Of a stretch of 64,000 bases of DNA, positions 1 to 64,000 are shown piece by piece. A model generated the notes under the pieces. The model had not been told where the DNA came from. It saw nothing but the letters and a program-made list of their open reading frames with translations, and made no database searches. Position numbers and translations under genes: made by a program. The stretch comes from Streptomyces rubiginosohelvolus (GTDB taxonomy: Bacteria; Actinomycetota; Actinomycetes; Streptomycetales; Streptomycetaceae). How positions within the stretch are numbered: the first letter of the stretch is position 1; the number at the start of each line of letters is the position of its first letter. Location of the stretch: assembly GCF_014649875.1 (NCBI RefSeq), contig NZ_BMTW01000001.1, positions 806,001-870,000 of the forward strand. Reading direction: 5' to 3'.

Positions 1-1
1 G

Positions 2-151
2 GTAGTGCGGACGACGGGCCGGGCCGTGGCCGCGGACATCGCGCTCGTCGCGCTCTTCGCCGGGGTCGACCGCGCGCCGCTGACCCGGGGCGGCGCGGTG
101 CGCGCGGCCCTGGGCCGGTCGGCCCGGCTCCTCGCGGAGAGCCAGGCCTGA
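2..151 (+). CDS. 3' end of an unidentified gene (partial)
   Basis: An open plus-strand frame runs in from the left edge and stops at TGA 149-151, giving 49 residues that begin VVRTTGRAVAADIALV and end ARLLAESQA. The codons are strongly G/C-ending, as in real genes of this genome. The tail is Ala/Arg/Leu-rich and probably helical. Nothing in it identifies a family, and its start lies outside the window. It converges on the cold-shock-domain gene, 15 bases away. Confidence 0.55.
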   Translation, partial: VVRTTGRAVAADIALVALFAGVDRAPLTRGGAVRAALGRSARLLAESQA

Positions 152-166
152 CCGGTACGGCAGGGC

Positions 167-550
167 CTACACGTCGAGCTGGTCGGCGACCGCCCTCAGC
201 AGGCCCGCGATCTTCGCGCCCGCCGCCTTGTCGGGGTAGCGGCCCCGCTCCAGCTGCGGCGTGATGTTCTCCAGGACCGTCGTCAGGTCCTGCACGATCG
301 ACGCCAGCTCGTCCGGCTTACGGCGCTGTGCGGCCGCGACGGACGGGGTGGGGTCGAGGACCACCACGGAAAGGGCCTGGTCGCCGCGCTGGCCCGCGAC
401 CACGCCGAACTCCACGCGCTGGCCGGGCTTGAGTGCGTCGACTCCGGCAGGGAGTACCGACGAGTGGACGAAGACGTCGCCGCCGTCGTCGCGGGAGAGA
501 AAGCCGAAGCCCTTCTCGCTGTTGAACCACTTGACCTTGCCGGTGGGCAC
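167..550 (-). CDS. Cold-shock-domain protein with C-terminal extension
   Basis: A 127-residue protein. The first ~65 residues are a classic cold-shock domain with nucleic-acid-binding motifs RNP1-like KGFGFLSRDD and RNP2-like DVFVHSS, so it should bind single-stranded RNA or DNA and act as an RNA chaperone. Unlike the ~67-residue Csp proteins, it carries a ~60-residue tail (RRKPDELASIVQDLTTVLENITPQLERGRYP) of predicted helix that could mediate dimerisation. The start chosen is GTG at 550, because (V/M)PTGKVKWFN is the canonical N terminus; the longer frame to 682 adds residues with no family resemblance. The family is certain; the role of the tail is unknown. Confidence 0.9.
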   Translation of the reverse strand: MPTGKVKWFNSEKGFGFLSRDDGGDVFVHSSVLPAGVDALKPGQRVEFGVVAGQRGDQALSVVVLDPTPSVAAAQRRKPDELASIVQDLTTVLENITPQLERGRYPDKAAGAKIAGLLRAVADQLDV

Positions 551-727
551 GTCTGTCCTCGTCCTCGTACTCGTCGGTGTGCGGGAGAGCCGGAAAACGG
601 CTCCGAAAAGCACCGGATAGCAATACAGCGGGTCACCGTGACCCGCCCGGTCCCAGGCTAATGGCCCTACGGCCGGTGACAAGACGTCGCCGGAGAGTTC
701 CTCCGGGCTGGGAACTACCCTGGTCGC

Positions 728-964
728 GTGAGTACTACTCCTTCAGGCGCAGGCGACCGGCTCGTTCAGGTCGGCGCGATCGTCTTTTTCGTCGGCGCAC
801 TGGCCACACTGGTCACCGTCGCCCCCCTGTTCCTCGGTACGGACCCGTTCCCGCCGATCGCGTACGGCGTCTGCATGCTGATGGGCGTCGGGTTCCTGAT
901 CGCCGGGGTGGGCGTGGTCCGCTCGGCGTGGGTGAACTCGCCGAAACGGGCCGCCAACTCGTAG
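728..964 (+). CDS. Small two-helix membrane protein
   Basis: A 78-residue protein starting with GTG. It has two hydrophobic segments, roughly residues 14-36 (VGAIVFFVGALATLVTVAPLFL) and 43-66, joined by a short PFPPIAYG loop, and ends in a basic tail. This is a small integral membrane protein of the kind common in Streptomyces. It has no catalytic motif and no function can be assigned. Its stop codon lies in a hairpin shared with the convergent HAD gene. Confidence 0.75.
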   Translation: MSTTPSGAGDRLVQVGAIVFFVGALATLVTVAPLFLGTDPFPPIAYGVCMLMGVGFLIAGVGVVRSAWVNSPKRAANS

Positions 965-980
965 GGGCCGGGCTCCCCTA
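962..980. terminator. Compact bidirectional hairpin spanning two stop codons
   Basis: TAGGGG (962-967) and CCCCTA (975-980) form a 6-bp stem with a 7-base loop. The TAG of the upstream plus-strand gene (962-964) and the stop of the minus-strand HAD gene (978-980) lie in opposite arms, so one hairpin can serve both convergent transcripts. There is no U-tract, as is usual in this genus. Confidence 0.4.
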
Positions 981-1646
981 GGCCGCCCGTTCCTCGGCGA
1001 AGGCGGCCAGCCAGGCCGGGAAGCCCGTCAGGTCCTCCAGCACCACGTCCGCGCCCGCCGTCCGCAGCTCCGCCGCGTCGCACGGGCCCGTCGTCACCCC
1101 GAGCGACAGCGCTCCGGCCACCCGCGCCCCGCGCACGTCGCCGGTGTGGTCGCCGACGTACACCTGCGCGCCCTGCTCGCGCAGGGCCTCGCCCTTGGCC
1201 TCCGCCCACAGCGAGCCGATCACCGTGTCCGGCTCGATCCCGAGGTACGACAGGTGCAGCTTCGCGTGCGGCTCGTTCTTCGCCGTGACGACGATCGCGC
1301 GGCCGCCGAGTGCCCGCACCGCGGCCACCGACTCCCGCGCCCCGGCGAGCGCCGTGCTCGGGGCTATCGCGTGGTCGGGGTAGGCCGCCCGGTAGAGGCC
1401 GGCGGCGGCGGGCACCTCGGCCGCCGGGAACCAGTGCGCCAGCTCCGCCTCCAGCGGCGGCCCGAGGCGGCTCACCACCAGGTCGATGTCGATGGGCACC
1501 CCCGTCTCCGCTACCAGGACCCGGTAGGCGGCGGCGATGCCGGGGCGGGAGTCGATGAGCGTCATGTCGAGGTCGAAGCCGACCGTCAGAGGGTTGGGGA
1601 CGGGGTGGTGGACGGGGTGCTGAACCGTGGAAGCCATGCCCGCCAT
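978..1646 (-). CDS. HAD-family hydrolase (phosphoglycolate phosphatase-like)
   Basis: A 222-residue HAD-superfamily phosphatase. Motif I is FDLDMTLIDSRPG near residues 24-36, with nucleophile and acid/base Asp. Motif II Thr lies in AIVVTAKNE, followed by a Lys in the EAKGEAL region, and motif IV is YVGDHTGDVRGA. The spacing between motif I and motif II fits a helical C1 cap, as in phosphoglycolate phosphatases. The substrate cannot be read from sequence. ATG 1637 is an equally possible start because the residues before it are not conserved. The gene stands alone and converges on the small membrane protein gene. Confidence 0.85.
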   Translation of the reverse strand: MAGMASTVQHPVHHPVPNPLTVGFDLDMTLIDSRPGIAAAYRVLVAETGVPIDIDLVVSRLGPPLEAELAHWFPAAEVPAAAGLYRAAYPDHAIAPSTALAGARESVAAVRALGGRAIVVTAKNEPHAKLHLSYLGIEPDTVIGSLWAEAKGEALREQGAQVYVGDHTGDVRGARVAGALSLGVTTGPCDAAELRTAGADVVLEDLTGFPAWLAAFAEERAA

Positions 1647-1703
1647 TCTGCCGACCGGCCCCCTTCGGCGGCGAAATCGGGCCGCCTAGACTGAAGCGCG
1701 CGC

Positions 1704-1722
1704 TTAGCCAAGCCTTACCGGC
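1704..1722. promoter_or_regulatory. Iron-box-like site (DmdR/IdeR type) upstream of the importer
   Basis: The 19 bases starting TTAGCCAAGCCTTACC agree at 12 of 19 positions with the IdeR/DmdR1 iron-box consensus as I recall it (TTAGGTTAGSCTAACCTAA). The site lies about 80 bases before the first gene of a siderophore-type importer and just after a possible -10 (TAGACT, 1686-1691), where iron-dependent repression would be expected. Confidence 0.45.
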
Positions 1723-1797
1723 CCGGCCCGGTCCGGTCCGTACCGCTCGCCCGCTCGCCCGCCTTCCGCGTCCGTCCCGATCTCCCGATGGGTTCCC

Positions 1798-2856
1798 ATG
1801 TCAGCGTCAGCGCCCGTGCGGGCCGCCGCGCCCCCCGGTGTGCCCCGCGCACCCCGTGCGCCCCGCCTCACCCGCCGCGCGACCGCGACGGCCGCGGCCT
1901 TCGCCGCCCTGCTGCTGGCCGTCCTGCTGAGCCTCGCCGTGGGCGCGCGCTCCATCCCGCCGGGCGAGGTGGTCGACGCCCTGCTGCACGGCGGGCACTC
2001 GGACGCCGCCGAGGTGATCCGCACCCTGCGCGTGCCGCGCACGCTCATCGGGCTGATGGTCGGCGCGGCGCTGGCCCTCGCGGGCACGGTGCTCCAGGGC
2101 ATCACCCGTAACCCCATCGCCGACCCCGGCATCCTCGGCATCAGCCAGGGCGCGTCGGTGGCCGTGGTGATGGCCATCGCGTTCGCGGGGGTCCACACGC
2201 TCACCGGGTACGTCTGGTTCGCCTTCGCTGGCGCGGCCGTCGCCTCGGTCGCCGTGTACGCCATCGCGTCGAGGGGGCGCGGTGGCGCGACGCCCGTGAA
2301 GCTCGCGCTCGGCGGGGCCGCGATCAACGCGCTGCTGGTGTCGGTGACGATGGGGATCCTCACGACGAAGGCGTCCGCGCTGGACGAGTTCCGCTTCTGG
2401 CAGGTCGGTTCGATCGCGGGCCGGGATGCGGACGTCGTCCAGCAGGTGTGGCCGTTCCTCCTCGTCGGGGCGGTGCTCGTGCTCGCCGTCGCCCGCGGCC
2501 TGGACGCGCTCGCGCTCGGCGAGGACGTGGCGAAGGGGCTCGGGCAGAACGTCGCGGCGGTCCGGATCACCGGCGGTGTCGGGGCGACCGTGCTGACCGG
2601 GGTCGGGGTCGCCGCCGCCGGGCCGATCGCGTTCATCGGGCTCGCCGTCCCGCACATCGCCCGCGCGGTCGTCGGCAACGACCACCGCTGGGTGCTGCCC
2701 ATGGCGGCGCTGATCGGGCCCGTGATGCTGCTCGTCTCGGACGTCGTCGGCCGGATCGTGTTCCCGCCGAGCGAGGTCCCGGCGGGCGTGATGACGGCGC
2801 TGATCGGAGTGCCGTTCCTGGTCGCCCTGGTCCGCCGGAAGGCGGTGCCGGCATGA
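1798..2856 (+). CDS. FecCD-family iron-siderophore ABC permease (first)
   Basis: A 352-residue polytopic permease of the BtuC/FecCD family. It has a short proline/arginine-rich cytoplasmic N terminus, then about nine or ten membrane helices. Family signatures are [20 protein letters not shown], then [20 protein letters not shown], and a late [15 protein letters not shown] segment, the region that contacts the ATPase. It forms half of the heterodimeric membrane channel for a ferric siderophore or similar chelate. Its TGA overlaps the ATG of the next permease gene. The specific siderophore is not readable from sequence. Confidence 0.92.
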
Positions 2857-3938
2857 GCGGTACGCCGGTGACCGACAGGTCCGTACGGGTCCGGCCCGCC
2901 GGGTACGCCGTCGTGAAGGCCGGGCCGCGCGGCCGGTTCCTGCTGCACCGCAGGGCGTCCGTCGTGGCGGCGGCCCTGGTCGTCCTCCTGGCCGCCGTCT
3001 GCGTCGCCTACCTCTGTGTCGGGGAGAGCTTCGTCGCGCCCGGCGAGGTCGTGAAGGTGATCCTCGGGCAGCCGTCGTCGGCCGAGCTGGTCGTGGGCAC
3101 GCTGCGGCTGCCGCGCCTGGTCGTCGGGCTGCTGGTCGGCGCCGCGTTCGGGGTCGCCGGGGCGCTGATCCAGACGGTCGCCCGCAACCCGCTGGCCAGC
3201 CCCGACATCATCGGCATCAGCCAGGGCGCGAGCGCGCTCACGGTCGGCGCGATGACCTTCGGCATCACCTCGTACACGGTCCTGCCCTACCTCTCCGTCA
3301 TCGGCGGAGTGGCCGCGGCGGCGCTCGTCTACGTCTTCGCCTGGCGCGGCGGCCTGCACGCCACCCGCTTCGTCCTCATCGGCATCGGCTTCGCCGTCGC
3401 GCTGCGGTCGGTGACCACGCTGTTCCTGACCAAGGGCGACTACCTCGTCGCCCAGCAGGCGCAGATCTGGATGACCGGTTCGCTGAACGGGCGGGGCTGG
3501 CCGGAGGCCGCACCGATCGGCTGGACGCTGCTGGTGCTGCTGCCCGCCATCGCCTGGGCGGCCCGCGCGCAGCGCACGGTCACGATGGACGACGACACCG
3601 CGACCGGCCTGGGCGCACGCCTGGGGCGCGTACGGCTCGGGCTCGTCGCCCTCGGCGTGGTCCTGGCGTCCGTGGCGACGGGCACGGCGGGCCCGGTGGA
3701 CTTCGTGGCGCTGCTCGCCCCGCAGATCGCCCGCCGGATGACCCGGACCGCGCAGATCCCCCTGCTGTCCTCGGCGCTGCTGGGCGCGGTGATCGTCGTC
3801 CTCGGCGATCTGCTGGCCCGCAGGCTGTTCTCGCCCACCGAACTGCCGGTGGGCGTCCTCACGGCGGCGGTCGGCGCCCCGTATCTGATCTGGCTGATCA
3901 TCCGCGGTCACCGCGGCCGCAGTGGAGGCACCGCATGA
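2853..3938 (+). CDS. FecCD-family iron-siderophore ABC permease (second)
   Basis: A 361-residue partner permease. Start ATG 2853 overlaps the previous stop in an ATGA, so translation is probably coupled; the longer frame upstream is an out-of-frame read of the first permease gene. It has a longer cytoplasmic N terminus, then FecCD signatures [42 protein letters not shown] and [15 protein letters not shown]. It should pair with the first permease to form the transmembrane pore of the importer. Confidence 0.92.
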
Positions 3939-4879
3939 GCCCGAGCCGAAGCACGAACGCGAGCCCGGGCCCGAGCCCGACGACCGACGCGGCGCAGCCG
4001 GGCTCCCGCCTGGCCGCCCGTTCCCTGACCCTCGCGTACGAGGACCGCGCCGTGGTCCACGAGCTGGACCTCACCGTGCCCGACGGGCAGGTCACCGTCA
4101 TCGTCGGCCCGAACGCCTGCGGCAAGTCCACCACCCTGCGGGCACTCGGCCGGCTGCTGAAGCCGCGCGGCGGGGCGGTCCTGCTGGACGGTACGGAGCT
4201 GGCGCGGATACCGACCAAGCAGATCGCCCGGTCCATCGGACTGCTCCCGCAGACCCCGGTGGCGCCCGAGGCGATCACCGTCTCCGACCTGGTCGCGCGG
4301 GGCCGTCAGCCGCACCAGAGCTGGTGGCAGCAGTGGTCGGACGAGGACGAGCGGGCGGTGACGGACGCCATGTCCCGTACGGATGTGACGGCGCTGGCCG
4401 ACCGGCCGGTGGACGAGCTGTCGGGCGGTCAGCGCCAGCGGGTGTGGATCGCGATGGCGCTGGCCCAGGAAACGGACCTGCTGCTGCTCGACGAGCCGAC
4501 GACGTATCTGGACATCGCGCACCAGGTGGAAGTGCTTGACCTGGTACGCCAGTTGGCGGCCCCCGCCGCGGACGGCACCCGGGGCCGTACGGTCGTCACC
4601 GTGCTGCACGACCTCAACCAGGCCGCCCGGTACGCGGACCGTCTCGTCGCCATGAAGGAGGGCCGGATCGTGGCGGAGGGCGCCCCCGGGGACATCGTCA
4701 CGGCCGAACTCGTCGCCCAGGTCTTCGGCCTGGAGGCGGTGATCGTCCCGGACCCGGTGACGGGCTCGCCGCTCGTCGTCCCGGGCGCTCCGTGGACCCC
4801 TCCGACGCCCGCCACTTCGCGCTCCGCTTCGCCCCCTGCCGCCTCAACCTCCGCCCCGACTCCCGGAAAGGTCCTCTGA
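3935..4879 (+). CDS. Iron-siderophore ABC importer ATPase (FecE/FepC type)
   Basis: A 314-residue nucleotide-binding subunit. Walker A is [10 protein letters not shown] (about residue 65), the Q-loop lies in [10 protein letters not shown], the ABC signature is [16 protein letters not shown], Walker B is [12 protein letters not shown] and the switch His is in [11 protein letters not shown]. This arrangement is typical of FecE/FepC. The last ~45 residues are a Pro/Thr/Ser-rich tail beyond the usual length. Its ATG overlaps the permease stop by four bases, and its stop lies two bases before the binding-protein gene, so all four genes form one operon. Confidence 0.93.
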
Positions 4880-4881
4880 CC

Positions 4882-5859
4882 ATGACTCTGCGCAGCTTCC
4901 GCCCCCGTGCCCTGGCCGCCGTGTCCCTGACGGCCGTCGCCGCGCTGACCCTGGCCGCCTGCGGCTCGTCCGACGACTCCGGTTCCGACTCCGCTTCCGG
5001 CTCCGACGCCACCCGTACGGTGAAGACGGCGATGGGCGACGTGAAGGTCAAGAAGGCGCCCCGGCGGGTGGTCGTCCTGGACACCGCCGAACTGGACTCG
5101 GCCCTCACCCTCGGCGTGAAGCCGGTCGGCGCGACCCATGCGGACGTGACGTCGGGCTTCCTGAACTACCTGCCGAAGGACCAGGTCGCGGGCATCGAGG
5201 ACGTCGGCCAGATGATGACCCCGAACCTGGAGGCCATCGCCGGTCTGAAGCCCGACCTCATCCTCACGAGCAAGATCCGGCACGGCGACAAGTACGCCGA
5301 GCTGTCCAAGATCGCGCCGACCGTGATGACGGAGAACACCGGGTACCCCTGGAAGGAGAACTTCCAGGTCCACGCGGAGGCCCTCGGCAAGGAGGCCGAG
5401 GCGAAGATGGTCGCGGACGGGTACGCGGACCATGTGGCGGACGTGACGAAGGCGCTCGGCGGCAAGGAGAAGGTCGCCGCGACCGAGGTCAACATGGTCC
5501 GCTTCGTCGAGGGCGCGGACATCCGTATCTACGGCAAGAAGAACTACATCGCCACGATCCTGGCCGATGTGGGCCTGGGCCGCCCCGCGATCACCGACAA
5601 GGCCAAGGACGGCTTCTCCTACGACGTCAGCCCCGAGAAGATCGACCTCGCGGACGCGGACGTGGTCTTCCACTCGACGTACGGCGACCCGAAGAAGTCC
5701 AAGGAGACGGAGACCACGGGCGGCGGCCTGTGGAAGAACATGGACGCGGTGAAGAACGGCAAGGTCTTCGCGGTCGACGACCAGCTGTGGATCCAGGGCA
5801 TCGGCTACACGGCGGCCGACAAGATCCTCGGCGAACTCCACAAGAGCCTGACGAAGTAG
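4882..5859 (+). CDS. Siderophore-binding lipoprotein of the ABC importer
   Basis: A 325-residue FepB/FhuD-type substrate-binding protein. Start ATG 4882 gives a signal peptide ending in the lipobox TLAAC (Cys ~27), followed by a Ser/Asp-rich linker, so it is anchored outside the membrane. The mature part has the two-lobed periplasmic-binding fold, including APRRVVVLDTAELDSALTLGVKPVG, NLEAIAGLKPDLILTS and a late KIDLADADVVFHSTYGD region. A start further upstream would run through the end of the ATPase gene and destroy the signal peptide. It captures ferric siderophore and delivers it to the two permeases upstream. Confidence 0.92.
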   Translation: MTLRSFRPRALAAVSLTAVAALTLAACGSSDDSGSDSASGSDATRTVKTAMGDVKVKKAPRRVVVLDTAELDSALTLGVKPVGATHADVTSGFLNYLPKDQVAGIEDVGQMMTPNLEAIAGLKPDLILTSKIRHGDKYAELSKIAPTVMTENTGYPWKENFQVHAEALGKEAEAKMVADGYADHVADVTKALGGKEKVAATEVNMVRFVEGADIRIYGKKNYIATILADVGLGRPAITDKAKDGFSYDVSPEKIDLADADVVFHSTYGDPKKSKETETTGGGLWKNMDAVKNGKVFAVDDQLWIQGIGYTAADKILGELHKSLTK

Positions 5860-5896
5860 CCGTCCTCCCCTGAGCAGGGCCGGTGGAGCCCCGCCC

Positions 5897-7138
5897 TCAC
5901 CCCGTACGCCTCCGCGCCCGCCACACCAGGTAGAGCGCGGAGGCGACGGCGGCGACCCGGACCACCACCGGCCAGGTCTCCAGCAGGACGTCCCGCATCG
6001 CGCCCTCGCGGATCGGCTCGCCCCAGCGCCCCTCCATCCGCCCCCACACCCACACCAGGGCCCCGGCCGCCACCACGCCCGGGAGGCCGAGCGCCGCCCA
6101 CTTCGCCTCCGTACGGGAGAGGGTGCGCGAGCTGTACGCGATCAGCCAGCCGCCCGCCAGCGGCAGCCAGGAACCGGTGACCACGCCGGCGACGAGCAGG
6201 ACGGCGGCCAGGAGCAGCAGCGGGTGGGCGAAGCCGCCGCGGGGCGCGGCGGCGGCGACCGCGGGTTCGACGACGACAGGGGCGGGTTTGCGGCGGCGGA
6301 GCTTCACGAGGCGCAGGGCGCGGCGACGGTCGGCGGTGCCGTCGGCGCCCGAGGCCTTGCCGTCACCCGCAGCCGCACCCGCCGAACCGTCTCCCCCTAC
6401 TTCCTCCTCGTCCTTCGTGCCTTTCTTGTCCATGTCGACAGGCCTCGGCCGCCTGCCGAGCAGCTCCGGGGCCTCGATGCCGCCGAAGAACCCGGGGATG
6501 GCGGTCCCCTCGTCGAAAGGCCCCGGCTCCAGGCGCCACCAGTCGGTCGCGTCGTCCGCGCCGCCCTGCTGGTCCTGGCCGAGCATGTGCGGGGCAGAGG
6601 GGTCGGGCCAGGCGTGGACGGGGGCGTCGTCGGGGGCGGGCCCGGGACGCGGCACGGCGGCCGCACCGGTTCGCTCCTCCGGTGCGTCCCCGGCATCACG
6701 GTCGCGGCGCGACGCGCCCCACCCGAATCCGGCTTTCGGCTTCCGGGGAGCCGTGGCCTCCCGCCCCTCGTCCGCGCCGGGACCGGCCTCCTTCGGCTCC
6801 TTGCGCAGCAGCCCGCTCCGGGGCCGGGGCAGCCCCCGCCGCTGCGGCTCGCCGCCGCCCGCACCGGTCCCGGCGGACGGCAGCGGGACCGTGCCGTCGG
6901 CGGACCGCGCCGCCGCGGCGACCAGTTCGTCCGGGCTGCCGAGCCTGCCGATGATCCGCCGCACGGCCGCCGGGGAGTCCGCGCCCTCCGTGGTGCGGCG
7001 GCGGTCGATCTCGCCCCGCAGCGTCGAGACGAGCCGCATCCGGGCGCCCGACGAGAGCTGTTGCTGCTGAGCCAGGTCGCCGACCCGGCTCAGGTAGTCG
7101 TACACGAGCTGGTCGCTCTCGATCCCCACGCGGCGCAT
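5897..7138 (-). CDS. Membrane protein with cytoplasmic helical N-terminal domain
   Basis: A 413-residue protein. The first ~75 residues (VYDYLSRVGDLAQQQQLSSGARMRLVSTL) form a helical domain resembling the HAAS-type modules that precede membrane helices. A ~200-residue low-complexity, Pro/Gly/Asp-rich linker follows, then about four membrane helices near the C terminus (LLLLAAVLLVAGVVTGSWLPL and similar) and a basic end. The start ATG at 7138 is where similarity-like composition begins; the open frame further upstream runs antisense to the helicase-associated gene. Transcription diverges from that gene with about 55 bases between starts. Function is unknown. Confidence 0.75.
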   Translation of the reverse strand: MRRVGIESDQLVYDYLSRVGDLAQQQQLSSGARMRLVSTLRGEIDRRRTTEGADSPAAVRRIIGRLGSPDELVAAAARSADGTVPLPSAGTGAGGGEPQRRGLPRPRSGLLRKEPKEAGPGADEGREATAPRKPKAGFGWGASRRDRDAGDAPEERTGAAAVPRPGPAPDDAPVHAWPDPSAPHMLGQDQQGGADDATDWWRLEPGPFDEGTAIPGFFGGIEAPELLGRRPRPVDMDKKGTKDEEEVGGDGSAGAAAGDGKASGADGTADRRRALRLVKLRRRKPAPVVVEPAVAAAAPRGGFAHPLLLLAAVLLVAGVVTGSWLPLAGGWLIAYSSRTLSRTEAKWAALGLPGVVAAGALVWVWGRMEGRWGEPIREGAMRDVLLETWPVVVRVAAVASALYLVWRARRRTG

Positions 7139-7193
7139 CCCCTCTACCCGGCCCTGCCCCGACGGTAGCGTTCCAGCGGCTACCGTGGGACGG

Positions 7194-9656
7194 ATGGGGA
7201 CGACCACACCACCGCGCACGCTCGCCGAAGCCCTGCGCGCCCGGGGCGACGAATCGCTGGCCGGGCTGCTGCGTGCCCGCCCCGACCTCCTCAATCCGGT
7301 GCCGAACGACATCACGCAGCTCGCCACGCGGGCCGGTACCCGGGCGTCGGTCGTCCGCGCGCTGGAACACCTGGACCGGTTCGCGCTGCAGACCGCCGAG
7401 GCACTGGCGGTGGCGCCGGACCCGGCCCCGTACGACACGCTGCTCTCCCTGCTCACCGGCGACGGTCTCGACGACGGCGAGCAGCGCGACGACGAGGGCG
7501 CGGCGATCACCGCCGCGCTGCCGGGCGCGCTGGCGACGCTGCGCGAACAGGCCCTGGTCTGGGGCGAGGACGACCGGCTGCGGCTGGTGCGCACCGCCCG
7601 CGAACTGCTCGCCCCGTCGCCGCAGCACCCCTCCCCCACGGGCCTGGGCCCCACGGTCGCGGAGGCGACGGCGGGCATGTCGCCGGGCCGCCTCCAGGAG
7701 ATCCTGGTGGCGACGGGCCTGCCCGCGACGCACGACCCGGTCTCGGCGGTGGCCGCGCTGTCCGCCCTGTTCACGGACCGGACGCGGATGGCGGAGCTGC
7801 TGGACACGGCCCCGGTGGAGGCGCTGTCGGTGCTGGACCGGCTGGTGTGGGGCCCGCCGTACGGGGAGGTCACGCCCAACCCGACTCCTCCCGTCAAGTG
7901 GCTGCGCGACCGGGGCCTGTTGCTGCCGGTGTCGACGCGGACGGTGGTCCTGCCGCGCGAGGCGGCGCTCCACCTGCGGGCCGGGCGCGCGCACCGCGTG
8001 CCGGAACCGGTCCCCCCGGCCGTCGCGGCGGCGGCCGAACGCGATCCACAGGCTGTGGACAGGGCGGCGGCGGGCCAGGCGTTCACGGCGCTGTCCACGA
8101 TCGAGGAGCTGCTGAAGCTCTGGGACGGCGGCGGCCCGACGATCCTGCGCGCGGGCGGCCTGAGCGTACGGGAGCTGAAGCGCGCCGCGACCGCGCTGGA
8201 CGTGTCCGAGCCGATCGCCGCGTTCTGGATCGAACTGGCCTACGGGGCGGGGCTGCTGGCCTCCGACGGGGAGAGCGACGAGCGGTACGCGCCGACGCCC
8301 GCGTCCGACGAGTGGCTCGACCTGTCCGCCGAGGACCGCTGGACGCACCTGGCCACCGCCTGGCTCGCCGCCACCCGGACCGCGGGCCTGGTCGGCGGCC
8401 AGGACGCCAAGGGGCGGGCCCTGTCCGCGCTCGGCCCGGAGCTGGACCGCTCGGCCGCCCCCGACGTACGCCGCCGGGTGCTGGCCCTGTTCGCCGAACT
8501 CCCGCCGGGGACCGCCCCGGAGGCCGAGACGCTGCTGCGACGGCTGCGCTGGGAACGCCCGTTGCGCGGTTCGGCACCGACGGCGGAGGGCTCGGACCTC
8601 CGCTCCCGGCTGGCCCTGTGGACGCTCAACGAGGCGGAGCTGCTGGGCATCACGGGCCGGGGCGCGCTGTCCGCACAGGCCCGGGCCCTCCTGGACGAGG
8701 GCGAGGAGACGGCGGCGGCCCTTCTGTCACCCCTCCTCCCCGAACCGCTGGACCACGTCCTGCTCCAGGCGGACCTGACGGCGGTGGCGCCGGGCCCGCT
8801 GGAGCGCCCGCTGGCGGACATGCTCTCGGTCCTGGCCGACGTGGAGTCGAAGGGCGGCGCGACGGTCTACCGCTTCACGCCCGGCTCCGTCCGCCGCGCC
8901 TTGGACGCCGGGCAGGCGGCAGCCGACCTGCACGCGTTCCTGGCCGCGCACAGCCGTACACCGGTGCCGCAGCCGCTGAGCTACCTCATCGACGATGTGG
9001 CCCGCCGCCACGGGCACCTGCGGATCGGGGCGGCGGCCGCGTACGTACGCTGCGACGACGAGGCGGTCCTCAACGAGATCCTGGCCGACCGCCGCTCCAT
9101 GGGCCTGCGCCTGCGCCGCCTGGCCCCCACGGTCCTGGCCTCCCAGGCCGACCCCGGCTCCCTCCTCGAAGCCCTGCGCGACATGGGCTACGCACCGGCC
9201 GCCGAATCCGCCGAGGGCGACGTCCTGATCACCCGGGCCGGCGCCCGCCGCACCCCGCCCCGCACCCCTCCGGTCCCGGTCCCCGAGGGCCCGCCGGTCC
9301 CGGACGACACCCTGCTCGGCGCGGCGGTCCGGGCCATCCGCGCGGGCGACACGGCGGCCACGGTGGCCCGCAAGGAGCCGCAGGAGGGCGCCACGGGGTC
9401 CACCCCCTCCGGCACCCTCCCCCGCACCACCCCCGCCGAGACCCTGGCCACGGTCCAGGCGGCCGCGATGACGGGCTCCACGGTCTGGATCGGCTACGTC
9501 AACGCGGACGGCGCGGCCAGCCAACGCGTGATCGCCCCGGTCCGCGTGGAGGGCGGCTTCGTCACGGCCTACGACCACACGGCCGACGAGGTCCGCACGT
9601 ACCCGCTGCACCGGATCACGGGGGTGGCGGAGCTGGCGGAGGAGGGGAAGGGGTAG
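7194..9656 (+). CDS. Helicase-associated protein with WYL-like C-terminal domain
   Basis: An 820-residue protein. Most of its length is the large helical module found as XPB/Ssl2 helicase-associated (Helicase_C_3-type) protein in actinobacteria; it opens with LAEALRARGDESLAGLLRARPDLL. It has no Walker A or DEAH motif of its own. The last ~75 residues (TVWIGYVNADGAASQRVIAPVRVEGG, then LHRITGVAEL) match the beta-rich WYL fold, which in other proteins senses nucleic-acid ligands. An XPB-like helicase gene lies downstream with one gene between, which supports a joint role in DNA repair or recombination. Start ATG 7194 is preferred over GTG 7185. Functional detail is inference. Confidence 0.85.
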   Translation: MGTTTPPRTLAEALRARGDESLAGLLRARPDLLNPVPNDITQLATRAGTRASVVRALEHLDRFALQTAEALAVAPDPAPYDTLLSLLTGDGLDDGEQRDDEGAAITAALPGALATLREQALVWGEDDRLRLVRTARELLAPSPQHPSPTGLGPTVAEATAGMSPGRLQEILVATGLPATHDPVSAVAALSALFTDRTRMAELLDTAPVEALSVLDRLVWGPPYGEVTPNPTPPVKWLRDRGLLLPVSTRTVVLPREAALHLRAGRAHRVPEPVPPAVAAAAERDPQAVDRAAAGQAFTALSTIEELLKLWDGGGPTILRAGGLSVRELKRAATALDVSEPIAAFWIELAYGAGLLASDGESDERYAPTPASDEWLDLSAEDRWTHLATAWLAATRTAGLVGGQDAKGRALSALGPELDRSAAPDVRRRVLALFAELPPGTAPEAETLLRRLRWERPLRGSAPTAEGSDLRSRLALWTLNEAELLGITGRGALSAQARALLDEGEETAAALLSPLLPEPLDHVLLQADLTAVAPGPLERPLADMLSVLADVESKGGATVYRFTPGSVRRALDAGQAAADLHAFLAAHSRTPVPQPLSYLIDDVARRHGHLRIGAAAAYVRCDDEAVLNEILADRRSMGLRLRRLAPTVLASQADPGSLLEALRDMGYAPAAESAEGDVLITRAGARRTPPRTPPVPVPEGPPVPDDTLLGAAVRAIRAGDTAATVARKEPQEGATGSTPSGTLPRTTPAETLATVQAAAMTGSTVWIGYVNADGAASQRVIAPVRVEGGFVTAYDHTADEVRTYPLHRITGVAELAEEGKG

Positions 9657-9705
9657 GGGCGGCCGCATCTCGTCGGCGGGTGTGCCCGTCTGCGATGCTG
9701 CGGGC

Positions 9706-10476
9706 ATGTCCACCCCTGACCGGAGCCCCGAGCCGGTGTCGCCGCACCCGCCCGCCGCCCCGATGCCGCCCCTGCTCACGCAGTCCTGGCTGGATCTGGC
9801 GTTCCTGCACTGGGCGGTCGACCCGGCGGACGTCGCGCCGCTGCTGCCGTCGGGGACGGTGCCCGACACCTTCGACGGGGCGACGACCTACGTGGGGCTC
9901 GTGGCGTTCCGGATGTACCGGGTGGGGGTGCTCGGGCTGCCGGGGATTCCGTACCTGGGGACCTTTCCCGAGACCAACGTCCGGCTGTACTCCGTGGACG
10001 AGCACGGTCGGCGCGCCGTCGTCTTCCGGTCGCTCGACGCCTCCCGGCTCATCCCGGTCCTCGTGGCGCGGGCCGCGGTGCGGTTGCCGTATCTGTGGTC
10101 CCGGATGGGCATCGAGCGGTCCGGCGACACCGTCACGTACACGAGCAGGCGCCGGTGGCCCGGTCCCCGTGGGGCGAGGAGCAGGATCGTTCTCCGGCCC
10201 GGTGACCCGATCGCCGAACCCACGCCGCTGGAGCACTTCCTGACCGCCCGGTGGGCCCTGCACACCTCGCTCTTCGGGCGGACCGCCTACCTCCCCAACG
10301 TCCATCCCCGGTGGCCGCTCCACCGGGCGGAGCTGCTGGAGTGCGACGAGGACCTGATCGCGGCGGGCGGGCTGCCCGCGCCCGTCGGGGAGCCGGTGAG
10401 CGTGCTGTACTCCCCGGGGGTGCCGGTGCGGTTCGGGCCGCAGCGGCGAACCCGTCCCGGCGGGAGCCGGGCGTGA
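9706..10476 (+). CDS. DUF2071 family protein (YqjF-like)
   Basis: A 256-residue protein matching DUF2071. It has an early QSWLDLAFLHWAVDPADVAPLLP segment, DTFDGATTYVGLVAFRM, NVRLYSVDEHGRRAVVFRSLDASR, and the late WPLHRAELLECDEDLIAAGG before VLYSPGVPVRFG. The fold resembles acetoacetate decarboxylase-like barrels, but no biochemical activity is established for this family. It sits between the helicase-associated gene and the XPB-like helicase gene, 49 bases after the former, and may simply be co-transcribed. Start ATG 9706 is taken; a longer frame from 9682 lacks family residues. Confidence 0.85.
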   Translation: MSTPDRSPEPVSPHPPAAPMPPLLTQSWLDLAFLHWAVDPADVAPLLPSGTVPDTFDGATTYVGLVAFRMYRVGVLGLPGIPYLGTFPETNVRLYSVDEHGRRAVVFRSLDASRLIPVLVARAAVRLPYLWSRMGIERSGDTVTYTSRRRWPGPRGARSRIVLRPGDPIAEPTPLEHFLTARWALHTSLFGRTAYLPNVHPRWPLHRAELLECDEDLIAAGGLPAPVGEPVSVLYSPGVPVRFGPQRRTRPGGSRA

Positions 10477-10548
10477 TCCCCCGCGCATGATGCACACTGG
10501 ACGTTTGGCCGCATCCGTGGCCGTACCCCGCAGAAAGGGCCGAAGCGC

Positions 10549-12192
10549 GTGACCGGACCCCTCATCGTCCAGAGTGACAAGACGCTGCTCCTCGAAGTCG
10601 ACCACGAGCTGGCCGAGGCCTGCCGTCGTGCCATCGCGCCGTTCGCGGAGCTGGAGCGTGCGCCCGAGCACATCCACACGTACCGGGTCACCCCGCTCGG
10701 GCTGTGGAACGCCCGCGCCGCCGGGCACGACGCCGAGCAGGTCGTCGACGCGCTCGTCGAGTACTCCCGGTATCCCGTGCCGCACGCGCTCCTGGTCGAC
10801 ATCGCCGAGACGATGGCGCGGTACGGGCGGCTCACCCTGTCCAAGCACCCCGTGCACGGGCTCGTGCTCACCACCACCGACCGGCCCGTGCTGGAGGAGA
10901 TCCTCCGGTCGAAGAAGGTCCAGCCGCTGGTCGGGGCCCGGATCGACCCGGACACCGTGGCGGTGCACCCCTCCGAGCGCGGGCAGGTCAAGCAGACGCT
11001 GCTGAAGCTCGGCTGGCCCGCCGAGGACCTCGCCGGTTACGTCGACGGCGAGGCGCACCCGATCGAGCTGGCCGAGGACGGCTGGGCGCTGCGGCCCTAC
11101 CAGAAGCAGGCCGTGGAGGGGTTCTGGCACGGTGGGTCAGGGGTTGTCGTGCTGCCCTGCGGGGCCGGGAAGACGCTCGTCGGGGCCGGTGCCATGGCCG
11201 AGGCCAAGGCCACCACACTCATCCTCGTCACCAACACCGTCTCCGCCCGGCAGTGGAAGCACGAGCTGGTGAAGCGGACCTCACTCACCGAGGACGAGAT
11301 CGGCGAGTACAGCGGTACGAGGAAGGAGATCCGGCCGGTCACCATCGCCACCTACCAGGTGCTGACCACCCGGCGTAAGGGGATCTACCCGCACCTGGAG
11401 CTCTTCGACTCCCGTGACTGGGGGCTCGTCGTCTACGACGAGGTGCACCTGCTGCCCGCCCCCGTCTTCAAGTTCACCGCCGACCTCCAGGCCCGGCGGC
11501 GGCTCGGGCTCACCGCGACCCTCGTGCGGGAGGACGGGCGGGAGTCCGATGTGTTCTCGCTCATCGGGCCCAAGCGGTTCGACGCGCCCTGGAAGGAGAT
11601 CGAGGCGCAGGGTTACATCGCGCCCGCCGACTGCGTCGAGGTCCGCGTCAACCTCACCGACTCCGAGCGGCTCGCCTACGCGACCGCTGAGACGGAGGAG
11701 AAGTACCGGTTCTGCGCCACCACCGCCACCAAGCGGAAGGTGACCGAGGCGCTGGTGCGCAAGCACCGGGGCGAGCAGACCCTCGTCATCGGGCAGTACA
11801 TCGACCAGCTCGACGAGCTGGGCGAACACCTGGACGCGCCCGTCATCAAGGGCGAGACCAGCAACGCCCAGCGCGAGAAGCTCTTCGACGCGTTCCGGCA
11901 GGGCGAGATCAGCGTGCTCGTCGTCTCCAAGGTCGCCAACTTCTCGATCGACCTGCCCGAGGCCACCGTCGCCATCCAGGTCTCCGGGACCTTCGGGTCG
12001 CGCCAGGAGGAGGCCCAGCGTCTCGGCCGCGTCCTGCGGCCGAAGGCCGACGGGCACGAGGCCCGGTTCTACTCGGTCGTCGCCCGCGACACCATCGACC
12101 AGGACTTCGCGGCGCACCGCCAGCGCTTCCTGGCCGAGCAGGGGTACGCGTACCGCATCGTCGACGCGGACGAGCTGCTCGCGGAGAGCTGA
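10549..12192 (+). CDS. XPB/Rad25-like DNA repair helicase (SF2)
   Basis: A 547-residue ATP-dependent 3'-5' helicase. An N-terminal ~180-residue domain precedes the motor, which has motif I LPCGAGKTLVGAGAM, motif II VVYDEVHLLPA (DEVH), motif III LTATLVRED, and C-terminal RecA-domain motifs VVSKVANFSIDLPEA and RQEEAQRLGRVLRPK (motif VI). Both the order and the length match bacterial XPB. The GTG start at 10549 has a good ribosome-binding site, GAAAGGG, about ten bases upstream. It is probably involved in nucleotide excision or damage processing with the helicase-associated protein; the bacterial role is less defined than that of eukaryotic TFIIH. Confidence 0.95.
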   Translation: MTGPLIVQSDKTLLLEVDHELAEACRRAIAPFAELERAPEHIHTYRVTPLGLWNARAAGHDAEQVVDALVEYSRYPVPHALLVDIAETMARYGRLTLSKHPVHGLVLTTTDRPVLEEILRSKKVQPLVGARIDPDTVAVHPSERGQVKQTLLKLGWPAEDLAGYVDGEAHPIELAEDGWALRPYQKQAVEGFWHGGSGVVVLPCGAGKTLVGAGAMAEAKATTLILVTNTVSARQWKHELVKRTSLTEDEIGEYSGTRKEIRPVTIATYQVLTTRRKGIYPHLELFDSRDWGLVVYDEVHLLPAPVFKFTADLQARRRLGLTATLVREDGRESDVFSLIGPKRFDAPWKEIEAQGYIAPADCVEVRVNLTDSERLAYATAETEEKYRFCATTATKRKVTEALVRKHRGEQTLVIGQYIDQLDELGEHLDAPVIKGETSNAQREKLFDAFRQGEISVLVVSKVANFSIDLPEATVAIQVSGTFGSRQEEAQRLGRVLRPKADGHEARFYSVVARDTIDQDFAAHRQRFLAEQGYAYRIVDADELLAES

Positions 12193-12205
12193 GGAACGGG
12201 GCGGC

Positions 12206-12234
12206 TACGGCGGGTCCTCAGCGGGCCCGCCGTA
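12206..12234. terminator. Hairpin at the end of the XPB gene
   Basis: TACGGCGGG (12206-12214) and CCCGCCGTA (12226-12234) form a perfect 9-bp stem with an 11-base loop, 14 bases after the helicase stop. It overlaps the 3' end of the convergent small gene, so it could terminate both. Confidence 0.6.
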
Positions 12235-12406
12235 CGCCCGCCTCTTCCGCGTACTCCCCCAGGACGGCGACGCCGAACGCCGTCGTCACGAACACCTTCA
12301 CGGCGCGCAGCGCGTCGCCGACGCGGTGGGGTCGGTGGTCACCGGTCGCCGCGGTCGCGCCGTGCGCGGGGCCGGTCGTGCGTGGGTTCAGGGTGGCTGT
12401 GCTCAT
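12218..12406 (-). CDS. Small hypothetical protein
   Basis: A 62-residue open frame starting with ATG. It has a polar, Thr/Ala/His-rich first half and the segment VGDALRAVKVFVTTAFGVAVLGEYAEEAGVRRAR, one amphipathic to weakly hydrophobic helix. The codons are G/C-ending, as in genes. There is no recognised domain. It is convergent with the XPB gene and shares the hairpin with it. The calling evidence is only coding bias and clean bounds. Confidence 0.5.
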   Translation of the reverse strand: MSTATLNPRTTGPAHGATAATGDHRPHRVGDALRAVKVFVTTAFGVAVLGEYAEEAGVRRAR

Positions 12407-12817
12407 GTATCCATGGTGCTCCCGTCACCCGTTCGGGCGCGTCGGCCCGCAGACGGAAGCGGGTGAGCGGGCGCGTAGGCCTGCGGTGCCATGCCTGGGC
12501 CCGGTATCCCCTACGGGTACCCCTTGGACCCGCTCCCCGGGGCGGAGCCGGCAGGCGTGCCGACGGACGCCCTGCGCCGGCGGAACCCCGTAATTCGTTT
12601 CGACCGTAAGCCGCCCTGTGGCTACAATCGCCGGTCTGCCCGCCTCCCGCACCGTGGTACCGGCCTTCGCTGCCGGCAGCCGGGGGAGCGCCGCCGGCCG
12701 GACGGAAACCGGCCGACACCCACGCGAACCAACCTTCCGAGCGGACCGCCCTGCCCGGCCTCAGCCGGTCGCAGCGCGCGGCCCGCCGTCCTGCGTTGAA
12801 GAGCCGGAGGCAACACC
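12407..12817. other. 411-base intergenic region before the HelR-like gene
   Basis: No convincing gene is seen; the short frames here are Arg/Pro-rich shadows. It contains an imperfect inverted repeat around 12509-12527 (GGTATCCC / GGGTACC), a plausible sigma-70-type promoter (12599-12628), and about 190 bases of leader before the GTG of the ATPase gene. I could not recognise a rifamycin-associated element here, but I was working from memory of that motif. Confidence 0.5.
12599..12628 (+). promoter_or_regulatory. Candidate promoter of the HelR-like gene
   Basis: TTCGAC (12599-12604) and TACAAT (12623-12628), 18 bases apart, resemble vegetative -35 and -10 elements. TACAAT differs from the ideal -10 by one base and is striking in such GC-rich DNA. 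It leaves an untranslated leader of roughly 180 bases before the start at 12818. Confidence 0.45.
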
Positions 12818-14926
12818 GTGCCCGCGCACGTAGCAGAGAGCGATTCCACCCCCGACCCCACCCGCACCACGGGCATCACCGACCCCCTGGCGCACGAACG
12901 TGCCCATCTCGCCGCGTCCCGCGCCGCCCTGCGCGGGATGCGCGAGGACGTCCAGGCCCTCGACATCCGCGATGTCACCGCGAACTGGGTCAACGCCGCC
13001 GTGCTCCAGTCCCAGATCGACGACCGCATCAAGGCGCTCGCCGATCTCTCGCACACCCCGCTGTTCTTCGGCCGCCTCGACTATCTGCACGCCGTCGGCG
13101 GCGAGCTGGCCGAGGGGGCGGACGGCGAGCGGTTCTACATCGGCCGCCGCCACGTCCACGACGCCGCCGGGGACCCGATGGTCATCGACTGGCGTGCGCC
13201 GGTCTCCCAGCCGTACTACCAGGCGTCCCGCACCAACCCCCAGGACGTGGGGCTGCGCCGCCGCTTCGGCTACACCGGCGGCGAGCTGACCGCGTACGAG
13301 GACGAGCACCTCACCGACCCGGCGGAGGCCGAGCACACCAGCCGGCTCCTCCAGGCGGAGATCGAGCGGCCCCGCGTCGGCCCGATGCGCGACATCGTCG
13401 CCACCATCCAGCCCGAGCAGGACGAGATCGTCCGCAGCGGCCTCGGCGGCACCGTCTGCGTGCAGGGCGGGCCCGGCACCGGGAAGACCGCCGTCGGCCT
13501 GCACCGGGTGGCGTACCTGCTGTACGCGCACCGCGAGCGGCTCGCCCGCACCGGCACCCTCGTCATCGGGCCCAACCGTTCCTTCCTCCACTACATCGAG
13601 CAGGTCCTGCCCGCCCTCGGTGAGCTGGAGGTGAAGCAGGCCACCGTCGACGACCTGGTGCGCACCGGCGTCGAGGTCCGGGGCGAGGACGAGGCGGCCA
13701 CCGCCGTCGTCAAGGGCGACGCCCGCATGGCCGAGGTGCTGCGGCGGGCCGTCCGCTCGCACGTGACCGCGCCCGTCGAGCCCGTCGTCGTGGTGCGGGG
13801 CTCCCGGCGCTGGCGCGTGCCCGCGTACGAGATCCAGGAGATGGTCGACGAGCTGCTGGCCCGCGACATGCGGTACGGGGCCGCGCACGAGGCGCTGCCG
13901 CAGCGGATCGCCCACGCCGTCCTCGTACGGATGGAGGAGGCCGGGGAGGCCCCCGACGACCGGGTGCAGAACGCCGTGGCCCGGAACCCCGCTGTGAAGG
14001 CGGCGGTCAAGGCCATCTGGCCCGCCGTGGACCCGGCGAAGGTCGTGCTGCGGCTGCTGTCCGACGCGGAGTTCCTGGCCGCACACGCGGGAGGGGTGCT
14101 GAGCGAGGAGGAGCAGAAGCGGCTGCTGTGGGCGAAGCCCGCCCGCAGTGTGAAGTCCGCGAAGTGGTCGGCGGCCGACGCCGTGCTGATCGACGAGGCC
14201 GGTGACCTCGTCGCCCGTACGCACTCCCTCGGCCATGTCGTGCTCGACGAGGCGCAGGACCTGTCCCCCATGCAGTACCGGGCGGTGGGGCGGCGGTGCT
14301 CGACCGGTTCGGCGACCGTCCTCGGCGACCTCGCGCAGGGGACGACCCCCTGGTCCACGGAGAGCTGGGGCGAGGCGCTGTTCCACCTGGGCAAGGCGGA
14401 CGCGGTGGTGGAGGAGCTGACGGCCGGGTTCCGTGTGCCGCGCGAGGTCATCGCGTACGCCTCCCGGCTGCTGCCCGCGATCTCGCCGGGGCTCGCGGCG
14501 GTGGAGTCGGTGCGGGAGTCGCCGGGGTCGTTGGCCGTACGGGAGGTGCCGGGCGGGGCGGCGGAGCTGGACGCGGCCGTCGTCGCCGCCTGCGAGGAGT
14601 CGTTGCACAACGAGGGGTCGATCGGGCTGATCGCCGCCGACGCCCGGATCCCGGCGCTGGGGGCGGCGCTGGCCGCGGCGGGGCACGCCTACCTGGCTCC
14701 CGGTGATGAGACCACCGCCGAATCCCGGCTGACGCTGGTGCCCGCGTCGCTGGCGAAGGGCCTGGAGTACGACTACGTGGTGCTGGACGAGCCGGGGGCC
14801 GTGGTGGACGGCGAGCCGGACGAGCGGACCGGGCTGCGGCGGCTGTACGTGGCGCTGACCCGTGCGGTGTCGGGGCTGACCGTGCTGCACGCGGCGCCGT
14901 TGCCGGAGGTGTTGGTTCAGGCGTAG
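12818..14926 (+). CDS. helR: HelD/HelR-like RNA polymerase-recycling ATPase
   Basis: A 702-residue UvrD-like SF1 ATPase. It begins with a long charged helical segment (AHERAHLAASRAALRGMREDVQALD), the arm that in HelD proteins enters the RNA polymerase channel. Walker A is QGGPGTGKTAVGLHR (~residue 220), the Walker B region is VVLDEAQDLSPMQYRAVGRR, and late SF1 motifs include PASLAKGLEYDYVVLDE and LYVALTRAVSGLTVLH. Proteins of this class strip RNA polymerase from nucleic acid and, in the HelR subgroup, displace rifamycins. The GTG start has GGAGG seven bases upstream. The family is certain; HelR versus HelD is inferred from organism and length. Confidence 0.88.
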   Translation: MPAHVAESDSTPDPTRTTGITDPLAHERAHLAASRAALRGMREDVQALDIRDVTANWVNAAVLQSQIDDRIKALADLSHTPLFFGRLDYLHAVGGELAEGADGERFYIGRRHVHDAAGDPMVIDWRAPVSQPYYQASRTNPQDVGLRRRFGYTGGELTAYEDEHLTDPAEAEHTSRLLQAEIERPRVGPMRDIVATIQPEQDEIVRSGLGGTVCVQGGPGTGKTAVGLHRVAYLLYAHRERLARTGTLVIGPNRSFLHYIEQVLPALGELEVKQATVDDLVRTGVEVRGEDEAATAVVKGDARMAEVLRRAVRSHVTAPVEPVVVVRGSRRWRVPAYEIQEMVDELLARDMRYGAAHEALPQRIAHAVLVRMEEAGEAPDDRVQNAVARNPAVKAAVKAIWPAVDPAKVVLRLLSDAEFLAAHAGGVLSEEEQKRLLWAKPARSVKSAKWSAADAVLIDEAGDLVARTHSLGHVVLDEAQDLSPMQYRAVGRRCSTGSATVLGDLAQGTTPWSTESWGEALFHLGKADAVVEELTAGFRVPREVIAYASRLLPAISPGLAAVESVRESPGSLAVREVPGGAAELDAAVVAACEESLHNEGSIGLIAADARIPALGAALAAAGHAYLAPGDETTAESRLTLVPASLAKGLEYDYVVLDEPGAVVDGEPDERTGLRRLYVALTRAVSGLTVLHAAPLPEVLVQA

Positions 14927-14946
14927 GGCCCGGGGGCGGGATTCAG

Positions 14947-14970
14947 GGGCGGGACGCTCCGGTCCCGCCC
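14947..14970 (+). terminator. Hairpin after the HelR-like gene
   Basis: GGGCGGGAC (14947-14955) and GTCCCGCCC (14962-14970) form a perfect 9-bp stem with a 6-base loop, 20 bases after the stop codon. It lies between two convergent genes. Confidence 0.6.
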
Positions 14971-15022
14971 TCGCACGCTCTTCGCGGGACTCTCCGGTCC
15001 CTGAGTCCCGCCCCGTCAGGCC

Positions 15023-15712
15023 TCAGGCGTCCAGCGCCTCGCGCCACTCCCGTACCGCCGCCGCGTCGACCGGGGCCGACCAGCCCGCCGGCCGCGCCGC
15101 GCCGCCGATGTGGAACGCGTCGATCCCCGCCGCCAGCAGCCGGGGCAGGTGGTGCAGGTGGAGGCCGCCGCCGACCAGGACCTGCGCCTGGTATCCCGGC
15201 TCGCCGCTCCGGGCCGCCTCGGCCAGGAGGGTCGGAATTCCGGCGTCCACCCCGTCCGGGGAGCCCGCCGTGAGGAACGTGTCGAGGCCCGGCAGGTCCG
15301 CGAGCTGCTTGCGCAGGGCGTCGCGGTCGGCGCACCGGTCGATCGCCCGGTGGTACGTCCACCGGCAGCCCTCCAGCTCGGCGACGAGCCGCTCGACGGC
15401 GACCAGGTCGGCATGGCCCTCCGCGTCGAGGAAGCCGAACACGAACTCGTCGGCCCCCGCCTCCCGCAGCTCGTGGGCCCGGGCGACCAGCACATCGATG
15501 TCACCGGCGGCGAAGCCGTCCGCCGTCCTGAGCATCACGCGCAGCGGGATGTCCACGGCGGACCTGATCGCCGCGAAGGTCTCCCGGGACGGGGTGAGAC
15601 CGTCGGCGGCCATGTCGGTGACCAGTTCGAGGCGGTCTGCACCACCGGCCTGGGCAGCGACCGCGTCCTCCGCATCGAGAGCGATCACCTCCAGGACTGC
15701 ACGGTTGCTCAT
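15023..15712 (-). CDS. cutC: CutC-family copper homeostasis protein
   Basis: A 229-residue CutC-family TIM barrel. Recognisable elements are LEVIALDAEDAVAAQAGGADRLELV, GLTPS, PLRVMLRT, ADEFVFGFLD, TYHRAID and the late ILVGGG-type loop (VLVGGGLHLHHLP). CutC has been linked to copper tolerance, although its biochemical role is disputed. Here the context supports copper: it is divergent from copA, with a CsoR-type palindrome in the shared region. ATG 15712 is the start because MSNRAVLEVIALD fits the family N terminus; the frame to 15754 adds unrelated residues. Confidence 0.9.
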   Translation of the reverse strand: MSNRAVLEVIALDAEDAVAAQAGGADRLELVTDMAADGLTPSRETFAAIRSAVDIPLRVMLRTADGFAAGDIDVLVARAHELREAGADEFVFGFLDAEGHADLVAVERLVAELEGCRWTYHRAIDRCADRDALRKQLADLPGLDTFLTAGSPDGVDAGIPTLLAEAARSGEPGYQAQVLVGGGLHLHHLPRLLAAGIDAFHIGGAARPAGWSAPVDAAAVREWREALDA

Positions 15713-15761
15713 GGGTCCCCATTCCTCCGATACACAGCGACAGGTCCGATACACAGCTACT

Positions 15762-15790
15762 GACCTACACGGCTATAGGTCTAGTCCAAT
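15762..15790. promoter_or_regulatory. Inverted repeat with a DasR-like sequence upstream of cutC
   Basis: GACCTA (15762-15767) and TAGGTC (15776-15781) form a 6-bp inverted repeat with an 8-base spacer. The same spot reads AGGTCTAGTCCA (15777-15788), matching the DasR core TGGTCTAGACCA at 10 of 12 positions. It lies 50-80 bases upstream of cutC. Which regulator, if any, binds is unknown. Confidence 0.3.
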
Positions 15791-15941
15791 GGCCAGCCTA
15801 CGGGTGGCTGACGGGCCGCGCAGCCCTCTATCTGAACGCACGGACCCGGCGGTAGGCGAACCGGCCCCGCAGACGAGTGACGGACCCCTCCCGTCACACC
15901 TTGCACTTCATAGGGGAGGGGGGTATACATGGAGAGACAGA

Positions 15942-15960
15942 GATACCCCCAGGGGGTATC
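15942..15960. promoter_or_regulatory. CsoR-type copper operator upstream of copA
   Basis: GATACCCCC-A-GGGGGTATC is a perfect 19-base palindrome, 26 bases before the copA start. CsoR repressors recognise TACCC...GGGTA-type palindromes, so this is a strong candidate for copper-inducible control of copA. A partial second copy (GGGGGGTATA) lies just upstream at about 15918-15926. Confidence 0.75.
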
Positions 15961-15985
15961 TGGGACGGCTTCAGGGAGGACCCCC

Positions 15986-18304
15986 GTGTCCGCGCACTCC
16001 GCCACCACCGCAACCACCGCCGCCGGATCCCCCGCCGGGGCCGAGGCCGGTACCACCGCGGTCGAGCTCGCGATCGGCGGGATGACCTGCGCCTCGTGCG
16101 CGGCCCGTATCGAGAAGAAGCTCAACCGGATGGACGGCGTCGAAGCCACCGTCAACTACGCCACCGAGAAGGCGAAGGTCACCTACGCGGGCGCCGACGT
16201 GTCCGTCGACGATCTGATCGCCACCGTCGAGGCCACCGGGTACACCGCCCGGCCGCCCGCACCACCCGCCGCCGAAACCGCCGCCCCGCCACCGGGGAGC
16301 GGCGATTCGGAACAGAGCGCGGCCGAGGACGACGGGCTCACCACCCTGCGCCAGCGCCTGATCACCGCCGTCCTCCTCGCCGTACCGGTGATCGCGATGG
16401 CGATGATCCCGGCGCTCCAGTTCGACTACTGGCAGTGGCTCTCCCTGACGCTGGCCGCACCGGTGGTCACCTACGCGGCATGGCCGTTCCACCGGGCCGC
16501 CTGGACGAACGCGAAGCACGGCGCGGCGACGATGGACACGCTGATCTCCGTCGGTACGTCGGCCGCTTTCCTGTGGTCGGTGTGGGCGCTGTTCTTCGGG
16601 ACGGCGGGCATGGTCGGGATGACGCACCCGTTCGAGTTCACTATCGCCCGCAGCGACGGCGCCGGGAACATCTATCTGGAGGCCGCGGCCGGGGTGACGG
16701 CGTTCATCCTCGCCGGGCGCTACTTCGAGGCGCGCTCGAAGCGGAAGGCCGGGGCGGCGCTGAAGGCGCTGATGGAGCTGGGGGCGAAGGAGGTCACGGT
16801 CCTGCGCGACGGCGTGGAGACGACGATCCCGACCTCGGCGTTGCAGGTCGGGGACCGTTTCCTGGTCCGTCCCGGGGAGAAGATCGCGACGGACGGGACG
16901 GTCATCGAGGGCTCGTCCGCCGTGGACGCCTCGATGCTGACGGGTGAGTCCGTACCCGTCGAGGTCTCGGTCGGCGACACCGTCACCGGCGCCACCCTCA
17001 ACGCCGGCGGACGCCTCGTCGTCGAAGCCACCCGCGTCGGCGCCGACACCCAACTCGCCCGCATGGCCAAACTCGTCGAGGACGCCCAGAACGGCAAGGC
17101 GTCCGCCCAGCGCCTGGCCGACCGCATCTCTGCCGTCTTCGTCCCCATCGTCATCGCCCTCGCCCTCGCCACCCTCGGCTACTGGCTCGGCAACGGCGCC
17201 GGACTCACCGCCGCCTTCACCGCGGCCGTCGCCGTCCTGATCATCGCCTGCCCCTGCGCCCTCGGCCTCGCCACCCCCACCGCCCTCATGGTCGGCACCG
17301 GACGCGGCGCCCAACTCGGCATCCTCATCAAGGGCCCCGAGGTACTGGAGACCACCCGCCGCGTCGACACCATCGTCCTCGACAAGACCGGCACCGTCAC
17401 CACCGGCCGCATGACCCTCCAGACCACCCACACAGCCGACGGCACCGACGAGGCCGAAGTCCTTCGGCTGGCCGGGGCGTTGGAGAACGCCTCCGAGCAT
17501 CCCATCGCCCAAGCCGTCGCCACCGCCGCGACCGACACCACCGGCCCCCTCCCCACCCCCGAGGACTTCGCCAACGTCCCCGGCCTCGGCGTCCAGGGCA
17601 TCGTCGAGGGCCACGCCGTCCTCGTCGGGCGCGAACAGCTCCTGGCCGAGTGGGAGATCCGTCTTCCCGCCCCCCTCGCCGAGGCGAAGAAGGCCGCGGA
17701 GGCCGCCGGGCGCACGGCGATCGCCGTCGCCTGGGACGGCGAGGCGCGGGCGGTGCTGGAGGTCGCCGACGCGGTGAAGGACACGAGCGCCGAAGCCGTC
17801 CGCCGGCTCCGCGCCCTCGGTCTGACCCCGATCCTCCTCACCGGTGACAACCGGGCCGTGGCGGAGTCGGTCGCGGCCGAGGTCGGCATCGACGAGGTGT
17901 ACGCGGAGGTCATGCCGCAGGACAAGGTCGACGTGGTCAAGCGCCTTCAGGCCGAAGGCCGTTCGGTCGCGATGGTCGGGGACGGGGTCAACGACGCCGC
18001 CGCCCTGGCCCAGGCCGACCTGGGGCTCGCGATGGGCACCGGCACCGACGCCGCCATCGAGGCCGGGGACCTGACCCTGGTCCGCGGCGACCTCAACGCC
18101 GCCGCCGACGCGATCCGCCTCTCCCGCCGCACGCTGTCCACCATCCGCACCAACCTGTTCTGGGCCTTCGCCTACAACGTCGCCGCCCTCCCGCTGGCCG
18201 CCGCCGGGCTGCTCAACCCGATGATCGCCGGGGCCGCGATGGCCTTCTCGTCGGTCTTCGTGGTCGGCAACTCCCTGCGGCTGCGCACCTTCAAGGGGGC
18301 GTGA
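15986..18304 (+). CDS. copA: Copper-translocating P1B-type ATPase
   Basis: A 772-residue Cu(I) exporter. It has one N-terminal heavy-metal domain with GMTCASC near residues 32-38, an actuator motif TGESVPVEV, and the transmembrane metal site CPC in [13 protein letters not shown]. The phosphorylation site is DKTGTVTTG, with SEHPIA (P1B signature) in the nucleotide domain and [10 protein letters not shown] as the hinge. GTG 15986 is the start because AGGGAGGA lies six bases upstream; the frame to 15929 would place the CsoR palindrome inside the coding region. It pumps copper out across the plasma membrane and is divergent from cutC. Confidence 0.96.
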
Positions 18305-18324
18305 GGCCTCCGCCAGGGAGCCTG

Positions 18325-18357
18325 AGCGCGGTGGGACCCTCCCGGTCCCGCCGCGCT
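18325..18357 (+). terminator. copA terminator hairpin
   Basis: AGCGCGGTGGGAC (18325-18337) pairs with GTCCCGCCGCGCT (18345-18357), a 13-bp stem with one G-T wobble and a 7-base loop. It starts 20 bases after the copA stop and lies 29 bases from the end of the convergent pxpC. Confidence 0.65.
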
Positions 18358-18385
18358 GTTGTGCGTATACGGGTACGCGCCCGGC

Positions 18386-19264
18386 TCAGGCGCGGACGAA
18401 ACGCAGCCGGGTCCCCGGCACCGCCTGCGCCGCCGCAGAGAGGGCCCGTTCGGGGACGACGCCGACGACCGGGTAACCGCCGGTCGTCGGATGGTCGTTG
18501 AGGAAGACGACGGGCCGGCCGTCCGGCGGCACCTGGATCGCGCCCAGCACCATGCCCTCGCTGGGCAGTTCCTCCGTACGGGACCGCTCCAGCGGCGGGC
18601 CCTCCATGCGCAGGCCGATGCGGTTGCTGTGCGGCGAGACCCGGTAGGCGGCGGTGAGGAGCGTACGGAACGCGGCCTCGGTGAACCAGTCGTGGCGGGG
18701 CCCGGGATGGACCGGGAGCACCAGTTCGGCGGGGGCGCCCGGCCAGGGGACGGGGCCGGCGTGCGGCGGTGGACCACCCGACGCCGGTTCACCCAGCGGG
18801 AGTTCGTCGCCCTCGCTCAGCGGGGCGGGCCCGAGCCCCGAGAGGAGGTCGGCCGAACGGCTGCCCAGCACCGGGTCCGGCACCAGCCCGCCCGCGAACG
18901 CCAGGTAGCTGCGGAGTCCGGTCCCGGCGGGGCCCGCGTCCAGCACCGCGCCCGCGGGCACCCGGACCGGCGCGCCCCACGCCACCGGCCGCCCGTCGAC
19001 CGTCACCCGGCATCCCGCACCGCCGACGACGGCCACGACGGGCCGGTCCGGGCGGACCGCGCACCCGGTGAGGGTGGTCTCCAGGACGGCGGCGTCGGGC
19101 GGGTTTCCCACCAGCCGGTTGGCCAGCCGGGCGGCGGGCGCGTCCAGTGCCCCGGCCCGCCCGACCCCGAGGTGCGCATGGCCGGGGCGGCCCGCGTCCT
19201 GCACGGTGGTGAGGGCTCCGGGGCGTACGACGTACAGGAGGTGGCGTCCCGCGACCGGAATCAT
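18386..19264 (-). CDS. pxpC: 5-oxoprolinase subunit C (biotin-dependent carboxylase-like)
   Basis: A 292-residue protein of the PxpC/KipA family. Signatures are VVRPGALTTVQDAGRPGHAHLGVGRAGALD at the N terminus, LETTLTGCAV, GLRSYLAFAGGL and the late RIGLRMEGPPLERSRTEELPSEGMVLGAIQVPPDGRPVVFLNDHPTTGGYP. PxpA, PxpB and PxpC together hydrolyse 5-oxoproline (pyroglutamate) to glutamate using ATP. ATG 19264 overlaps the pxpB stop by four bases, so the two are translationally coupled. Confidence 0.93.
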   Translation of the reverse strand: MIPVAGRHLLYVVRPGALTTVQDAGRPGHAHLGVGRAGALDAPAARLANRLVGNPPDAAVLETTLTGCAVRPDRPVVAVVGGAGCRVTVDGRPVAWGAPVRVPAGAVLDAGPAGTGLRSYLAFAGGLVPDPVLGSRSADLLSGLGPAPLSEGDELPLGEPASGGPPPHAGPVPWPGAPAELVLPVHPGPRHDWFTEAAFRTLLTAAYRVSPHSNRIGLRMEGPPLERSRTEELPSEGMVLGAIQVPPDGRPVVFLNDHPTTGGYPVVGVVPERALSAAAQAVPGTRLRFVRA

Positions 19265-20097
19265 GCGTCCGCCCGGCTGTCGGCCTGGAAGTCGCCCGCA
19301 CGGGGAGCGGGCAGCGCGGCCGCCTTCCCCGCGTCCACCGGTACGAATCTCACCGGTGTCCCCGGCACCAGCAGCGCCGCCGGTTCCCGGCCCGGATCCC
19401 ACAGGGCCCCCGGGTCCGGCATCCGCCCGACGATCTGCCAGCCGCCGGGCGAGGGGCGCGGGTACACCCCCGTGTAGGGCCCGGCGAGGGCCACCGCCCC
19501 GGCCGGGACCCGGGTGCGCGGGGTCGTGCGCCGGGGCACGTGCAGCCGCTCGGGCAGCCCGGTGAGATAGCCGAACCCGGGGGCGAACCCGCAAAAGGCC
19601 ACCCGGAACGCGGTACGGGAGTGCAGGGCGGCCACCTCGTCGGCCCCGACGCCCCAGAGCGCGGCGACCTCGCCCAGGTCCGGGCCGTCGTAGATCACGG
19701 GGACCTCCACCGGCTCCCGGTCCTCCCGGCGCAGCGGCTCCACCCGCCACGAGGCGAGCTCCCGGGCCAGCCGGTCCCGGGCGTCGGGCTCGCCCTCCGC
19801 GATCCCGTCGAGCAGGACCGTACGGGCGGCCGGGACGATGTCGCGTACGGCGGGGAGTTCGCCGCGCTCGCGACGCCTCAGCAGTTCGGCGCGGAAGGCC
19901 TCGGCGTGCTCGCCGTCGGCCAGCTCGACGAGCAGCGCGTGAGGGCCGGCGGGGAGGACGCGCGGCGTGCCGGGGGCTCGGGGGCCGCTGGGACGGCTGA
20001 GACCGCTGGGACCACCAGGGCCGGTGGGGCCGGCGGGGCCATCGCCCGTGGCGTCGGGGCCGGACACGCGGCCGCCCGTCCCACTCGCCCCGCTCAC
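19261..20097 (-). CDS. pxpB: 5-oxoprolinase subunit B (KipI family)
   Basis: A 278-residue KipI/PxpB-family protein. The conserved body starts near residue 45 with RVLPAGPHALLVELADG and includes VEVPVIYDGPDLGEVA, FCGFAPGFGYLTGLPERLHVPRR, and AGPYTGVYPRPSPGGWQIVGR. The first ~40 residues are an unusual Gly/Pro/Ser-rich stretch (GPTGPGGPSGLSRPSGP) absent from typical members; the true start may lie further in. ATG 20097 overlaps the pxpA stop by four bases, which favours this start. It is the second subunit of the ATP-dependent 5-oxoprolinase. Confidence 0.92.
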   Translation of the reverse strand: MSGASGTGGRVSGPDATGDGPAGPTGPGGPSGLSRPSGPRAPGTPRVLPAGPHALLVELADGEHAEAFRAELLRRRERGELPAVRDIVPAARTVLLDGIAEGEPDARDRLARELASWRVEPLRREDREPVEVPVIYDGPDLGEVAALWGVGADEVAALHSRTAFRVAFCGFAPGFGYLTGLPERLHVPRRTTPRTRVPAGAVALAGPYTGVYPRPSPGGWQIVGRMPDPGALWDPGREPAALLVPGTPVRFVPVDAGKAAALPAPRAGDFQADSRADA

Positions 20098-20846
20098 GCG
20101 AACGCCCGTACCGTGACGCCCGCTTCCTCCAGGGCGGTCCGCACCCGGCGGGCGAGCGCCGCCGCGCCCGGGGTGTCCCCGTGGACGCAGAGCGAGCGCG
20201 CCGAGACCGGTATCCGGCTGCCGTCCGCCCCGGTCACCGCCCGCTCGACGGCCATCCCGACGCTCCGGCGTACGACGTCGTCCGGGTCGTGCACCACCGC
20301 GCCCGGCTCGCCGCGCGGTACGAGGGTGCCCTGCGGGGTGTACGCGCGGTCGGCGAAGGCCTCCTCCACGGCGCGCAGTCCGGCCCCGGCCGCGTGGGCG
20401 AGCAGCCGGGATCCGGGCAGCCCGAGCACGGCCAGGCCGCCGCCCGCGAGCCGGACGCCCGCGACGACGGCGGCGGCCTGGTCGTCGTCCCAGACGGCCC
20501 GGTTGTAGAGGGCGCCGTGCGGTTTGACGTACGAGACGGTGGATCCGGCGGCCTCGGCGAAGACCCGCAACGCGCCTATCTGGTAGGCGATCTCGGCGGT
20601 CAGCTCGGCGGGCGGCACGTCCATCGACCGCCGCCCGAACCCGGCCAGGTCCCGGTAGGAGACCTGCGCCCCGATCCGTACGCCGCCGGCCGCCGCCGCG
20701 TCGCAGACCCGCCGCATCACGGAGGCGTCGCCCGCGTGGAAGCCGCAGGCCACGTTGGCGCTCGTGACACAGGCGAGGAGCGCGTCGTCGTCGGTCAGGG
20801 TCCAGGTGCCGAAGCCCTCGCCGAGGTCGGCGTTGAGATCCATCAT
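20094..20846 (-). CDS. pxpA: 5-oxoprolinase subunit A (LamB/YcsF family)
   Basis: A 250-residue LamB/YcsF-family protein. Family landmarks are MDLNADLGEGFG at the N terminus, TSANVACGFHAGD, IGAQVSYRDLAGFGRR, VKPHGALYN and the late CVHGDTPGA. It is the first gene of pxpABC and contributes the hydrolase-type subunit. ATG 20846 or 20843 are both acceptable starts; the longer frame to 20885 adds a non-family SPGRDPPYRAP stretch. The promoter is presumably in the ~115 bases shared with the divergent HD-domain gene. Confidence 0.93.
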   Translation of the reverse strand: MMDLNADLGEGFGTWTLTDDDALLACVTSANVACGFHAGDASVMRRVCDAAAAGGVRIGAQVSYRDLAGFGRRSMDVPPAELTAEIAYQIGALRVFAEAAGSTVSYVKPHGALYNRAVWDDDQAAAVVAGVRLAGGGLAVLGLPGSRLLAHAAGAGLRAVEEAFADRAYTPQGTLVPRGEPGAVVHDPDDVVRRSVGMAVERAVTGADGSRIPVSARSLCVHGDTPGAAALARRVRTALEEAGVTVRAFA

Positions 20847-20962
20847 CACGGGCGCACGGTAGGGCGGGTCCCGGCCGGGCGACAAGGGCCGGTCCGGTGG
20901 GCGGAACCCCTCGTACCCCCTCGCAACCCCTCCCCTGGACCTGTACGTCCTAGAGTCGCCCC

Positions 20963-21682
20963 ATGACGGACCACCACACCTCCCACCCGCCCCACGGCTC
21001 CGACAGCTCCGGTGCCGAGGCCGGTCTCCGGGACCGCTGGCACGACACGCTGGTGGCCGCGCGCGCCGGGGCGGAAGGGCCCGATCCGCTGCCGTACGCC
21101 GAGAACCTCCTCGCCCGCTGGGCCGAACCGCAGCGCCGGTACCACACGACCGCCCACCTGAGCACGGTCCTGGACCGGGTCGACACGCTGGCCGGCCACG
21201 CCGACGACGTCCACGCGGTGCGGCTCGCCGCCTGGTTCCACGACGCGGTGTACCGGCCCGACCGGAGCGAGAACGAGGAGCGCAGCGCCGCCCTCGCCGA
21301 GCGCGCGCTGCCCGAGGCGGGGGTGCCGGACGCGGTGACGGAGGAGGTCGCCCGGCTGGTCCGGCTCACCGTCACGCACGACCCGGCCGACGGCGACCGC
21401 AACGGCGAGGTGCTGTGCGACGCCGACCTGGCCATCCTGGCGGGCGGCCCGCAGGAGTACGGGGCGTACGCGGCCCAGGTCCGGGAGGAGTACGGCTTCG
21501 TGCCGGACGAGGCGTTCCGGGCGGGCCGGGCGGCGGTCCTGCGGCAACTCCTCGATCTGCCGAGGCTGTTCCGTACGCCGTACGGCGCGGCGGAGTGGGA
21601 GGCGCGGGCCCGGCACAACCTGGCGACGGAGCTGGAGCTGCTGACCTCGTCCGGCCCCGAGATCGGCACAGGCACCGGCTGA
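20963..21682 (+). CDS. HD-domain metal-dependent phosphohydrolase-like protein
   Basis: A 239-residue protein of the predicted metal-dependent HD phosphohydrolase group. YHTTAHLSTVLDRVD supplies the first His, AAWFHDAVYRPDRSENEERSA the HD dyad, and LCDADLAIL a later metal-binding Asp. The first ~22 residues are low complexity. Substrate unknown; relatives are annotated only as HD proteins. A possible -10, TAGAGT (20951-20956), lies so close to the ATG at 20963 that the transcript would have almost no leader. It is divergent from pxpA. Confidence 0.85.
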   Translation: MTDHHTSHPPHGSDSSGAEAGLRDRWHDTLVAARAGAEGPDPLPYAENLLARWAEPQRRYHTTAHLSTVLDRVDTLAGHADDVHAVRLAAWFHDAVYRPDRSENEERSAALAERALPEAGVPDAVTEEVARLVRLTVTHDPADGDRNGEVLCDADLAILAGGPQEYGAYAAQVREEYGFVPDEAFRAGRAAVLRQLLDLPRLFRTPYGAAEWEARARHNLATELELLTSSGPEIGTGTG

Positions 21683-21857
21683 CCACGCGTCCCGCCCCCG
21701 TGAATGTTCCGGTTCGTTCACGGTGTCGTCCCGGTCACGCCCTCGCCCGACCGGTGAAGCCCGTCGGACGCTAACGTCTCGCATCGCAGATGCACACACT
21801 CTGCAAAGGCAGCCCGTTCAGCTTTCCACTCAGACAACTCCACGGGGGTAAGGCGAA

Positions 21858-23102
21858 ATGTCCAAGGGACTCGGCACGACGGCCGGTAGAACTTCCCGGC
21901 GGCGACTGCTGCGGCTGGCCGGGGGCGGTCTCACGATGGCGGTGCTCGGAGCCGGCCTGACCGGCTGTGAGGACGAGCTCGCGACCGGCGGCGAGGGCAG
22001 CACCCCGCCGCCGCGCAGCGAGTCTCCCGGAGACGGCAAGGGCGACCGGGGAGGCAAGGACGGCGGGGCCCCCGCGCCGCTGTGGACGAAGTCGGTCCCG
22101 GCGCAGACGTACGGGGACAACGACGAGCTGGTGACCGTGGACGGTGTGGTCATCGCGAGCGGCGATCCGCTGGCCGCGCTCGACGGCGCGACCGGGAAGG
22201 AGCGGTGGTCGCTGCCCGGCGGCGCGGTGCCCGGTGCGCCGCTGCTGCTCGGCAACGGCACCCTGTACCTGGCCAGCGGTCAGTACGACGGCAACGTCAT
22301 CGGTTACGTACCGGGGTCCGGCAAGGAGACCTGGCGCAGCCACCTCGGCAAGGAGTACCGGCAGCCCAGGCCGATCGCGGTGGACGGCGATCAGGTCTAC
22401 GTCATCGCCGAGATCCTGGAGGCCGACGGCTCGTCCCGCACCAACGTGATCGCCGCGCTGAACAGCACCACGGGCAAGGTCGCCTGGAAGGAACAGCGCG
22501 ACCTCGGCACCCAGCAGAACGGCATCCACGCCGCCGTGCAGGGCCGCCATCTCGTCTACACCGACTTCAAGAACAACCTCACGGTCCGCGACACCGCCAC
22601 CGGCAGGCAGGTGTGGACGCAGAAGACGACGAAGACGAGTTACGGGCCGTTCGTCGTCCACCAGGATCTGGTGATCGTCCCGCAGGGGCAGCGGCTCCAG
22701 GCCTTCGCGCTGTCCGACGGGGCCGAGAAGTGGTCCGTGGAGGCCGAGGAGTTCGCCCTGTTCCGGGAGCCGAGCCTCGTGGAGGGCGTGCTGTACATCG
22801 CGGACAGCGGTCGCACGGTGTGGGCCCTCCAGCCGGGGACGGGGAAGAAGGTCTGGCAGTCCACGGCCCTCAAGGACGCGAGCGCGCAGGTGCCCCGGCA
22901 GTTCGTCACGGCGGGCGGCACCCTCTACGCGGCCACCGACCTGGACCCGCAGGGCGGCGTCCACGCCTTCGACGCCAAGACGGGCGGGCTGCGCTGGACG
23001 TTCAACGACAAGTCCGGCGACCACCACGCCTGGCTGGTCGCCACCGACGGGAAGCGCGTCTACGCCCTGCACGGCAAGAAGCTCCACGCTCTGCCCGTGT
23101 GA
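21858..23102 (+). CDS. PQQ-propeller-like secreted lipoprotein (Tat type)
   Basis: A 414-residue exported protein. The signal has a twin arginine (SRRRLLRLAGGG) and a lipobox LTGC (Cys ~38), so it is probably Tat-exported and lipid-anchored. After a Gly/Ser/Pro linker, the body is a repeated-blade beta-propeller with recurring LDGATGKERWSLPGG, LNSTTGKVAWKEQ, RDTATGRQVWTQK and LQPGTGKKVWQS motifs, the PQQ-like/BamB-type repeat. No Asp/Glu set for PQQ catalysis can be confirmed, so a binding or scaffold role is as likely as an enzymatic one. The start ATG 21858 follows GGGGGTAAGGCGAA. Confidence 0.85.
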   Translation: MSKGLGTTAGRTSRRRLLRLAGGGLTMAVLGAGLTGCEDELATGGEGSTPPPRSESPGDGKGDRGGKDGGAPAPLWTKSVPAQTYGDNDELVTVDGVVIASGDPLAALDGATGKERWSLPGGAVPGAPLLLGNGTLYLASGQYDGNVIGYVPGSGKETWRSHLGKEYRQPRPIAVDGDQVYVIAEILEADGSSRTNVIAALNSTTGKVAWKEQRDLGTQQNGIHAAVQGRHLVYTDFKNNLTVRDTATGRQVWTQKTTKTSYGPFVVHQDLVIVPQGQRLQAFALSDGAEKWSVEAEEFALFREPSLVEGVLYIADSGRTVWALQPGTGKKVWQSTALKDASAQVPRQFVTAGGTLYAATDLDPQGGVHAFDAKTGGLRWTFNDKSGDHHAWLVATDGKRVYALHGKKLHALPV

Positions 23103-23192
23103 CAGGCGCCCTACATGACAGGGGTGTGAACAGGCGGGCCCTCCTCCCGGCGCCGGGGAATGCGGATGCGTTCTCCGGCGTTGGGACGAGTC

Positions 23193-24482
23193 ATGCCCGA
23201 CTCTCCTTCGCGCCGCGCACCCATGCCCCTGGCCGTATACATTCTCGGCCTCTCGGTCTTCGCACTCGGCACCAGCGAGTTCATGCTGTCGGGCCTGCTC
23301 CCGCCGATCGCCGACGACATGAACGTGTCGATCCCGCAGGCCGGCCTCCTCATATCCGCGTTCGCGATCGGCATGGTGGTCGGCGCCCCGCTGCTGGCCG
23401 TCGCCACGCTGCGGCTGCCGCGCCGCACCACGCTCATCGCGCTGATCTCGGTGTTCGGCCTGGGCCAGATCGCCGGTGCGCTGGCGCCGACGTACGAGGT
23501 CCTCTTCGCCTCCCGTGTCGTGAGCGCGCTGGCCTGTGCGGGCTTCTGGGCGGTCGGGGCGGCCGTGGCCATCGCGATGGTCCCGGTGAACCAGCGGGCG
23601 CGGGCGATGGCCGTGATGATCGGCGGCCTGTCCGTCGCCAACGTGCTGGGTGTGCCGCTGGGGGCCTTCCTCGGTGAGCACCTCGGCTGGCGGTCGGCGT
23701 TCTGGGCGGTGGGCGCGGCCTCGGCGGTGGCCCTGGTCGGCGTGGTCACGCGCATCCCGCACATCCCGCTGCCGGAGAAGAAGCCCGAGCTGAAGCGGGA
23801 GCTGACGATCTACCGGGACCGGCAGGTCTGGCTGGCCATCGTGATCACCGCGCTCGCGGCGGGCGGGGTGTTCTGCGCGTTCAGCTATCTGGCGCCGCTG
23901 CTGACGGACGTGGCCGGCCTCGACTCGGGCTGGGTGCCGTGGATCCTCGGCCTGTTCGGGGCGGGCGCGCTGATCGGCACGATGATCGGCGGCCGGGTCG
24001 CGGACGCGCACCTCTTCGGCGTGCTGCTGAGCGGGATCACGGCGTCCACGGTGTTCCTGGTGGCGCTGGCGCTGTTCGCCTCCAGCCAGGTGGCGGTGAT
24101 CGCGCTGGCGTTCCTGCTGGGCCTGTCCGCCTTCTTCACCGCCCCCGCCCTGAACGCCCGGATGTTCAACGTGGCCGGGGCCGCCCCGACACTGGCCGGA
24201 GCCACCACGACGGCCGCGTTCAACCTGGGCAACACGAGTGGCCCGTGGCTCGGCGGCACGGTGATCGACCTGGACTTCGGCTTCGCCTCCACGGCCTGGG
24301 CGGGCGCGGCGATGACGGCCCTGGCCCTGGCGGCGGTGGGTGTGGCGCTGCGCCTCCAGCGCGGCGGCGGCGCGGGCGGGACCGGCGGTTCGCGGTCGCG
24401 CTCGCGGCTCATCGCGAAGAGCGCGGCGGCTCGCGCCGGGCGCCCGGCGGGAGCCGATTCCGTCCCGTCGACGGGCGCGTGA
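23193..24482 (+). CDS. MFS exporter, chloramphenicol-resistance (Cmx/CmlR) type
   Basis: A 429-residue major-facilitator protein with about 12 membrane helices. The first helix region PLAVYILGLSVFALGTSEFMLSGLLPPIADDM strongly resembles actinobacterial chloramphenicol exporters of the Cmx/CmlR group. The antiporter motif C-like stretch is GVPLGAFLGEHLGWRSAFWAVG. A ~40-residue Gly/Arg-rich cytoplasmic tail ends the protein. ATG 23193 has GGGACGAG upstream; ATG 23160 and 23223 are alternatives. Actual drug specificity cannot be read from sequence. Confidence 0.85.
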   Translation: MPDSPSRRAPMPLAVYILGLSVFALGTSEFMLSGLLPPIADDMNVSIPQAGLLISAFAIGMVVGAPLLAVATLRLPRRTTLIALISVFGLGQIAGALAPTYEVLFASRVVSALACAGFWAVGAAVAIAMVPVNQRARAMAVMIGGLSVANVLGVPLGAFLGEHLGWRSAFWAVGAASAVALVGVVTRIPHIPLPEKKPELKRELTIYRDRQVWLAIVITALAAGGVFCAFSYLAPLLTDVAGLDSGWVPWILGLFGAGALIGTMIGGRVADAHLFGVLLSGITASTVFLVALALFASSQVAVIALAFLLGLSAFFTAPALNARMFNVAGAAPTLAGATTTAAFNLGNTSGPWLGGTVIDLDFGFASTAWAGAAMTALALAAVGVALRLQRGGGAGGTGGSRSRSRLIAKSAAARAGRPAGADSVPSTGA

Positions 24483-24565
24483 CTCCGTAGCCCCGGGCCC
24501 ACCCGACCACTTTCGGCCGCCGCCCGGCCGATAGCCGTCGGGTCGCCGAACAGCAGCCGAAAAAG

Positions 24566-24585
24566 TCACTACCGACCAGTAGTGA
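24566..24585. promoter_or_regulatory. Inverted repeat upstream of the acid phosphatase gene
   Basis: TCACTAC (24566-24572) and GTAGTGA (24579-24585) are perfect 7-base arms around a 6-base spacer, about 95 bases before the next start and 84 after the MFS stop. There is no U-tract; the size and symmetry fit a dimeric repressor operator, but a weak terminator is possible. Confidence 0.35.
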
Positions 24586-24680
24586 GACGGTCACCCGCCC
24601 TTCATTATTGAGCGCGAGCATGACAACCCGTCGTCCGATCGACGCACGGGCCATCGCAGGTTTCCCACCCAGGAGTCCTC

Positions 24681-25340
24681 ATGCATGCAGGCGCCACCGT
24701 CCAGCGCACCGCCGCGACGCTGACCGCGACGCTCGCCCTCGTCGCGATCCCCGTCGCCTCGGCCGGAGCGACGGAGATGACGGCCCCGGCCCGCCCCGCC
24801 CCCGTGACCGCCTCCGCGGCCCCGGCCGCCACCCTCGCCGCAGACGTCGACTACGCCGCCTGGCGGCGGGACGTCGCGGCGGTCGTCGCCGAGGCGCGCC
24901 CCTGGATCGAGGCCCGGACGGAGAGCGCCGGGAGCGAGAAGCAGGCGATCGTCCTGGACATCGACAACACCGCGCTGGAGACGCACTTCCACCCGTTCTG
25001 GAAGCTGCCCACCCCCGCCGTGGGCGACGTCCGCGAACTGGCCCGCTACGCGGATGCGCGCGGTGCGGCCGTCTTCTTCGTCACCGCCCGGCCGGGCATC
25101 ATCCACTCCCTCACGGACTGGAACCTGAAGCAGGCCGGCTACCCGGTCGACGGCCTCCGCGTCCGCAGCCTGCCCGACCTCTTCGAGGAGGTCAGCGCCT
25201 ACAAGACCGAGCAGCGGGCGGAGATCGAGGCGAAGGGCTACAAGATCATCGCCAATATCGGGAACAACACCACCGACCTCGTCGGCGGCCACGCCGAACG
25301 CGGCTTCAAGCTCCCGGACTACGACGGCGCGCTCTCCTAG
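24681..25340 (+). CDS. Secreted HAD-family acid phosphatase (class B-like)
   Basis: A 219-residue exported protein. The Sec signal peptide (TATLALVAIPVASAGATE) is cleaved near residue 32. The body has the acid phosphatase class B HAD pattern: motif I IVLDIDNTALETHFHP, then FFVTARPGIIHSLTDWNL (motif II) and a Lys in YKTEQRAEIEAKGY, followed by ANIGNNTTDLVGG (motif IV, where the usual DD is NN/TD). It should remove phosphate from organic phosphates outside the cell. The start ATG follows AGGAG by six bases. Confidence 0.88.
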   Translation: MHAGATVQRTAATLTATLALVAIPVASAGATEMTAPARPAPVTASAAPAATLAADVDYAAWRRDVAAVVAEARPWIEARTESAGSEKQAIVLDIDNTALETHFHPFWKLPTPAVGDVRELARYADARGAAVFFVTARPGIIHSLTDWNLKQAGYPVDGLRVRSLPDLFEEVSAYKTEQRAEIEAKGYKIIANIGNNTTDLVGGHAERGFKLPDYDGALS

Positions 25341-25349
25341 GGCCTCTCG

Positions 25350-25640
25350 TCAGGGGCCGGAGGGGCGCCCCGCAGGCGCGGGCCGCCCCTTCGGCCTCCG
25401 CAGCCCGGCGGCCGTGAGCCGCCGGACCAGCTCCTTCGAGCCGACCTCCCGGGCCCCGGCCCGCACCGCGTCCGCGTAGTGCGCCTCCGGTACGTCGTAG
25501 TGGTCGCGCTCGAAGGCGCGCGGCGGGCAGCCGATCGCGGCGGCGAAGGCGTGCAGCTCCTCGAACGAGACGTCGCTCACCAGGTGCGACCAGAGGCGGC
25601 CGTGTCCGGGCCAGGTGGGCGGGTCGATGTAGAGCGTCAC
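25350..25640 (-). CDS. DUF4031 small protein
   Basis: A 96-residue protein with DUF4031 landmarks: TLYIDPPTWPGHGRLWSHLVSDVSFEELHAFAA, then DHYDVPEAHYADAVRAGAREVGSKELVRRL. The His/Asp-rich pattern suggests a metal or nucleotide site, but no activity is known. GTG 25640 overlaps the stop of the upstream gene by four bases, so the two genes form a coupled pair. Confidence 0.85.
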   Translation of the reverse strand: MTLYIDPPTWPGHGRLWSHLVSDVSFEELHAFAAAIGCPPRAFERDHYDVPEAHYADAVRAGAREVGSKELVRRLTAAGLRRPKGRPAPAGRPSGP

Positions 25641-26008
25641 CGCCGCAGCACCTCGCCGAGCGCCCCGACCGGCGCCACCGCCACGGCCGCCTTGGTGCAG
25701 ACCCAGTGCGGGTCGGGCCCGAGCTCCGGCTCGACGTCCAGGGCGTGCGGCTCCTCCTCCGGCGAGCACGCGGGGCACAGCGGCCACCGCCCGTACCGCT
25801 CCAGCAGCGCGTCCTGGACGTCCTGGGCGACCAGCCCCGCGACGAACTCCGCGCCCTCGGGCCACTGCTCCACCCACCACCGGCGGTGCGTCACCGCGTC
25901 CTCGACCAGCGAGACGATGTCCGCCTCGGCGACGTCGGCCGCCGCCAGGTCGGCCATGACGAGGGCGCGGGCGGTGTGCAGGGACTGCTCCAGGGCGTTC
26001 AACTCCAT
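25637..26008 (-). CDS. Hypothetical protein with single CxxC pair
   Basis: A 123-residue acidic, helical protein (LEQSLHTARALVMADLAAADVAEADIVSLVEDA). It contains PLCPACSPEEE, one CxxC that could bind zinc only with other ligands or a partner, and a further CTK near the end. There is no known domain. It is translationally coupled to the DUF4031 gene, so the two products may work together. Confidence 0.75.
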   Translation of the reverse strand: MELNALEQSLHTARALVMADLAAADVAEADIVSLVEDAVTHRRWWVEQWPEGAEFVAGLVAQDVQDALLERYGRWPLCPACSPEEEPHALDVEPELGPDPHWVCTKAAVAVAPVGALGEVLRR

Positions 26009-26118
26009 GCCCCCATTGTGCGCCCGCGCGCAGACGGCTCATCCGAAGATCGCGCCGCAACCCCCGCCGAGGATCCCGCCAGAGGTAGGGATCAAAGGGG
26101 GTTGACGGACCCGGAGGT

Positions 26119-26133
26119 TGAAAATATCTTTCA
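26119..26133. promoter_or_regulatory. RpiR-like operator 1
   Basis: TGAAAATATCTTTCA, with perfect TGAAA/TTTCA arms, sits four bases before the GTG of the RpiR-family regulator gene. It is conspicuously AT-rich for this genome. Its position fits autoregulation of the MurNAc locus. Confidence 0.55.
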
Positions 26134-26136
26134 GAT

Positions 26137-27054
26137 GTGACCAGTGATGTGAAGGAAATTTTCAGCAGCGACTCACCGCCGGCTCCGGCGGCCCTCGCCG
26201 CCAAGGTCCGGACCCTCGCCCCCTCCATGACCCGCTCGATGCAGCTGGTCGCCGAAGCCGTGGCGGGCGACCCGGCCGGCTGCGCCGCCCTCACCGTCAC
26301 CGGTCTCGCCGAGCGCACCGGCACCAGTGAAGCCACCGTCGTCCGCACCGCCCGCCTCCTCGGCTACCCCGGCTACCGGGACCTGCGCCTCGCGCTGGCC
26401 GGTCTCGCCGCGCACCAGGAGTCGGGCCGGGCCCCGGCCGTCACCGCCGACATCGCGGTGGACGACCCGATCGCCGACGTGGTCGCCAAGCTCGCCTACG
26501 ACGAGCAGCAGACCCTCGCCGACACCGCCGCCGGGCTCGACACCGTACAGCTGGGGGCGGCCGTCGCCGCCGCCTCGACCGCCCGCCGCATCGACATCTA
26601 CGGCGTCGGGGCGTCCTCCCTGGTCGGCCAGGACCTGGCGCAGAAGCTGCTCCGGATCGGGCTGATCGCCCACGCCCACATGGACCCGCACCTCGCGGTG
26701 ACCAACGCCGTGCAGCTGCGCTCCGGCGACGTGGCCATCGCGATCACGCACTCCGGCTCCACGGGTGATGTGATCGAGCCGCTGCGGGTCGCCTTCGACC
26801 GCGGGGCGACGACGATCGCGATCACCGGGCGGCCCGACGGTCCCGTGTCGCAGTACGCGGACCACGTGCTGACCACGTCCACCGCGCGCGAGAGCGAGCT
26901 GCGCCCCGCCGCCATGTCGAGCCGGACGAGCCAGCTGCTCGTCGTGGACTGCCTGTTCATAGGCGTCGCGCAGCGGACGTACGAGACCGCCGCGCCCGCC
27001 CTGGCCGCCTCCTACGAGGCGCTGGCCCACCGCCACACCCCGCGCACCCGCTGA
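26137..27054 (+). CDS. RpiR/MurR-family transcriptional regulator with SIS domain
   Basis: A 305-residue regulator. It has an N-terminal helix-turn-helix of the RpiR type (LAERTGTSEATVVRTARLLGYPGYRDLR, residues ~60-90) and a C-terminal sugar-isomerase (SIS) domain with IDIYGVGASSLVGQDLAQKLLRIG and VAIAITHSGSTGDVIEPLRVAF. The SIS domain should sense a phosphosugar, most likely MurNAc-6-phosphate because murQ and a PTS gene follow. GTG 26137 overlaps an ATG-TGA, so it is clearly the start. Two TGAAA-N5-TTTCA-type sites flank the start codon, one within codons 5-9. Confidence 0.92.
   Translation: MTSDVKEIFSSDSPPAPAALAAKVRTLAPSMTRSMQLVAEAVAGDPAGCAALTVTGLAERTGTSEATVVRTARLLGYPGYRDLRLALAGLAAHQESGRAPAVTADIAVDDPIADVVAKLAYDEQQTLADTAAGLDTVQLGAAVAAASTARRIDIYGVGASSLVGQDLAQKLLRIGLIAHAHMDPHLAVTNAVQLRSGDVAIAITHSGSTGDVIEPLRVAFDRGATTIAITGRPDGPVSQYADHVLTTSTARESELRPAAMSSRTSQLLVVDCLFIGVAQRTYETAAPALAASYEALAHRHTPRTR
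26150..26164. promoter_or_regulatory. RpiR-like operator 2, inside the start of the regulator gene
   Basis: TGAAGGAAATTTTCA has the same 15-base layout as the site at 26119 and is centred 31 bp (about three helical turns) from it. It occupies codons 5-9 of the regulator gene (VKEIF). Same-face spacing suggests cooperative binding. Confidence 0.5.
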
Positions 27055-27073
27055 CCGCCCGCGCCGCCCCACC

Positions 27074-27085
27074 CGTACGCGTACG
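27074..27085. repeat. Perfect 12-base palindrome before murQ
   Basis: CGTACGCGTACG is a perfect palindrome of mostly alternating purines and pyrimidines, 36 bases before the murQ start. It could be an operator or an intercistronic processing site. No regulator is known for it. Confidence 0.3.
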
Positions 27086-27120
27086 AGACCGAGCACCCCG
27101 AGAAAGCTGAGCCGCACCTC

Positions 27121-28101
27121 ATGACCTCCACCACCGACGCGAACACCGACACCCCCGGCGCCACCGACGCCCCCGGGACGTACGGCGAGCTCCGTGCCCA
27201 GCTGGCCACCCTCACCACCGAGGCGTTCCGCCCCGAGCTGGCCGAGATCGACCGGCTGTCCACCGAGGAGATCGCGCGGATCATGAACGGCGAGGACGCC
27301 ACGGTCCCGGCCGCCGTCGCCGAGCGGCTGCCGCAGATCGCCGCGGCCATCGACGCCACCGCCGAGCGCATGGCGCGCGGCGGCCGGCTGATCTACGCGG
27401 GCGCGGGCACGGCGGGGCGGCTCGGGGTGCTGGACGCCAGCGAGTGCCCGCCCACCTTCAACACCGACCCGGCCGAGGTCGTCGGCCTGATCGCGGGCGG
27501 CCCGTCCGCCATGGTCACGGCCGTCGAGGGCGCGGAGGACAGCAAGGAGCTGGCCGCCGCCGACCTGGACGCGCTGAAGCTGACCGCCGACGACACCGTG
27601 GTCGGCATCTCCGCCTCCGGCCGCACGCCGTACGCGATCGGCGCGGTCGAGCACGCCCGCACGCAGGGCGCCCTGACGATCGGCCTCTCCTGCAACGCGG
27701 ACTCGGCACTCGCGGCTGCGGCGGAACACGGCCTGGAGGTCGTCACCGGACCCGAGCTGCTCACCGGCTCGACCCGGCTGAAGGCGGGCACGGCGCAGAA
27801 GCTGGTCCTCAACATGATCTCGACGGTCACGATGATCCGGCTCGGCAAGACGTACGGGAATCTCATGGTCGACGTCCGCGCTTCCAACGAGAAGCTGCGG
27901 GCCCGCTCCCGGCACATCGTCTCCCTGGCCACCGGCGCGTCCGACACCGCGATCGAGGCCGCCCTCGCCGCCACCGACGGCGAGGTCAAGAACGCGATCC
28001 TGGTCATCCTCGGCCAGGTCGACGGCCCCACCGCCGCCCGGCTCCTCACCGAGTCCGACGGCCACCTGCGCGCCGCCCTCGCGGCCGTCCGCACCACCTG
28101 A
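27121..28101 (+). CDS. murQ: N-acetylmuramic acid 6-phosphate etherase
   Basis: A 326-residue MurQ. It cleaves the D-lactyl ether of MurNAc-6-phosphate to give GlcNAc-6-phosphate and lactate in the cytoplasm. Signatures are IYAGAGTAGRLGVLDASECPPTF, IAGGPSAMVTAVEGAEDS with catalytic Glu, and GISASGRTPYAIGAVEHAR. The late GTAQKLVLNMISTVTMIRLGKTYGNLMVD is a near-invariant family segment. It follows the regulator gene by 66 bases and precedes the PTS gene by 45, forming an apparent operon for cell-wall sugar salvage. Confidence 0.96.
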   Translation: MTSTTDANTDTPGATDAPGTYGELRAQLATLTTEAFRPELAEIDRLSTEEIARIMNGEDATVPAAVAERLPQIAAAIDATAERMARGGRLIYAGAGTAGRLGVLDASECPPTFNTDPAEVVGLIAGGPSAMVTAVEGAEDSKELAAADLDALKLTADDTVVGISASGRTPYAIGAVEHARTQGALTIGLSCNADSALAAAAEHGLEVVTGPELLTGSTRLKAGTAQKLVLNMISTVTMIRLGKTYGNLMVDVRASNEKLRARSRHIVSLATGASDTAIEAALAATDGEVKNAILVILGQVDGPTAARLLTESDGHLRAALAAVRTT

Positions 28102-28146
28102 CCCACCGGGTATCCCCACCCCCCGCACAGCAAGGCACCGAGCACC

Positions 28147-29715
28147 ATGGCCACTGAAGACAAGAACCGCGCCACCGCCGCCGCGATCCTGCCGCTCGTC
28201 GGCGGTGCCGCGAACGTCGCCTCCATCGCCCACTGCATGACCCGGCTCCGCCTCGGGCTGCACGACCGGACCCTCGTCGACGACGAGGCGCTGAAGGCCC
28301 TGCCCGCCGTGATGGGCGTCGTCGAGGACGACACGTACCAGATCGTGCTGGGTCCGGGCACGGTCGCCCGGGTCACCCCGGAGTTCGAGCAGCTGGTGGA
28401 GGAGGGCCGCGAGGCAGCGCCAGCCCCCGGACCCGGTGGTCCGGCCGCCGTCTCGTCCGACGATCTGGCGGCACAGGGCGCGGCGATCAAGGCACAGCAG
28501 AAGGCGAAGAACGCGACCCCCTTCAAGCTGTTCCTGCGGAAGATCGCCAACATCTTCGTACCGCTGATCCCGGCGCTGATCGGCTGCGGGATCATCGCGG
28601 GCCTCAACGGTCTGCTGGTGAACCTGGAATGGCTGCCCGCCGTGACACCGGCGCTGGCGGCGATGGCGTCGGGCTTCATGGCGCTGATCGCGGTGTTCGT
28701 GGGCTACAACACGGCGAAGGAGTTCGGCGGTACGCCGATCCTGGGCGGTGCGGTCGCGGCGATCATCGTCTTCCCGGGCGTCGCGAACATCGACGCCTTC
28801 GGCCAGACGCTCTCGCCCGGCCAGGGCGGTGTGCTCGGTGCGCTGGGCGCGGCGGTCCTCGCGGTGTACGTGGAGAAGTGGTGCCGGCGGTGGGTGCCGG
28901 AGGCGCTGGACGTCCTGGTCACCCCGACCCTCACGGTCTTGATCTCCGGCCTGGTGACGATCTTCGGCCTGATGTTCGTGGCCGGGGAGATCTCCTCCGC
29001 GATCGGTACGTTCGCCGACTGGCTGCTCTCCAACGGCGGCGCGGGCGCGGGCTTCGTCCTCGGCGGCCTGTTCCTGCCGCTGGTCATGCTGGGCCTGCAC
29101 CAGGCGCTGATCCCGATCCACACGACGCTCATCGAGCAGCAGGGCTACACGGTCCTGCTCCCGATCCTGGCGATGGCCGGGGCGGGCCAGGTCGGCGCGG
29201 CGATGGCGGTCTACTTCCGCCTCCCCCGCAACGAGTCGATCCGCCGCACCATCAAGTCGGCGCTCCCGGCGGGTCTGCTGGGCGTCGGCGAGCCCCTGAT
29301 CTACGGCGTCTCGCTCCCGCTGGGCCGCCCGTTCATCACGGCGTGCGTGGGCGGGGCGTTCGGCGGCGGCTTCGTCGGCCTGTTCAACCAGCTCGGCGAC
29401 ACGGTCGGCTCGACCGCGATCGGCCCGTCCGGCTGGGCCCTGTTCCCGCTCCTGGACGGCAACCACGGCCTGGGCTCGACGATCGCGATCTACGCGGGCG
29501 GCCTGCTGGTGGGCTACGTCGCCGGCTTCCTGGCCACGTACTTCTTCGGCTTCAGCAAGGACCTGCTGACCGAGTTCAACGTCTCCCAGGAACCGGCCCC
29601 GTCCACGATCGCGGCGACGGGCGGCACGACCCCGTCCACGACACCCCCTGCCGCAGGCGGCCCGGATACCCCGGACCCCGGCACCGACCCGGCGAAGGCC
29701 CCGGCGGGGGTCTGA
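28147..29715 (+). CDS. murP: PTS EIIBC transporter, MurNAc (MurP) type
   Basis: A 522-residue PTS permease. The N-terminal EIIB domain has its phosphorylated Cys in IAHCMTRLRL (~residue 27). A linker of ~40 residues leads to an EIIC domain with about ten helices, including FLGG/GEPLIYG-type motifs GVGEPLIYGVSLPLGRPF and HQALIPIH. The last ~40 residues are a Pro/Thr-rich tail. Neighbouring murQ and an RpiR regulator make MurNAc uptake and phosphorylation the likely role; there is no EIIA, which must be supplied elsewhere. Related sucrose- and trehalose-type EIIBCs look similar, so the substrate is inferred from context. Confidence 0.87.
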   Translation: MATEDKNRATAAAILPLVGGAANVASIAHCMTRLRLGLHDRTLVDDEALKALPAVMGVVEDDTYQIVLGPGTVARVTPEFEQLVEEGREAAPAPGPGGPAAVSSDDLAAQGAAIKAQQKAKNATPFKLFLRKIANIFVPLIPALIGCGIIAGLNGLLVNLEWLPAVTPALAAMASGFMALIAVFVGYNTAKEFGGTPILGGAVAAIIVFPGVANIDAFGQTLSPGQGGVLGALGAAVLAVYVEKWCRRWVPEALDVLVTPTLTVLISGLVTIFGLMFVAGEISSAIGTFADWLLSNGGAGAGFVLGGLFLPLVMLGLHQALIPIHTTLIEQQGYTVLLPILAMAGAGQVGAAMAVYFRLPRNESIRRTIKSALPAGLLGVGEPLIYGVSLPLGRPFITACVGGAFGGGFVGLFNQLGDTVGSTAIGPSGWALFPLLDGNHGLGSTIAIYAGGLLVGYVAGFLATYFFGFSKDLLTEFNVSQEPAPSTIAATGGTTPSTTPPAAGGPDTPDPGTDPAKAPAGV

Positions 29716-29750
29716 CCTCCGGCCCGAGCGCTTCTGCGGCCCTCCCGCGT

Positions 29751-29801
29751 GCTCCCCGCGCACCTCGCCCTGTCGACGACCGGGAGAAGTGCGCGGGGAG
29801 C
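29751..29801 (+). terminator. Long-armed hairpin after the PTS gene
   Basis: GCTCCCCGCGCAC (29751-29763) pairs perfectly with GTGCGCGGGGAGC (29789-29801), a 13-bp stem around a 25-base loop. It begins 36 bases after the stop and separates the MurNAc operon from the toxin-antitoxin pair. Confidence 0.6.
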
Positions 29802-29854
29802 GTCAAGATCACGTCTGGCGCTCACTCGTCAAGGCAGATTTTGCCGAACCGGAC

Positions 29855-29874
29855 TATGATGTCGTTCACGACAT
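29855..29874 (+). promoter_or_regulatory. Toxin-antitoxin promoter with overlapping inverted repeat
   Basis: TATGAT (29855-29860) is a near-ideal -10 element. ATGTCG (29859-29864) and CGACAT (29869-29874), a perfect 6-bp inverted repeat with a 4-base spacer, overlaps its end and the expected transcription start. Toxin-antitoxin pairs typically self-repress through such sites. No clear -35 is seen. Confidence 0.55.
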
Positions 29875-29889
29875 ATTACGGTGCCGCGC

Positions 29890-30258
29890 GTGACAAACAT
29901 TCACGTCATCGAGCTGGAGCCCGAAGTCCGTGACTGGCTGGAGCTTCTTTCGGAGAAGCACTACTGGAAAGTGGAGGAGTACGCGGGCCTGCTCGCCTCA
30001 ATGGGAACGAGCACTCCGATGCCGTTCAGCCGCCCCTTGCGGGACGGGGTGTACGAGCTTCGGCCGACGCTGAACGGCGAGGCCACCAGGGTCACGTACT
30101 GGTTCGCCCCGGATCGTCGCATCGTGCTTCTCACCGTCTTCCGCAAGACACGGATGCGGGAGTCGGCGCAGGTGGATCGGGCCGTGCGGGCCCGCGAGCT
30201 GTGCGAGGCCGAGCACGGTCCGGCCCACACGACGTACACACGTGGAGAGAGCAGGTAG
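29890..30258 (+). CDS. RelE/HigB-family toxin (phage Gp49-like)
   Basis: A 122-residue protein of the RelE/ParE superfamily, closest in style to Gp49-like HigB toxins: EVRDWLELLSEKHYWKVEEYAGLLAS, then MPFSRPLRDGVYELRPTLNG, RVTYWFAPDRRIVLLTVFRKTR. The RPL(R)DG-YELR and the F-K-T-R ending are characteristic of this mRNase fold. It comes first and the XRE-type antitoxin second, the HigBA order. GTG 29890 is preferred; GTG 29881 in the same frame is possible. Only 10-20 bases of leader would separate it from the predicted transcription start. Confidence 0.87.
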   Translation: MTNIHVIELEPEVRDWLELLSEKHYWKVEEYAGLLASMGTSTPMPFSRPLRDGVYELRPTLNGEATRVTYWFAPDRRIVLLTVFRKTRMRESAQVDRAVRARELCEAEHGPAHTTYTRGESR

Positions 30259-30263
30259 GCCCC

Positions 30264-30599
30264 ATGAACCACAGTCGCTGGAAGCTGAAGCGCGAACAGG
30301 AACTCGGCGCGGACCACGGCGAGAGCGAGGAGACCCGCGCCGAGCGCGCGGAGATCCGGCTTGCCATGGCTTTCGCGAAGGCGGTGTACGACCGCCGCAA
30401 GGAGCTCGGCCTTTCCCAGAGCGACGTCGCCGAGCGGGCGGGGCTGACCCAGGCGAAGGTCTCCCGTATCGAGGGCGCCGATGCCGTGCCCACGCTCCCT
30501 CTGCTCCGGCGACTGGCTCGCGCTTTGGACGCCTCCCTTAGCATCGCCCTGGACGAAGATCAGGAGAAGGTCGCCTTCGTAGCCCGTACAGCGGCCTGA
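30264..30599 (+). CDS. XRE-family antitoxin (HigA-like)
   Basis: A 111-residue helix-turn-helix protein. The XRE domain spans about residues 35-90: FAKAVYDRRKELGLSQSDVAERAGLTQAKVSRIEGADAVPTLPLLRRLARALDASL. It starts five bases after the toxin stop, so the two are co-transcribed. It should neutralise the toxin and bind the inverted repeat upstream to repress the operon. A longer frame to 30201 overlaps the toxin gene and is unlikely. Confidence 0.87.
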   Translation: MNHSRWKLKREQELGADHGESEETRAERAEIRLAMAFAKAVYDRRKELGLSQSDVAERAGLTQAKVSRIEGADAVPTLPLLRRLARALDASLSIALDEDQEKVAFVARTAA

Positions 30600-30714
30600 C
30601 AAGCGCGGAGCCAGGCGCCCAGAGCAGCGCGACCTGAGGACTACGCCTAAGGGCCGCCCCACCCCGGTCTCCGGCCCGATCCGCCCCGGGCACCCGCCGC
30701 CTAGCGTCGTCCCC

Positions 30715-31335
30715 ATGCGAATCGGACTGCTCGGCACCGGAAATGTCGCCCGCGCCCTGGCCACCGGCTGGCGCGCCGCAGGGCACGACGTCCTCCTCGG
30801 ATCGCGTCATCCGAAGGAACGGACCGACCTCGGCCTGCCCGTCGCGGGCCTCGACGAGACGGCCGCACACGCGGAGGTCCTGGTCAACGCGACGCCCGGC
30901 GGCGTCTCCGTGGACCTGCTCCGCTCGATCGGGGCCCCGGCGCTGGCCGGCACCCTGCTGATCGACGTCGGGGTCGGCCTCTCCGACGACTTCAGCGCCC
31001 TCACCCACCCCAACAGCAGCCTGGGCGAACTGATCCAGGAGGCGTTCCCCCTGACCCCCGTCGTCAAGACGCTCTGCACGATGGACTCGACCACGATGGT
31101 CGCCCCTGGCGAGCTCACGGAGCCGGGCACGGTCTTCCTCTCCGGCGACGACCCCGAGGCCAAGGCCACCACGGGCCGGCTGCTCACGGACCTCGGCTGG
31201 CCGGCCTCCTCCCAGCTGGACATCGGCGGCATCACGACGGCCCGCGGCCAGGAGCACTTCGCGTTCCTGTTCATGGGGATCGCGGGCGGGGTGAACTCCC
31301 ACACCTTCAACATCAAGGTCGTCACCCGGCCGTAG
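30715..31335 (+). CDS. NAD(P)-binding F420-dependent NADP reductase-like protein
   Basis: A 206-residue Rossmann-fold protein. The dinucleotide motif is at the very start (RIGLLGTGNVARALATGW), followed by GHDVLLGSRHPKE, NATPGGVSVD and the late GGITTARGQEHFAFLFMGIAGG. This layout matches F420H2:NADP oxidoreductase and related reductases. The cofactor and partner substrate are not determined. It stands alone, about 115 bases after the toxin-antitoxin pair. Confidence 0.8.
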   Translation: MRIGLLGTGNVARALATGWRAAGHDVLLGSRHPKERTDLGLPVAGLDETAAHAEVLVNATPGGVSVDLLRSIGAPALAGTLLIDVGVGLSDDFSALTHPNSSLGELIQEAFPLTPVVKTLCTMDSTTMVAPGELTEPGTVFLSGDDPEAKATTGRLLTDLGWPASSQLDIGGITTARGQEHFAFLFMGIAGGVNSHTFNIKVVTRP

Positions 31336-31439
31336 GCGCCACCCCCGCCCCAGGAATGAAATCCGGCCCTCCGGTCATACTGGCCCAGGACAGACGACAG
31401 GCATCGGGCAACTCACGAACGGCACCGGAGGGCGGGGGC

Positions 31440-33242
31440 ATGGTCGACGACGACACGTGGTCCGGCGCGTTGCACCGGCTCTGGCAGGCCGCTTCGCGGG
31501 CGGAGGAGGTCGCCGCGCTGGCGGACGACGTCTACGCGCCGCTCCTCGCCACCCCGGGCGTCCACCTCGTCGTGGGTACCCGGTGGGACGAGGACGCGAC
31601 CCTGCGGTACATGCGGGCCCTCGGTGCGGACGGCGACGCCCCGGTGATCATCGCGACGGCCCGGTCGATGCCGGGGGCCGCCGTCCGTGAACCCGACGGC
31701 GAACCGGTGGTCACGCGGGGCTCGGTGGACGAACTCGACGACGCGGCGTGGCCCGAGGCGGAGTTCCTGCGGCAGTCGCCGGGAGCGTCCGTCGTGGCGT
31801 GCACCTTCCGGCTCGACCGGAGCGGCTGGGCGGGGCTCAGCGTCGCCGTGGACGCCTCGGCCGACACGGAGGGCGTCGCACGCCGTCTGGCACAGGCCGT
31901 CGACGTCATCGTCGCCTGCCACACCGGCATACTCCAGCGCGGCCGCGAGGCCCGCCGGGGCGCCGACGACGCCCTGCTCGCCGAGGCGTCGCTCCAGATG
32001 GACTCGTCGCTCGACGTCGAGGACACCCTCAGACGGGTGGCCCGGATCGCCGTCCCGGCCGTCGCGGACGGCTGCCTCGTCCATCTGCTGCGCAAGGACG
32101 GGCCCGAGTTCGTCGCCGCCACCCACGTCGCCGTACAGCAGCAGCGCGCGCTGGAGGAGGCGGGCCGCGACGACCCGTGGCTGGCCGCCCTGCTCGCCCA
32201 GCGGGACGACGGCGACCAGGCGCTGTTCCTGAGCGGCGCCGCGCTCGACGGCTCCCCGTTCGCCGTCCCCGGCCCCACCGGGGGCGGCCGGCACCCCACG
32301 GTGGTCAGCGTCAGCACCCTGCACGCCCGCGGCCGCGTCGTCGGCAGCATCACCTTCGTCTACCAGCGCCCCGAGGACCGGCTGCCCGACAGCGCCTTCC
32401 TCGACAGCCTCGCCACCCGCGCCGCCCTCGCCATCGACAACGCCCTGCTGTACGAGCTGCGCCGGCACGCCGTCCTCTCCCTCCAGGAACACCTGCTCCC
32501 CTCGCAGCTCCCGGCCGCAGCGGGCTGGGACCTGTCGGCGAGTTACGAGGTCGGCGACCCGATGCTCGACGTCGGCGGCGACTTCTACGACGCCGTGCCC
32601 CGCCCCGACGGCTCCATCGCCCTGCTGATCGGCGACGTCTGCGGGCGCGGCGCGGAGGCCGCCGCCCTCACCGGCCTGGCCCGGCACACCCTGCGCACCC
32701 TCCTGGAGGAGGGCACCGACCCGGGCACCGCGCTGAGCCGCCTCAACCGGGCCCTGCGCCAGGAGGGGGCGTCCCGCTTCCTCACCGCGGTCGTCGTGAC
32801 GATGACACCCCGGGCCGACGGCACCGTACGGCTCACCACATGCAGCGCGGGCCACCCGCGGCCGCTGGTGCTCCGCGCGGACGGCTCCATCGGCGAGGTC
32901 GTCTCCGGCGGACTGCTCCTCGGCATCCTGGACGACGTCTCGTACGACAGCCACGAGGACTCCCTCGCCCCGGGCGACACCCTCGTCCTGTTCACCGACG
33001 GGCTCACCGAGTCCCGGGAGGCGGACGGCACGTACTTCGAGAGCGTCCTGCCCGGGCGCCTCGCCGCCCTGCGCGGCAGCGACGCCGCCCATGTCGCGGA
33101 GAGCCTGGCCCGGCAGGCCAGGACCTTCCGCGCCTCCGGGCAGGACGACATCGCCCTGCTCGTGGCCCGCTGGAACGGCATCACGCCCTCCGACGGCCTG
33201 CTCCCCCTGGAAACCCTGCTCGAACAGGCGGCGTTGCGATGA
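31440..33242 (+). CDS. GAF-SpoIIE type PP2C serine/threonine phosphatase
   Basis: A 600-residue regulator. A helical N-terminal region and a GAF-like sensor domain (about residues 185-340; SLDVEDTLRRVARIAVPAVADGCLVHLL) precede a SpoIIE-type PP2C domain. The PP2C metal-binding motifs are DVGGDFYDAVPRPDGSIALLIGDVCGRGAEAA, FTDGLTESREADG and QDDIALLVARW. Such proteins usually dephosphorylate anti-anti-sigma factors in Streptomyces stress signalling. ATG 31440 is preceded by a strong GGAGGGCGGGGG. Its stop overlaps the response-regulator start, so the two are coupled. Confidence 0.9.
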   Translation: MVDDDTWSGALHRLWQAASRAEEVAALADDVYAPLLATPGVHLVVGTRWDEDATLRYMRALGADGDAPVIIATARSMPGAAVREPDGEPVVTRGSVDELDDAAWPEAEFLRQSPGASVVACTFRLDRSGWAGLSVAVDASADTEGVARRLAQAVDVIVACHTGILQRGREARRGADDALLAEASLQMDSSLDVEDTLRRVARIAVPAVADGCLVHLLRKDGPEFVAATHVAVQQQRALEEAGRDDPWLAALLAQRDDGDQALFLSGAALDGSPFAVPGPTGGGRHPTVVSVSTLHARGRVVGSITFVYQRPEDRLPDSAFLDSLATRAALAIDNALLYELRRHAVLSLQEHLLPSQLPAAAGWDLSASYEVGDPMLDVGGDFYDAVPRPDGSIALLIGDVCGRGAEAAALTGLARHTLRTLLEEGTDPGTALSRLNRALRQEGASRFLTAVVVTMTPRADGTVRLTTCSAGHPRPLVLRADGSIGEVVSGGLLLGILDDVSYDSHEDSLAPGDTLVLFTDGLTESREADGTYFESVLPGRLAALRGSDAAHVAESLARQARTFRASGQDDIALLVARWNGITPSDGLLPLETLLEQAALR

Positions 33243-33688
33243 CCGGTGGCGGACTGATCCTCGTGGTCGAGGACTCGGAGGAGGACACCGAGGCCATCCA
33301 GCGCGCCCTGTCCCGCTCGCACCCCTTCCTGGACCTGGAGTTCGCCCCGCGCAGCGAGGACGTCCTCCCCCGGCTCCTGGACCCGGCCGCGCGGACCCCG
33401 GACCTGCTGCTCCTCGACCTCAACATGCCGGGCATGGACGGCCTGACACTGCTGTCGAGCCTGCGCGCCCACCCTGCGTGCGCGTCGCTGACCGTGGTGG
33501 TCTTCACCTCCTCCACGGCCTCCGCGGAGGAGGACGCCTGCTACGCGGCGGGCGCGGACAGCTACATCTACAAGCCCGTCAACTTCGAGCTGTTCCAGAC
33601 CGTGCTGCAGGGCGCGGTCGACTTCTGGCTGCCGCGCGCGGCCGACGGCGCGGTCACGGCCGCGCCTCCGGCGGCTCCTCCAGCGTGA
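33239..33688 (+). CDS. Single-domain response regulator
   Basis: A 149-residue CheY/Rcp1-like receiver. It has acidic pocket ED at residues 11-12, phosphoacceptor Asp60 in LLLLDLNMPGMDG, conserved Thr/Ser in VVFTSST and Lys in SYIYKPVNF. There is no output domain. The last 35 bases overlap the 3' end of the convergent bacteriophytochrome kinase gene, its probable kinase. Rcp1-type receivers commonly pair with phytochromes. Confidence 0.92.
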   Translation: MTGGGLILVVEDSEEDTEAIQRALSRSHPFLDLEFAPRSEDVLPRLLDPAARTPDLLLLDLNMPGMDGLTLLSSLRAHPACASLTVVVFTSSTASAEEDACYAAGADSYIYKPVNFELFQTVLQGAVDFWLPRAADGAVTAAPPAAPPA

Positions 33689-36056
33689 ACCAGACGGCCG
33701 TGCCGGGACCGCCTCCGCAGTCGGCGTCCGGTGCGGCGGCCGGGCTCTCCAGCCACAGCCGGCCCCCGTGCCGTTCCACGATCCGCTTGACCACGGCGAG
33801 GCCGACGCCCGAACCGCCGCCCCGCTCGTCGCGGCGGTGCAGCCGGCGGAACAGCTGAAGGACGTCCGCCTGCTGCCCGGCCGGGATCCCGATGCCGTTG
33901 TCCCGGACGACGAGAGCCGTCACCGTAGCCCCGCCCTCCTCACGGGCCTGGCCCGGCACGGCGGTCCGTACCGCTTCCACCCACACCCGCCGCTCCCCCG
34001 CACCCTCGTCCGCCGCGTACTTGGCCGCGTTCACGAGCAGGTTCTCCAGCACCTCCCGCAGCCGCTCCCGGTCCGCCCGCAGCCGGGGCAGGGCCGCCGG
34101 GCGCACCAGCGTCACCCCCTGCTCGGCCAGCCGGCCCCCGGCCACCACCAGCGCGTCGTCCAGCACCTCGTCCACCGACAGCGCCTCGCGCTCCAGGCCC
34201 ACCTGCCCCAGGCGCGAGAAGTGCAGCAGCGAGTCCAGCAGCCCGTCCATGCGCTCCGCGAGCCGCCGTACGGTGGTCAGCCGGCGCAGGGACGTCGTGT
34301 CCAGGACGGTCCCGGCGTCCTCGACGATGAACGCGGCGGCGTTCGAGATCCCCCGCAACGGCTCCTTGAGGTCGTGCGCCGCCGCGTGCGCGAACGAGTC
34401 CAGGTCCTCGTTCGTCCGGGCCAGCTCCGTGTTCCGCGCCTCCAGCGCCACGACCTGGCGGGTCAGCAGCCCCGACACCTCCCGCCACAGCTCGCCGGCG
34501 ACCACCCGCTGGGCCGGACTCCACGGCGCGCTCCGCCCTCGTACGGTCGCCCGGTAGACCGCCGCCGAACCGCGCGGGGTCAGCCGCTCGCCCCCGGGGC
34601 CCGTACGCACTGGCCGGGACGGATCGGCCGCCCACTCCCGGGGCGCGGGCTGCTCACGACGCCACCAGGCCAGCAGGTCGCCGTCCCGGTTGAACGGGAG
34701 GAGCAGCAGACCGGCAGGGATCCCTTCGGCCTCGGCCTCCTCCGGCTCCAGGCCCAGCGCTTCGGGCAGCCGGTCGCTGCTCCAGACCTCGCCGACGGAG
34801 CCGTCCTGCGCGAGCCGGGCCAGCAGACCGGACAGCGCGTCCGGCAGCGGCGCCCCCGCCGTCAGCGTCTCCGTACCCCGCAGCAGCACCGCCCCGTCCG
34901 CGTCGAGCAGTTCGGCGAGGCCGGATCCGGGTCGCATCCAGTCGTCCGGTGCCCCGGAGGTCAGCCGGGCCAGCACGGCGGCGAGCGCCCGCCGGTTCCG
35001 GGCCAGCTCGTCCGCCTCCTCGCGCCCGGCGACGGCCGCCAGTTGCAGGGACAACGCGATCCCGAAGAACTCGCACGCCGCCCGCGCCTCGGGCGACAGC
35101 CGCGTCGGCTCGTCGCCGTGGCAGGCGATCAGCCCCCACAACTCCCCTTCTTGCAGCAGCGATACGGACATGGACGAGGCCACCCCGATGTTGCGCAGGT
35201 ACTCGAGGTGGTAGCCGGAGACCGTCCGCAGCACGGAGGCGGAGAGGTCCAGCGGCTCACCCGTGTCCGCCCGCAGCTCGGGCACGAGCCCCGCCGTGCG
35301 GTCGTCCACATCGCCGATGACCCGGATCCAGTTACGGGCGTAGAGGCGGCGGGCCTGCGGCGGGATGTCACTGGCCGGGAACCACAGGTCCAGCCAGGGT
35401 TCGCGCCCCTCGCTGCGGTCCTCCGCGATCACCTGGCCTGGCCCGTCACGGCCGTCGAAGCGGTACGCCACCACCCGGTCGTAGCCGGTGAGCGTCCGAA
35501 TCTCCCGGACGGCGGCCGCACAGCACTCGGTGACGTCGGTCGCGCCCTGGAGCTTCTGCAGGGCTCGCCGCACCCGGGGGTAGAAGTTCTGGAACACGAA
35601 CGGCCCGCCCTCGGACCGGGGTTCGAACTCCAGGACCAGCAGATCCCCGTTCCGGTGCACGGTCACGTCGAACAGCCGGGCCCCGCCCTCATCCCCCAGG
35701 GTCAGCGGCAGCACTCCGGAGGACGCGGGCCCCTCCTGCGGGGCGGCCGCGCCGGAGTCCGTCACGGCCTCCGCGCTCTCCCGCGCCAGCGCCCACTGCT
35801 CGTCACCGATCAGCTCCGTGACCGGCCGGCCCAGCAGCTCCCCGGCCGCCCGGCCCAGCACCTCGGCCGCGTTCCGGCTGACGGTGTCCACGACGGCGTC
35901 GTCCCACCGCGCGGCGATCAGTGCCCCGTACGACTGGACACCTCCGAGCAGATGGATCGGCTCGCGCACACACTGCGACAGGTCGAAATCCTGGCTGACC
36001 CCGGCCTCGGCCGCGACCGCCCTGGGGGTGAGCCACCCTTGTACGTCGTCCGGCAC
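33654..36056 (-). CDS. Bacteriophytochrome histidine kinase
   Basis: An 800-residue red/far-red photoreceptor kinase. PAS_2 domain first, with Cys29 in DLSQCVREPIHLLGGVQSYG, the position that binds biliverdin in bacteriophytochromes. The GAF chromophore domain carries the PASDIP motif (WFPASDIPPQARRLYARNWIRV, ~residue 230) and the conserved His of YHLEYLRNIGVASSMSVSLL. A PHY region follows, then HisKA with His in HAAAHDLKEPLRG (~561), and HATPase with DNGIGIP and GGSGVGLAVV. GTG 36056 is chosen because it directly precedes the family N terminus. No heme oxygenase gene is nearby, so biliverdin must come from elsewhere. Confidence 0.93.
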   Translation of the reverse strand: MPDDVQGWLTPRAVAAEAGVSQDFDLSQCVREPIHLLGGVQSYGALIAARWDDAVVDTVSRNAAEVLGRAAGELLGRPVTELIGDEQWALARESAEAVTDSGAAAPQEGPASSGVLPLTLGDEGGARLFDVTVHRNGDLLVLEFEPRSEGGPFVFQNFYPRVRRALQKLQGATDVTECCAAAVREIRTLTGYDRVVAYRFDGRDGPGQVIAEDRSEGREPWLDLWFPASDIPPQARRLYARNWIRVIGDVDDRTAGLVPELRADTGEPLDLSASVLRTVSGYHLEYLRNIGVASSMSVSLLQEGELWGLIACHGDEPTRLSPEARAACEFFGIALSLQLAAVAGREEADELARNRRALAAVLARLTSGAPDDWMRPGSGLAELLDADGAVLLRGTETLTAGAPLPDALSGLLARLAQDGSVGEVWSSDRLPEALGLEPEEAEAEGIPAGLLLLPFNRDGDLLAWWRREQPAPREWAADPSRPVRTGPGGERLTPRGSAAVYRATVRGRSAPWSPAQRVVAGELWREVSGLLTRQVVALEARNTELARTNEDLDSFAHAAAHDLKEPLRGISNAAAFIVEDAGTVLDTTSLRRLTTVRRLAERMDGLLDSLLHFSRLGQVGLEREALSVDEVLDDALVVAGGRLAEQGVTLVRPAALPRLRADRERLREVLENLLVNAAKYAADEGAGERRVWVEAVRTAVPGQAREEGGATVTALVVRDNGIGIPAGQQADVLQLFRRLHRRDERGGGSGVGLAVVKRIVERHGGRLWLESPAAAPDADCGGGPGTAVWFTLEEPPEARP

Positions 36057-36213
36057 CGTCTCTGCTCCGTCCCTCGGCTGCGCCCCCTCCTTCCTACCCC
36101 CTGGTGGTCGCACCAGGTGTAGGCCACCTCTCCCCGGGCACTCGAAAGCCAGCGGAAAACACCGAGGAAGCACCGCAAGAATAGGCGAGGCGACCTTCGC
36201 GAAAGGAGCCACA

Positions 36214-36567
36214 ATGAGCGACTCCCTGTGGGGCTACCAGCCGTCGAGCGGTCACACCGCGGGCGTCGATCTGACCGGCTATTCGGTCGAGGCGACCGAC
36301 GGCAGTATCGGAAAGGTCGACAAGTATTCCGACGAGGTGGGCTCGGCCTATCTGCTCGTCGACATCGGAGTATGGATCTTCGGCAAGGACGTCCTGCTAC
36401 CCGCGGGCACGGTGAAGCGCATCGACACGGAGGACCGGAAGGTCCACGTCGACCTCACCAAGGAACAGGTCAAGGACTCCCCGGAGTTCGACCGCAACCA
36501 CCAGACCGAGGATGCGGCCTACCACGAGCAGCTGTCCGCGTACTACACCGCGTACCGCATCCTGTGA
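36214..36567 (+). CDS. PRC-barrel domain protein
   Basis: A 117-residue protein. The central PRC-barrel is GYSVEATDGSIGKVDKYSDEVGSAYLLVDIG through VLLPAGTVKRIDTEDRKVHVDLTKEQVKDSPEF, followed by a Tyr-rich end (YHEQLSAYYTAYRIL). PRC-barrels act as protein-interaction or stress-linked modules; many Streptomyces copies respond to stress sigma factors. The start has an ideal GAAAGGAG. It is divergent from the phytochrome gene, but a link to light sensing is only by position. Confidence 0.87.
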   Translation: MSDSLWGYQPSSGHTAGVDLTGYSVEATDGSIGKVDKYSDEVGSAYLLVDIGVWIFGKDVLLPAGTVKRIDTEDRKVHVDLTKEQVKDSPEFDRNHQTEDAAYHEQLSAYYTAYRIL

Positions 36568-36591
36568 CGGAGACGCGCGTACGGCCCTGAA

Positions 36592-36632
36592 CGGCGGCGG
36601 GCCCGACCCCGAGGAGGGGCCGGCCCCGCCGT
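36592..36632 (+). terminator. GC-rich hairpin after the PRC-barrel gene
   Basis: An outer stem CGGCGG.../...CCGCCG and an inner stem ACCCC/GGGGC fold the segment after the stop into a long GC-rich hairpin. It begins 25 bases after the stop codon. The exact pairing is approximate. Confidence 0.5.
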
Positions 36633-36686
36633 CTCACGTGTGGCGTCCTATAACTATGCGACTTTAATAACGGGATCTTGCAGCCC

Positions 36687-37355
36687 TCAGCCCGCCAGGT
36701 CCGACCAGAACGGCACCCGGGCCCCGGCGGCGGGCTGCGGCCACCTCTTCCCCGGGTCCGGGTCCCCGAACTCCTGCTCAACCCACTCCGCCAGGTCCCG
36801 CCCGTAGTGGATGGTGTCCGCACCGACGACGGAGAGCACCGGCCGCCCATGAGCCACCCCCGCCCCCGTACCGGAGTCCGTCCCCGCACCCAGGCCCGTC
36901 CCCGAGGCCAGATACCGGTGCGAGTAGAGCGGGATCAGTGCCGGTACGGAGGCGAGCGCGGCCCGTGCCGCCGCCACGGCCTCCGCCGGGTCCGCCGGGC
37001 GCGGCCCCCACCGCCCGCCGGGCAGCCACCAGCCGTGCTCCACCGAGAACAGCAGCTCTTTTACCGGCCGCCCCAGCCGCTCCCGGATCAGCTCCGGGTC
37101 GCCGTCCCGCCAGTTGGGCCACGGGCTCCGCGGGGACTCGCCCTCCTCCGGGGGCACCGCCCGGTCCACCGGCAGCCCGGCCGCCAGGAAACCCCGGTGG
37201 TCGGGGGCGAACACGATGCCGTACTCCGCCTCGATCCGGTCGAACTCCGCATCGCTCAGACCGGGTTCCCACGTGCACACGCCCAGCTCCGCCAGACGGC
37301 GTGCCGCCTGTGCCCCCGCCCGTACTCCCTCACGTACCGCCTCGTCACCGGTCAT
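36687..37355 (-). CDS. Conserved hypothetical protein (SMI1/KNR4-like features)
   Basis: A 222-residue protein. GLSDAEFDRIEAEYGIVFAPDHRGFLAAGLP resembles the opening of SMI1/KNR4 (SUKH) proteins, and SVVGADTIHYGRDLAEWVEQEFGDP resembles their closing segment with its DxxxYG pattern. The middle is Trp-rich (PWPNWRDGDPELI, HGWWLPGGRWGPRP). SUKH proteins include toxin-immunity factors, but there is no polymorphic toxin nearby. Divergent from the LacI gene. The SUKH assignment is tentative. Confidence 0.7.
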   Translation of the reverse strand: MTGDEAVREGVRAGAQAARRLAELGVCTWEPGLSDAEFDRIEAEYGIVFAPDHRGFLAAGLPVDRAVPPEEGESPRSPWPNWRDGDPELIRERLGRPVKELLFSVEHGWWLPGGRWGPRPADPAEAVAAARAALASVPALIPLYSHRYLASGTGLGAGTDSGTGAGVAHGRPVLSVVGADTIHYGRDLAEWVEQEFGDPDPGKRWPQPAAGARVPFWSDLAG

Positions 37356-37381
37356 CGCAGCAGCCTAACGACAGCCGCTCC

Positions 37382-37395
37382 TGGGAGCGCTCTCA
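37382..37395. promoter_or_regulatory. LacI-type operator upstream of the repressor gene
   Basis: TGGGAGCGCTCTCA differs from the CebR/CelR box TGGGAGCGCTCCCA by one base and from the two glucan-locus operators (at 41528 and 41692) in two bases. It lies about 135 bases before the TTG start of the LacI gene and just upstream of a -10-like TAGGCT (37416-37421), as expected for autoregulation. Confidence 0.65.
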
Positions 37396-37530
37396 GCGAT
37401 GTCGGCGCCCGGCGCTAGGCTGTAGACGATCCGGCGACGACACCGAGCACGCACCACGCACACGTACGCGCAGACGCGGACGCACGCACCGGCCCGCGTA
37501 TCGCCGCCCCGTCGACAAGGAGCGACCGCC

Positions 37531-38574
37531 TTGCCCGAGCAGTCCCCCGGGTCCCGGCCCACCCTGGAAGCCGTCGCGGCACGCGCGGGGGTGTCGCGGG
37601 CCACCGCCTCACGGGTCGTCAACGGGGGCGATGGCGTCCGCAAGCCGCTCGTGGACAAGGTACTCAAGGCCGTCGAGGAGCTCGGCTACATCCCGAACCA
37701 CGCGGCGCGGACCCTCGTCACCCGGCGCACCGGAGCGGTGGCCGTGGTCATCGCGGAGCCGGAGACCCGGTTCTTCTCCGACCCCTTCTTCTCCCAGCAG
37801 ATCCGGGGCATAAGCAAGGAGCTGACCGCCCACGACACCCAGCTCGTCCTGCTGCTGGTGGAGGGGCCCGGGGACTTCGACCGGATCGCCCGGTATCTGG
37901 CCGGCGGGCATGTCGACGGGGCGCTCGCCTTCTCGCTGCACACCGACGACCCGGTGCCCGCGATCACCCGGCGGGCGGGCATTCCGGCGGTGTACGGCGG
38001 GCGGCCCAGCTGGACCGCCGACCCGGGCGACCAGGCCGTCCCGTACGTCGACGCGGACAACCGGGGCGGGGCCAGGCTGGCCGTGCAGTATCTGCGGGAC
38101 CTGGGGCGGGAGCGCATCGCGCACATCGCCGGGCCCGCCGACCAGACCTCCGCGATGGACCGGCTGGACGGCTACCGGGACGTGCTGCTGGACGTGGACC
38201 CGACGCTCGTCGCCGACGGGGCGTTCACCGTGGAGAGCGGAGCCCGGGCGATGGCGGAGCTGCTGGAGAGGCGGCCCGACCTGGACGCGGTCTTCGTCGC
38301 CAACGACCTGATGGCCTCGGGCGCACTGCGGGTCCTGCGCGAGCGGGGGATCTCGGTGCCGGAGCAGGTGGCGCTGGTGGGGTTCGACGACATGGACTCG
38401 GTGGCCTCGGAGACGGATCCGCCGCTGACGACCGTCGGCCAGGAGATCGAGGGGCAGGGGCGGCTGATGGCCCGCCTGCTGCTGCGCGCCCTGGACCGGG
38501 AGCGTACGGGCAGCGGCGACGTCCCGGAGTCGGTGATCACCCCGGTCACGCTGGTACGGCGGGCCTCCGCCTGA
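37531..38574 (+). CDS. LacI-family repressor of the beta-glucan locus
   Basis: A 347-residue LacI/GalR protein. The helix-turn-helix is at residues ~11-30 (TLEAVAARAGVSRATASRVV) with the hinge LGYIPNHAARTL. A sugar-binding periplasmic-type domain follows, closest in style to cellobiose or beta-glucoside regulators: DGALAFSLHTDDPVPAI, PYVDADNRGGARLAVQYL, VFVANDLMASGALRVLRERG. The start is TTG, with AAGGAG eight bases upstream. It probably binds the three TGAGAGCGCTCTCA-type operators in this region and releases them when laminaribiose or a similar oligosaccharide enters. Confidence 0.92.
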   Translation: MPEQSPGSRPTLEAVAARAGVSRATASRVVNGGDGVRKPLVDKVLKAVEELGYIPNHAARTLVTRRTGAVAVVIAEPETRFFSDPFFSQQIRGISKELTAHDTQLVLLLVEGPGDFDRIARYLAGGHVDGALAFSLHTDDPVPAITRRAGIPAVYGGRPSWTADPGDQAVPYVDADNRGGARLAVQYLRDLGRERIAHIAGPADQTSAMDRLDGYRDVLLDVDPTLVADGAFTVESGARAMAELLERRPDLDAVFVANDLMASGALRVLRERGISVPEQVALVGFDDMDSVASETDPPLTTVGQEIEGQGRLMARLLLRALDRERTGSGDVPESVITPVTLVRRASA

Positions 38575-38623
38575 AGCGGGCCCGCCCGGGCCCCGCGCGA
38601 ACGTACGGCGGGCCTCCGCCTGA
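38554..38623. repeat. Duplicated 3' end of the LacI gene
   Basis: The last 21 bases of the LacI gene, including its TGA (38554-38574), are repeated exactly 49 bases later (38603-38623). The second copy forms the 5' arm of the terminator at 38606. Confidence 0.85.
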
Positions 38624-38641
38624 GGAACCGGAGACCCGCCG
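38606..38641 (+). terminator. LacI gene terminator built from the duplicated end
   Basis: CGGCGGGCCTCCG (38606-38618) pairs with CGGAGACCCGCCG (38629-38641), 12 of 13 pairs, with a 10-base loop. The 5' arm lies within the duplicated copy of the gene end. It also stands between two convergent genes. Confidence 0.6.
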
Positions 38642-38680
38642 CGCTCTACGTCACCCTTGCCGGTCGTCGACCGGCAGCGG

Positions 38681-41491
38681 TCACTGGTACGGAATCCGCA
38701 GCACCGCCGCGTCCGTGCCGGTCTGCACCTGGGACGTGCCGTTGCCGAGCGCGTTCCAGATCTCCAGCCGGACCGTGCCGTTCTTCAGCTCGCCGAGGCT
38801 GCCGGTGGTCGCCTGCGCGCCGACCGCCTGCGTGTACTCCTCCCACCCGGCGACCGGGTCGGTCGCGAAGTAGCGGAAGGTCTCGGTGCGGTCGAACGTG
38901 CCGTCGCCGGTCAGGTCGTAGCTGACCCGGACCTGCGGGGCGAGCCCGACCTTCGTGCCGGCGTCCACCCGGAGGCGGAAGCCGGTGGCGGCCCCGGCGG
39001 TGACCTTGCCGTTGACCTTCTTCACCTCGTAGACGGTCGGGCGGTACGGGGTGCCGTCCCGGTTGACGCCGTCGGCCGAGGCGATGGTGTCCGCGCCCGC
39101 CGGGTCGGTGGTGGCGGTGGTGAGGACGCCACCGGTCTTGAGGCGGAAGGTGTTCCCGGTGGACGGGTTGCCCGGGTCCGGGTCGGGATCCGGGTCGCTG
39201 CCGCCAGGACCCGTGCTCGTGGCCGTCGAACGGGCGGGCACGGACAGGGTCTTGCCGTCGGAGAAGGTCACCGTACGGGCGGTGGAGCCGTGGTTGTGCG
39301 CGGTGTAGGTGCGCGTCCCGTTCTTCGAGAAGACGGCGGAGGTCGGAATGTCGCCGCTGACCGTCATGTCGGGGGCGCCCACCGCCGCGAGGGTGTTGAT
39401 CCAGTGGTAGGTGTGCGCCTTGGACTCACCCTGCTCGGGGGTGTAGTTGCCGTTCACCCCGTCCCACTTGGCCTTCGCGGACGCCGGGTCGGAGAGCGAC
39501 TCGAACTCCCAGAGCAGGTCGCGCCACTCCTGGGCGGGCCCGCCGTTCTCGCGCTCCATCTCGGCGATGTTCCGCTTGATGGCGGCCTTCTCGCGGGCGA
39601 GGTGAAGCGAACCGCCGGTCACCGGCAGGACGTTGATGCCGTGGATCTCCTCCGGGTTGGCGGTCCACCAGGTGGAGTACGCGCCGCCACTGCCCCAGAC
39701 CATGCCGACCGTGTCGTGGCCGAAGGAGGCGGGGAAGACCTGCTGCGAGGCGTCGAACCAGTACTGGGTGATCGCCTCGGACTCGGTGGTCAGCAGGTAG
39801 CTGCCGAGGTCGCGCAGCGCGTTGTCGCCGGTGGCCGAGCCGAAGAGCACCAGGGCGGCGCTCAGATTGATCGACTCCGAGGAGGACTCCTGGTTGTTGC
39901 CCGCCGCGAAGCCCTGGTGGCCGGAGGCCCAGCTGTGGCCCGCGTACACGTCGAAGCCGCGCAGGAAGGGGTAGGCGGAGTCGGTGCGGCTGGCGTTGGC
40001 GGTGTCCCGGATCAGGTGCTTGATCATCGTGCCCCAGGCCGAGTCGGCGACCCAGGCCTGGTCGTACTGGGCGATGATCGCCGCCGCGTAGACGTAGTAG
40101 CTGTAGTGGAAGTGGTGGTCGTTGAGCTCGGTGTCGCTGCCGTACGAGGCCGGGTAGCCGGTGAGGGTCTTCCAGTCCTTGTCGTAGCTGAACTCACTGG
40201 CCCCGCCCGCCGTGAACCACTCCTGGAGCCGGCCCTTCATCAGGCCGAGGAGCTTGTCGCGGGTGGCGGTCTGGCCGATCTGGTCGGCGACGGGCACCAG
40301 CTGGGCGAGGCGGCCGAGCGCCTTGCCGGTCCAGTAGGTGTCGGTGGCCCCGGAGAACGGGTCGGAGGCGTTCGCGACCTCGTTGAGGTAGCCGGTCAGC
40401 CGGGCCTTGTCGACGCCGCTGGAAGCGGGCAGCGCGGGCACGACGCCGTTGTTCTTCTGACTGGTGGTGAAGGTGGCGGACTCGCGCACCTTCATAGTGC
40501 CGCGCGGCGATACGTACGTGTACGGGGTCAGCGCGTCGGAGGTGTGCAGCCACTGGTGGCGGTAGAGGGCCTGGAGCGTGCCGCGCTCGGAGCCCTCCTT
40601 GGCCTCGGTGGTCAGGCTGTAGGTCGCCCGGACGTTGCCGCCGGTGGTCTGCCAGGCCACCTGGGAGCCGGTGACGAAGCTGAAGGCGTACTTCCGGTAG
40701 GTGGAGAGCGCGTCCGTGGAGGGCAGCACGGCGAGCGAGAAGTAGTCCTTGGAGCCGAGACCCGCGGTGATCGTGGAACCGGAGATGTTCCAGTCGCTGC
40801 CGGTCGGCGCGAAGAGCGCGTAGTGGTGCCCGGCGACGGTGATGCCGAGGACGTTGCCCTGGTCGGAGAAGACGGTGGGCGCGGAGGCGGTCGTGATGCG
40901 GGCGTCGCCGCCGGAGCCCTTGGCGTACACGAAGGGCATGCCGTGGCCGATGGTGGCCCGGAAGGTGCGCGATCCGTCGGCCCAGTAGGGCGTGACGGTC
41001 CAGTCGGACCAGGCGTCGGCCTTGGTGTCGGGCGAGTTCAGGCCGGAGAGCCCGACGGTGAGGTCGGCCTTGTGGGCGTACTCGTACTGGCGGCCGTCGC
41101 CGACGATCGCGGGCGTGGTCGGATAGCCGACCTCCAGGCCGGACGCCTTGGCCTGGTACGTGAGCGGGTGACCGTACATGGGGGTGCTGTACGGGTTGTC
41201 GCCGTAGCGCTGGAAGGCCAGCGAGGACCACCAGTCGTTGGTCGGGACCGGCTTGGACCGGGCGGCGGTGGTGAGCTTCGGGGTGACGGGCGCCCCGGTG
41301 TTGGTGGTCGGCCCCTGGGTGCCGGCCGGGCGCGCGTCGGTGTAGCTGCCGGCGCCGGCGGGGATGGTGGCGGCGGCAGCGGGGGAAGCGGCGGGGCCCA
41401 GGCCCACGGCGGCCACGGCGATCGCGAGGAGCGTCGCGGCCGCGGGTCTGGGGGTGACTCGGGAAACGAGTCCGGAGAGGGAGGTCAGCAC
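38681..41491 (-). CDS. Secreted GH81 endo-beta-1,3-glucanase
   Basis: A 936-residue exported enzyme. A signal peptide (ATLLAIAVAAVGLGPAASPAAAA) leads to a GH81 catalytic region with TNDWWSSLAFQRYGDNPYSTPMYGHPL, NDHHFHYSYYVYAAAIIAQYD (catalytic Asp region) and NQESSSESINLSAALVLFG (paired Glu). A DPDPDPD linker precedes a C-terminal ~150-residue beta-rich module, possibly a carbohydrate-binding domain. It should cut laminarin- or fungal-wall-type beta-1,3-glucan outside the cell. GTG 41491 is chosen as start because GAGG lies eight bases upstream; ATG 41509 is the alternative. A LacI-type operator sits in its promoter. Confidence 0.9.
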   Translation of the reverse strand: MLTSLSGLVSRVTPRPAAATLLAIAVAAVGLGPAASPAAAATIPAGAGSYTDARPAGTQGPTTNTGAPVTPKLTTAARSKPVPTNDWWSSLAFQRYGDNPYSTPMYGHPLTYQAKASGLEVGYPTTPAIVGDGRQYEYAHKADLTVGLSGLNSPDTKADAWSDWTVTPYWADGSRTFRATIGHGMPFVYAKGSGGDARITTASAPTVFSDQGNVLGITVAGHHYALFAPTGSDWNISGSTITAGLGSKDYFSLAVLPSTDALSTYRKYAFSFVTGSQVAWQTTGGNVRATYSLTTEAKEGSERGTLQALYRHQWLHTSDALTPYTYVSPRGTMKVRESATFTTSQKNNGVVPALPASSGVDKARLTGYLNEVANASDPFSGATDTYWTGKALGRLAQLVPVADQIGQTATRDKLLGLMKGRLQEWFTAGGASEFSYDKDWKTLTGYPASYGSDTELNDHHFHYSYYVYAAAIIAQYDQAWVADSAWGTMIKHLIRDTANASRTDSAYPFLRGFDVYAGHSWASGHQGFAAGNNQESSSESINLSAALVLFGSATGDNALRDLGSYLLTTESEAITQYWFDASQQVFPASFGHDTVGMVWGSGGAYSTWWTANPEEIHGINVLPVTGGSLHLAREKAAIKRNIAEMERENGGPAQEWRDLLWEFESLSDPASAKAKWDGVNGNYTPEQGESKAHTYHWINTLAAVGAPDMTVSGDIPTSAVFSKNGTRTYTAHNHGSTARTVTFSDGKTLSVPARSTATSTGPGGSDPDPDPDPGNPSTGNTFRLKTGGVLTTATTDPAGADTIASADGVNRDGTPYRPTVYEVKKVNGKVTAGAATGFRLRVDAGTKVGLAPQVRVSYDLTGDGTFDRTETFRYFATDPVAGWEEYTQAVGAQATTGSLGELKNGTVRLEIWNALGNGTSQVQTGTDAAVLRIPYQ

Positions 41492-41527
41492 GAGCAGCAC
41501 CTCGATCATGGGGGGCGAAGAGCGCGT

Positions 41528-41543
41528 TCGAGAGCGCTCTCAA
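41528..41543. promoter_or_regulatory. LacI-type operator of the GH81 gene
   Basis: GAGAGCGCTCTC is a perfect 12-base core (41530-41541) within TCGAGAGCGCTCTCAA. It lies immediately downstream of the predicted GH81 promoter, covering the transcription start, the classic place for repression. Confidence 0.75.
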
Positions 41544-41552
41544 GTGCCAAGG

Positions 41553-41582
41553 AACGTAAAACTCCTGAAACGTGAGTGTCAA
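41553..41582 (-). promoter_or_regulatory. Promoter of the GH81 glucanase gene
   Basis: On the minus strand, TTGACA (41582-41577) and TACGTT (41558-41553) are separated by 18 bases. The -35 is the ideal vegetative hexamer, and the -10 keeps TAnnnT. The start point would be near 41546, at the edge of the operator. Confidence 0.65.
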
Positions 41583-41691
41583 GAGAACGCACACAGGCGG
41601 CAGTTGGAAGGCGGTCCGGTGTAACCCCAAGCTGTTATGCGTTCGAGTCTTGACGGGGCGAGGACGGTGGGAGACGCTCCAGACGCAGGTT

Positions 41692-41707
41692 TTGAGAGCG
41701 CTCTCAA
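41692..41707. promoter_or_regulatory. LacI-type operator of the sugar transporter operon
   Basis: TTGAGAGCGCTCTCAA is a perfect 16-base palindrome 37 bases before the binding-protein start. A possible -35 (TTGACG, 41650-41655) lies upstream, so the site probably covers the start region of the transporter transcript. Confidence 0.75.
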
Positions 41708-41744
41708 GGCGCTCGGTTCATCCCGAAGCCAAGGGAGGCTTCCC

Positions 41745-43049
41745 ATGCCCATCGCCCGAGCCGCCAAGAGAGCCACCGCCCGCCTCGGCGCGGTCGTCCT
41801 CGCCGGGGCCCTCCTCGCCGCCTGTGGATCCAGCGACTCGTCGGACTCCTCCGACAGCGCGGGCGGGAAGGTCACGCTCAACGTGGACCTCTTCGGGTCC
41901 TTCGGCTTCAAGGAGGCCGGGCTCTACGAGGAGTACCAGAAGCTCAACCCGAACATCACGATCAAGCAGAGCGACACGCAGGACGAGGCGGACTACTGGA
42001 AGTCGCTCCAGACCCGGCTCGCGGGCGGCGGCGGCCTGGCGGACGTGCAGGGCGTGGAGGTGGGCCGGATCGCGTCGGTCACCCAGCAGCAGTCCGACAA
42101 GTTCCAGGACCTGAAGGAGTTCGGGGCCGACAAGCTCAAGGGCGAGTTCGCCGAGGCCAAGTGGTCGGCGGCGACCACCAAGGACGGCAAGATCCTCGGC
42201 CTCGGCACGGACGTCGGCCCCGAGGCGATGTGCTACCGCACGGACCTCTTCAAGGAGGCCGGGCTGCCCACGGACCGCGAGGAGCTCGCGAAGAAGTGGG
42301 CCACGTGGGACGGCTACCTGGAGCTGGGCAAGGAGTACAAGAAGAAGGCCCCCGCCAAGAGCGCCTGGCTGGACAGTGTCGGCTCGCTCTACGGGATCAT
42401 GATCGGCCAGGAGAAGGAGCGTTACTACGACGCCTCCGGCGAGCTGATCTACGACAAGAACCCGGCGGTCAAGGAAGCCTGGGACACCTCCGTGGAGGCG
42501 GCCGAGGCGGGCCTGAGCGCCAAGCTCGACCAGTGGTCCCCGCAGTGGAACCAGGCGTTCGCCGCCGGCTCCTTCGCCACCATTCCCTGCCCGGCCTGGA
42601 TGCTCGGCTACATCAAGGGCCAGGCCGGTGACGGTGGCCAGGGCAAGTGGGACATCGCCAAGCTGCCCGGCGGCGCGGGCAACTGGGGCGGCTCGTACCT
42701 CTCCATCCCGCGTGCGGCCAAGCACAAGGAGGAGGCGTACAAGCTGATCGAGTGGCTGACCGCCCCCGAGCAGCAGGCGAAGGTCTTCCAGAAGCAGGGC
42801 AACTTCCCGTCCTCGACGGGCGCCATCGAGACGATCGCGGGTGCCAAGGACGACTACTTCTCGGGTGCGCCGATCGGCCAGATCTTCGGTGACGCGGCGA
42901 AGGAGTCCCCGGTCCAGGTGCTGGGTGTGCACGACCAGAACGTGATGCAGCAGATCACGAACGCGCTGAGCGAGGTCGAGCGCAAGGGGACGTCGTCGGA
43001 CAAGGCGTGGGGGACGGCGAAGAAGGGCGTGGACAACGTGATCGGCTGA
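41745..43049 (+). CDS. Sugar-binding lipoprotein of an ABC importer
   Basis: A 434-residue family-1 solute-binding protein. The signal peptide ends in the lipobox LLAAC (Cys ~27), followed by a Ser/Asp-rich linker. The body has VDLFGSFGFKEAGLYEEYQKLNPNITIK, WKSLQTRLAGGGGLADVQGVEVG and KLIEWLTAPEQQAKVF, as in oligosaccharide-binding proteins. ATG 41745 is chosen as start (AAGGGAGG seven bases upstream); a longer frame to 41637 would run across the operator. Together with GH81 and GH1 neighbours it likely captures beta-1,3-gluco-oligosaccharides such as laminaribiose. Confidence 0.92.
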   Translation: MPIARAAKRATARLGAVVLAGALLAACGSSDSSDSSDSAGGKVTLNVDLFGSFGFKEAGLYEEYQKLNPNITIKQSDTQDEADYWKSLQTRLAGGGGLADVQGVEVGRIASVTQQQSDKFQDLKEFGADKLKGEFAEAKWSAATTKDGKILGLGTDVGPEAMCYRTDLFKEAGLPTDREELAKKWATWDGYLELGKEYKKKAPAKSAWLDSVGSLYGIMIGQEKERYYDASGELIYDKNPAVKEAWDTSVEAAEAGLSAKLDQWSPQWNQAFAAGSFATIPCPAWMLGYIKGQAGDGGQGKWDIAKLPGGAGNWGGSYLSIPRAAKHKEEAYKLIEWLTAPEQQAKVFQKQGNFPSSTGAIETIAGAKDDYFSGAPIGQIFGDAAKESPVQVLGVHDQNVMQQITNALSEVERKGTSSDKAWGTAKKGVDNVIG

Positions 43050-43114
43050 CCCGCCGGTCCGCACGATCCGGCGTGGACCACGTAACCGGCTGCCCCGCCG
43101 GTCCACACGGTCCC
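43027..43114. repeat. 44-base tandem duplication spanning the binding-protein stop codon
   Basis: Positions 43027-43070 and 43071-43114 are adjacent 44-base units that differ at only 7-8 positions. The first holds the last seven codons and TGA of the binding-protein gene; in the second, the TGA has become TGC. The second copy has the better hairpin ACCGGC/GCCGGT (43085-43102). Confidence 0.85.
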
Positions 43115-43233
43115 GCTCCTCCCCCCTTCCTGCCTGGGGCCGGTCCACCGGTACGCACCACGGTGGCCCGGCCCCACCCCCGTACCCCTCCCCGCAGCTC
43201 GTCTCTCCGCCCCCGATCCCGAAGGGCCGCACC

Positions 43234-44214
43234 GTGTCCCTCACCGCCACCGCGAAGGCCGGGCCCCGCAGCCCCGCCGGAACCGGGCCCGGCCCCGACG
43301 ACGGCCGGGCCGCCGCGCTCCGGCGCACCTGGCGCAAGGCCTCCCCGTACGCCTACATCGCCCCGTTCTTCACGCTCTTCCTGGCCTTCGGCCTCTTCCC
43401 GCTCCTCTACACCGCGTTCGTCTCGCTCTACCGGGTCGAGCTCCAGACGAGCGGCGAGATGGAGTGGCGGGGCATCGCCAACTACACGGCGCTGTTCACC
43501 GACGAGTACTTCTGGACCTCGCTGCGCAACACGTTCACGATCGGCGTGCTGTCCACGGTCCCGCAGCTCGCGATGGCGCTGGGCCTGGCGCACCTGCTCA
43601 ACTACAAGCTGCGCGGCCGGACCTTCATCCGGACCGCGATCCTGCTCCCGTACGCGACCTCCGTGGCCGCCGCGACGCTCGTCTTCGCGCAGCTCTTCGG
43701 CAAGGACTTCGGGCTGATCAACTACGTGATCGGTCTGGTCGGCTTCGACCCGGTGGACTGGCAGACCGGCACGGTGGCCTCGCAGATCGCGGTGTCGACG
43801 ATCGTGATCTGGCGGTGGACCGGATACAACGCGCTCATCTACCTGGCGGGCATGCAGTCGATCCCGCACGAGCTGTACGAGGCGGCGGAGATGGACGGGG
43901 CGTCGCGCTGGCGCCAGTTCATCCACGTCACGCTCCCCGGGCTGCGCCCCACGATCGTCTTCACCGTCATCATCTCGACGATCGGCGCGACGCAGCTCTT
44001 CGGTGAGCCGCTGCTGTTCGAGGGGTCGATCTCGGGCGGTATCTCGCACCAGTACCAGACGCTCGGCCTGTACATGTACGAGCAGGGCTGGGGCTTCTTC
44101 CACCTGGGCCGGGCCGCGGCCATCGCCTGGGTGATGTTCGTCCTCATCGTGGTGCTCGTCGGGGTCAACGCCCTGATCGCGCGCCGCCGCGCACGCAAGG
44201 AGGCCGGCCGATGA
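43234..44214 (+). CDS. ABC sugar permease, MalF/CebF type
   Basis: A 326-residue inner-membrane permease with six helices. It has a Pro/Gly-rich cytoplasmic start, then YAYIAPFFTLFLAFGLFPLLYTAF. The EAA loop that docks the ATPase is HELYEAAEMDGASRWRQFIHVTLPGLRP. It pairs with the downstream permease. There is no ATPase gene in the locus; Streptomyces commonly use one shared MsiK ATPase for such importers. Confidence 0.92.
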   Translation: MSLTATAKAGPRSPAGTGPGPDDGRAAALRRTWRKASPYAYIAPFFTLFLAFGLFPLLYTAFVSLYRVELQTSGEMEWRGIANYTALFTDEYFWTSLRNTFTIGVLSTVPQLAMALGLAHLLNYKLRGRTFIRTAILLPYATSVAAATLVFAQLFGKDFGLINYVIGLVGFDPVDWQTGTVASQIAVSTIVIWRWTGYNALIYLAGMQSIPHELYEAAEMDGASRWRQFIHVTLPGLRPTIVFTVIISTIGATQLFGEPLLFEGSISGGISHQYQTLGLYMYEQGWGFFHLGRAAAIAWVMFVLIVVLVGVNALIARRRARKEAGR

Positions 44215-45125
44215 CCGCGCTCGCCGCACCGCCGACCGCGCCCGAGAAGGGCGACCCGCCGCAGGGCCCGCGCGCACAGCGGATACGTAAGGGCGGAGGC
44301 GCGGGCCGCACGATGAAGGGCGGCTGGCTCTCCTACCTGATCCTCGGCTTCGCCCTCCTCATCTCGGCGTTCCCGTTCTACTGGACGATCGTCGCGGCCA
44401 GCCGGTCCAACGCGGACATGGCGAAGGTGCCGCCGAGCCTGCTGCCGGGCCCGAACCTGATCAAGAACTTCGAGCAGGTCCTCGAAGAGGCGGACATCGG
44501 CAAGGCACTGCTGAACTCGCTGATCGTGTCGGGTTCGATCACGATCGGCACGGTCCTGTGCTGCACGCTGGCCGGATTCGCCTTCGCCAAGCTGAAGTTC
44601 AAGGGCCGCAACGCCCTGCTGACGCTGACGATCGGCACGATGATGATCCCGCCGCAGCTCGGCGTGATCCCGCTCTTCATGCTGATCGCCGAGCTCCAGT
44701 GGGTGAACCAGCTCCAGGCGGTGATCCTGCCGGGCCTGGTCTCGGCCTTCGGTGTCTTCTTCATGCGCCAGTACCTGGTGCAGTCGCTGCCGGACGAGCT
44801 GATCGAGGCGGCCCGGGTCGACGGCGCCTCCACCGCGCGCATCTTCTGGTCGATCGTGATCCCGATCGCGCGGCCGGGGATGGCTGTGCTCGGGATGCTC
44901 ACCTTCATGACGGCGTGGAACGACTTCTTCTGGCCGATCATCGCGCTGTCCTCGCAGGAGCCGACCGTGCAGGTCGCGCTGCGCCAGCTCGGCGGCGGTT
45001 ACGTCAACGACCAGTCGGTGATCATGGCCGGCACGCTGCTCGGCACGCTGCCGGTGCTGCTGGTCTTCGGCCTGCTGGGCCGGCAGATCGTCGGCGGCAT
45101 CATGCAGGGCGCGGTGAAGGGCTGA
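44211..45125 (+). CDS. ABC sugar permease, MalG/CebG type
   Basis: A 304-residue partner permease with six helices. ATG 44211 overlaps the upstream stop by four bases. The EAA loop is [30 protein letters not shown], and the segment [28 protein letters not shown] is typical of MalG-type subunits. It completes the membrane channel. It is followed 58 bases later by the GH1 gene, presumably in the same operon. Confidence 0.92.
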
Positions 45126-45183
45126 CCGGACCGCCCGCCTCCTCTTCTCCCTCTGTCCCCCCTCACCCTGGAGTGTCCGTCTC

Positions 45184-46614
45184 ATGACCGCTGTCGATGA
45201 AGCCCGCCCGGCGACCGCCCCGGCCGCCCGACCCGAGACCGGTACGGTGCTCCGCTTCCCGACCGGTTTCCGGTGGGGCACGGCGACCGCCGCGTACCAG
45301 ATCGAGGGCGGGGCCGCCGAGGACGGCCGTACGCCGTCCATCTGGGACACCTTCAGCCGGACGCCCGGCAAGGTGCGCAACGGCGACACCGGTGACATCG
45401 CCGCCGACCATCTGCACCGGATGCCGGACGACGTACGCCTGATGAAGGAACTCGGCGTCACGGACTACCGGTTCTCGGTCTCCTGGCCCCGGGTCCAGCC
45501 GACGGGGCGGGGCCCGGCGGTGGAGCGCGGCCTCGACTTCTACCGCCGCCTGGTGGACGAGCTGCTGGGAGCCGGCATCAGACCGGTGGCGACGCTCTAC
45601 CACTGGGACCTGCCGCAGGAGCTGGAGGACGCGGGCGGCTGGCCGGAGCGGGACACGGCACACCGGTTCGCGGAGTACGCGGGCCTGGTGGCGGGAGCGC
45701 TGGGCGACCGGGTGTCGACGTGGACGACGCTCAACGAGCCCTGGTGCGCGGCGTTTCTCGGGTACGGGAACGGGGTCCACGCGCCGGGCCGGACCAGCGA
45801 CCTGGCAGCCCTGCGTGCCGCCCACCACCTGAACCTGGCGCACGGCGCGGGCGCGAGGGTCCTGCGGGACCGCCTCCCGGACACGGCGGAGATCTCCCTC
45901 ACCCTGAACGTCCACGCCCTGCGCCCCCTGAGCGACACCGAGGCGGACCGGGACGCGGTGCGCCGGATCGACGCGGTGGCGAACCGGATCTTCCTGGACC
46001 CGGTGTTCCACGGCCGGCTGCCGGAGGACCTGGTGGCGGACACGGCGGCGGTGACGGACTGGTCGTTCGTGAAGGACGGCGACCTGGAGGTCACGTCGAC
46101 CCCGATCGGCTCGCTGGGCATCAACTACTACTCCCCCAGCGTGGTTTCGGCGGGCACGTCGGAGTCCCCGTCCCCCTGGGCGGGCGCGGAGCAGCATGTG
46201 GCGTTCACCCCGGCGGCGGGCCCGCGCACGGCGATGGACTGGCCGGTGGACGCGGACGGCCTGTACGAACTGCTGACCCGCCTGCGCGACGAGCTCCCGT
46301 CCGTGCCGGTGCTGGTGACGGAGAACGGGGCGGCGTACGACGACTACGCGGACCCGGAGGGCGAGGTGCACGACCCGGAGCGGGTGGCGTACCTGGACGG
46401 GCACCTGGAGGCCGTCCACCGGGCGATCGAGGACGGGGCGGATGTCCGCGGCTACTTCCTCTGGTCGCTGCTGGACAACTTCGAGTGGGCGTACGGCTAC
46501 AGCAAGCGGTTCGGCATCGTGCACGTGGACTTCGCGTCGCAGCGGCGGACGGTGAAGGACAGCGCGCGGTGGTACGCGGAGGTGATCGGGCGGGGCGGGC
46601 TGGAGCGGGGCTGA
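45184..46614 (+). CDS. GH1 beta-glucosidase
   Basis: A 476-residue cytoplasmic GH1 enzyme. The N-terminal signature is [15 protein letters not shown], the acid/base Glu is in [14 protein letters not shown], and the nucleophile Glu is in [33 protein letters not shown] closes the active site. There is no signal peptide, so it should hydrolyse imported beta-linked disaccharides to glucose. It ends the transporter operon and is followed by a very strong terminator. Confidence 0.95.
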
Positions 46615-46626
46615 TCCCACCCGCTT

Positions 46627-46666
46627 GTCGAAGGGCCCCGGGGTGCACGCCCCGGGGCCCTTCGAC
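46627..46666 (+). terminator. Strong terminator of the beta-glucan operon
   Basis: GTCGAAGGGCCCCGGGG (46627-46643) pairs perfectly over 17 bp with 46650-46666, leaving a 6-base loop, 12 bases after the GH1 stop. It is the longest perfect stem I found in the window. Confidence 0.85.
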
Positions 46667-47172
46667 GTGCCCGGCGGCTGATTCCTCCCGGATTCGGGCG
46701 GGTGGCTTTCGGCCGGATGGAAGATCGGGGGTGCGCGGGGGCGGGGCGAGGGGCGGCCGCGGTGAGCGGCGGGGCGCCGAGGTGGCCGAGAAGCCCATCG
46801 GCCCCGGTGAGCCGAGGATGAGCCACGCCCAGCTCTACGGAGGGCTTGGCCCCGGCCCGTACGGCGACCACATCGGCAACCGCTTCCATCCCCTGAAGCA
46901 ACATGGCGCGAATGCGCCCCTTGCGGTGGGGGCTGGTGGACGCGCCCCTTGACGACCTCCCAGCCCTCGTCCGTATGGTCTAGACCAAGCAGCGAAGGCA
47001 ATCCGGCCACGTCGATCACGTACGGCCCCGCACTCGCTCCCCGCCCCCACCTCCAGGCGCGCACCGCCCCGCACCATCCACGAATCGCCCCGTCGCCCCA
47101 GGTGCCCGACGAGCCGCGCGGGTCCACCCATGCACGTTTTCCCACCCCCACAGACATCACGGGAGATCGCAC
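46667..47172. other. 506-base region with a regulatory site and one doubtful ORF
   Basis: No secure gene. A plus-strand frame from GTG 46782 to TGA 46952 (56 residues, with YGGLGPGPYGDHIGNRFHP) has coding-like bias only in its first half, no ribosome-binding site of note, and no recognised family; it may be a gene remnant. The region also holds a promoter overlapped by a perfect DasR-type site (46976-46987) and about 180 bases of leader before the DoxX-like gene. Confidence 0.4.
46949..46987 (+). promoter_or_regulatory. Promoter overlapped by a perfect DasR-type (dre) operator
   Basis: TGGTCTAGACCA (46976-46987) is a perfect 12-base palindrome identical to the DasR core. A -35-like TTGACG (46949-46954) and -10-like TATGGT (46974-46979) lie 19 bases apart, and the operator overlaps the -10. 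DasR represses until aminosugar phosphates accumulate. The gene it would control is the DoxX-like gene at 47173. Confidence 0.6.
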
Positions 47173-47739
47173 ATGAGCAGCCACACCGTAGAGCCGAGCC
47201 TGCCCCCGACCAGCGGAATCCCTGAACCCCCCGCGGGGGAACGAGAGCTGGATCGGACCCACCGCCCTCCCGGCTTCCGATTCCTTCGACGACTCGCCGA
47301 GCTGGTAGACGTCCACGCCCTCGCCCTGCTGAGGGCGACGGTCGGCATCGTCTTCGTCGGCTTCGGCGTGCTGAAGCTGTTCCCGTCGGCCAGCCCGGCC
47401 GAGCAGCTGGCCGTGGACGCGGCCACGAAGATGACGCTGGGCCTCGTCCCGGAGACCGTCCTGCTGCTCTCCCTCGCAGCGCTCGAAACAGCCATCGGCA
47501 TCGGCCTGATCGTCGGCCGCCGCCTGCTGCGCCCCGCCCTCGTCGCGTTCTTCCTGCACATGGGCGGCGTGTTCTCGACCCTCTTCCTCCTCCCCGACGC
47601 AATGTGGCAGCCCCACTCACCCGCGCCGACCATGGAGGGGCAGTACGTCGTCAAGAACGTGGTCCTGGTGGCGGTGTGCCTGGTGGTGGCGGCGCACGAG
47701 TGGAGCCGCGGGAGCGGTCGCCGGACGCGGGGGCGGTGA
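47173..47739 (+). CDS. DoxX-like membrane protein
   Basis: A 188-residue protein with four hydrophobic segments of the DoxX type: LALLRATVGIVFVGFGVLKLFP, VPETVLLLSLAALETAIGIGLIVG, LRPALVAFFLHMGGVFSTLFLLP and VVKNVVLVAVCLVVAAHEW. The conserved GVLKLF and ETAIGIGL patterns fit. DoxX-family proteins are linked to quinone or thiol redox in other organisms; here the function is unknown. The predicted DasR operator about 190 bases upstream would make expression aminosugar-dependent. Confidence 0.85.
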   Translation: MSSHTVEPSLPPTSGIPEPPAGERELDRTHRPPGFRFLRRLAELVDVHALALLRATVGIVFVGFGVLKLFPSASPAEQLAVDAATKMTLGLVPETVLLLSLAALETAIGIGLIVGRRLLRPALVAFFLHMGGVFSTLFLLPDAMWQPHSPAPTMEGQYVVKNVVLVAVCLVVAAHEWSRGSGRRTRGR

Positions 47740-47765
47740 CCGGCACAGCCGGCGGAGGAAGCGCC

Positions 47766-48302
47766 CTAGTGCTTCGATGCCGCTCGAATCAGGCGCAGTT
47801 GCCCGATCTCGGCGACGTTCTTCATCAGCTCGGCGTTCAGCCAGGCGACCGTGTGTCCGACGGTGTTGTCCGGCGGGGTCTGCCACGGCAGCGTGGAGAC
47901 CGCATCGAGATCGGCGTCGGTGAGTTCGTCGAGGACAGCCAGCCACTGGGTGCGTAGCTCCTGGAGCCAGGTGACAGCCGCCGGTCCGCTGCCCGGCCAC
48001 GTGACGTCGGTACGCTCCCGGGGCGTCCGTCCTCGTAGGTGATCGATGGTGGTGCTCCACCACCAACCGATATGCCAGCTCACCCAGCCGATGGTGGGAA
48101 CGGGAACGGGAACGGGGTCGGGCTCGGTCTCGGCCCAGTCCGGCAGCCAGTTCCCGGCGGCGTCCGGACGCACGGTCCACGACAGATCAGCGGGCTCCCA
48201 CAGGAAGTCATCGGGCCCGAGTCGCTCCAGGTGGTAGTCGAACAGTGACCAGGTCATGTCGAACTGCCAGCGCAGCAGCTCACAACGGGGATTGCTCATC
48301 AT
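47766..48302 (-). CDS. DinB-like protein
   Basis: A 178-residue DinB/YfiT-type four-helix protein. Helix 1 is CELLRWQFDMTWSLFDYHLERLG; PTIGWVSWHIGWWWSTTIDHL supplies the His of the metal triad, and DNTVGHTVAWLNAELMKNVAEIGQLRLI supplies the second conserved His region. This superfamily includes thiol-dependent S-transferases, such as mycothiol transferases in actinobacteria. The start ATG 48302 has GAGGA upstream. It is divergent from the DUF4232 gene. Confidence 0.85.
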   Translation of the reverse strand: MMSNPRCELLRWQFDMTWSLFDYHLERLGPDDFLWEPADLSWTVRPDAAGNWLPDWAETEPDPVPVPVPTIGWVSWHIGWWWSTTIDHLRGRTPRERTDVTWPGSGPAAVTWLQELRTQWLAVLDELTDADLDAVSTLPWQTPPDNTVGHTVAWLNAELMKNVAEIGQLRLIRAASKH

Positions 48303-48332
48303 TCGATCCTCGCATTCGGTCACGTACCCCGC

Positions 48333-48413
48333 TGAAAATCTGGCGCATTTCAACACCGCTTTCATGGAACGGATTCGCTGAAACAGAACCTGGACATGCG
48401 CAGGATCATTTCA
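48333..48413. promoter_or_regulatory. Cluster of five TGAAA/TTTCA half-sites
   Basis: TGAAA or its complement TTTCA occurs at 48333, 48348, 48360, 48379 and 48409, in the 180 bases between the divergent DinB-like and DUF4232 genes. The first two form TGAAA-N10-TTTCA. This is a clear excess for such GC-rich DNA and could mark repeated binding by one regulator. Confidence 0.3.
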
Positions 48414-48483
48414 GGATGGAGCCGCCCCTAACGTCGTCGATGTCATTGCAGAGCAACGCAGTCGACCGCCGTTGGAGTTCATG

Positions 48484-49170
48484 ATGCGCTCGCGTCTCGC
48501 CACCCGTTCCGCCCGCCTCGTCCTGGCCGCCGCCGTCGTGACAGCCCTCGCCGCCACCACGGCCTGCGGCCCCGAGGACCCGTCGGAGACGGGTGCTGCG
48601 GCTCCTTCCGCCGCCTCTTCCTCCACCGGGGACGGCAAGGGCGAGACCCCGTCGGGCGACAGCGCATCAGCCAGTGAGAGCACGTCGGCCGGAACCTCCA
48701 AGAGCGGTGGCTCCACGTCCGGTGACAAGGGCGACTCCGCAGCCGGCGACAAGAGCGGCTACGGACAGTCCTGCGGCACCAACGACCTGGACTTCACGGT
48801 CACGTGGGAGGCTCAGCCGATCAGCCATTACCTCGTCACCGCCAAGGCGAAGTCCGGCATCACCTGCTACCTGGACGTGAACACTCCCAGCGTCTCGTTC
48901 GGTTCGGGCGCCGACGGCGTAGCCTCACCCGTCGGGCAGGGCGGCGAGGACCCGATCAAGCTCTCGGGTTCCTCGGTCGCGTACGCCGGTATCAACGTCA
49001 AGACCACCGAGGGCGAGGGCGGCAAGCAGTTCGAGAACGTCATCATCGCCACCTCCGAGGACGACCCGAACCCGGCCGAGGTCGAGCTGCCGGACGCGCC
49101 CACGGTGGACAAGCCGATCGTCACGAACTGGTCGACGAAGCGCGGCGAGGTCATCCCGCGGATCGTCTAA
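48484..49170 (+). CDS. DUF4232-type secreted lipoprotein
   Basis: A 228-residue exported protein. The signal peptide ends in the lipobox TTAC (Cys ~26), followed by a ~60-residue Ser/Gly/Thr-rich linker. The C-terminal ~130 residues have the DUF4232 pattern: CGTNDLDFTVTWEAQPISHYLVTAKAKSGITCYLDV, then VAYAGINVKT and the end PIVTNWSTK. Two Cys may form a disulfide. Function unknown. ATG 48484 is chosen over 48481 because GGAG lies six bases before it. Confidence 0.85.
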   Translation: MRSRLATRSARLVLAAAVVTALAATTACGPEDPSETGAAAPSAASSSTGDGKGETPSGDSASASESTSAGTSKSGGSTSGDKGDSAAGDKSGYGQSCGTNDLDFTVTWEAQPISHYLVTAKAKSGITCYLDVNTPSVSFGSGADGVASPVGQGGEDPIKLSGSSVAYAGINVKTTEGEGGKQFENVIIATSEDDPNPAEVELPDAPTVDKPIVTNWSTKRGEVIPRIV

Positions 49171-49188
49171 GACACCGGCCGCATCCGC

Positions 49189-49420
49189 ACACGGTTCAGT
49201 TCTGCTGCGCGACCAGGACGACGACTGCTTCGGGCTCTGGATGTTCCAGGAGGGCCGACTGGTGGAATTCGCCATTCCGCACACCGAGCGCTTCCACCAG
49301 CCAGCGCCGCCCAATGAGGACTTCCTCCCCGACCCGGGCATGCTTCTGCGCACCGACCAAGGGGATGCTCTGCCGGAGCAGACCCCGGCGGAACTCCGCG
49401 ACACCCGCTCACCCTGGTAG
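49189..49420 (+). pseudogene. 5'-truncated remnant of an unknown gene
   Basis: A frame with no start codon reads GSVLLRDQDDDCFGLWMFQEG, then RLVEFAIPHTERFHQPAPPNE and on to DTRSPW before TAG 49418-49420. The third positions are strongly G/C, and the sequence looks like protein, not a shadow frame. It continues upstream as an open frame only into the DUF4232 gene on a different frame, without ATG, GTG or TTG. ATG 49241 would give a 59-residue product. It is probably the tail of a gene whose front was lost. Family not recognised. Confidence 0.55.
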
Positions 49421-49477
49421 GGGCATCGCCGCCCACGCGGAGGTCCCCAGGACTTTGGCCATAGGTAGGGTCCGAGG

Positions 49478-49857
49478 ATGTCGGATCAGTCAGTTGCGGC
49501 GGGGGCCGGTCTCGCCGGTGTGATGGCGCACTGCGGCGGAGACTACGGCCACGACCTGGACACCGACGCGATGCGGGACCGGTTCGCGCCCTGGTTCCAT
49601 GCCCTCGACGTGGTGTCCGAACGGGACCCGGTACCGGAATCGCTGGCCGCCATGGCCCGGCTGCCCCGGGCCTGCGGCCGGTACGAACTGGCCTTGGCTC
49701 TGTGCGACCGCGCCGACGCCGTCGATCGGGTCATGTGGACGGCCCTCGCGCGAGCGGCCACCCCGCCTACCGGAACCTGCTGATCGACTACGCGTGCGCA
49801 GGGCCGCAGCTCCCTCCGGGACTGGTCGCCGAGGCCCACCGGATCCGCCGAAGCTGA
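49478..49857 (+). pseudogene. Frameshifted gene for an unknown ~125-residue protein
   Basis: ATG 49478 opens a well-biased frame (MSDQSVAAGAGLAGVMAHCG, through RYELALALCDRADAVDRVMWTALAR). Near 49757 the coding signal shifts frame: the plus-one frame continues SGHPAYRNLLIDYACAGPQL and ends AEAHRIRRS with TGA 49855-49857. The annotatable frame instead runs out at 49783 with a nonsense tail (AATPPTGTC). One base deleted (for instance GCGCGnAGCGGC) would restore a single reading frame. It may be a true pseudogene or a sequencing error. Function unknown. Confidence 0.65.
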
Positions 49858-49935
49858 ACGGAACTCTCTCGCGCCGGTCGTCGTCAGGCTCCGTCGGCCG
49901 GGGCTGCCAGCTCGTCCATCGCACCCTCACGGCGG

Positions 49936-50886
49936 TCACACCAACCGGATCACATGCTTGCCCCGCACCCCGCCGCCCTCCAACGCGCGGTGGGCGGCGG
50001 CGATGTCCGCCAGCGGATGGACCGTGTCGACGACGGGCCGCAGATCACCGCGTTCGACATAGGCGGTCAGTTCGGCGAACAGGTCGTGCTTCGGGTTGCC
50101 GCTGAAGAACCGGACCCGCTGGCGGCCATGCACGGCCGAGCCCAGCAGATAGCCGATGCTCCGGGCCGGATGGTCGATGTCGAAGGCGATGGAGACCAGT
50201 CGTCCGCCGGGGGCCAACCGCGTTCGCAGCAGGCGGTGCTCGGTGCCGACGGTGTCCATGATGACGTCGTAGCGGTCCAGTTCGGCCAGAGGCGTGGTCC
50301 GGTGGTCCAGTACCTCGTCCGCACCCAACTCCCTTACGAAGTCGGAGTTCTTCGCGCTCGCTAGGCCGGTGACGTGGGCCCCGAGGGCCTTGCCGAGCTG
50401 GACGGCGACACTGCCGACGCCGCCGGACGCCCCGCGGACGAGCAGGCGCTCGCCCGCCCGGAGTCCGGCCCTGTCGCGCAGGGCGGTGAGGGACGTGGTG
50501 CCCCCGGCGGGCAGCGAGGCGGCCTCGGTCAGGGTGACGTTCTCGGGGGCGTACGCGATCTGGCGGGGCCGGACGGAGACGTACTCCGCCGCACTGCCGA
50601 AGGAGGAGCGCCCCAGGATGCCCCAGACCCGGTCGCCGGCCCGCAGCCCGGTGGCCGAGGCGTCCACCTCGGCGACCTCACCGGCGAAGTCGAGCCCGGT
50701 CCGCTGCGGGAAGCGCCGGCCGGTGACCAGGCGGACCTTCCCGGCGCGCCCGTACAGCTCCCCGCCGTTGACGCTCGCCGCATGAACCTGGACGAGCACC
50801 TCGCCCGGCTTGCGGACCGGCACCGGGACCCGGCCCTCGTAGAGGACCTCGGGCGGCCCGTAGTTGTCGTAGAGCGCGGCGCGCAT
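49936..50886 (-). CDS. Zinc-independent NAD(P)H quinone oxidoreductase (MDR family)
   Basis: A 316-residue medium-chain reductase of the quinone oxidoreductase type. The N-terminal catalytic part has RAALYDNYGPPEVL and LVQVHAASVNGGELYGRAG, and lacks the zinc ligands. The cofactor motif is LLVRGASGGVGSVAVQLGKALGAHVTGLASAKN, typical of NADPH binding. It is divergent from a TetR gene with a palindrome between, so it is probably controlled by it. ATG 50886 is chosen as start; GTG 50895 is also possible. Confidence 0.9.
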   Translation of the reverse strand: MRAALYDNYGPPEVLYEGRVPVPVRKPGEVLVQVHAASVNGGELYGRAGKVRLVTGRRFPQRTGLDFAGEVAEVDASATGLRAGDRVWGILGRSSFGSAAEYVSVRPRQIAYAPENVTLTEAASLPAGGTTSLTALRDRAGLRAGERLLVRGASGGVGSVAVQLGKALGAHVTGLASAKNSDFVRELGADEVLDHRTTPLAELDRYDVIMDTVGTEHRLLRTRLAPGGRLVSIAFDIDHPARSIGYLLGSAVHGRQRVRFFSGNPKHDLFAELTAYVERGDLRPVVDTVHPLADIAAAHRALEGGGVRGKHVIRLV

Positions 50887-50987
50887 GTCGTTCACGGTGG
50901 GGGTGTCCTGTCTGTTCCGTCGATGTCGATACGGGGTGAGTGCTGCTTCCGATCCACGGTAGGCCGGTAAACGGACGACCCCCTCCA

Positions 50988-50998
50988 TTTAGCCTAAA
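50988..50998. promoter_or_regulatory. Palindrome between the oxidoreductase and TetR genes
   Basis: TTTAG-C-CTAAA is a perfect 5+1+5 palindrome, AT-rich for this genome, centred 15 bases before the TetR start. It could be the TetR operator controlling both divergent genes. Confidence 0.45.
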
Positions 50999-51007
50999 GT
51001 GAGAGAC

Positions 51008-51679
51008 ATGCCTGCTCAGACCTCTCACAACCCGCCCCCGGTCACCCCGGACCCCGGCCCCGATGCCCTGCGGGCGGATGCCCGGGAGAACCGGGAGCGG
51101 ATCCTGCGGGCCGCCCGCGAGGCGTACGCGCTGCACGGCATCGACGTACCGATCAGCGCCATCGCACGGCGGGCCGGCGTCGGCGTCGCCACCCTCTACC
51201 GCCGCTTCCCCACCCGTACCTCACTGATCACCGAGGCGTTCACCGAGCAGCTCGCCGAATGCGCGGGGGCGCTGGACGAGGCTCTGGAGGACCCGGACCC
51301 GTGGCGCGGGTTCTGCACGGTGTTGCGGAAGGTGTGCGCGATGCAGGCCGCCGACCGGGGATTCACGCACGCGTTCCTGGCCCGGTTCCCGGGCGACACG
51401 GCATACGCCGGGGAGCGCGACCGGGCGGAGGAGGGGCTGGCCCTGCTGGTCCGACGTGCGAAGGAGGCGGGCGCACTGCGCCCGGACTTCGACGTCTCGG
51501 ACGTGGTGCTGACCCTGCTGGCCAACAACGGCGTGGCGAACGGAGCGGGCCCGGAAGCCGCTGCGGCGTCCCGGCGACTGGTGGGCTACCTGCTGGAGTC
51601 GTTCCGGGCCGGCCCCGCCACCGGCCCGCTCCCGCCGCCTGCGGGGCTGGAGTTGGACCGGTTGGGCGGGACGGGGTGA
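51008..51679 (+). CDS. TetR-family regulator (next to oxidoreductase)
   Basis: A 223-residue TetR protein. The helix-turn-helix (RERILRAAREAYALHGIDVPISAIARRAGVGVATLYRRFPTRTSLI) follows a ~25-residue Pro-rich N terminus. The ligand domain is generic. It is divergent from the quinone oxidoreductase gene and probably represses it through the palindrome at 50988. ATG 51008 is preferred over the GTG nine bases upstream. Confidence 0.9.
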   Translation: MPAQTSHNPPPVTPDPGPDALRADARENRERILRAAREAYALHGIDVPISAIARRAGVGVATLYRRFPTRTSLITEAFTEQLAECAGALDEALEDPDPWRGFCTVLRKVCAMQAADRGFTHAFLARFPGDTAYAGERDRAEEGLALLVRRAKEAGALRPDFDVSDVVLTLLANNGVANGAGPEAAAASRRLVGYLLESFRAGPATGPLPPPAGLELDRLGGTG

Positions 51680-51760
51680 GGGGAGGCAGAGGAGTGGGAG
51701 TGTGCGGGCCCGCACAGGCGAGGGGCATCCCGCCCGCGGACCTCCCCACTCACCCCCGAC

Positions 51761-52207
51761 TCAGGCGAGAGCCGTCACCAGCGAGGCGAAGGCGGCGATG
51801 AGGACGGCCACACGGACGTAGTGGTAGCGGTCCCAGCGGTTCATCTGCTCCTTCCAGTCCTCGGGCCGGTTCTCCGGGGTCCACGTCTTGCCCCGGTTGT
51901 TGATCGGGACGAGCAGCAGGAGCGACATGACCACACTGAGGAGCAGCAGCCCACCCGCGGCGACGACCAGGCCGACGCCTCCCTCCCCCCATCCGGCTAT
52001 GGCCCAGATCGCGCTCAGGACGAGTGAGCCGATGTACCAGAACGGCATCAACGCCCCCAGCATCCGGCCCCCGTGGCTTCGGCCGAGCTGCGCGCTGTCG
52101 TCGGGGAGCGCGTCGAGAATCCGGTTGATGACGAAGGCGACGGAGAACTCCACCCCCACCAGCAGTCCGACGATCACGGTGGTGACGATCTCAAGTGCGT
52201 CGAGCAT
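51761..52207 (-). CDS. DUF1772-type membrane protein
   Basis: A 148-residue protein with four membrane helices: IVTTVIVGLLVGVEFSVAFVINRIL, MPFWYIGSLVLSAIWAIAG, VGLVVAAGGLLLLSVVMSLLLLVPIN and VRVAVLIAAFASLVTALA, with the polar stretch ENRPEDWKEQMNRWDRYHYVR before the last. This is the DUF1772/anthrone oxygenase-like layout. Specific activity unknown. It is divergent from a TetR gene across two strong operators. Confidence 0.87.
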   Translation of the reverse strand: MLDALEIVTTVIVGLLVGVEFSVAFVINRILDALPDDSAQLGRSHGGRMLGALMPFWYIGSLVLSAIWAIAGWGEGGVGLVVAAGGLLLLSVVMSLLLLVPINNRGKTWTPENRPEDWKEQMNRWDRYHYVRVAVLIAAFASLVTALA

Positions 52208-52224
52208 GATGACCCCTCCTGGGA

Positions 52225-52239
52225 TCTAGCGGCGCTAGA
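52225..52239. promoter_or_regulatory. TetR-type operator A
   Basis: TCTAGCGGCGCTAGA is a perfect 7+1+7 palindrome, 18 bases upstream of the DUF1772 start. It is nearly identical to operator B at 52276. Confidence 0.75.
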
Positions 52240-52275
52240 TGATGAGGCAACGCTAGCGCTACTGCCGCTCGATTG

Positions 52276-52290
52276 TCTAGCGGTGCTAGA
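52276..52290. promoter_or_regulatory. TetR-type operator B
   Basis: TCTAGCGGTGCTAGA matches operator A at 14 of 15 bases and lies nine bases before the TetR start. The centres are 51 bp apart. A further GCTAGCGC lies between them (~52252-52259). Confidence 0.75.
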
Positions 52291-52298
52291 ATCGAGGC

Positions 52299-52877
52299 AT
52301 GTCGGTACAGGAACGCAAGGAACGGGAACGGGCGAGCCGCGAGCGCCTCATCGTGGCGACGGCTCGCGAACTCGCCGAGCAGCAGGGCTGGGACGCGGTC
52401 ACCACGCGCCGGCTCGCCGAGCGCATCGAATACAGCCAGCCCGTCCTCTACAGCCACTTCCGCGGCAAGCGCGAGATCATCGGCGCCGTCGCCCTGGAAG
52501 GCGCCACCGAGATGGCCGCGGCGCTGCGGGCCGCCGCCTCCGACGCGGACGGCCGCCGCGCCCGGGTCGCCGCCCTCGCCCACGCCTACCTGGAGTTCGC
52601 CGAGCGGAACCCGGCGGTCTACGACGCCCTGTTCCAGCTCGACGGCGGCCTGGCCTTCGCGCAGGAGGACACCCCGGAGCCGCTGAAGGACGCCTTCGCC
52701 GCGCTGCTGGAGACGCTCGGCGAGGTCGCCGGGGAGGGCGTCCACCCGGCGCTGTTCACCGAGCTCTTCTGGTCCGCCCTGCACGGGCTGGCCACCCTCA
52801 CCCGGGCGGGGCGGCTCCTGCCGGAGGGCGCCGAGCAGCGGCTCGATCTCCTGGTGGAACGGCTGGCCGTGCTCTGA
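52299..52877 (+). CDS. TetR-family regulator (next to DUF1772 gene)
   Basis: A 192-residue TetR protein. The helix-turn-helix is RLIVATARELAEQQGWDAVTTRRLAERIEYSQPVLYSHFRGKREII, with a C-terminal ligand domain of the WHG type (FWSALHGLATLTRAGRLLP). It should bind the two TCTAGCGGYGCTAGA operators and control itself and the divergent DUF1772 gene. GAGG sits immediately before the ATG. Confidence 0.92.
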   Translation: MSVQERKERERASRERLIVATARELAEQQGWDAVTTRRLAERIEYSQPVLYSHFRGKREIIGAVALEGATEMAAALRAAASDADGRRARVAALAHAYLEFAERNPAVYDALFQLDGGLAFAQEDTPEPLKDAFAALLETLGEVAGEGVHPALFTELFWSALHGLATLTRAGRLLPEGAEQRLDLLVERLAVL

Positions 52878-52920
52878 CCCGTAATCCGGCAGCAGCCACC
52901 GGCGCGGCCGGCCCGCCCCC

Positions 52921-54153
52921 TCAACCCGCCCATCTCCCCGTCAGGAACGTCAGCGCGACGAGCGTCGTCACCGGGGCCGCCACGCACAGGTACACCGTCC
53001 TGAACCACGGCCGACGCAGGCTCAGCGCCGCCAGGCCGATCCACAGCGGCCACCACAGCAGCGTCGCGCGCGGGACGGACGTGTACCAGTACGAGGTTCC
53101 CAACGCCCATAGGCTCAGGGCCACGTACACCACTTCCGGCCACCGGCGTCGGCGTACCAGCAGCACCACCAGGGCGAGACCCACCAGCATCGCCGCCAAC
53201 TCCGCCTGGAACATGAACGCGTAGCCGGTCGACTGCGTGCCGCCGAACGCCCCGGTCCAGGTGTTCACCCACGCCTCCCACGGGGTGTGGAACGTGCGGT
53301 ACCAGCCGCGTTCCTGCGCGTGCTTCCAGGCCATCCAGTCGCCGGTGTGCGCGTGCAGATACCAGCTGTACGCGGCCGGGGGCAGCGCGGGCAGCAGCGT
53401 CCAGCCCGTCGACCGCCAGGTCCGCCGGCCCCCGCCCGCACGGACGGACAGCAGGAACAGCAGCCCGATCGCCGCCGCGAGGAACAGGCCGCTGACGCGG
53501 ACCGCCGTGCCCAGCGTCGTCAGGACGGCGGCGAGCGCCCACCGGTGCTTCATGGCAGCGAGCCAGGCGGGCAGGGCGAACGCGAGGAACAGCGCCTCCG
53601 TGTAACCCGCCGCCAGGAACACCGCGCAGGGCGAGAGCAGAAAGAGGACGACCGTACGGTGTCCCGCCCCCTCCTCCGGCAGATACGCCCGCGCGACACG
53701 GGCCAGGGACAGTACGGCAACGGCCCCCGCGACCAACGAGATCAGCAGCCCGGCCCCCGTCCAGTCCGGTACGACCGTGTGCACGGCACGGAGCAGGAAG
53801 GGGTAGCCGGGGAAGAACGCCTCCCGGTTGTCCCAGCCGCTCGTCCACGGGCCCGCGCCCGCCGGGAAGTAGCCGTCGCGCGCTATGTGGAGGTAGTGGT
53901 TCGCGTCCCAGTGCTGGAAGGGCGCCAGGACCGGGGCCGTCTCCCGTACGCCGGACTGCGCGGGAAACAGCCAGCGGGCGAAGTGGGCCGTGATCCACAG
54001 GGATATCCGGGTCAGGAGGTAGAGCCACAGGACATCGCGATCGGCGGGGCTCAGGCGGAACCGCGCCGCCCGGGGCTCGGGCGCGGCGGCGGCCGCCGCA
54101 GGACGGACAGGCGGAGGCCGCAGTCCGGGGGAGAGCGTGGACAACGCAGGCAC
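52921..54153 (-). CDS. PIG-V-like mannosyltransferase family membrane protein
   Basis: A 410-residue polytopic protein with about nine to ten helices. After a Pro/Ala-rich cytoplasmic start, it has LITAHFARW-type helix 1, then FQHWDANHYLHIARDGYFP, with the WD pair of the mannosyltransferase family. ETEALFLAFALPAWLA-type and REAFFPGYPFLLRAV segments follow. This layout matches PIG-V/Gpi18-like glycosyltransferases, which in actinobacteria use polyprenyl-phosphate sugars outside the membrane. The donor and acceptor are unknown. GTG 54153 is used; TTG 54144, with GAAAGG eight bases upstream, is possible. Confidence 0.8.
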   Translation of the reverse strand: MPALSTLSPGLRPPPVRPAAAAAAPEPRAARFRLSPADRDVLWLYLLTRISLWITAHFARWLFPAQSGVRETAPVLAPFQHWDANHYLHIARDGYFPAGAGPWTSGWDNREAFFPGYPFLLRAVHTVVPDWTGAGLLISLVAGAVAVLSLARVARAYLPEEGAGHRTVVLFLLSPCAVFLAAGYTEALFLAFALPAWLAAMKHRWALAAVLTTLGTAVRVSGLFLAAAIGLLFLLSVRAGGGRRTWRSTGWTLLPALPPAAYSWYLHAHTGDWMAWKHAQERGWYRTFHTPWEAWVNTWTGAFGGTQSTGYAFMFQAELAAMLVGLALVVLLVRRRRWPEVVYVALSLWALGTSYWYTSVPRATLLWWPLWIGLAALSLRRPWFRTVYLCVAAPVTTLVALTFLTGRWAG

Positions 54154-54261
54154 CTTTCGGGCACGCCTCGCGGGTACGTCGGGGCGCGCCGGATCGCCCG
54201 GGAAGCCGCCGGGTCACGGAAGGGGAAGGGGCAGGGGAAGAGGAGAAGGGTGGCGGCCGCG

Positions 54262-54741
54262 TCAGGGCGTCGGCGCGCCCCCGTCAGTCGTCGCCGAAGC
54301 CGTCGGTGGCGTCATGCTCGTGCTCGTACTTGTGCTTGTACGCGTGGGCGGTCCGCCCGGCTCGGTGGTCCGGCCCGTCGGCCCCTCCGACCCAGCGCCC
54401 CCCGGCATCGTGGTGCTCGGCGACGGCGGCGGGGACGGCGGCTCCGTGGGCAGGCCCTGCGACGGTGCGGGCGACGGGTAGCTGGGCGACGGGCTCGTCG
54501 CCGGGGCCACCGGCTCCGGCCGCACCGGCAGCAGGCCCACCGCGACCGCGCCGCCCCCGCCGACGACCAGGCACACCCCCACCGCGACCACGGCCATCCG
54601 GCGTCGCTGGGCGCGCATGCCGCGCCGGGTGATGCCCGACGCGGTCTCCGGGGCGGTCAGTGCCTGCCCGAACTCCCCGGCCTCCCGGAACAGTGACCGC
54701 AACGGATCCTGCGGCTCCCTCGGGTCCTGCGGTTCAGACAT
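54262..54741 (-). CDS. Single-pass membrane protein coupled to the sigma factor
   Basis: A 159-residue protein. A ~65-residue cytoplasmic part (PLRSLFREAGEFGQALTAPETASGITRRG) precedes one membrane helix (MAVVAVGVCLVVGGGGAVAVGLL), followed by a ~75-residue Pro/Ser/Thr-rich extracytoplasmic tail. Its start overlaps the end of the sigma-factor gene by eight bases. Position and topology suggest a regulator of the sigma factor, but the His-x3-Cys-x2-Cys zinc motif of many anti-sigmas is absent. Confidence 0.75.
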   Translation of the reverse strand: MSEPQDPREPQDPLRSLFREAGEFGQALTAPETASGITRRGMRAQRRRMAVVAVGVCLVVGGGGAVAVGLLPVRPEPVAPATSPSPSYPSPAPSQGLPTEPPSPPPSPSTTMPGGAGSEGPTGRTTEPGGPPTRTSTSTSTSMTPPTASATTDGGAPTP

Positions 54742-55261
54742 CAGGAGCCTCCTCGATGCGGGGGTCCCGCAGACGGTGGGCGAGCGCCGCCCGTCCACGG
54801 ACCAGATGCGTCTTGATCGTGCTGGTGGAAAGCCCGGTCTCCCCGGCGATCTGCTCGACCGTGAGATCGCACAGGTAGTGCAGGGTCAGCGTCCGCCGCT
54901 GCTGGGCGGGCAGCTCCCGCAGCGCGTCGACCAGGACCACATGGTCCGGATCCGGCGGCGCCACGTGCTCCGCCGCACCGCTCCCCCGGCCCCAGGCGTC
55001 CGCCGACCGCCGCCGGAAACGCCAACGGCTCACCGCCAGCCGCCAGGCGACGGTACGGATCCACGCCTCGGGCTGCCCGTCCCGCTCCAGCCGCCCCCGC
55101 CGGACCCACGCCTTGACGAACGCTTCCTGCACGACGTCCTGCGCCTCCTGGAGGTCGCCGGTCATCACGTACAACTGGCCGGTGAGACGTGCGACCGCCT
55201 GGGCGTAGAACTCTTCGAACTCCTCGACGGTCAAAAGCTGCTCCCGGATCTTTCGCTTCAC
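54734..55261 (-). CDS. ECF sigma factor (SigE70/SigE family type)
   Basis: A 175-residue RNA polymerase sigma factor. Region 2 is EEFYAQAVARLTGQLYVMTGDLQEAQDVVQEAFVKAWVRRGRL, and region 4 is LRELPAQQRRTLTLHYLCDLTVEQIAGETGLSTSTIKTHLVRGRAAL. The short length and linker fit actinobacterial SigE-family ECF factors. GTG 55261 is the start. It is coupled to a membrane protein gene downstream, its likely regulator. Confidence 0.92.
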   Translation of the reverse strand: MKRKIREQLLTVEEFEEFYAQAVARLTGQLYVMTGDLQEAQDVVQEAFVKAWVRRGRLERDGQPEAWIRTVAWRLAVSRWRFRRRSADAWGRGSGAAEHVAPPDPDHVVLVDALRELPAQQRRTLTLHYLCDLTVEQIAGETGLSTSTIKTHLVRGRAALAHRLRDPRIEEAPDV

Positions 55262-55328
55262 CGGGTATACGCCCGCCGACGGCCGTCCGGTCTACATCAC
55301 CGGAGAGGCAATGGGGTGACCGTCGTCA

Positions 55329-55475
55329 CAGCCGGTGCTCGCCCTGGGCCGGCCGGCTCTCAGCCCGTGGTCACCCTGGGCCCGCGGTGCGCAGTCGGTG
55401 CTCACCCTGGGGCCCGCCGGTGCTCAGTCGGTCCCCACCCGGGGCCCGGCTCGGGTTCAGCCCGCCCCCACCCGC
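55329..55475. repeat. Imperfect ~32-base tandem repeats at the GNAT gene end
   Basis: About four and a half copies of a 31-33-base unit start at 55329, 55361, 55392, 55425 and 55458. The common plus-strand core is CAGYCSGTGSTCACCCTGGG-like. On the minus strand, the first copy contains the last codons and TGA of the GNAT gene, and later copies lie downstream of it. Confidence 0.8.
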
Positions 55476-56023
55476 TTCTCCAACAACGTCACCCCGTACG
55501 TCCGCCCGCCGTCGCCGTTCTTCCCCGCCTGCTCGCCGACCACCACGTACCCCGCCTCCTCGTAGTAGCGGCGGAGCCGGGTGTTCGACGTCAGGCAGTC
55601 GAGCCGGCACAGCGGGCGGCCCGACGCGGCGATCCGGCGCTCGGCCTCCGCCAGCAGCGCCCGCCCGGCTCCGGGCGGGGCGGTGCGCCGGTCCGTCATC
55701 AGCCGGTGGACATAGCCCGCGACCGGCGGCTGGACGCCCCAGGCCGGCTCGTCGTCCCACCACAGCTCCCAGGCCCCGGTACTCGGCCCGCCGGGGCCGA
55801 CCGTCGCGATCCACACCTCGCCCGCCCGCAACCGCGCCCCGAAGTGCTCCGGGCCCAGCTCCCCGGGCTTCCACTGGTCGATGCCGCGCTCGATCTGCCA
55901 CCGCGCGGCGTCGTCCCGGAGGCGGACGAGCTCGGTCAGGTCGCTCTCCCCCGCCCGCCGGAACGACAACGCGGGCGACAACATGAGCGAGGACTCCGCA
56001 GAGGAAGGGCTTGTGTGCGTCAT
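55457..56023 (-). CDS. GNAT-family N-acetyltransferase
   Basis: A 188-residue GNAT acetyltransferase. It has LSFRRAGESDLTELVRLRDDAARW near the start, then VAGYVHRLMTDRRTAPPGAGRALLAEAERRIAASGRPLCRLDCLTSNTRLRRYYEEAGYVVVG, including the acetyl-CoA-binding loop (normally R/Q-x2-G-x-G/A, here APPGAGRAL) and the closing YYE-GY motif. It sits 51 bases after the lasso exporter gene in the same direction. That makes it a candidate tailoring enzyme, but it may be an unrelated neighbour. Confidence 0.87.
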   Translation of the reverse strand: MTHTSPSSAESSLMLSPALSFRRAGESDLTELVRLRDDAARWQIERGIDQWKPGELGPEHFGARLRAGEVWIATVGPGGPSTGAWELWWDDEPAWGVQPPVAGYVHRLMTDRRTAPPGAGRALLAEAERRIAASGRPLCRLDCLTSNTRLRRYYEEAGYVVVGEQAGKNGDGGRTYGVTLLEKRVGAG

Positions 56024-56074
56024 GCCGTGATCTTCCCTCAGGAGGACCGGACCGCCGCCGCCCCGGCCGTACGC

Positions 56075-57931
56075 CTACACCCCTTGGCCGTCCGCCGCCA
56101 GCTGCGTCGTCGCCAGCTCGCGGTACAGCTCGTCCCCGGCGATCAGCTCCTCGTGCGTGCCCGCCGTGCGGACCCGGCCCTCCTCCAGGACCACGATGCG
56201 GTCCGCGTGCCGGACGGTGGACAGGCGGTGTGCGATCACCAGCACCGTGGTCCGCTGGGCCAGTTCGAGGATCACATCGCGCAGCGCCTGCTCGTTGACC
56301 GCGTCCAGTTGCGAGGTCACCTCGTCGAGGAGGAGCAGCCGGGGGTGGCGCAGGAGGGCACGGGCGATGGCGATGCGCTGGCGTTCGCCGCCGGAGAGGG
56401 TGACGCCCCGGTGGCCGACCGCCGTGTCCAGACCCTCGGGCAGCCGCTCGACCAGGGCGTCCAGCCGGGTACGGGTCACCGCCGCCGCCAGCTCCTTCTC
56501 GTCCGCGTCCGGGGCCGCGAAGAGGAGGTTCTCCCGCAGCGTCCCGGCGAGCACCGGCGCGTCCTGTTCCACGTACGCCAGCGAGCCCCGCAGTTCGGCC
56601 AGCGGCCAGTCCCGGATGTCGCGGCCGCCCACGGTGATCGTGCCGGCCTCGTGGTCGTAGAAGCGTTCCAGCAGGCTGAACACCGTCGACTTGCCCGCCC
56701 CGGACGGGCCCACCAGCGCCACCATCCCCCCGGCCGGCACATCGAACGTCACGCCTTGGTGGGCGGGGGCGCGCTCGTCCCCGTACCCGAAGGTCACGTC
56801 CTGGAAGGTCACCCCGAGCGGCCCGCCGTCCCCCTTCGTCAACCCGCCGGATTCCTCCGCCGGTTCGCCCGGCAGCGACTCCACCTCGTCGATCCGGCGC
56901 ACCGCCGCCAGCCCGCTCTGCAGGCCTGTCCACCCTTCGACCAGACCGGCGATCGGGCCCATCAGGTAGAAGAGGTAGAGCAGGAACGCGATCAGGGAGG
57001 AGATCTCCAGCGAGCCGGAGGCGGCCCGCGCGCCGCCGACGCCCAGCACCGCCAGGAACGCGAGCTGGATCGACATCGTCATCGTGACCTCGGTGACCGA
57101 GGACCACTTCGCCACCGTGACGCCCCGGTCGTGCGCATGCCGCGCCGCCGCCGCGACGGCCGCCGTCTCCCGGTCCTCCGCCCCGCTCGCCTTGACCGTA
57201 CGGAACGCCTGGAGCACCCGGTCCAGCGCCGCGCCCATCGCGCCCACGGACTCCTGCGCCTTGAGCTGCGCCCGCTGGATGCGCGGCATCAGCAGGGAGG
57301 TCACGGCCCCGATGCCGACGACCACCACCAGCGTCACGCCGAGCAGCGTCAGGTCCATGTACGCCATGAGGGCGATCGTGCCCAGCAGCATCAGCACGCT
57401 GTTGAACGACTCGACGAGCCCGCTCGACAGCACCGTACGGAGCAGGGTCGTGTCGCTCGTGACCCGTGACTGGAGGTCGCCCGGCGTCAGCCGGTCCACC
57501 GCCGGGACCTTCAACCGCATGATGCGGCCCACCAGTTGGTCGCGGGCGCGCAGGACCACTCCCTCTCCCGTGCGGGACATGAGAAAGCTCCCGTACGCGG
57601 AGAGGCAGGCTCCCGCCAGCACCAGCGCGGTCAGCGCGACGAGCGGGGCCACGGGCGAGCGGCCGTCGGCGAACGTGTCCACCGCGTGCTTCGCCATCAG
57701 CGGCATCGCCAGCCCCGCCCCGGACCCGGCGAGCGAGAGCAGGCCCGCCCGGATCAGGACGCCCCGGTGCGGACGGACCCGGGCGAGGAGCAGCCGGAGG
57801 GGGGACGGAGAGGTGGAGAGGGCCGGGACCGGGGGTGTCGGCGAGCCGGGCGGTTCCGTGTTCTCAGGCGGTCTGCCCGGGCCCTGACCCGTCTGCCCCG
57901 GCTCCGCCGCCGTCCCCGCCACCGCGCTCAC
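56075..57931 (-). CDS. Lasso-peptide ABC exporter (D protein)
   Basis: A 618-residue half-transporter. A ~45-residue Pro-rich start precedes a six-helix membrane domain (LLLARVRPHRGVLIRAGLLSLAGSGAGLAMPLMAKHAVDTFADG onward). The ATPase has Walker A LVGPSGAGKSTVFSLLER, Q-loop YVEQDAPVLAGTLRENLLF, signature TLSGGERQRIAIARALLR, Walker B LLLLDEVTSQLD and H-loop VIAHRLSTV. It overlaps the B2 gene by 68 bases. In lasso clusters, such transporters export the mature peptide and confer self-immunity. Confidence 0.92.
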   Translation of the reverse strand: MSAVAGTAAEPGQTGQGPGRPPENTEPPGSPTPPVPALSTSPSPLRLLLARVRPHRGVLIRAGLLSLAGSGAGLAMPLMAKHAVDTFADGRSPVAPLVALTALVLAGACLSAYGSFLMSRTGEGVVLRARDQLVGRIMRLKVPAVDRLTPGDLQSRVTSDTTLLRTVLSSGLVESFNSVLMLLGTIALMAYMDLTLLGVTLVVVVGIGAVTSLLMPRIQRAQLKAQESVGAMGAALDRVLQAFRTVKASGAEDRETAAVAAAARHAHDRGVTVAKWSSVTEVTMTMSIQLAFLAVLGVGGARAASGSLEISSLIAFLLYLFYLMGPIAGLVEGWTGLQSGLAAVRRIDEVESLPGEPAEESGGLTKGDGGPLGVTFQDVTFGYGDERAPAHQGVTFDVPAGGMVALVGPSGAGKSTVFSLLERFYDHEAGTITVGGRDIRDWPLAELRGSLAYVEQDAPVLAGTLRENLLFAAPDADEKELAAAVTRTRLDALVERLPEGLDTAVGHRGVTLSGGERQRIAIARALLRHPRLLLLDEVTSQLDAVNEQALRDVILELAQRTTVLVIAHRLSTVRHADRIVVLEEGRVRTAGTHEELIAGDELYRELATTQLAADGQGV

Positions 57932-58355
57932 CCTGAACCCCCTCGCGTACCGTCACCACCATCAAAGGACGCAGATCGGCGGCCTCTGCCTGCTCCCCGA
58001 CCGTACGTCCTTCCGCCAGCACCCAGGCGTGCGGGGAGAACGGCGGGGTCGCCCAGACCCCCGCGCACCAGTCGGGCCAGACACCGGACATCCGGCACGC
58101 CAGGGCGACGGCCACGGAGCGGGGCAGGCAGCCGTAACGGCTGGCGCAGCGGCGGCTGGTGGCGACGACCGCCTCCAGCACCTCCAGCGTCTCGGCGTAC
58201 GGGGCCGGGCGCGCGCCCCGCGAGCACCGGGCCAGCACCCGGCGCAGCCGGCCGGGCTTGAGCCGGGCCAGGACGAACGCGGCGGCGATGGCGGCCCGCA
58301 GGCGCACCCCGCCGGCTCCCGCGCCCCGGCGCGGCATCGTCATCTCGGTGGTCAT
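57864..58355 (-). CDS. Lasso peptide B2 protein (leader peptidase)
   Basis: A 163-residue transglutaminase-like cysteine protease. The catalytic Cys lies in SRRCASRYGCLPRSVAVAL and the His in FSPHAWVLAEG; the N-terminal helix region (AAFVLARLKPGRLRRVLARC) is typical. It removes the leader from the precursor. A Gly-rich tail beyond residue 140 runs over the exporter start. ATGA overlap with the B1 stop (58352-58355). Confidence 0.92.
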   Translation of the reverse strand: MTTEMTMPRRGAGAGGVRLRAAIAAAFVLARLKPGRLRRVLARCSRGARPAPYAETLEVLEAVVATSRRCASRYGCLPRSVAVALACRMSGVWPDWCAGVWATPPFSPHAWVLAEGRTVGEQAEAADLRPLMVVTVREGVQGERGGGDGGGAGADGSGPGQTA

Positions 58356-58603
58356 GGGCGCAGGATCTTCGCCTCGACGAGCCGGCGCGTCAGCTCCGCG
58401 ACGTCCGACTCGGCCTCGGCCCGCTCGACGTCGAACTCGGCGACGATCCGGTCGACGGCGGCCTCGGGGGCGCGGCCGGCGGCGAGGGTCTCGACGACGA
58501 TGACGCTGGTGTCGTTCAACTGCCAGTAGCTGCCGCTCTTCTCGTCGAGGAGGACGCCGCCGTACTCGGTGGTCGTGACGGCGATGCCTTTTCTGAGCTT
58601 CAC
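58352..58603 (-). CDS. Lasso peptide B1 protein (RRE, PqqD-like)
   Basis: An 83-residue RiPP recognition element of the PqqD fold: GIAVTTTEYGGVLLDEKSGSYWQLNDTSVIVVETLAAG, then a helix-turn-helix-like VDRIVAEFDVERAEAESDVAELTRRLVEAKIL. It binds the precursor leader and presents it to the B2 protease. GTG 58603 overlaps the cyclase stop by four bases. Confidence 0.93.
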   Translation of the reverse strand: MKLRKGIAVTTTEYGGVLLDEKSGSYWQLNDTSVIVVETLAAGRAPEAAVDRIVAEFDVERAEAESDVAELTRRLVEAKILRP

Positions 58604-60561
58604 AGGGATGCCTCGCTGGGGGTGGTCGTGGGGGTCGGCCGGTGTGTGGGCCAGGCGTTCTCGGCTGTGCGGAGCCAGGTCTCCCCGGCCACGGTGGAGC
58701 TGATGGAGTGTTCGACCAGGACCGGCGAGAAGGGTTCGGCCGCCAGTCGGAGCAGGTGGCGCGAATCCACCAGGCCGTGTTCGGCCAGGCGGGACCCGGT
58801 CCACAACTCGGCCAGGTCCGTAGCGTGTTCGCGCAGGCCCTGGTGTTCGTCGGAGGACATGTGGTCCTTCGTCGTCCGGGCCAGCAGCGCGTCGGGCACC
58901 ACCCCGCGCATCGCCTCGACGAGCAGCGGCTTGTAGCGCCAGGGGCTGATGCGCTCCGGGAGGCGGACGGCGAGGGTCGCCTCCAGGACCCGGTCGTCGT
59001 AGAAGGGCGCGGCGACCGGCAGCCCGAGCGTCATGCCGATGTCCTCCATCGCCTGGAAGTGCCGGGCTCCCATCCGTACGCCGTCGATGTCGACGTGCCT
59101 CCCCCGCCACGGGTCGATCGGTTCGGCGTGCTCGGCGGCGGCCCGGAACTCCTCGGCGATCAGGGTCTTGGCGTGCTCGGTGAGCCAGGGGTGCGGGGAC
59201 TGCCGTACGCCCCAGGAGAGCAGCGGGGTCCGGGCGACGGGCTGGGGTGCGGCGGTGACCGCCCCGGCGAGCCAGCGGGGGAACGCCGAACGGTCGAGCA
59301 GGGCCTTCAGCGTCGGCAGGAGCGGCCAGCCGAGCTGGTGGCGCAGGCCGCCGAGGTGGCTCCAGGCGGTGAACGGGTTGCCGCGGAAGAGGTCCTGGTA
59401 GGCGTGGGGCAGTCCGAGGAAGATCTCGTCGCCGCCGTAGCCGGTGAGGTGGTAGCGGGAGCCGGTGGCCCGGGCGCGGCCGAGGAGCAGTTCCGCACGG
59501 GCCCGGCCGGGGGCGACGGGGAGCGGTTCGTCGTTCAACTCGGCTGCTGTGGAGGCGAGATCGGCGTAGAAGTAGGGGGCGTCGGCGGCGGGGATGACGT
59601 GGTGGTCCAGGGCGGGGGCGGTGCTCGCGGCCGTGTTCCGTGCCACCTCGACCGCTCTGCGCGCCCAGCTCTCGTCCTCGCTGTAGCGGTCCCGGGCGGC
59701 CACCGTCAGCAGGGACAGCGACGCGGGGCCGGCCTCCCGGGCGGCGAAGGCGAGGACGGTGGAGTCCAGGCCGCCGGAGAGTTCGCAGCTGATCCGGTCG
59801 CGGCCGCCGACATGGGCCCGTACGGAGGCCGTGATGGCCTCTCCGACCCTGCGGGCTCCCTCCGCCAGGGGCAGTTCCCCGGGCGGCGGCTCCCACCAGC
59901 GGTGTTCCGTGGGACCGGGGACGGCGGCCGTGCCCGGTGCTGCGACGGGCAGGGCCAGGCCGTACCCGGCACCGGTCTCGTGGACGCCCCGCCACACGGC
60001 GCGGCGGCTCAGGGGGTGCGGCAGGAAGTCCAGCAGCCGGAGCGCCAGCGCGCTCTCGTCCAGGGGCGCGTCGATCAGGCGGGCCAGGACGGCGGGGCGG
60101 TCGGAGGCGATGGTTCCGGCCGCCGGGTGCCGGGCGTGGTAGATGCGGCGGAGCCCGGTGGCGGTGCCCCGGATCCAGCTCTTCCCCGACAGCCGGGCGA
60201 CCACGTGGTAGAGGCCGGGCAGCCGGGCGAGGCGGCGCTCCAGGCCGGTCCGGTCGCGGGCGCCTTCGAGGATTTGGGCGAGTACGGCGTCGGGGACGCG
60301 GTCCGGGCCGATGAGGACGAGGCCGTCCTCGCCGCGCGCGAGGTGGCTGACCTTGCGGACCAGCGGGCGGGCCACGACCCAGGGCCGGCCCGAGGGGTGG
60401 GCGACGGTCAGGGCGTCGCTCACCTCCCGGGCGGGCCCGGTGACGTCCGGCGCCGAGGACCGGCCGGCAGCCGCTTCCGGGACGGGAAGCTGCCCGGCCG
60501 CTGCCGCTCCCGCCGCGCTGTCCGGCAGGACGACGAAGTAGTCACGCAACTGGCCGGGCAT
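58600..60561 (-). CDS. Lasso peptide C protein (asparagine synthetase-like cyclase)
   Basis: A 653-residue ATP-dependent macrolactam synthetase. An N-terminal glutaminase-like domain lacks the catalytic Cys (MPGQLRDYFVVL). The synthetase domain has the PP-motif CELSGGLDSTVLAF and YHLTGYGGDEIFLGLPHAYQDLF. DHMSSDEHQGLREHATDLAELW is late. It activates the side-chain carboxylate (Glu9 of the core) to close the ring with Gly1. ATG 60561 has GAAAGG five bases upstream and is preferred over GTG 60567. Confidence 0.93.
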   Translation of the reverse strand: MPGQLRDYFVVLPDSAAGAAAAGQLPVPEAAAGRSSAPDVTGPAREVSDALTVAHPSGRPWVVARPLVRKVSHLARGEDGLVLIGPDRVPDAVLAQILEGARDRTGLERRLARLPGLYHVVARLSGKSWIRGTATGLRRIYHARHPAAGTIASDRPAVLARLIDAPLDESALALRLLDFLPHPLSRRAVWRGVHETGAGYGLALPVAAPGTAAVPGPTEHRWWEPPPGELPLAEGARRVGEAITASVRAHVGGRDRISCELSGGLDSTVLAFAAREAGPASLSLLTVAARDRYSEDESWARRAVEVARNTAASTAPALDHHVIPAADAPYFYADLASTAAELNDEPLPVAPGRARAELLLGRARATGSRYHLTGYGGDEIFLGLPHAYQDLFRGNPFTAWSHLGGLRHQLGWPLLPTLKALLDRSAFPRWLAGAVTAAPQPVARTPLLSWGVRQSPHPWLTEHAKTLIAEEFRAAAEHAEPIDPWRGRHVDIDGVRMGARHFQAMEDIGMTLGLPVAAPFYDDRVLEATLAVRLPERISPWRYKPLLVEAMRGVVPDALLARTTKDHMSSDEHQGLREHATDLAELWTGSRLAEHGLVDSRHLLRLAAEPFSPVLVEHSISSTVAGETWLRTAENAWPTHRPTPTTTPSEASL

Positions 60562-60611
60562 CTTCACCTTTCGGAAGTTCTCACGCGGTGCACAGGAATC
60601 GGATCGGCGGA

Positions 60612-60743
60612 TCAGACGATGCGACGGGTCCAGTACTCCTTGTACGAGCCGACGAAGTAGCCGGCGGTCTTCTTCGAGAAGTCGCCCTGCTGGAACATCG
60701 ACGGCTTCACGTAAGCCTTCTTCTGCTGCTTCTGCTGCTTCAT
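60612..60743 (-). CDS. Lasso peptide precursor (A), keywimysin-like
   Basis: A 43-residue precursor. The Gln/Lys-rich start MKQQKQQKK precedes the leader motif YVKPSMFQQGDFSKKTA, which fits the YxxPxL-x3-Gx2F-type recognition site and the conserved penultimate Thr. The core would be GYFVGSYKEYWTRRIV (16 residues): Gly1 and Glu9 close a nine-residue ring, and the tail YWTRRIV has Trp/Tyr and paired Arg that can plug the ring. There is no Cys, so it is class II. The KEYW sequence matches keywimysin. The ribosome-binding site is AAGGGAAGG. It is the first gene of the operon. Confidence 0.92.
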   Translation of the reverse strand: MKQQKQQKKAYVKPSMFQQGDFSKKTAGYFVGSYKEYWTRRIV

Positions 60744-60795
60744 GACACCTTCCCTTCTGTGCGGTTGACGACCGTTATGCGTAACTGGCCTCTGC

Positions 60796-60809
60796 ATAAC
60801 TGGAGTTAT
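60796..60809. promoter_or_regulatory. Palindrome upstream of the lasso precursor
   Basis: ATAACT-GG-AGTTAT is a perfect 14-base palindrome 53 bases before the precursor ATG. It overlaps a direct repeat of GCRTAACTGG. Low GC and position suit a regulator-binding site or core promoter. Confidence 0.45.
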
Positions 60810-60817
60810 TCGTGCGA

Positions 60818-60842
60818 CTGGTGTTCGTCATGCGAACACCAG
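60818..60842. promoter_or_regulatory. Long inverted repeat upstream of the lasso precursor
   Basis: CTGGTGTTCG (60818-60827) and CGAACACCAG (60833-60842) are perfect 10-base arms around a 5-base spacer, 75-100 bases before the precursor ATG. The position fits an operator or activator site for the lasso operon. Confidence 0.5.
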
Positions 60843-61300
60843 AGCCATCATGTCCGGCCGTTGAACCGGTACGCATGATTCCGACTTACCGTGCGAAGTT
60901 GGCTGGATAGCGCGAGCGTCGAGGTCCTGGCGGGCTCATTGCCGGACACCTCCGCCCCGGTCCGGGACCGCCTTGCCCCCACCCTGTGCAGTCGCACACG
61001 ACCCGGACAGGGGCAGCCGGTGGACTGGACCAATGGCGGGATGCGGCCACCGGACCGGGCAGTGAGCTGGCACGACGGGGAGCAGCCGTCGGCGGATCCG
61101 GCGAACCAGCCGGAACGGGCCCCGGACCGGGCTCCGCGGCCGCTCTACCCCAGGGATCGCGGGCGCGCCACCGCCCTCGGCACAGTCGCGCCGAAACGTG
61201 CTGCCGCACGGGAGTGGCCACGGCAAGTAGTCATTCGGCCACGCGGACCCCTCACAACCGCCCGGCCACCGGCGCTCACGAGCCGGAAGCCGCTCCTCCC

Positions 61301-61810
61301 CTACCTCTTGCGCAGCCGGTAGCCGCCCCAGGCCGCCGTTCCCGCGCCCACGAACAGCGGGATCATGCCGTAGCCGACGACCGTCGAGGAGTGGGCGTAC
61401 CAGCGTCCGCCGTCGAACACCTGGGTCGCGGTGATCGTCGCGGGGTCGTTCCGGCCGTCGTGGTCGGCGAAGAGAATTCTGCTGCGGCTGATCTCCTCGG
61501 ACCGAGGCACGCCGTCCACATGGGCGCGCAGCATCTCGCGGGCCACCAGGTCGCGCTCGGCCGCATTGACGCGCTGCTGGGCCGCGCTCTCGCCGAAGCA
61601 GTGCCAGACGGTCTGCCCCTTCTTGGTGCGGGTGTCGTCACAGTCGATCCGGCCGAAGGTCTCCACCCGCATGCCGAGGGCGCCGGAGAGGCCCGTCCCG
61701 GTCACCACGACGCCCAGCCCCAGCGCGAACAGCAGGGCGCCGCCCACGACGAGCGAGACCCCCTTGAGCCGCCCTCGGCCGCCCGTTCTCCCCGTACCGC
61801 TCCCGCTCAT
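61301..61810 (-). CDS. Hypothetical membrane protein with two helices
   Basis: A 169-residue protein. Helix 1 is VSLVVGGALLFALGLGVVVTGTGL, helix 2 is VVGYGMIPLFVGAGTAAWGGY near the C terminus. Between them is a ~95-residue hydrophilic loop with two Cys (RIDCDDTRTKKGQTVWHCFG) that may form an extracytoplasmic disulfide. It has no known domain. It is transcribed away from groEL2, toward the lasso cluster. Confidence 0.75.
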   Translation of the reverse strand: MSGSGTGRTGGRGRLKGVSLVVGGALLFALGLGVVVTGTGLSGALGMRVETFGRIDCDDTRTKKGQTVWHCFGESAAQQRVNAAERDLVAREMLRAHVDGVPRSEEISRSRILFADHDGRNDPATITATQVFDGGRWYAHSSTVVGYGMIPLFVGAGTAAWGGYRLRKR

Positions 61811-61970
61811 GCCCGTCCCGCCCCCCGTGTGCGTACGACCGTCCCCTCAGGTCATTGTCCCAAGGAACCCGGACACGCCACAGGGGCGGCACCTCCGTGA
61901 AGGAGATACCGCCCCTGTGGGACGTACGCCGAACTTCGATCAGGTGGGAGGCCGGGGCCTCCGTGCCCGA

Positions 61971-63746
<1,776 letters not shown>

Positions 63747-63752
63747 CGCCAA

Positions 63753-63781
63753 TGATTAGCACTCGACCCCCGAGAGTGCAA
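63753..63781 (-). promoter_or_regulatory. groEL2 promoter
   Basis: On the minus strand, TTGCAC (63781-63776) and TAATCA (63758-63753) are separated by 17 bases. Both lie within CIRCE element 2, which would block polymerase when HrcA is bound. Confidence 0.6.
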
Positions 63782-63782
63782 G
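63756..63782. promoter_or_regulatory. CIRCE element 2 (HrcA operator)
   Basis: TTAGCACTC-N9-GAGTGCAAG: perfect left arm and 7 of 9 in the right arm, with the correct 9-base spacer. It overlaps the groEL2 -35 and -10. The centre lies 36 bp from that of element 1. Confidence 0.8.
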
Positions 63783-63863
63783 CGCCTTCGGCGAGTGCCC
63801 ACCATGCGGCCGAGGGGCGCGAAGCCCTGCCGGCACCGGGCCGTGACCGCCGCCCGTCCCCCT

Positions 63864-63917
63864 CACGCGCGTAGGGCCCGATCCCCTGATCCGGGGTCGG
63901 GCCCTACGTGCGTGAGT
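63864..63917 (-). terminator. Terminator of the cold-shock gene
   Basis: CACGCGCGTAGGGCCCGATC... pairs with ...GGGGTCGGGCCCTACGTGCGTG, about 23 bp with two wobble pairs and a 6-base loop. It begins 27 bases after the stop of the cold-shock gene (minus strand) and shields groEL2 from read-through. Confidence 0.8.
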
Positions 63918-63943
63918 GGTGTCGTCGGACGACCGCGCCGAGC

Positions 63944-64000
63944 TCAGCCGACGGCGAGCTTGACCATGTCGGCCTGGGGCCCCTTCTGGCCCTGCGAGAT
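63944..64000 (-). CDS. Cold-shock protein, C-terminal end (partial)
   Basis: The final 18 residues read ISQGQKGPQADMVKLAVG before TGA. QGQKGPQA is the canonical end of ~67-residue CspA-type proteins (FEVxQGQKGPQA). It is an RNA chaperone; the RNP motifs lie outside the window. The gene precedes groEL2 in the same direction and is separated from it by a strong terminator. Confidence 0.9.
   Translation of the reverse strand: MSQGQKGPQADMVKLAVG

What the first reader, a model, noticed from the sequence alone, without database searches (positions are those of the whole stretch)
56075..60743. Complete keywimysin-like lasso peptide cluster (A-C-B1-B2-D)
Seen: five co-directional genes with overlaps (C/B1 and B1/B2 by four bases, B2/D by 68), and a 43-residue precursor with leader YVKPSMFQQGDFSKKTA. 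The predicted 16-residue core is GYFVGSYKEYWTRRIV, with Gly1 and Glu9 giving a nine-residue ring. Known: lasso leaders need YxxPxL and a penultimate Thr, C closes a Gly/Ala1-to-Asp/Glu7-9 bond, and keywimysin has this KEYW core. Inference: this strain makes keywimysin or a close variant. The family is described, so novelty lies in the variant and the neighbours.
Basis: partly seen in the sequence, partly recalled or inferred. Interest (0 to 1): 0.75.

Follow-up and report, generated by a model that had tools for sequence, protein, structure and literature searches.

The report
Known lasso peptide, likely DasR-switched
This Streptomyces DNA holds a complete five-gene lasso-peptide cluster whose predicted 16-residue product has exactly the published 9810-LP sequence, so the peptide is not new, but a conserved DNA site upstream suggests that the cluster is likely switched by DasR, the regulator that senses chitin sugars.

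Summary
In detail: genes A-C-B1-B2-D lie on the minus strand at 56075-60743 with the overlaps stated; profiles support A, C, B1 and B2 as lasso genes and D as an ABC transporter. The order is kept in 12 of 14 related clusters; contig ends cut the other two. Novelty of the peptide falls: the core GYFVGSYKEYWTRRIV is letter for letter 9810-LP, made in two Streptomyces hosts and judged threaded by carboxypeptidase test (PMC5974421). The neighbouring acetyltransferase gene is not a conserved partner. New is the upstream region: an invariant block, TGGTCCAGTCCAC, 289 nt before A, is DasR-site-like. Its exact pairing with a second block occurs in 9 of 392 genomes of the genus, all with this cluster. 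Similar sites in this genome precede three GH18 (chitinase-family) genes and a PTS gene, and the genome encodes DasR. DasR control is inferred, not shown; on the full 16-nt consensus the site scores at chance level.

The parts
60612..60743 (-). A: precursor peptide, 27-residue leader MKQQKQQKKAYVKPSMFQQGDFSKKTA and 16-residue predicted core GYFVGSYKEYWTRRIV
   Evidence: ORF; PF19397 37.3 bits, cut-off 22.6; two of four homologues named keywimysin-related RiPP; core identical to 9810-LP
58600..60567 (-). C: asparagine-synthase-like protein, predicted macrolactam synthetase (start more likely ATG at 60561)
   Evidence: PF00733 125 bits; NF033561 albusnodin/ikarugamycin cyclase 216.5 bits, below its cut-off of 300; S264-G265-G266-x-D268-S269 invariant in 13 of 13 relatives compared (L018 left out as cut)
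58352..58603 (-). B1: PqqD-type protein, predicted leader binder
   Evidence: NF033530 97.5 bits, cut-off 70; PF05402
57864..58355 (-). B2: transglutaminase-like protein, predicted leader-cutting cysteine protease
   Evidence: NF033537 100.8 bits, cut-off 33; PF13471; C76, H109 and E121 invariant in 13 of 13 relatives compared
56075..57931 (-). D: ABC transporter (membrane and ATPase domains in one chain), predicted exporter; start uncertain
   Evidence: PF00664 and PF00005; follows B2 in 12 of 12 relatives in which the contig reaches it
61019..61034 (-). dre-like site ATTGGTCCAGTCCACC; 13-nt block starts 289 nt before A (12-mer core at 61021-61032); predicted DasR operator
   Evidence: 12-mer found; 13-nt block invariant in 9 of 9 groEL-linked clusters; exact 12-mer in 12 of 15 clusters with the close-type upstream region and 0 of 9 others
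60985..60999 (-). second conserved block GTGTGCGACTGCACA (TGTGC/GCACA inverted repeat), function unknown
   Evidence: longest invariant run, 15 nt in 9 of 9; exact pair with the dre-like core in 9 of 392 genomes, all with the cluster
60818..60842 (-). third conserved element, inverted repeat CTGGTGTTC...GAACACCAG, 75-99 nt before A, function unknown

Best explanation
The five genes at 56075-60743 form a lasso-peptide cluster whose 43-residue precursor carries exactly the core sequence of the published peptide 9810-LP, and the cluster is likely switched by the regulator DasR through a conserved site 289 nt upstream. Inferred steps, from family knowledge: the genes are co-transcribed; B1 binds the leader around YVKPSM; B2 cuts after Ala27; C activates Glu9 with ATP and joins it to the amino group of Gly1, closing a nine-residue ring around the tail; D exports the product. 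Arg13-Arg14 would hold the tail, as the carboxypeptidase data for 9810-LP suggest. Also inferred: DasR represses the genes and lets go when amino-sugar phosphates from chitin or cell wall rise. Shown here: gene content, conservation, core identity, the site's conservation, and its likeness to sites ahead of GH18 genes in the same genome.
For: Gene families and cut-offs. A-C-B1-B2-D order in 12 of 14 related clusters, two cut by contig ends. Motor and protease residues invariant in 13 of 13 compared. Core identical to 9810-LP, whose measured [M+3H]3+ 669.35 equals the value computed for this core minus water, 669.348. Regulation: the two longest invariant runs in 500 nt upstream of nine clusters are the 15-nt repeat and the 13-nt dre-like block; the exact pair occurs in 9 of 392 genomes, the same nine (of 15 with a relative of A) whose clusters are groEL-linked; TGGTCYAGWCCA has 15 strand hits (13 places) in this genome against 4 strand hits for the reversed control, and 5 of the 13 places lie before GH18 genes (3), a PTS EIIC gene and an LPMO_10 gene; with one mismatch allowed the window has 5 strand hits against a mean of 0.66 in shuffles; the genome encodes DasR (482 bits to 4zs8 over residues 34-287).
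Against: No product was measured from this strain. For 9810-LP itself the thread rests on carboxypeptidase data; its MS/MS lacked rotaxane ions and ion mobility was reported for the other two peptides only. Against the 16-nt consensus A(G/C)TGGTCTAGACCA(G/C)T (PMC4398421) the site scores 12 of 16; the window has three places at that score against about three expected (6 strand hits, 6.2 expected). The pattern was drawn to include this site. Eight of the 13 genome places are not beside evident chitin genes: RTX protein, GH1/DUF417 neighbours, condensation domain, BTAD regulator, ABC ATPase, PdtaS kinase, GH6 and this cluster itself; the PTS sugar is not known and Pfam calls LPMO_10 cellulose-degrading. 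Three of 15 close-type clusters have a changed 12-mer and 0 of 9 others have it. The site is far from the start codon, no transcription start is known, and no sigma-70-type promoter was found.
Confidence: 0.85

Rival explanations
1. The cluster makes an acetylated lasso peptide: the GNAT-like gene at 55457-56023, 51 bases after D and co-directional, would acetylate Lys8, as in albusnodin.
For: Position and direction; C is nearest to the albusnodin/ikarugamycin cyclase model; weak GNAT profile hits, below the Pfam cut-offs.
Against: Of 12 related clusters with D in view, 10 have no GNAT match in the 4.7-6.1 kb fetched beyond D, including the closest (98% identical precursor); the other two have it 0.9 and 1.4 kb away. 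9810-LP was found at its unacetylated mass, though whether a GNAT was in that construct was not seen. C is below the model's cut-off.
Confidence: 0.04
2. The conserved upstream blocks are operators of a regulator other than DasR (another GntR-type protein) or parts of the promoter itself, and the cluster is not under DasR.
For: 16-nt consensus score at chance level; a second, longer block of unknown reader next to it; site absent in 9 of 9 distant clusters judged.
Against: The same 12-mer class stands before GH18 and PTS genes in the same genome and DasR is present.
Confidence: 0.4
3. The conserved blocks belong to the neighbouring groEL-like or 61301-61810 genes rather than to the lasso genes.
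For: The nine clusters with the blocks are all next to groEL (named by me from its sequence, no profile was run).
Against: The blocks lie downstream of those genes and upstream of A, in the same direction, and no genome without a relative of A among 392 has the pair.
Confidence: 0.05

Closest known systems
9810-LP, Streptomyces sp. ADI98-10 (Mevaere et al. 2018, PMC5974421; outline with abstract, Results and Discussion read, other passages)
   Same: Core GYFVGSYKEYWTRRIV identical in all 16 residues; same Glu9 ring; core genes in the same order (A-C-E-B in its terms).
   Different: Leader differs (MKLQKKAYVKPSLFKQGDFSKKTA there); it was expressed from a foreign promoter, so native control was not tested.
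SRO15-2005 (core seen in a table of PMC12427821; passages only)
   Same: GYFVGSYKEYWSRRII: 14 of 16 residues, same predicted ring, identical exact mass.
   Different: Ser12 and Ile16 in place of Thr12 and Val16.
Keywimysin, Streptomyces sp. NRRL F-5702 (name and strain seen in a passage of PMC13151935; original paper not held)
   Same: Two of four homologues of A bear the name keywimysin-related RiPP; a CS-7 region is called keywimysin in one table and SRO15-2005 in another.
   Different: Its published core was not seen, so identity could not be tested.
Albusnodin (acetylated lasso peptide; recalled, its reference seen)
   Same: C is nearest to the albusnodin/ikarugamycin cyclase model.
   Different: Score below the cut-off; no conserved acetyltransferase.
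DasR regulon (PMC4398421, PMC9404778; passages)
   Same: Upstream site resembles dre; DasR represses daptomycin genes in S. roseosporus through dre-like sites.
   Different: Binding to this cluster is not shown by any search; the word lasso does not occur in the main text of those two papers.

Membership tests
Lasso peptide cluster | Precursor with YxxPx(L/M) leader motif and Thr at position -2 | tested here: met
   YVKPSM and Thr26-Ala27; motif in 24 of 25 rows (the other, L067, is cut) and Thr at -2 in 25 of 25
Lasso peptide cluster | Gly/Ala1 and Asp/Glu at 7-9 | tested here: met
   Gly1, Glu9; Gly1 and Glu9 in 15 of 15 (sequences), including the divergent L029
Lasso peptide cluster | C, B1 (leader binder) and B2 (protease) present with active residues | tested here: met
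   which residues are active is recalled, and the third triad place of B2 (Glu121) is assigned by its distance from His109, from memory
Lasso peptide cluster | Threaded, dehydrated product | not testable with these tools
   Published for the identical core: carboxypeptidase products G1-I15, G1-R14 and, after partial unthreading, G1-Y10
9810-LP | Core sequence | tested here: met
   16 of 16 residues
Keywimysin | Core sequence of the named compound | not tested
   paper not held
Acetylated (albusnodin-type) lasso peptides | Cyclase above model cut-off | tested here: not met
   216.5 bits against a cut-off of 300
Acetylated (albusnodin-type) lasso peptides | Conserved acetyltransferase in the cluster | tested here: not met
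   2 of 12 clusters with D in view, and not adjacent there
DasR regulon | dre site upstream | tested here: inconclusive
   12-mer class match and strong conservation, but 12 of 16 on the full consensus is at chance level
DasR regulon | DasR present in the genome | tested here: met
   L098:1471-2331, 482 bits to 4zs8
DasR regulon | Binding and expression change | not testable with these tools
   needs binding and knockout tests

The most novel reading that the evidence does not exclude
The keywimysin/SRO15-2005/9810-LP lasso clusters of the groEL-linked Streptomyces group belong to the DasR regulon: a two-part upstream element, a dre site followed after about 21 nt by a TGTGC/GCACA repeat, ties lasso-peptide production to chitin or cell-wall amino sugars. 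That could help to explain why such clusters are often silent in the laboratory, and would point to a role of the peptide during growth on chitin or during mycelial turnover.
Probability: 0.5. Interest if true: 0.5.

Novelty: already known. Interest (0 to 1): 0.3.

Why it matters
The peptide is known, but 9810-LP was inactive on the six bacteria tested, and the same paper calls the factors that trigger lasso-peptide production in native strains largely unknown. A precise, conserved, testable candidate switch gives a way to try to turn these clusters on in native strains and a clue to the ecological setting. The isomer point guards against a false identification: 9810-LP and SRO15-2005 cannot be told apart by mass.

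Tried and rejected
Acetyltransferase as tailoring enzyme: rejected on neighbour comparison. Solved-structure relatives of C and B2 by sequence: none at E <= 0.001. Rfam in 54000-64000: none at the gathering threshold. PADLOC on C and B2: none. Sigma-70 promoter scan of 55300-61400: none. A second cluster in the same genome with a B1 of this type (NF033530): none, 1 match only; lasso clusters with other kinds of B1 were not searched for. PF19397 in the order: 105 of 391 genomes match, 100 over the cut-off, not followed further. No structure prediction was run: the ring and thread of a 16-residue core with an isopeptide bond would not be modelled.

The pattern fixes G1, Y2, F3, G5, Y7, K8, E9, R13 and R14, so the constancy of those residues in its 24 loci is by design and is not used as evidence.

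Full report
What is there. On the minus strand, 60743 down to 56075, five co-directional genes stand in the order A-C-B1-B2-D. A is 43 residues. Families: C has the asparagine synthase domain PF00733 (125 bits) and is nearest to the NCBI model for albusnodin/ikarugamycin-type cyclases (216.5 bits, cut-off 300); B1 passes the lasso PqqD model NF033530 (97.5, cut-off 70); B2 passes the lasso B2 model NF033537 (100.8, cut-off 33); D has the ABC membrane and ATPase domains; A matches PF19397, DUF5972 (37.3, cut-off 22.6).

Conservation. Of 392 genomes of the window's genus (its own included) 15 encode a relative of A at E <= 0.01. I fetched 14 surroundings and searched them with ten window proteins. 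A, C, B1 and B2 are found in order in 13 of 14 and D follows in 12 of 14; L018 is cut by its contig end inside C and L026 just after B2. In eight relatives (G203, G287, G178, G126, G005, G127, G056 and G347: L016-L023) the cluster lies beside a groEL-like gene, as in the window. In five others (L024, L025, L026, L028, L029) no GroEL match is found in the 4-10 kb fetched upstream; L027 has only 0.7 kb there and cannot be judged. In 13 relatives compared (L018 left out), S264-G265-G266-x-D268-S269 and G378-G379-D380-E381 of C and C76, H109 and E121 of B2 are invariant.

The peptide is known. A search for the core's letters (27 papers hold a term, 20 were listed, of these two concern this peptide family, the rest being other uses of the letters) led to PMC5974421. 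Its Table 1 lists 9810-LP with the core GYFVGSYKEYWTRRIV, identical to the window's. It was detected in S. albus and S. lividans carrying the cluster under a foreign promoter, seen as a 3+ ion at m/z 669.35, fragmented partly inside the ring without rotaxane ions, gave carboxypeptidase products read by the authors as a thread held by R13-R14 that can partly unthread, and was inactive on the six bacteria tested; ion mobility was reported only for the other two peptides. The computed value for the window's core minus one water is 669.348. SRO15-2005, core GYFVGSYKEYWSRRII in a review table, has the same mass, 2005.021.

Core census. A scan of one genome per species for a degenerate core pattern gave 24 loci, all titled Streptomyces. 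With the window that is 25 rows and 11 distinct cores: the SRO15-2005 core in 5, GYFYGSYKEYWVRRII in 4, GYFVGSYKEYWTRRII in 3, and the window's core in 3 (window, S. anulatus NRRL B-2873 and Streptomyces sp. WZ.A104).

Neighbours. The GNAT-like gene 55457-56023 follows D by 51 bases. Among 12 relatives with D in view it is found in two, 0.9 and 1.4 kb away, and not in ten, among them the closest. A lasso role is unlikely. A SigE-family sigma factor gene (54734-55261) is kept within 4 kb of D in five of the eight groEL-linked relatives (L016, L017, L019, L020, L022); L018 is cut, and L021 and L023 show no match. No link to the cluster is claimed.

The upstream region. A lies 557 bases after the stop of the previous co-directional frame (61301-61810). 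In nine groEL-linked clusters (window plus eight) I aligned 500 nt before the start codon: 219 of 513 columns are invariant; the two longest invariant runs are GTGTGCGACTGCACA (15 nt, at -256) and TGGTCCAGTCCAC (13 nt, at -289). The exact pair, with 12-32 nt allowed between, occurs in 9 of 392 genomes, once each, and these are the same nine (reversed control 0). In the 24 loci plus window, L067 cannot be judged; of the other 24, 15 have the third element (at most 5 mismatches), which I take as the mark of the close type (groEL itself was not checked in these loci); 12 of the 15 have the exact 12-mer TGGTCCAGTCCA and three (L063, L065, L081) have changed forms; 0 of the 9 others have it in the stretch searched, 541-569 nt.

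Why DasR. The published dre consensus is A(G/C)TGGTCTAGACCA(G/C)T (passage of PMC4398421); a looser form is given in PMC9404778 (passages). In this genome TGGTCYAGWCCA has 13 places (15 strand hits; 4 for the reversed pattern). I took the likeliest downstream frame at each place, by third-position GC and orientation: three GH18 proteins, one PTS EIIC, one LPMO_10, one GH6, one RTX protein, one condensation-domain protein, one BTAD regulator, one ABC ATPase and one PdtaS-type kinase; the remaining two are window 46976 (between a GH1 gene and a DUF417 gene) and this cluster. The genome's best UTRA-domain regulator, of nine found, matches DasR structures (482 bits, 4zs8). Against: on the full 16-nt consensus the site scores 12, no better than chance for a 64-kb window, and the pattern was drawn to include this site. 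I put direct DasR control at about 0.5.

Literature on that link. A search for 'lasso peptide' with 'DasR' gave two papers: in one (PMC7876522, passages) DasR is only an example in the introduction; the other was seen as a listing only. A search of five terms, three required, listed three papers, none holding DasR. So I found no report of DasR control of these clusters in the held library, which lacks most subscription papers.

Verdict. A complete and conserved lasso cluster with a known product; the name keywimysin is plausible but untested; the one lead worth following is the conserved, DasR-like two-part element.

Noticed in passing
window 61019-61034 (-): dre-like site about 289 nt before A, part of a two-block element found in 9 of 392 genomes, all with this cluster.
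   Followed up: yes
window 60985-60999 (-): 15-nt block GTGTGCGACTGCACA, longest invariant run upstream of the cluster; the protein that reads it is unknown.
   Followed up: partly
window 60818-60842 (-): Conserved inverted repeat CTGGTGTTC...GAACACCAG 75-99 nt before A; a looser form (6 mismatches of 22) is seen in two distant clusters (L026, L028).
   Followed up: partly
window 46976-46987: Perfect palindrome TGGTCTAGACCA, a full dre core, between a GH1 glycosidase gene and a DUF417 gene.
   Followed up: partly
L092 (own genome, C15:165767): The same 12-mer as at the lasso cluster, TGGTCCAGTCCA, stands just before the frame of a BTAD-domain (SARP-like) regulator: a possible second regulatory target.
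   Followed up: no
L091 (own genome, C12:196221): TGGTCCAGACCA next to a condensation-domain (peptide synthetase) frame.
   Followed up: no
PF19397 (DUF5972): This family of unknown function matches the lasso precursor's residues 8-36 and is found in 105 of 391 genomes of the order; it may be a lasso leader family at large.
   Followed up: no
L029 (5350000-5364000 of G051 C1): A divergent relative with predicted core GWFMSKKSENLTWRIGGS, same five-gene order, Glu9 kept but the YKEYW centre lost.
   Followed up: no
window 55457-56023 (-): GNAT-like gene 51 bases after D; not conserved as a neighbour.
   Followed up: yes
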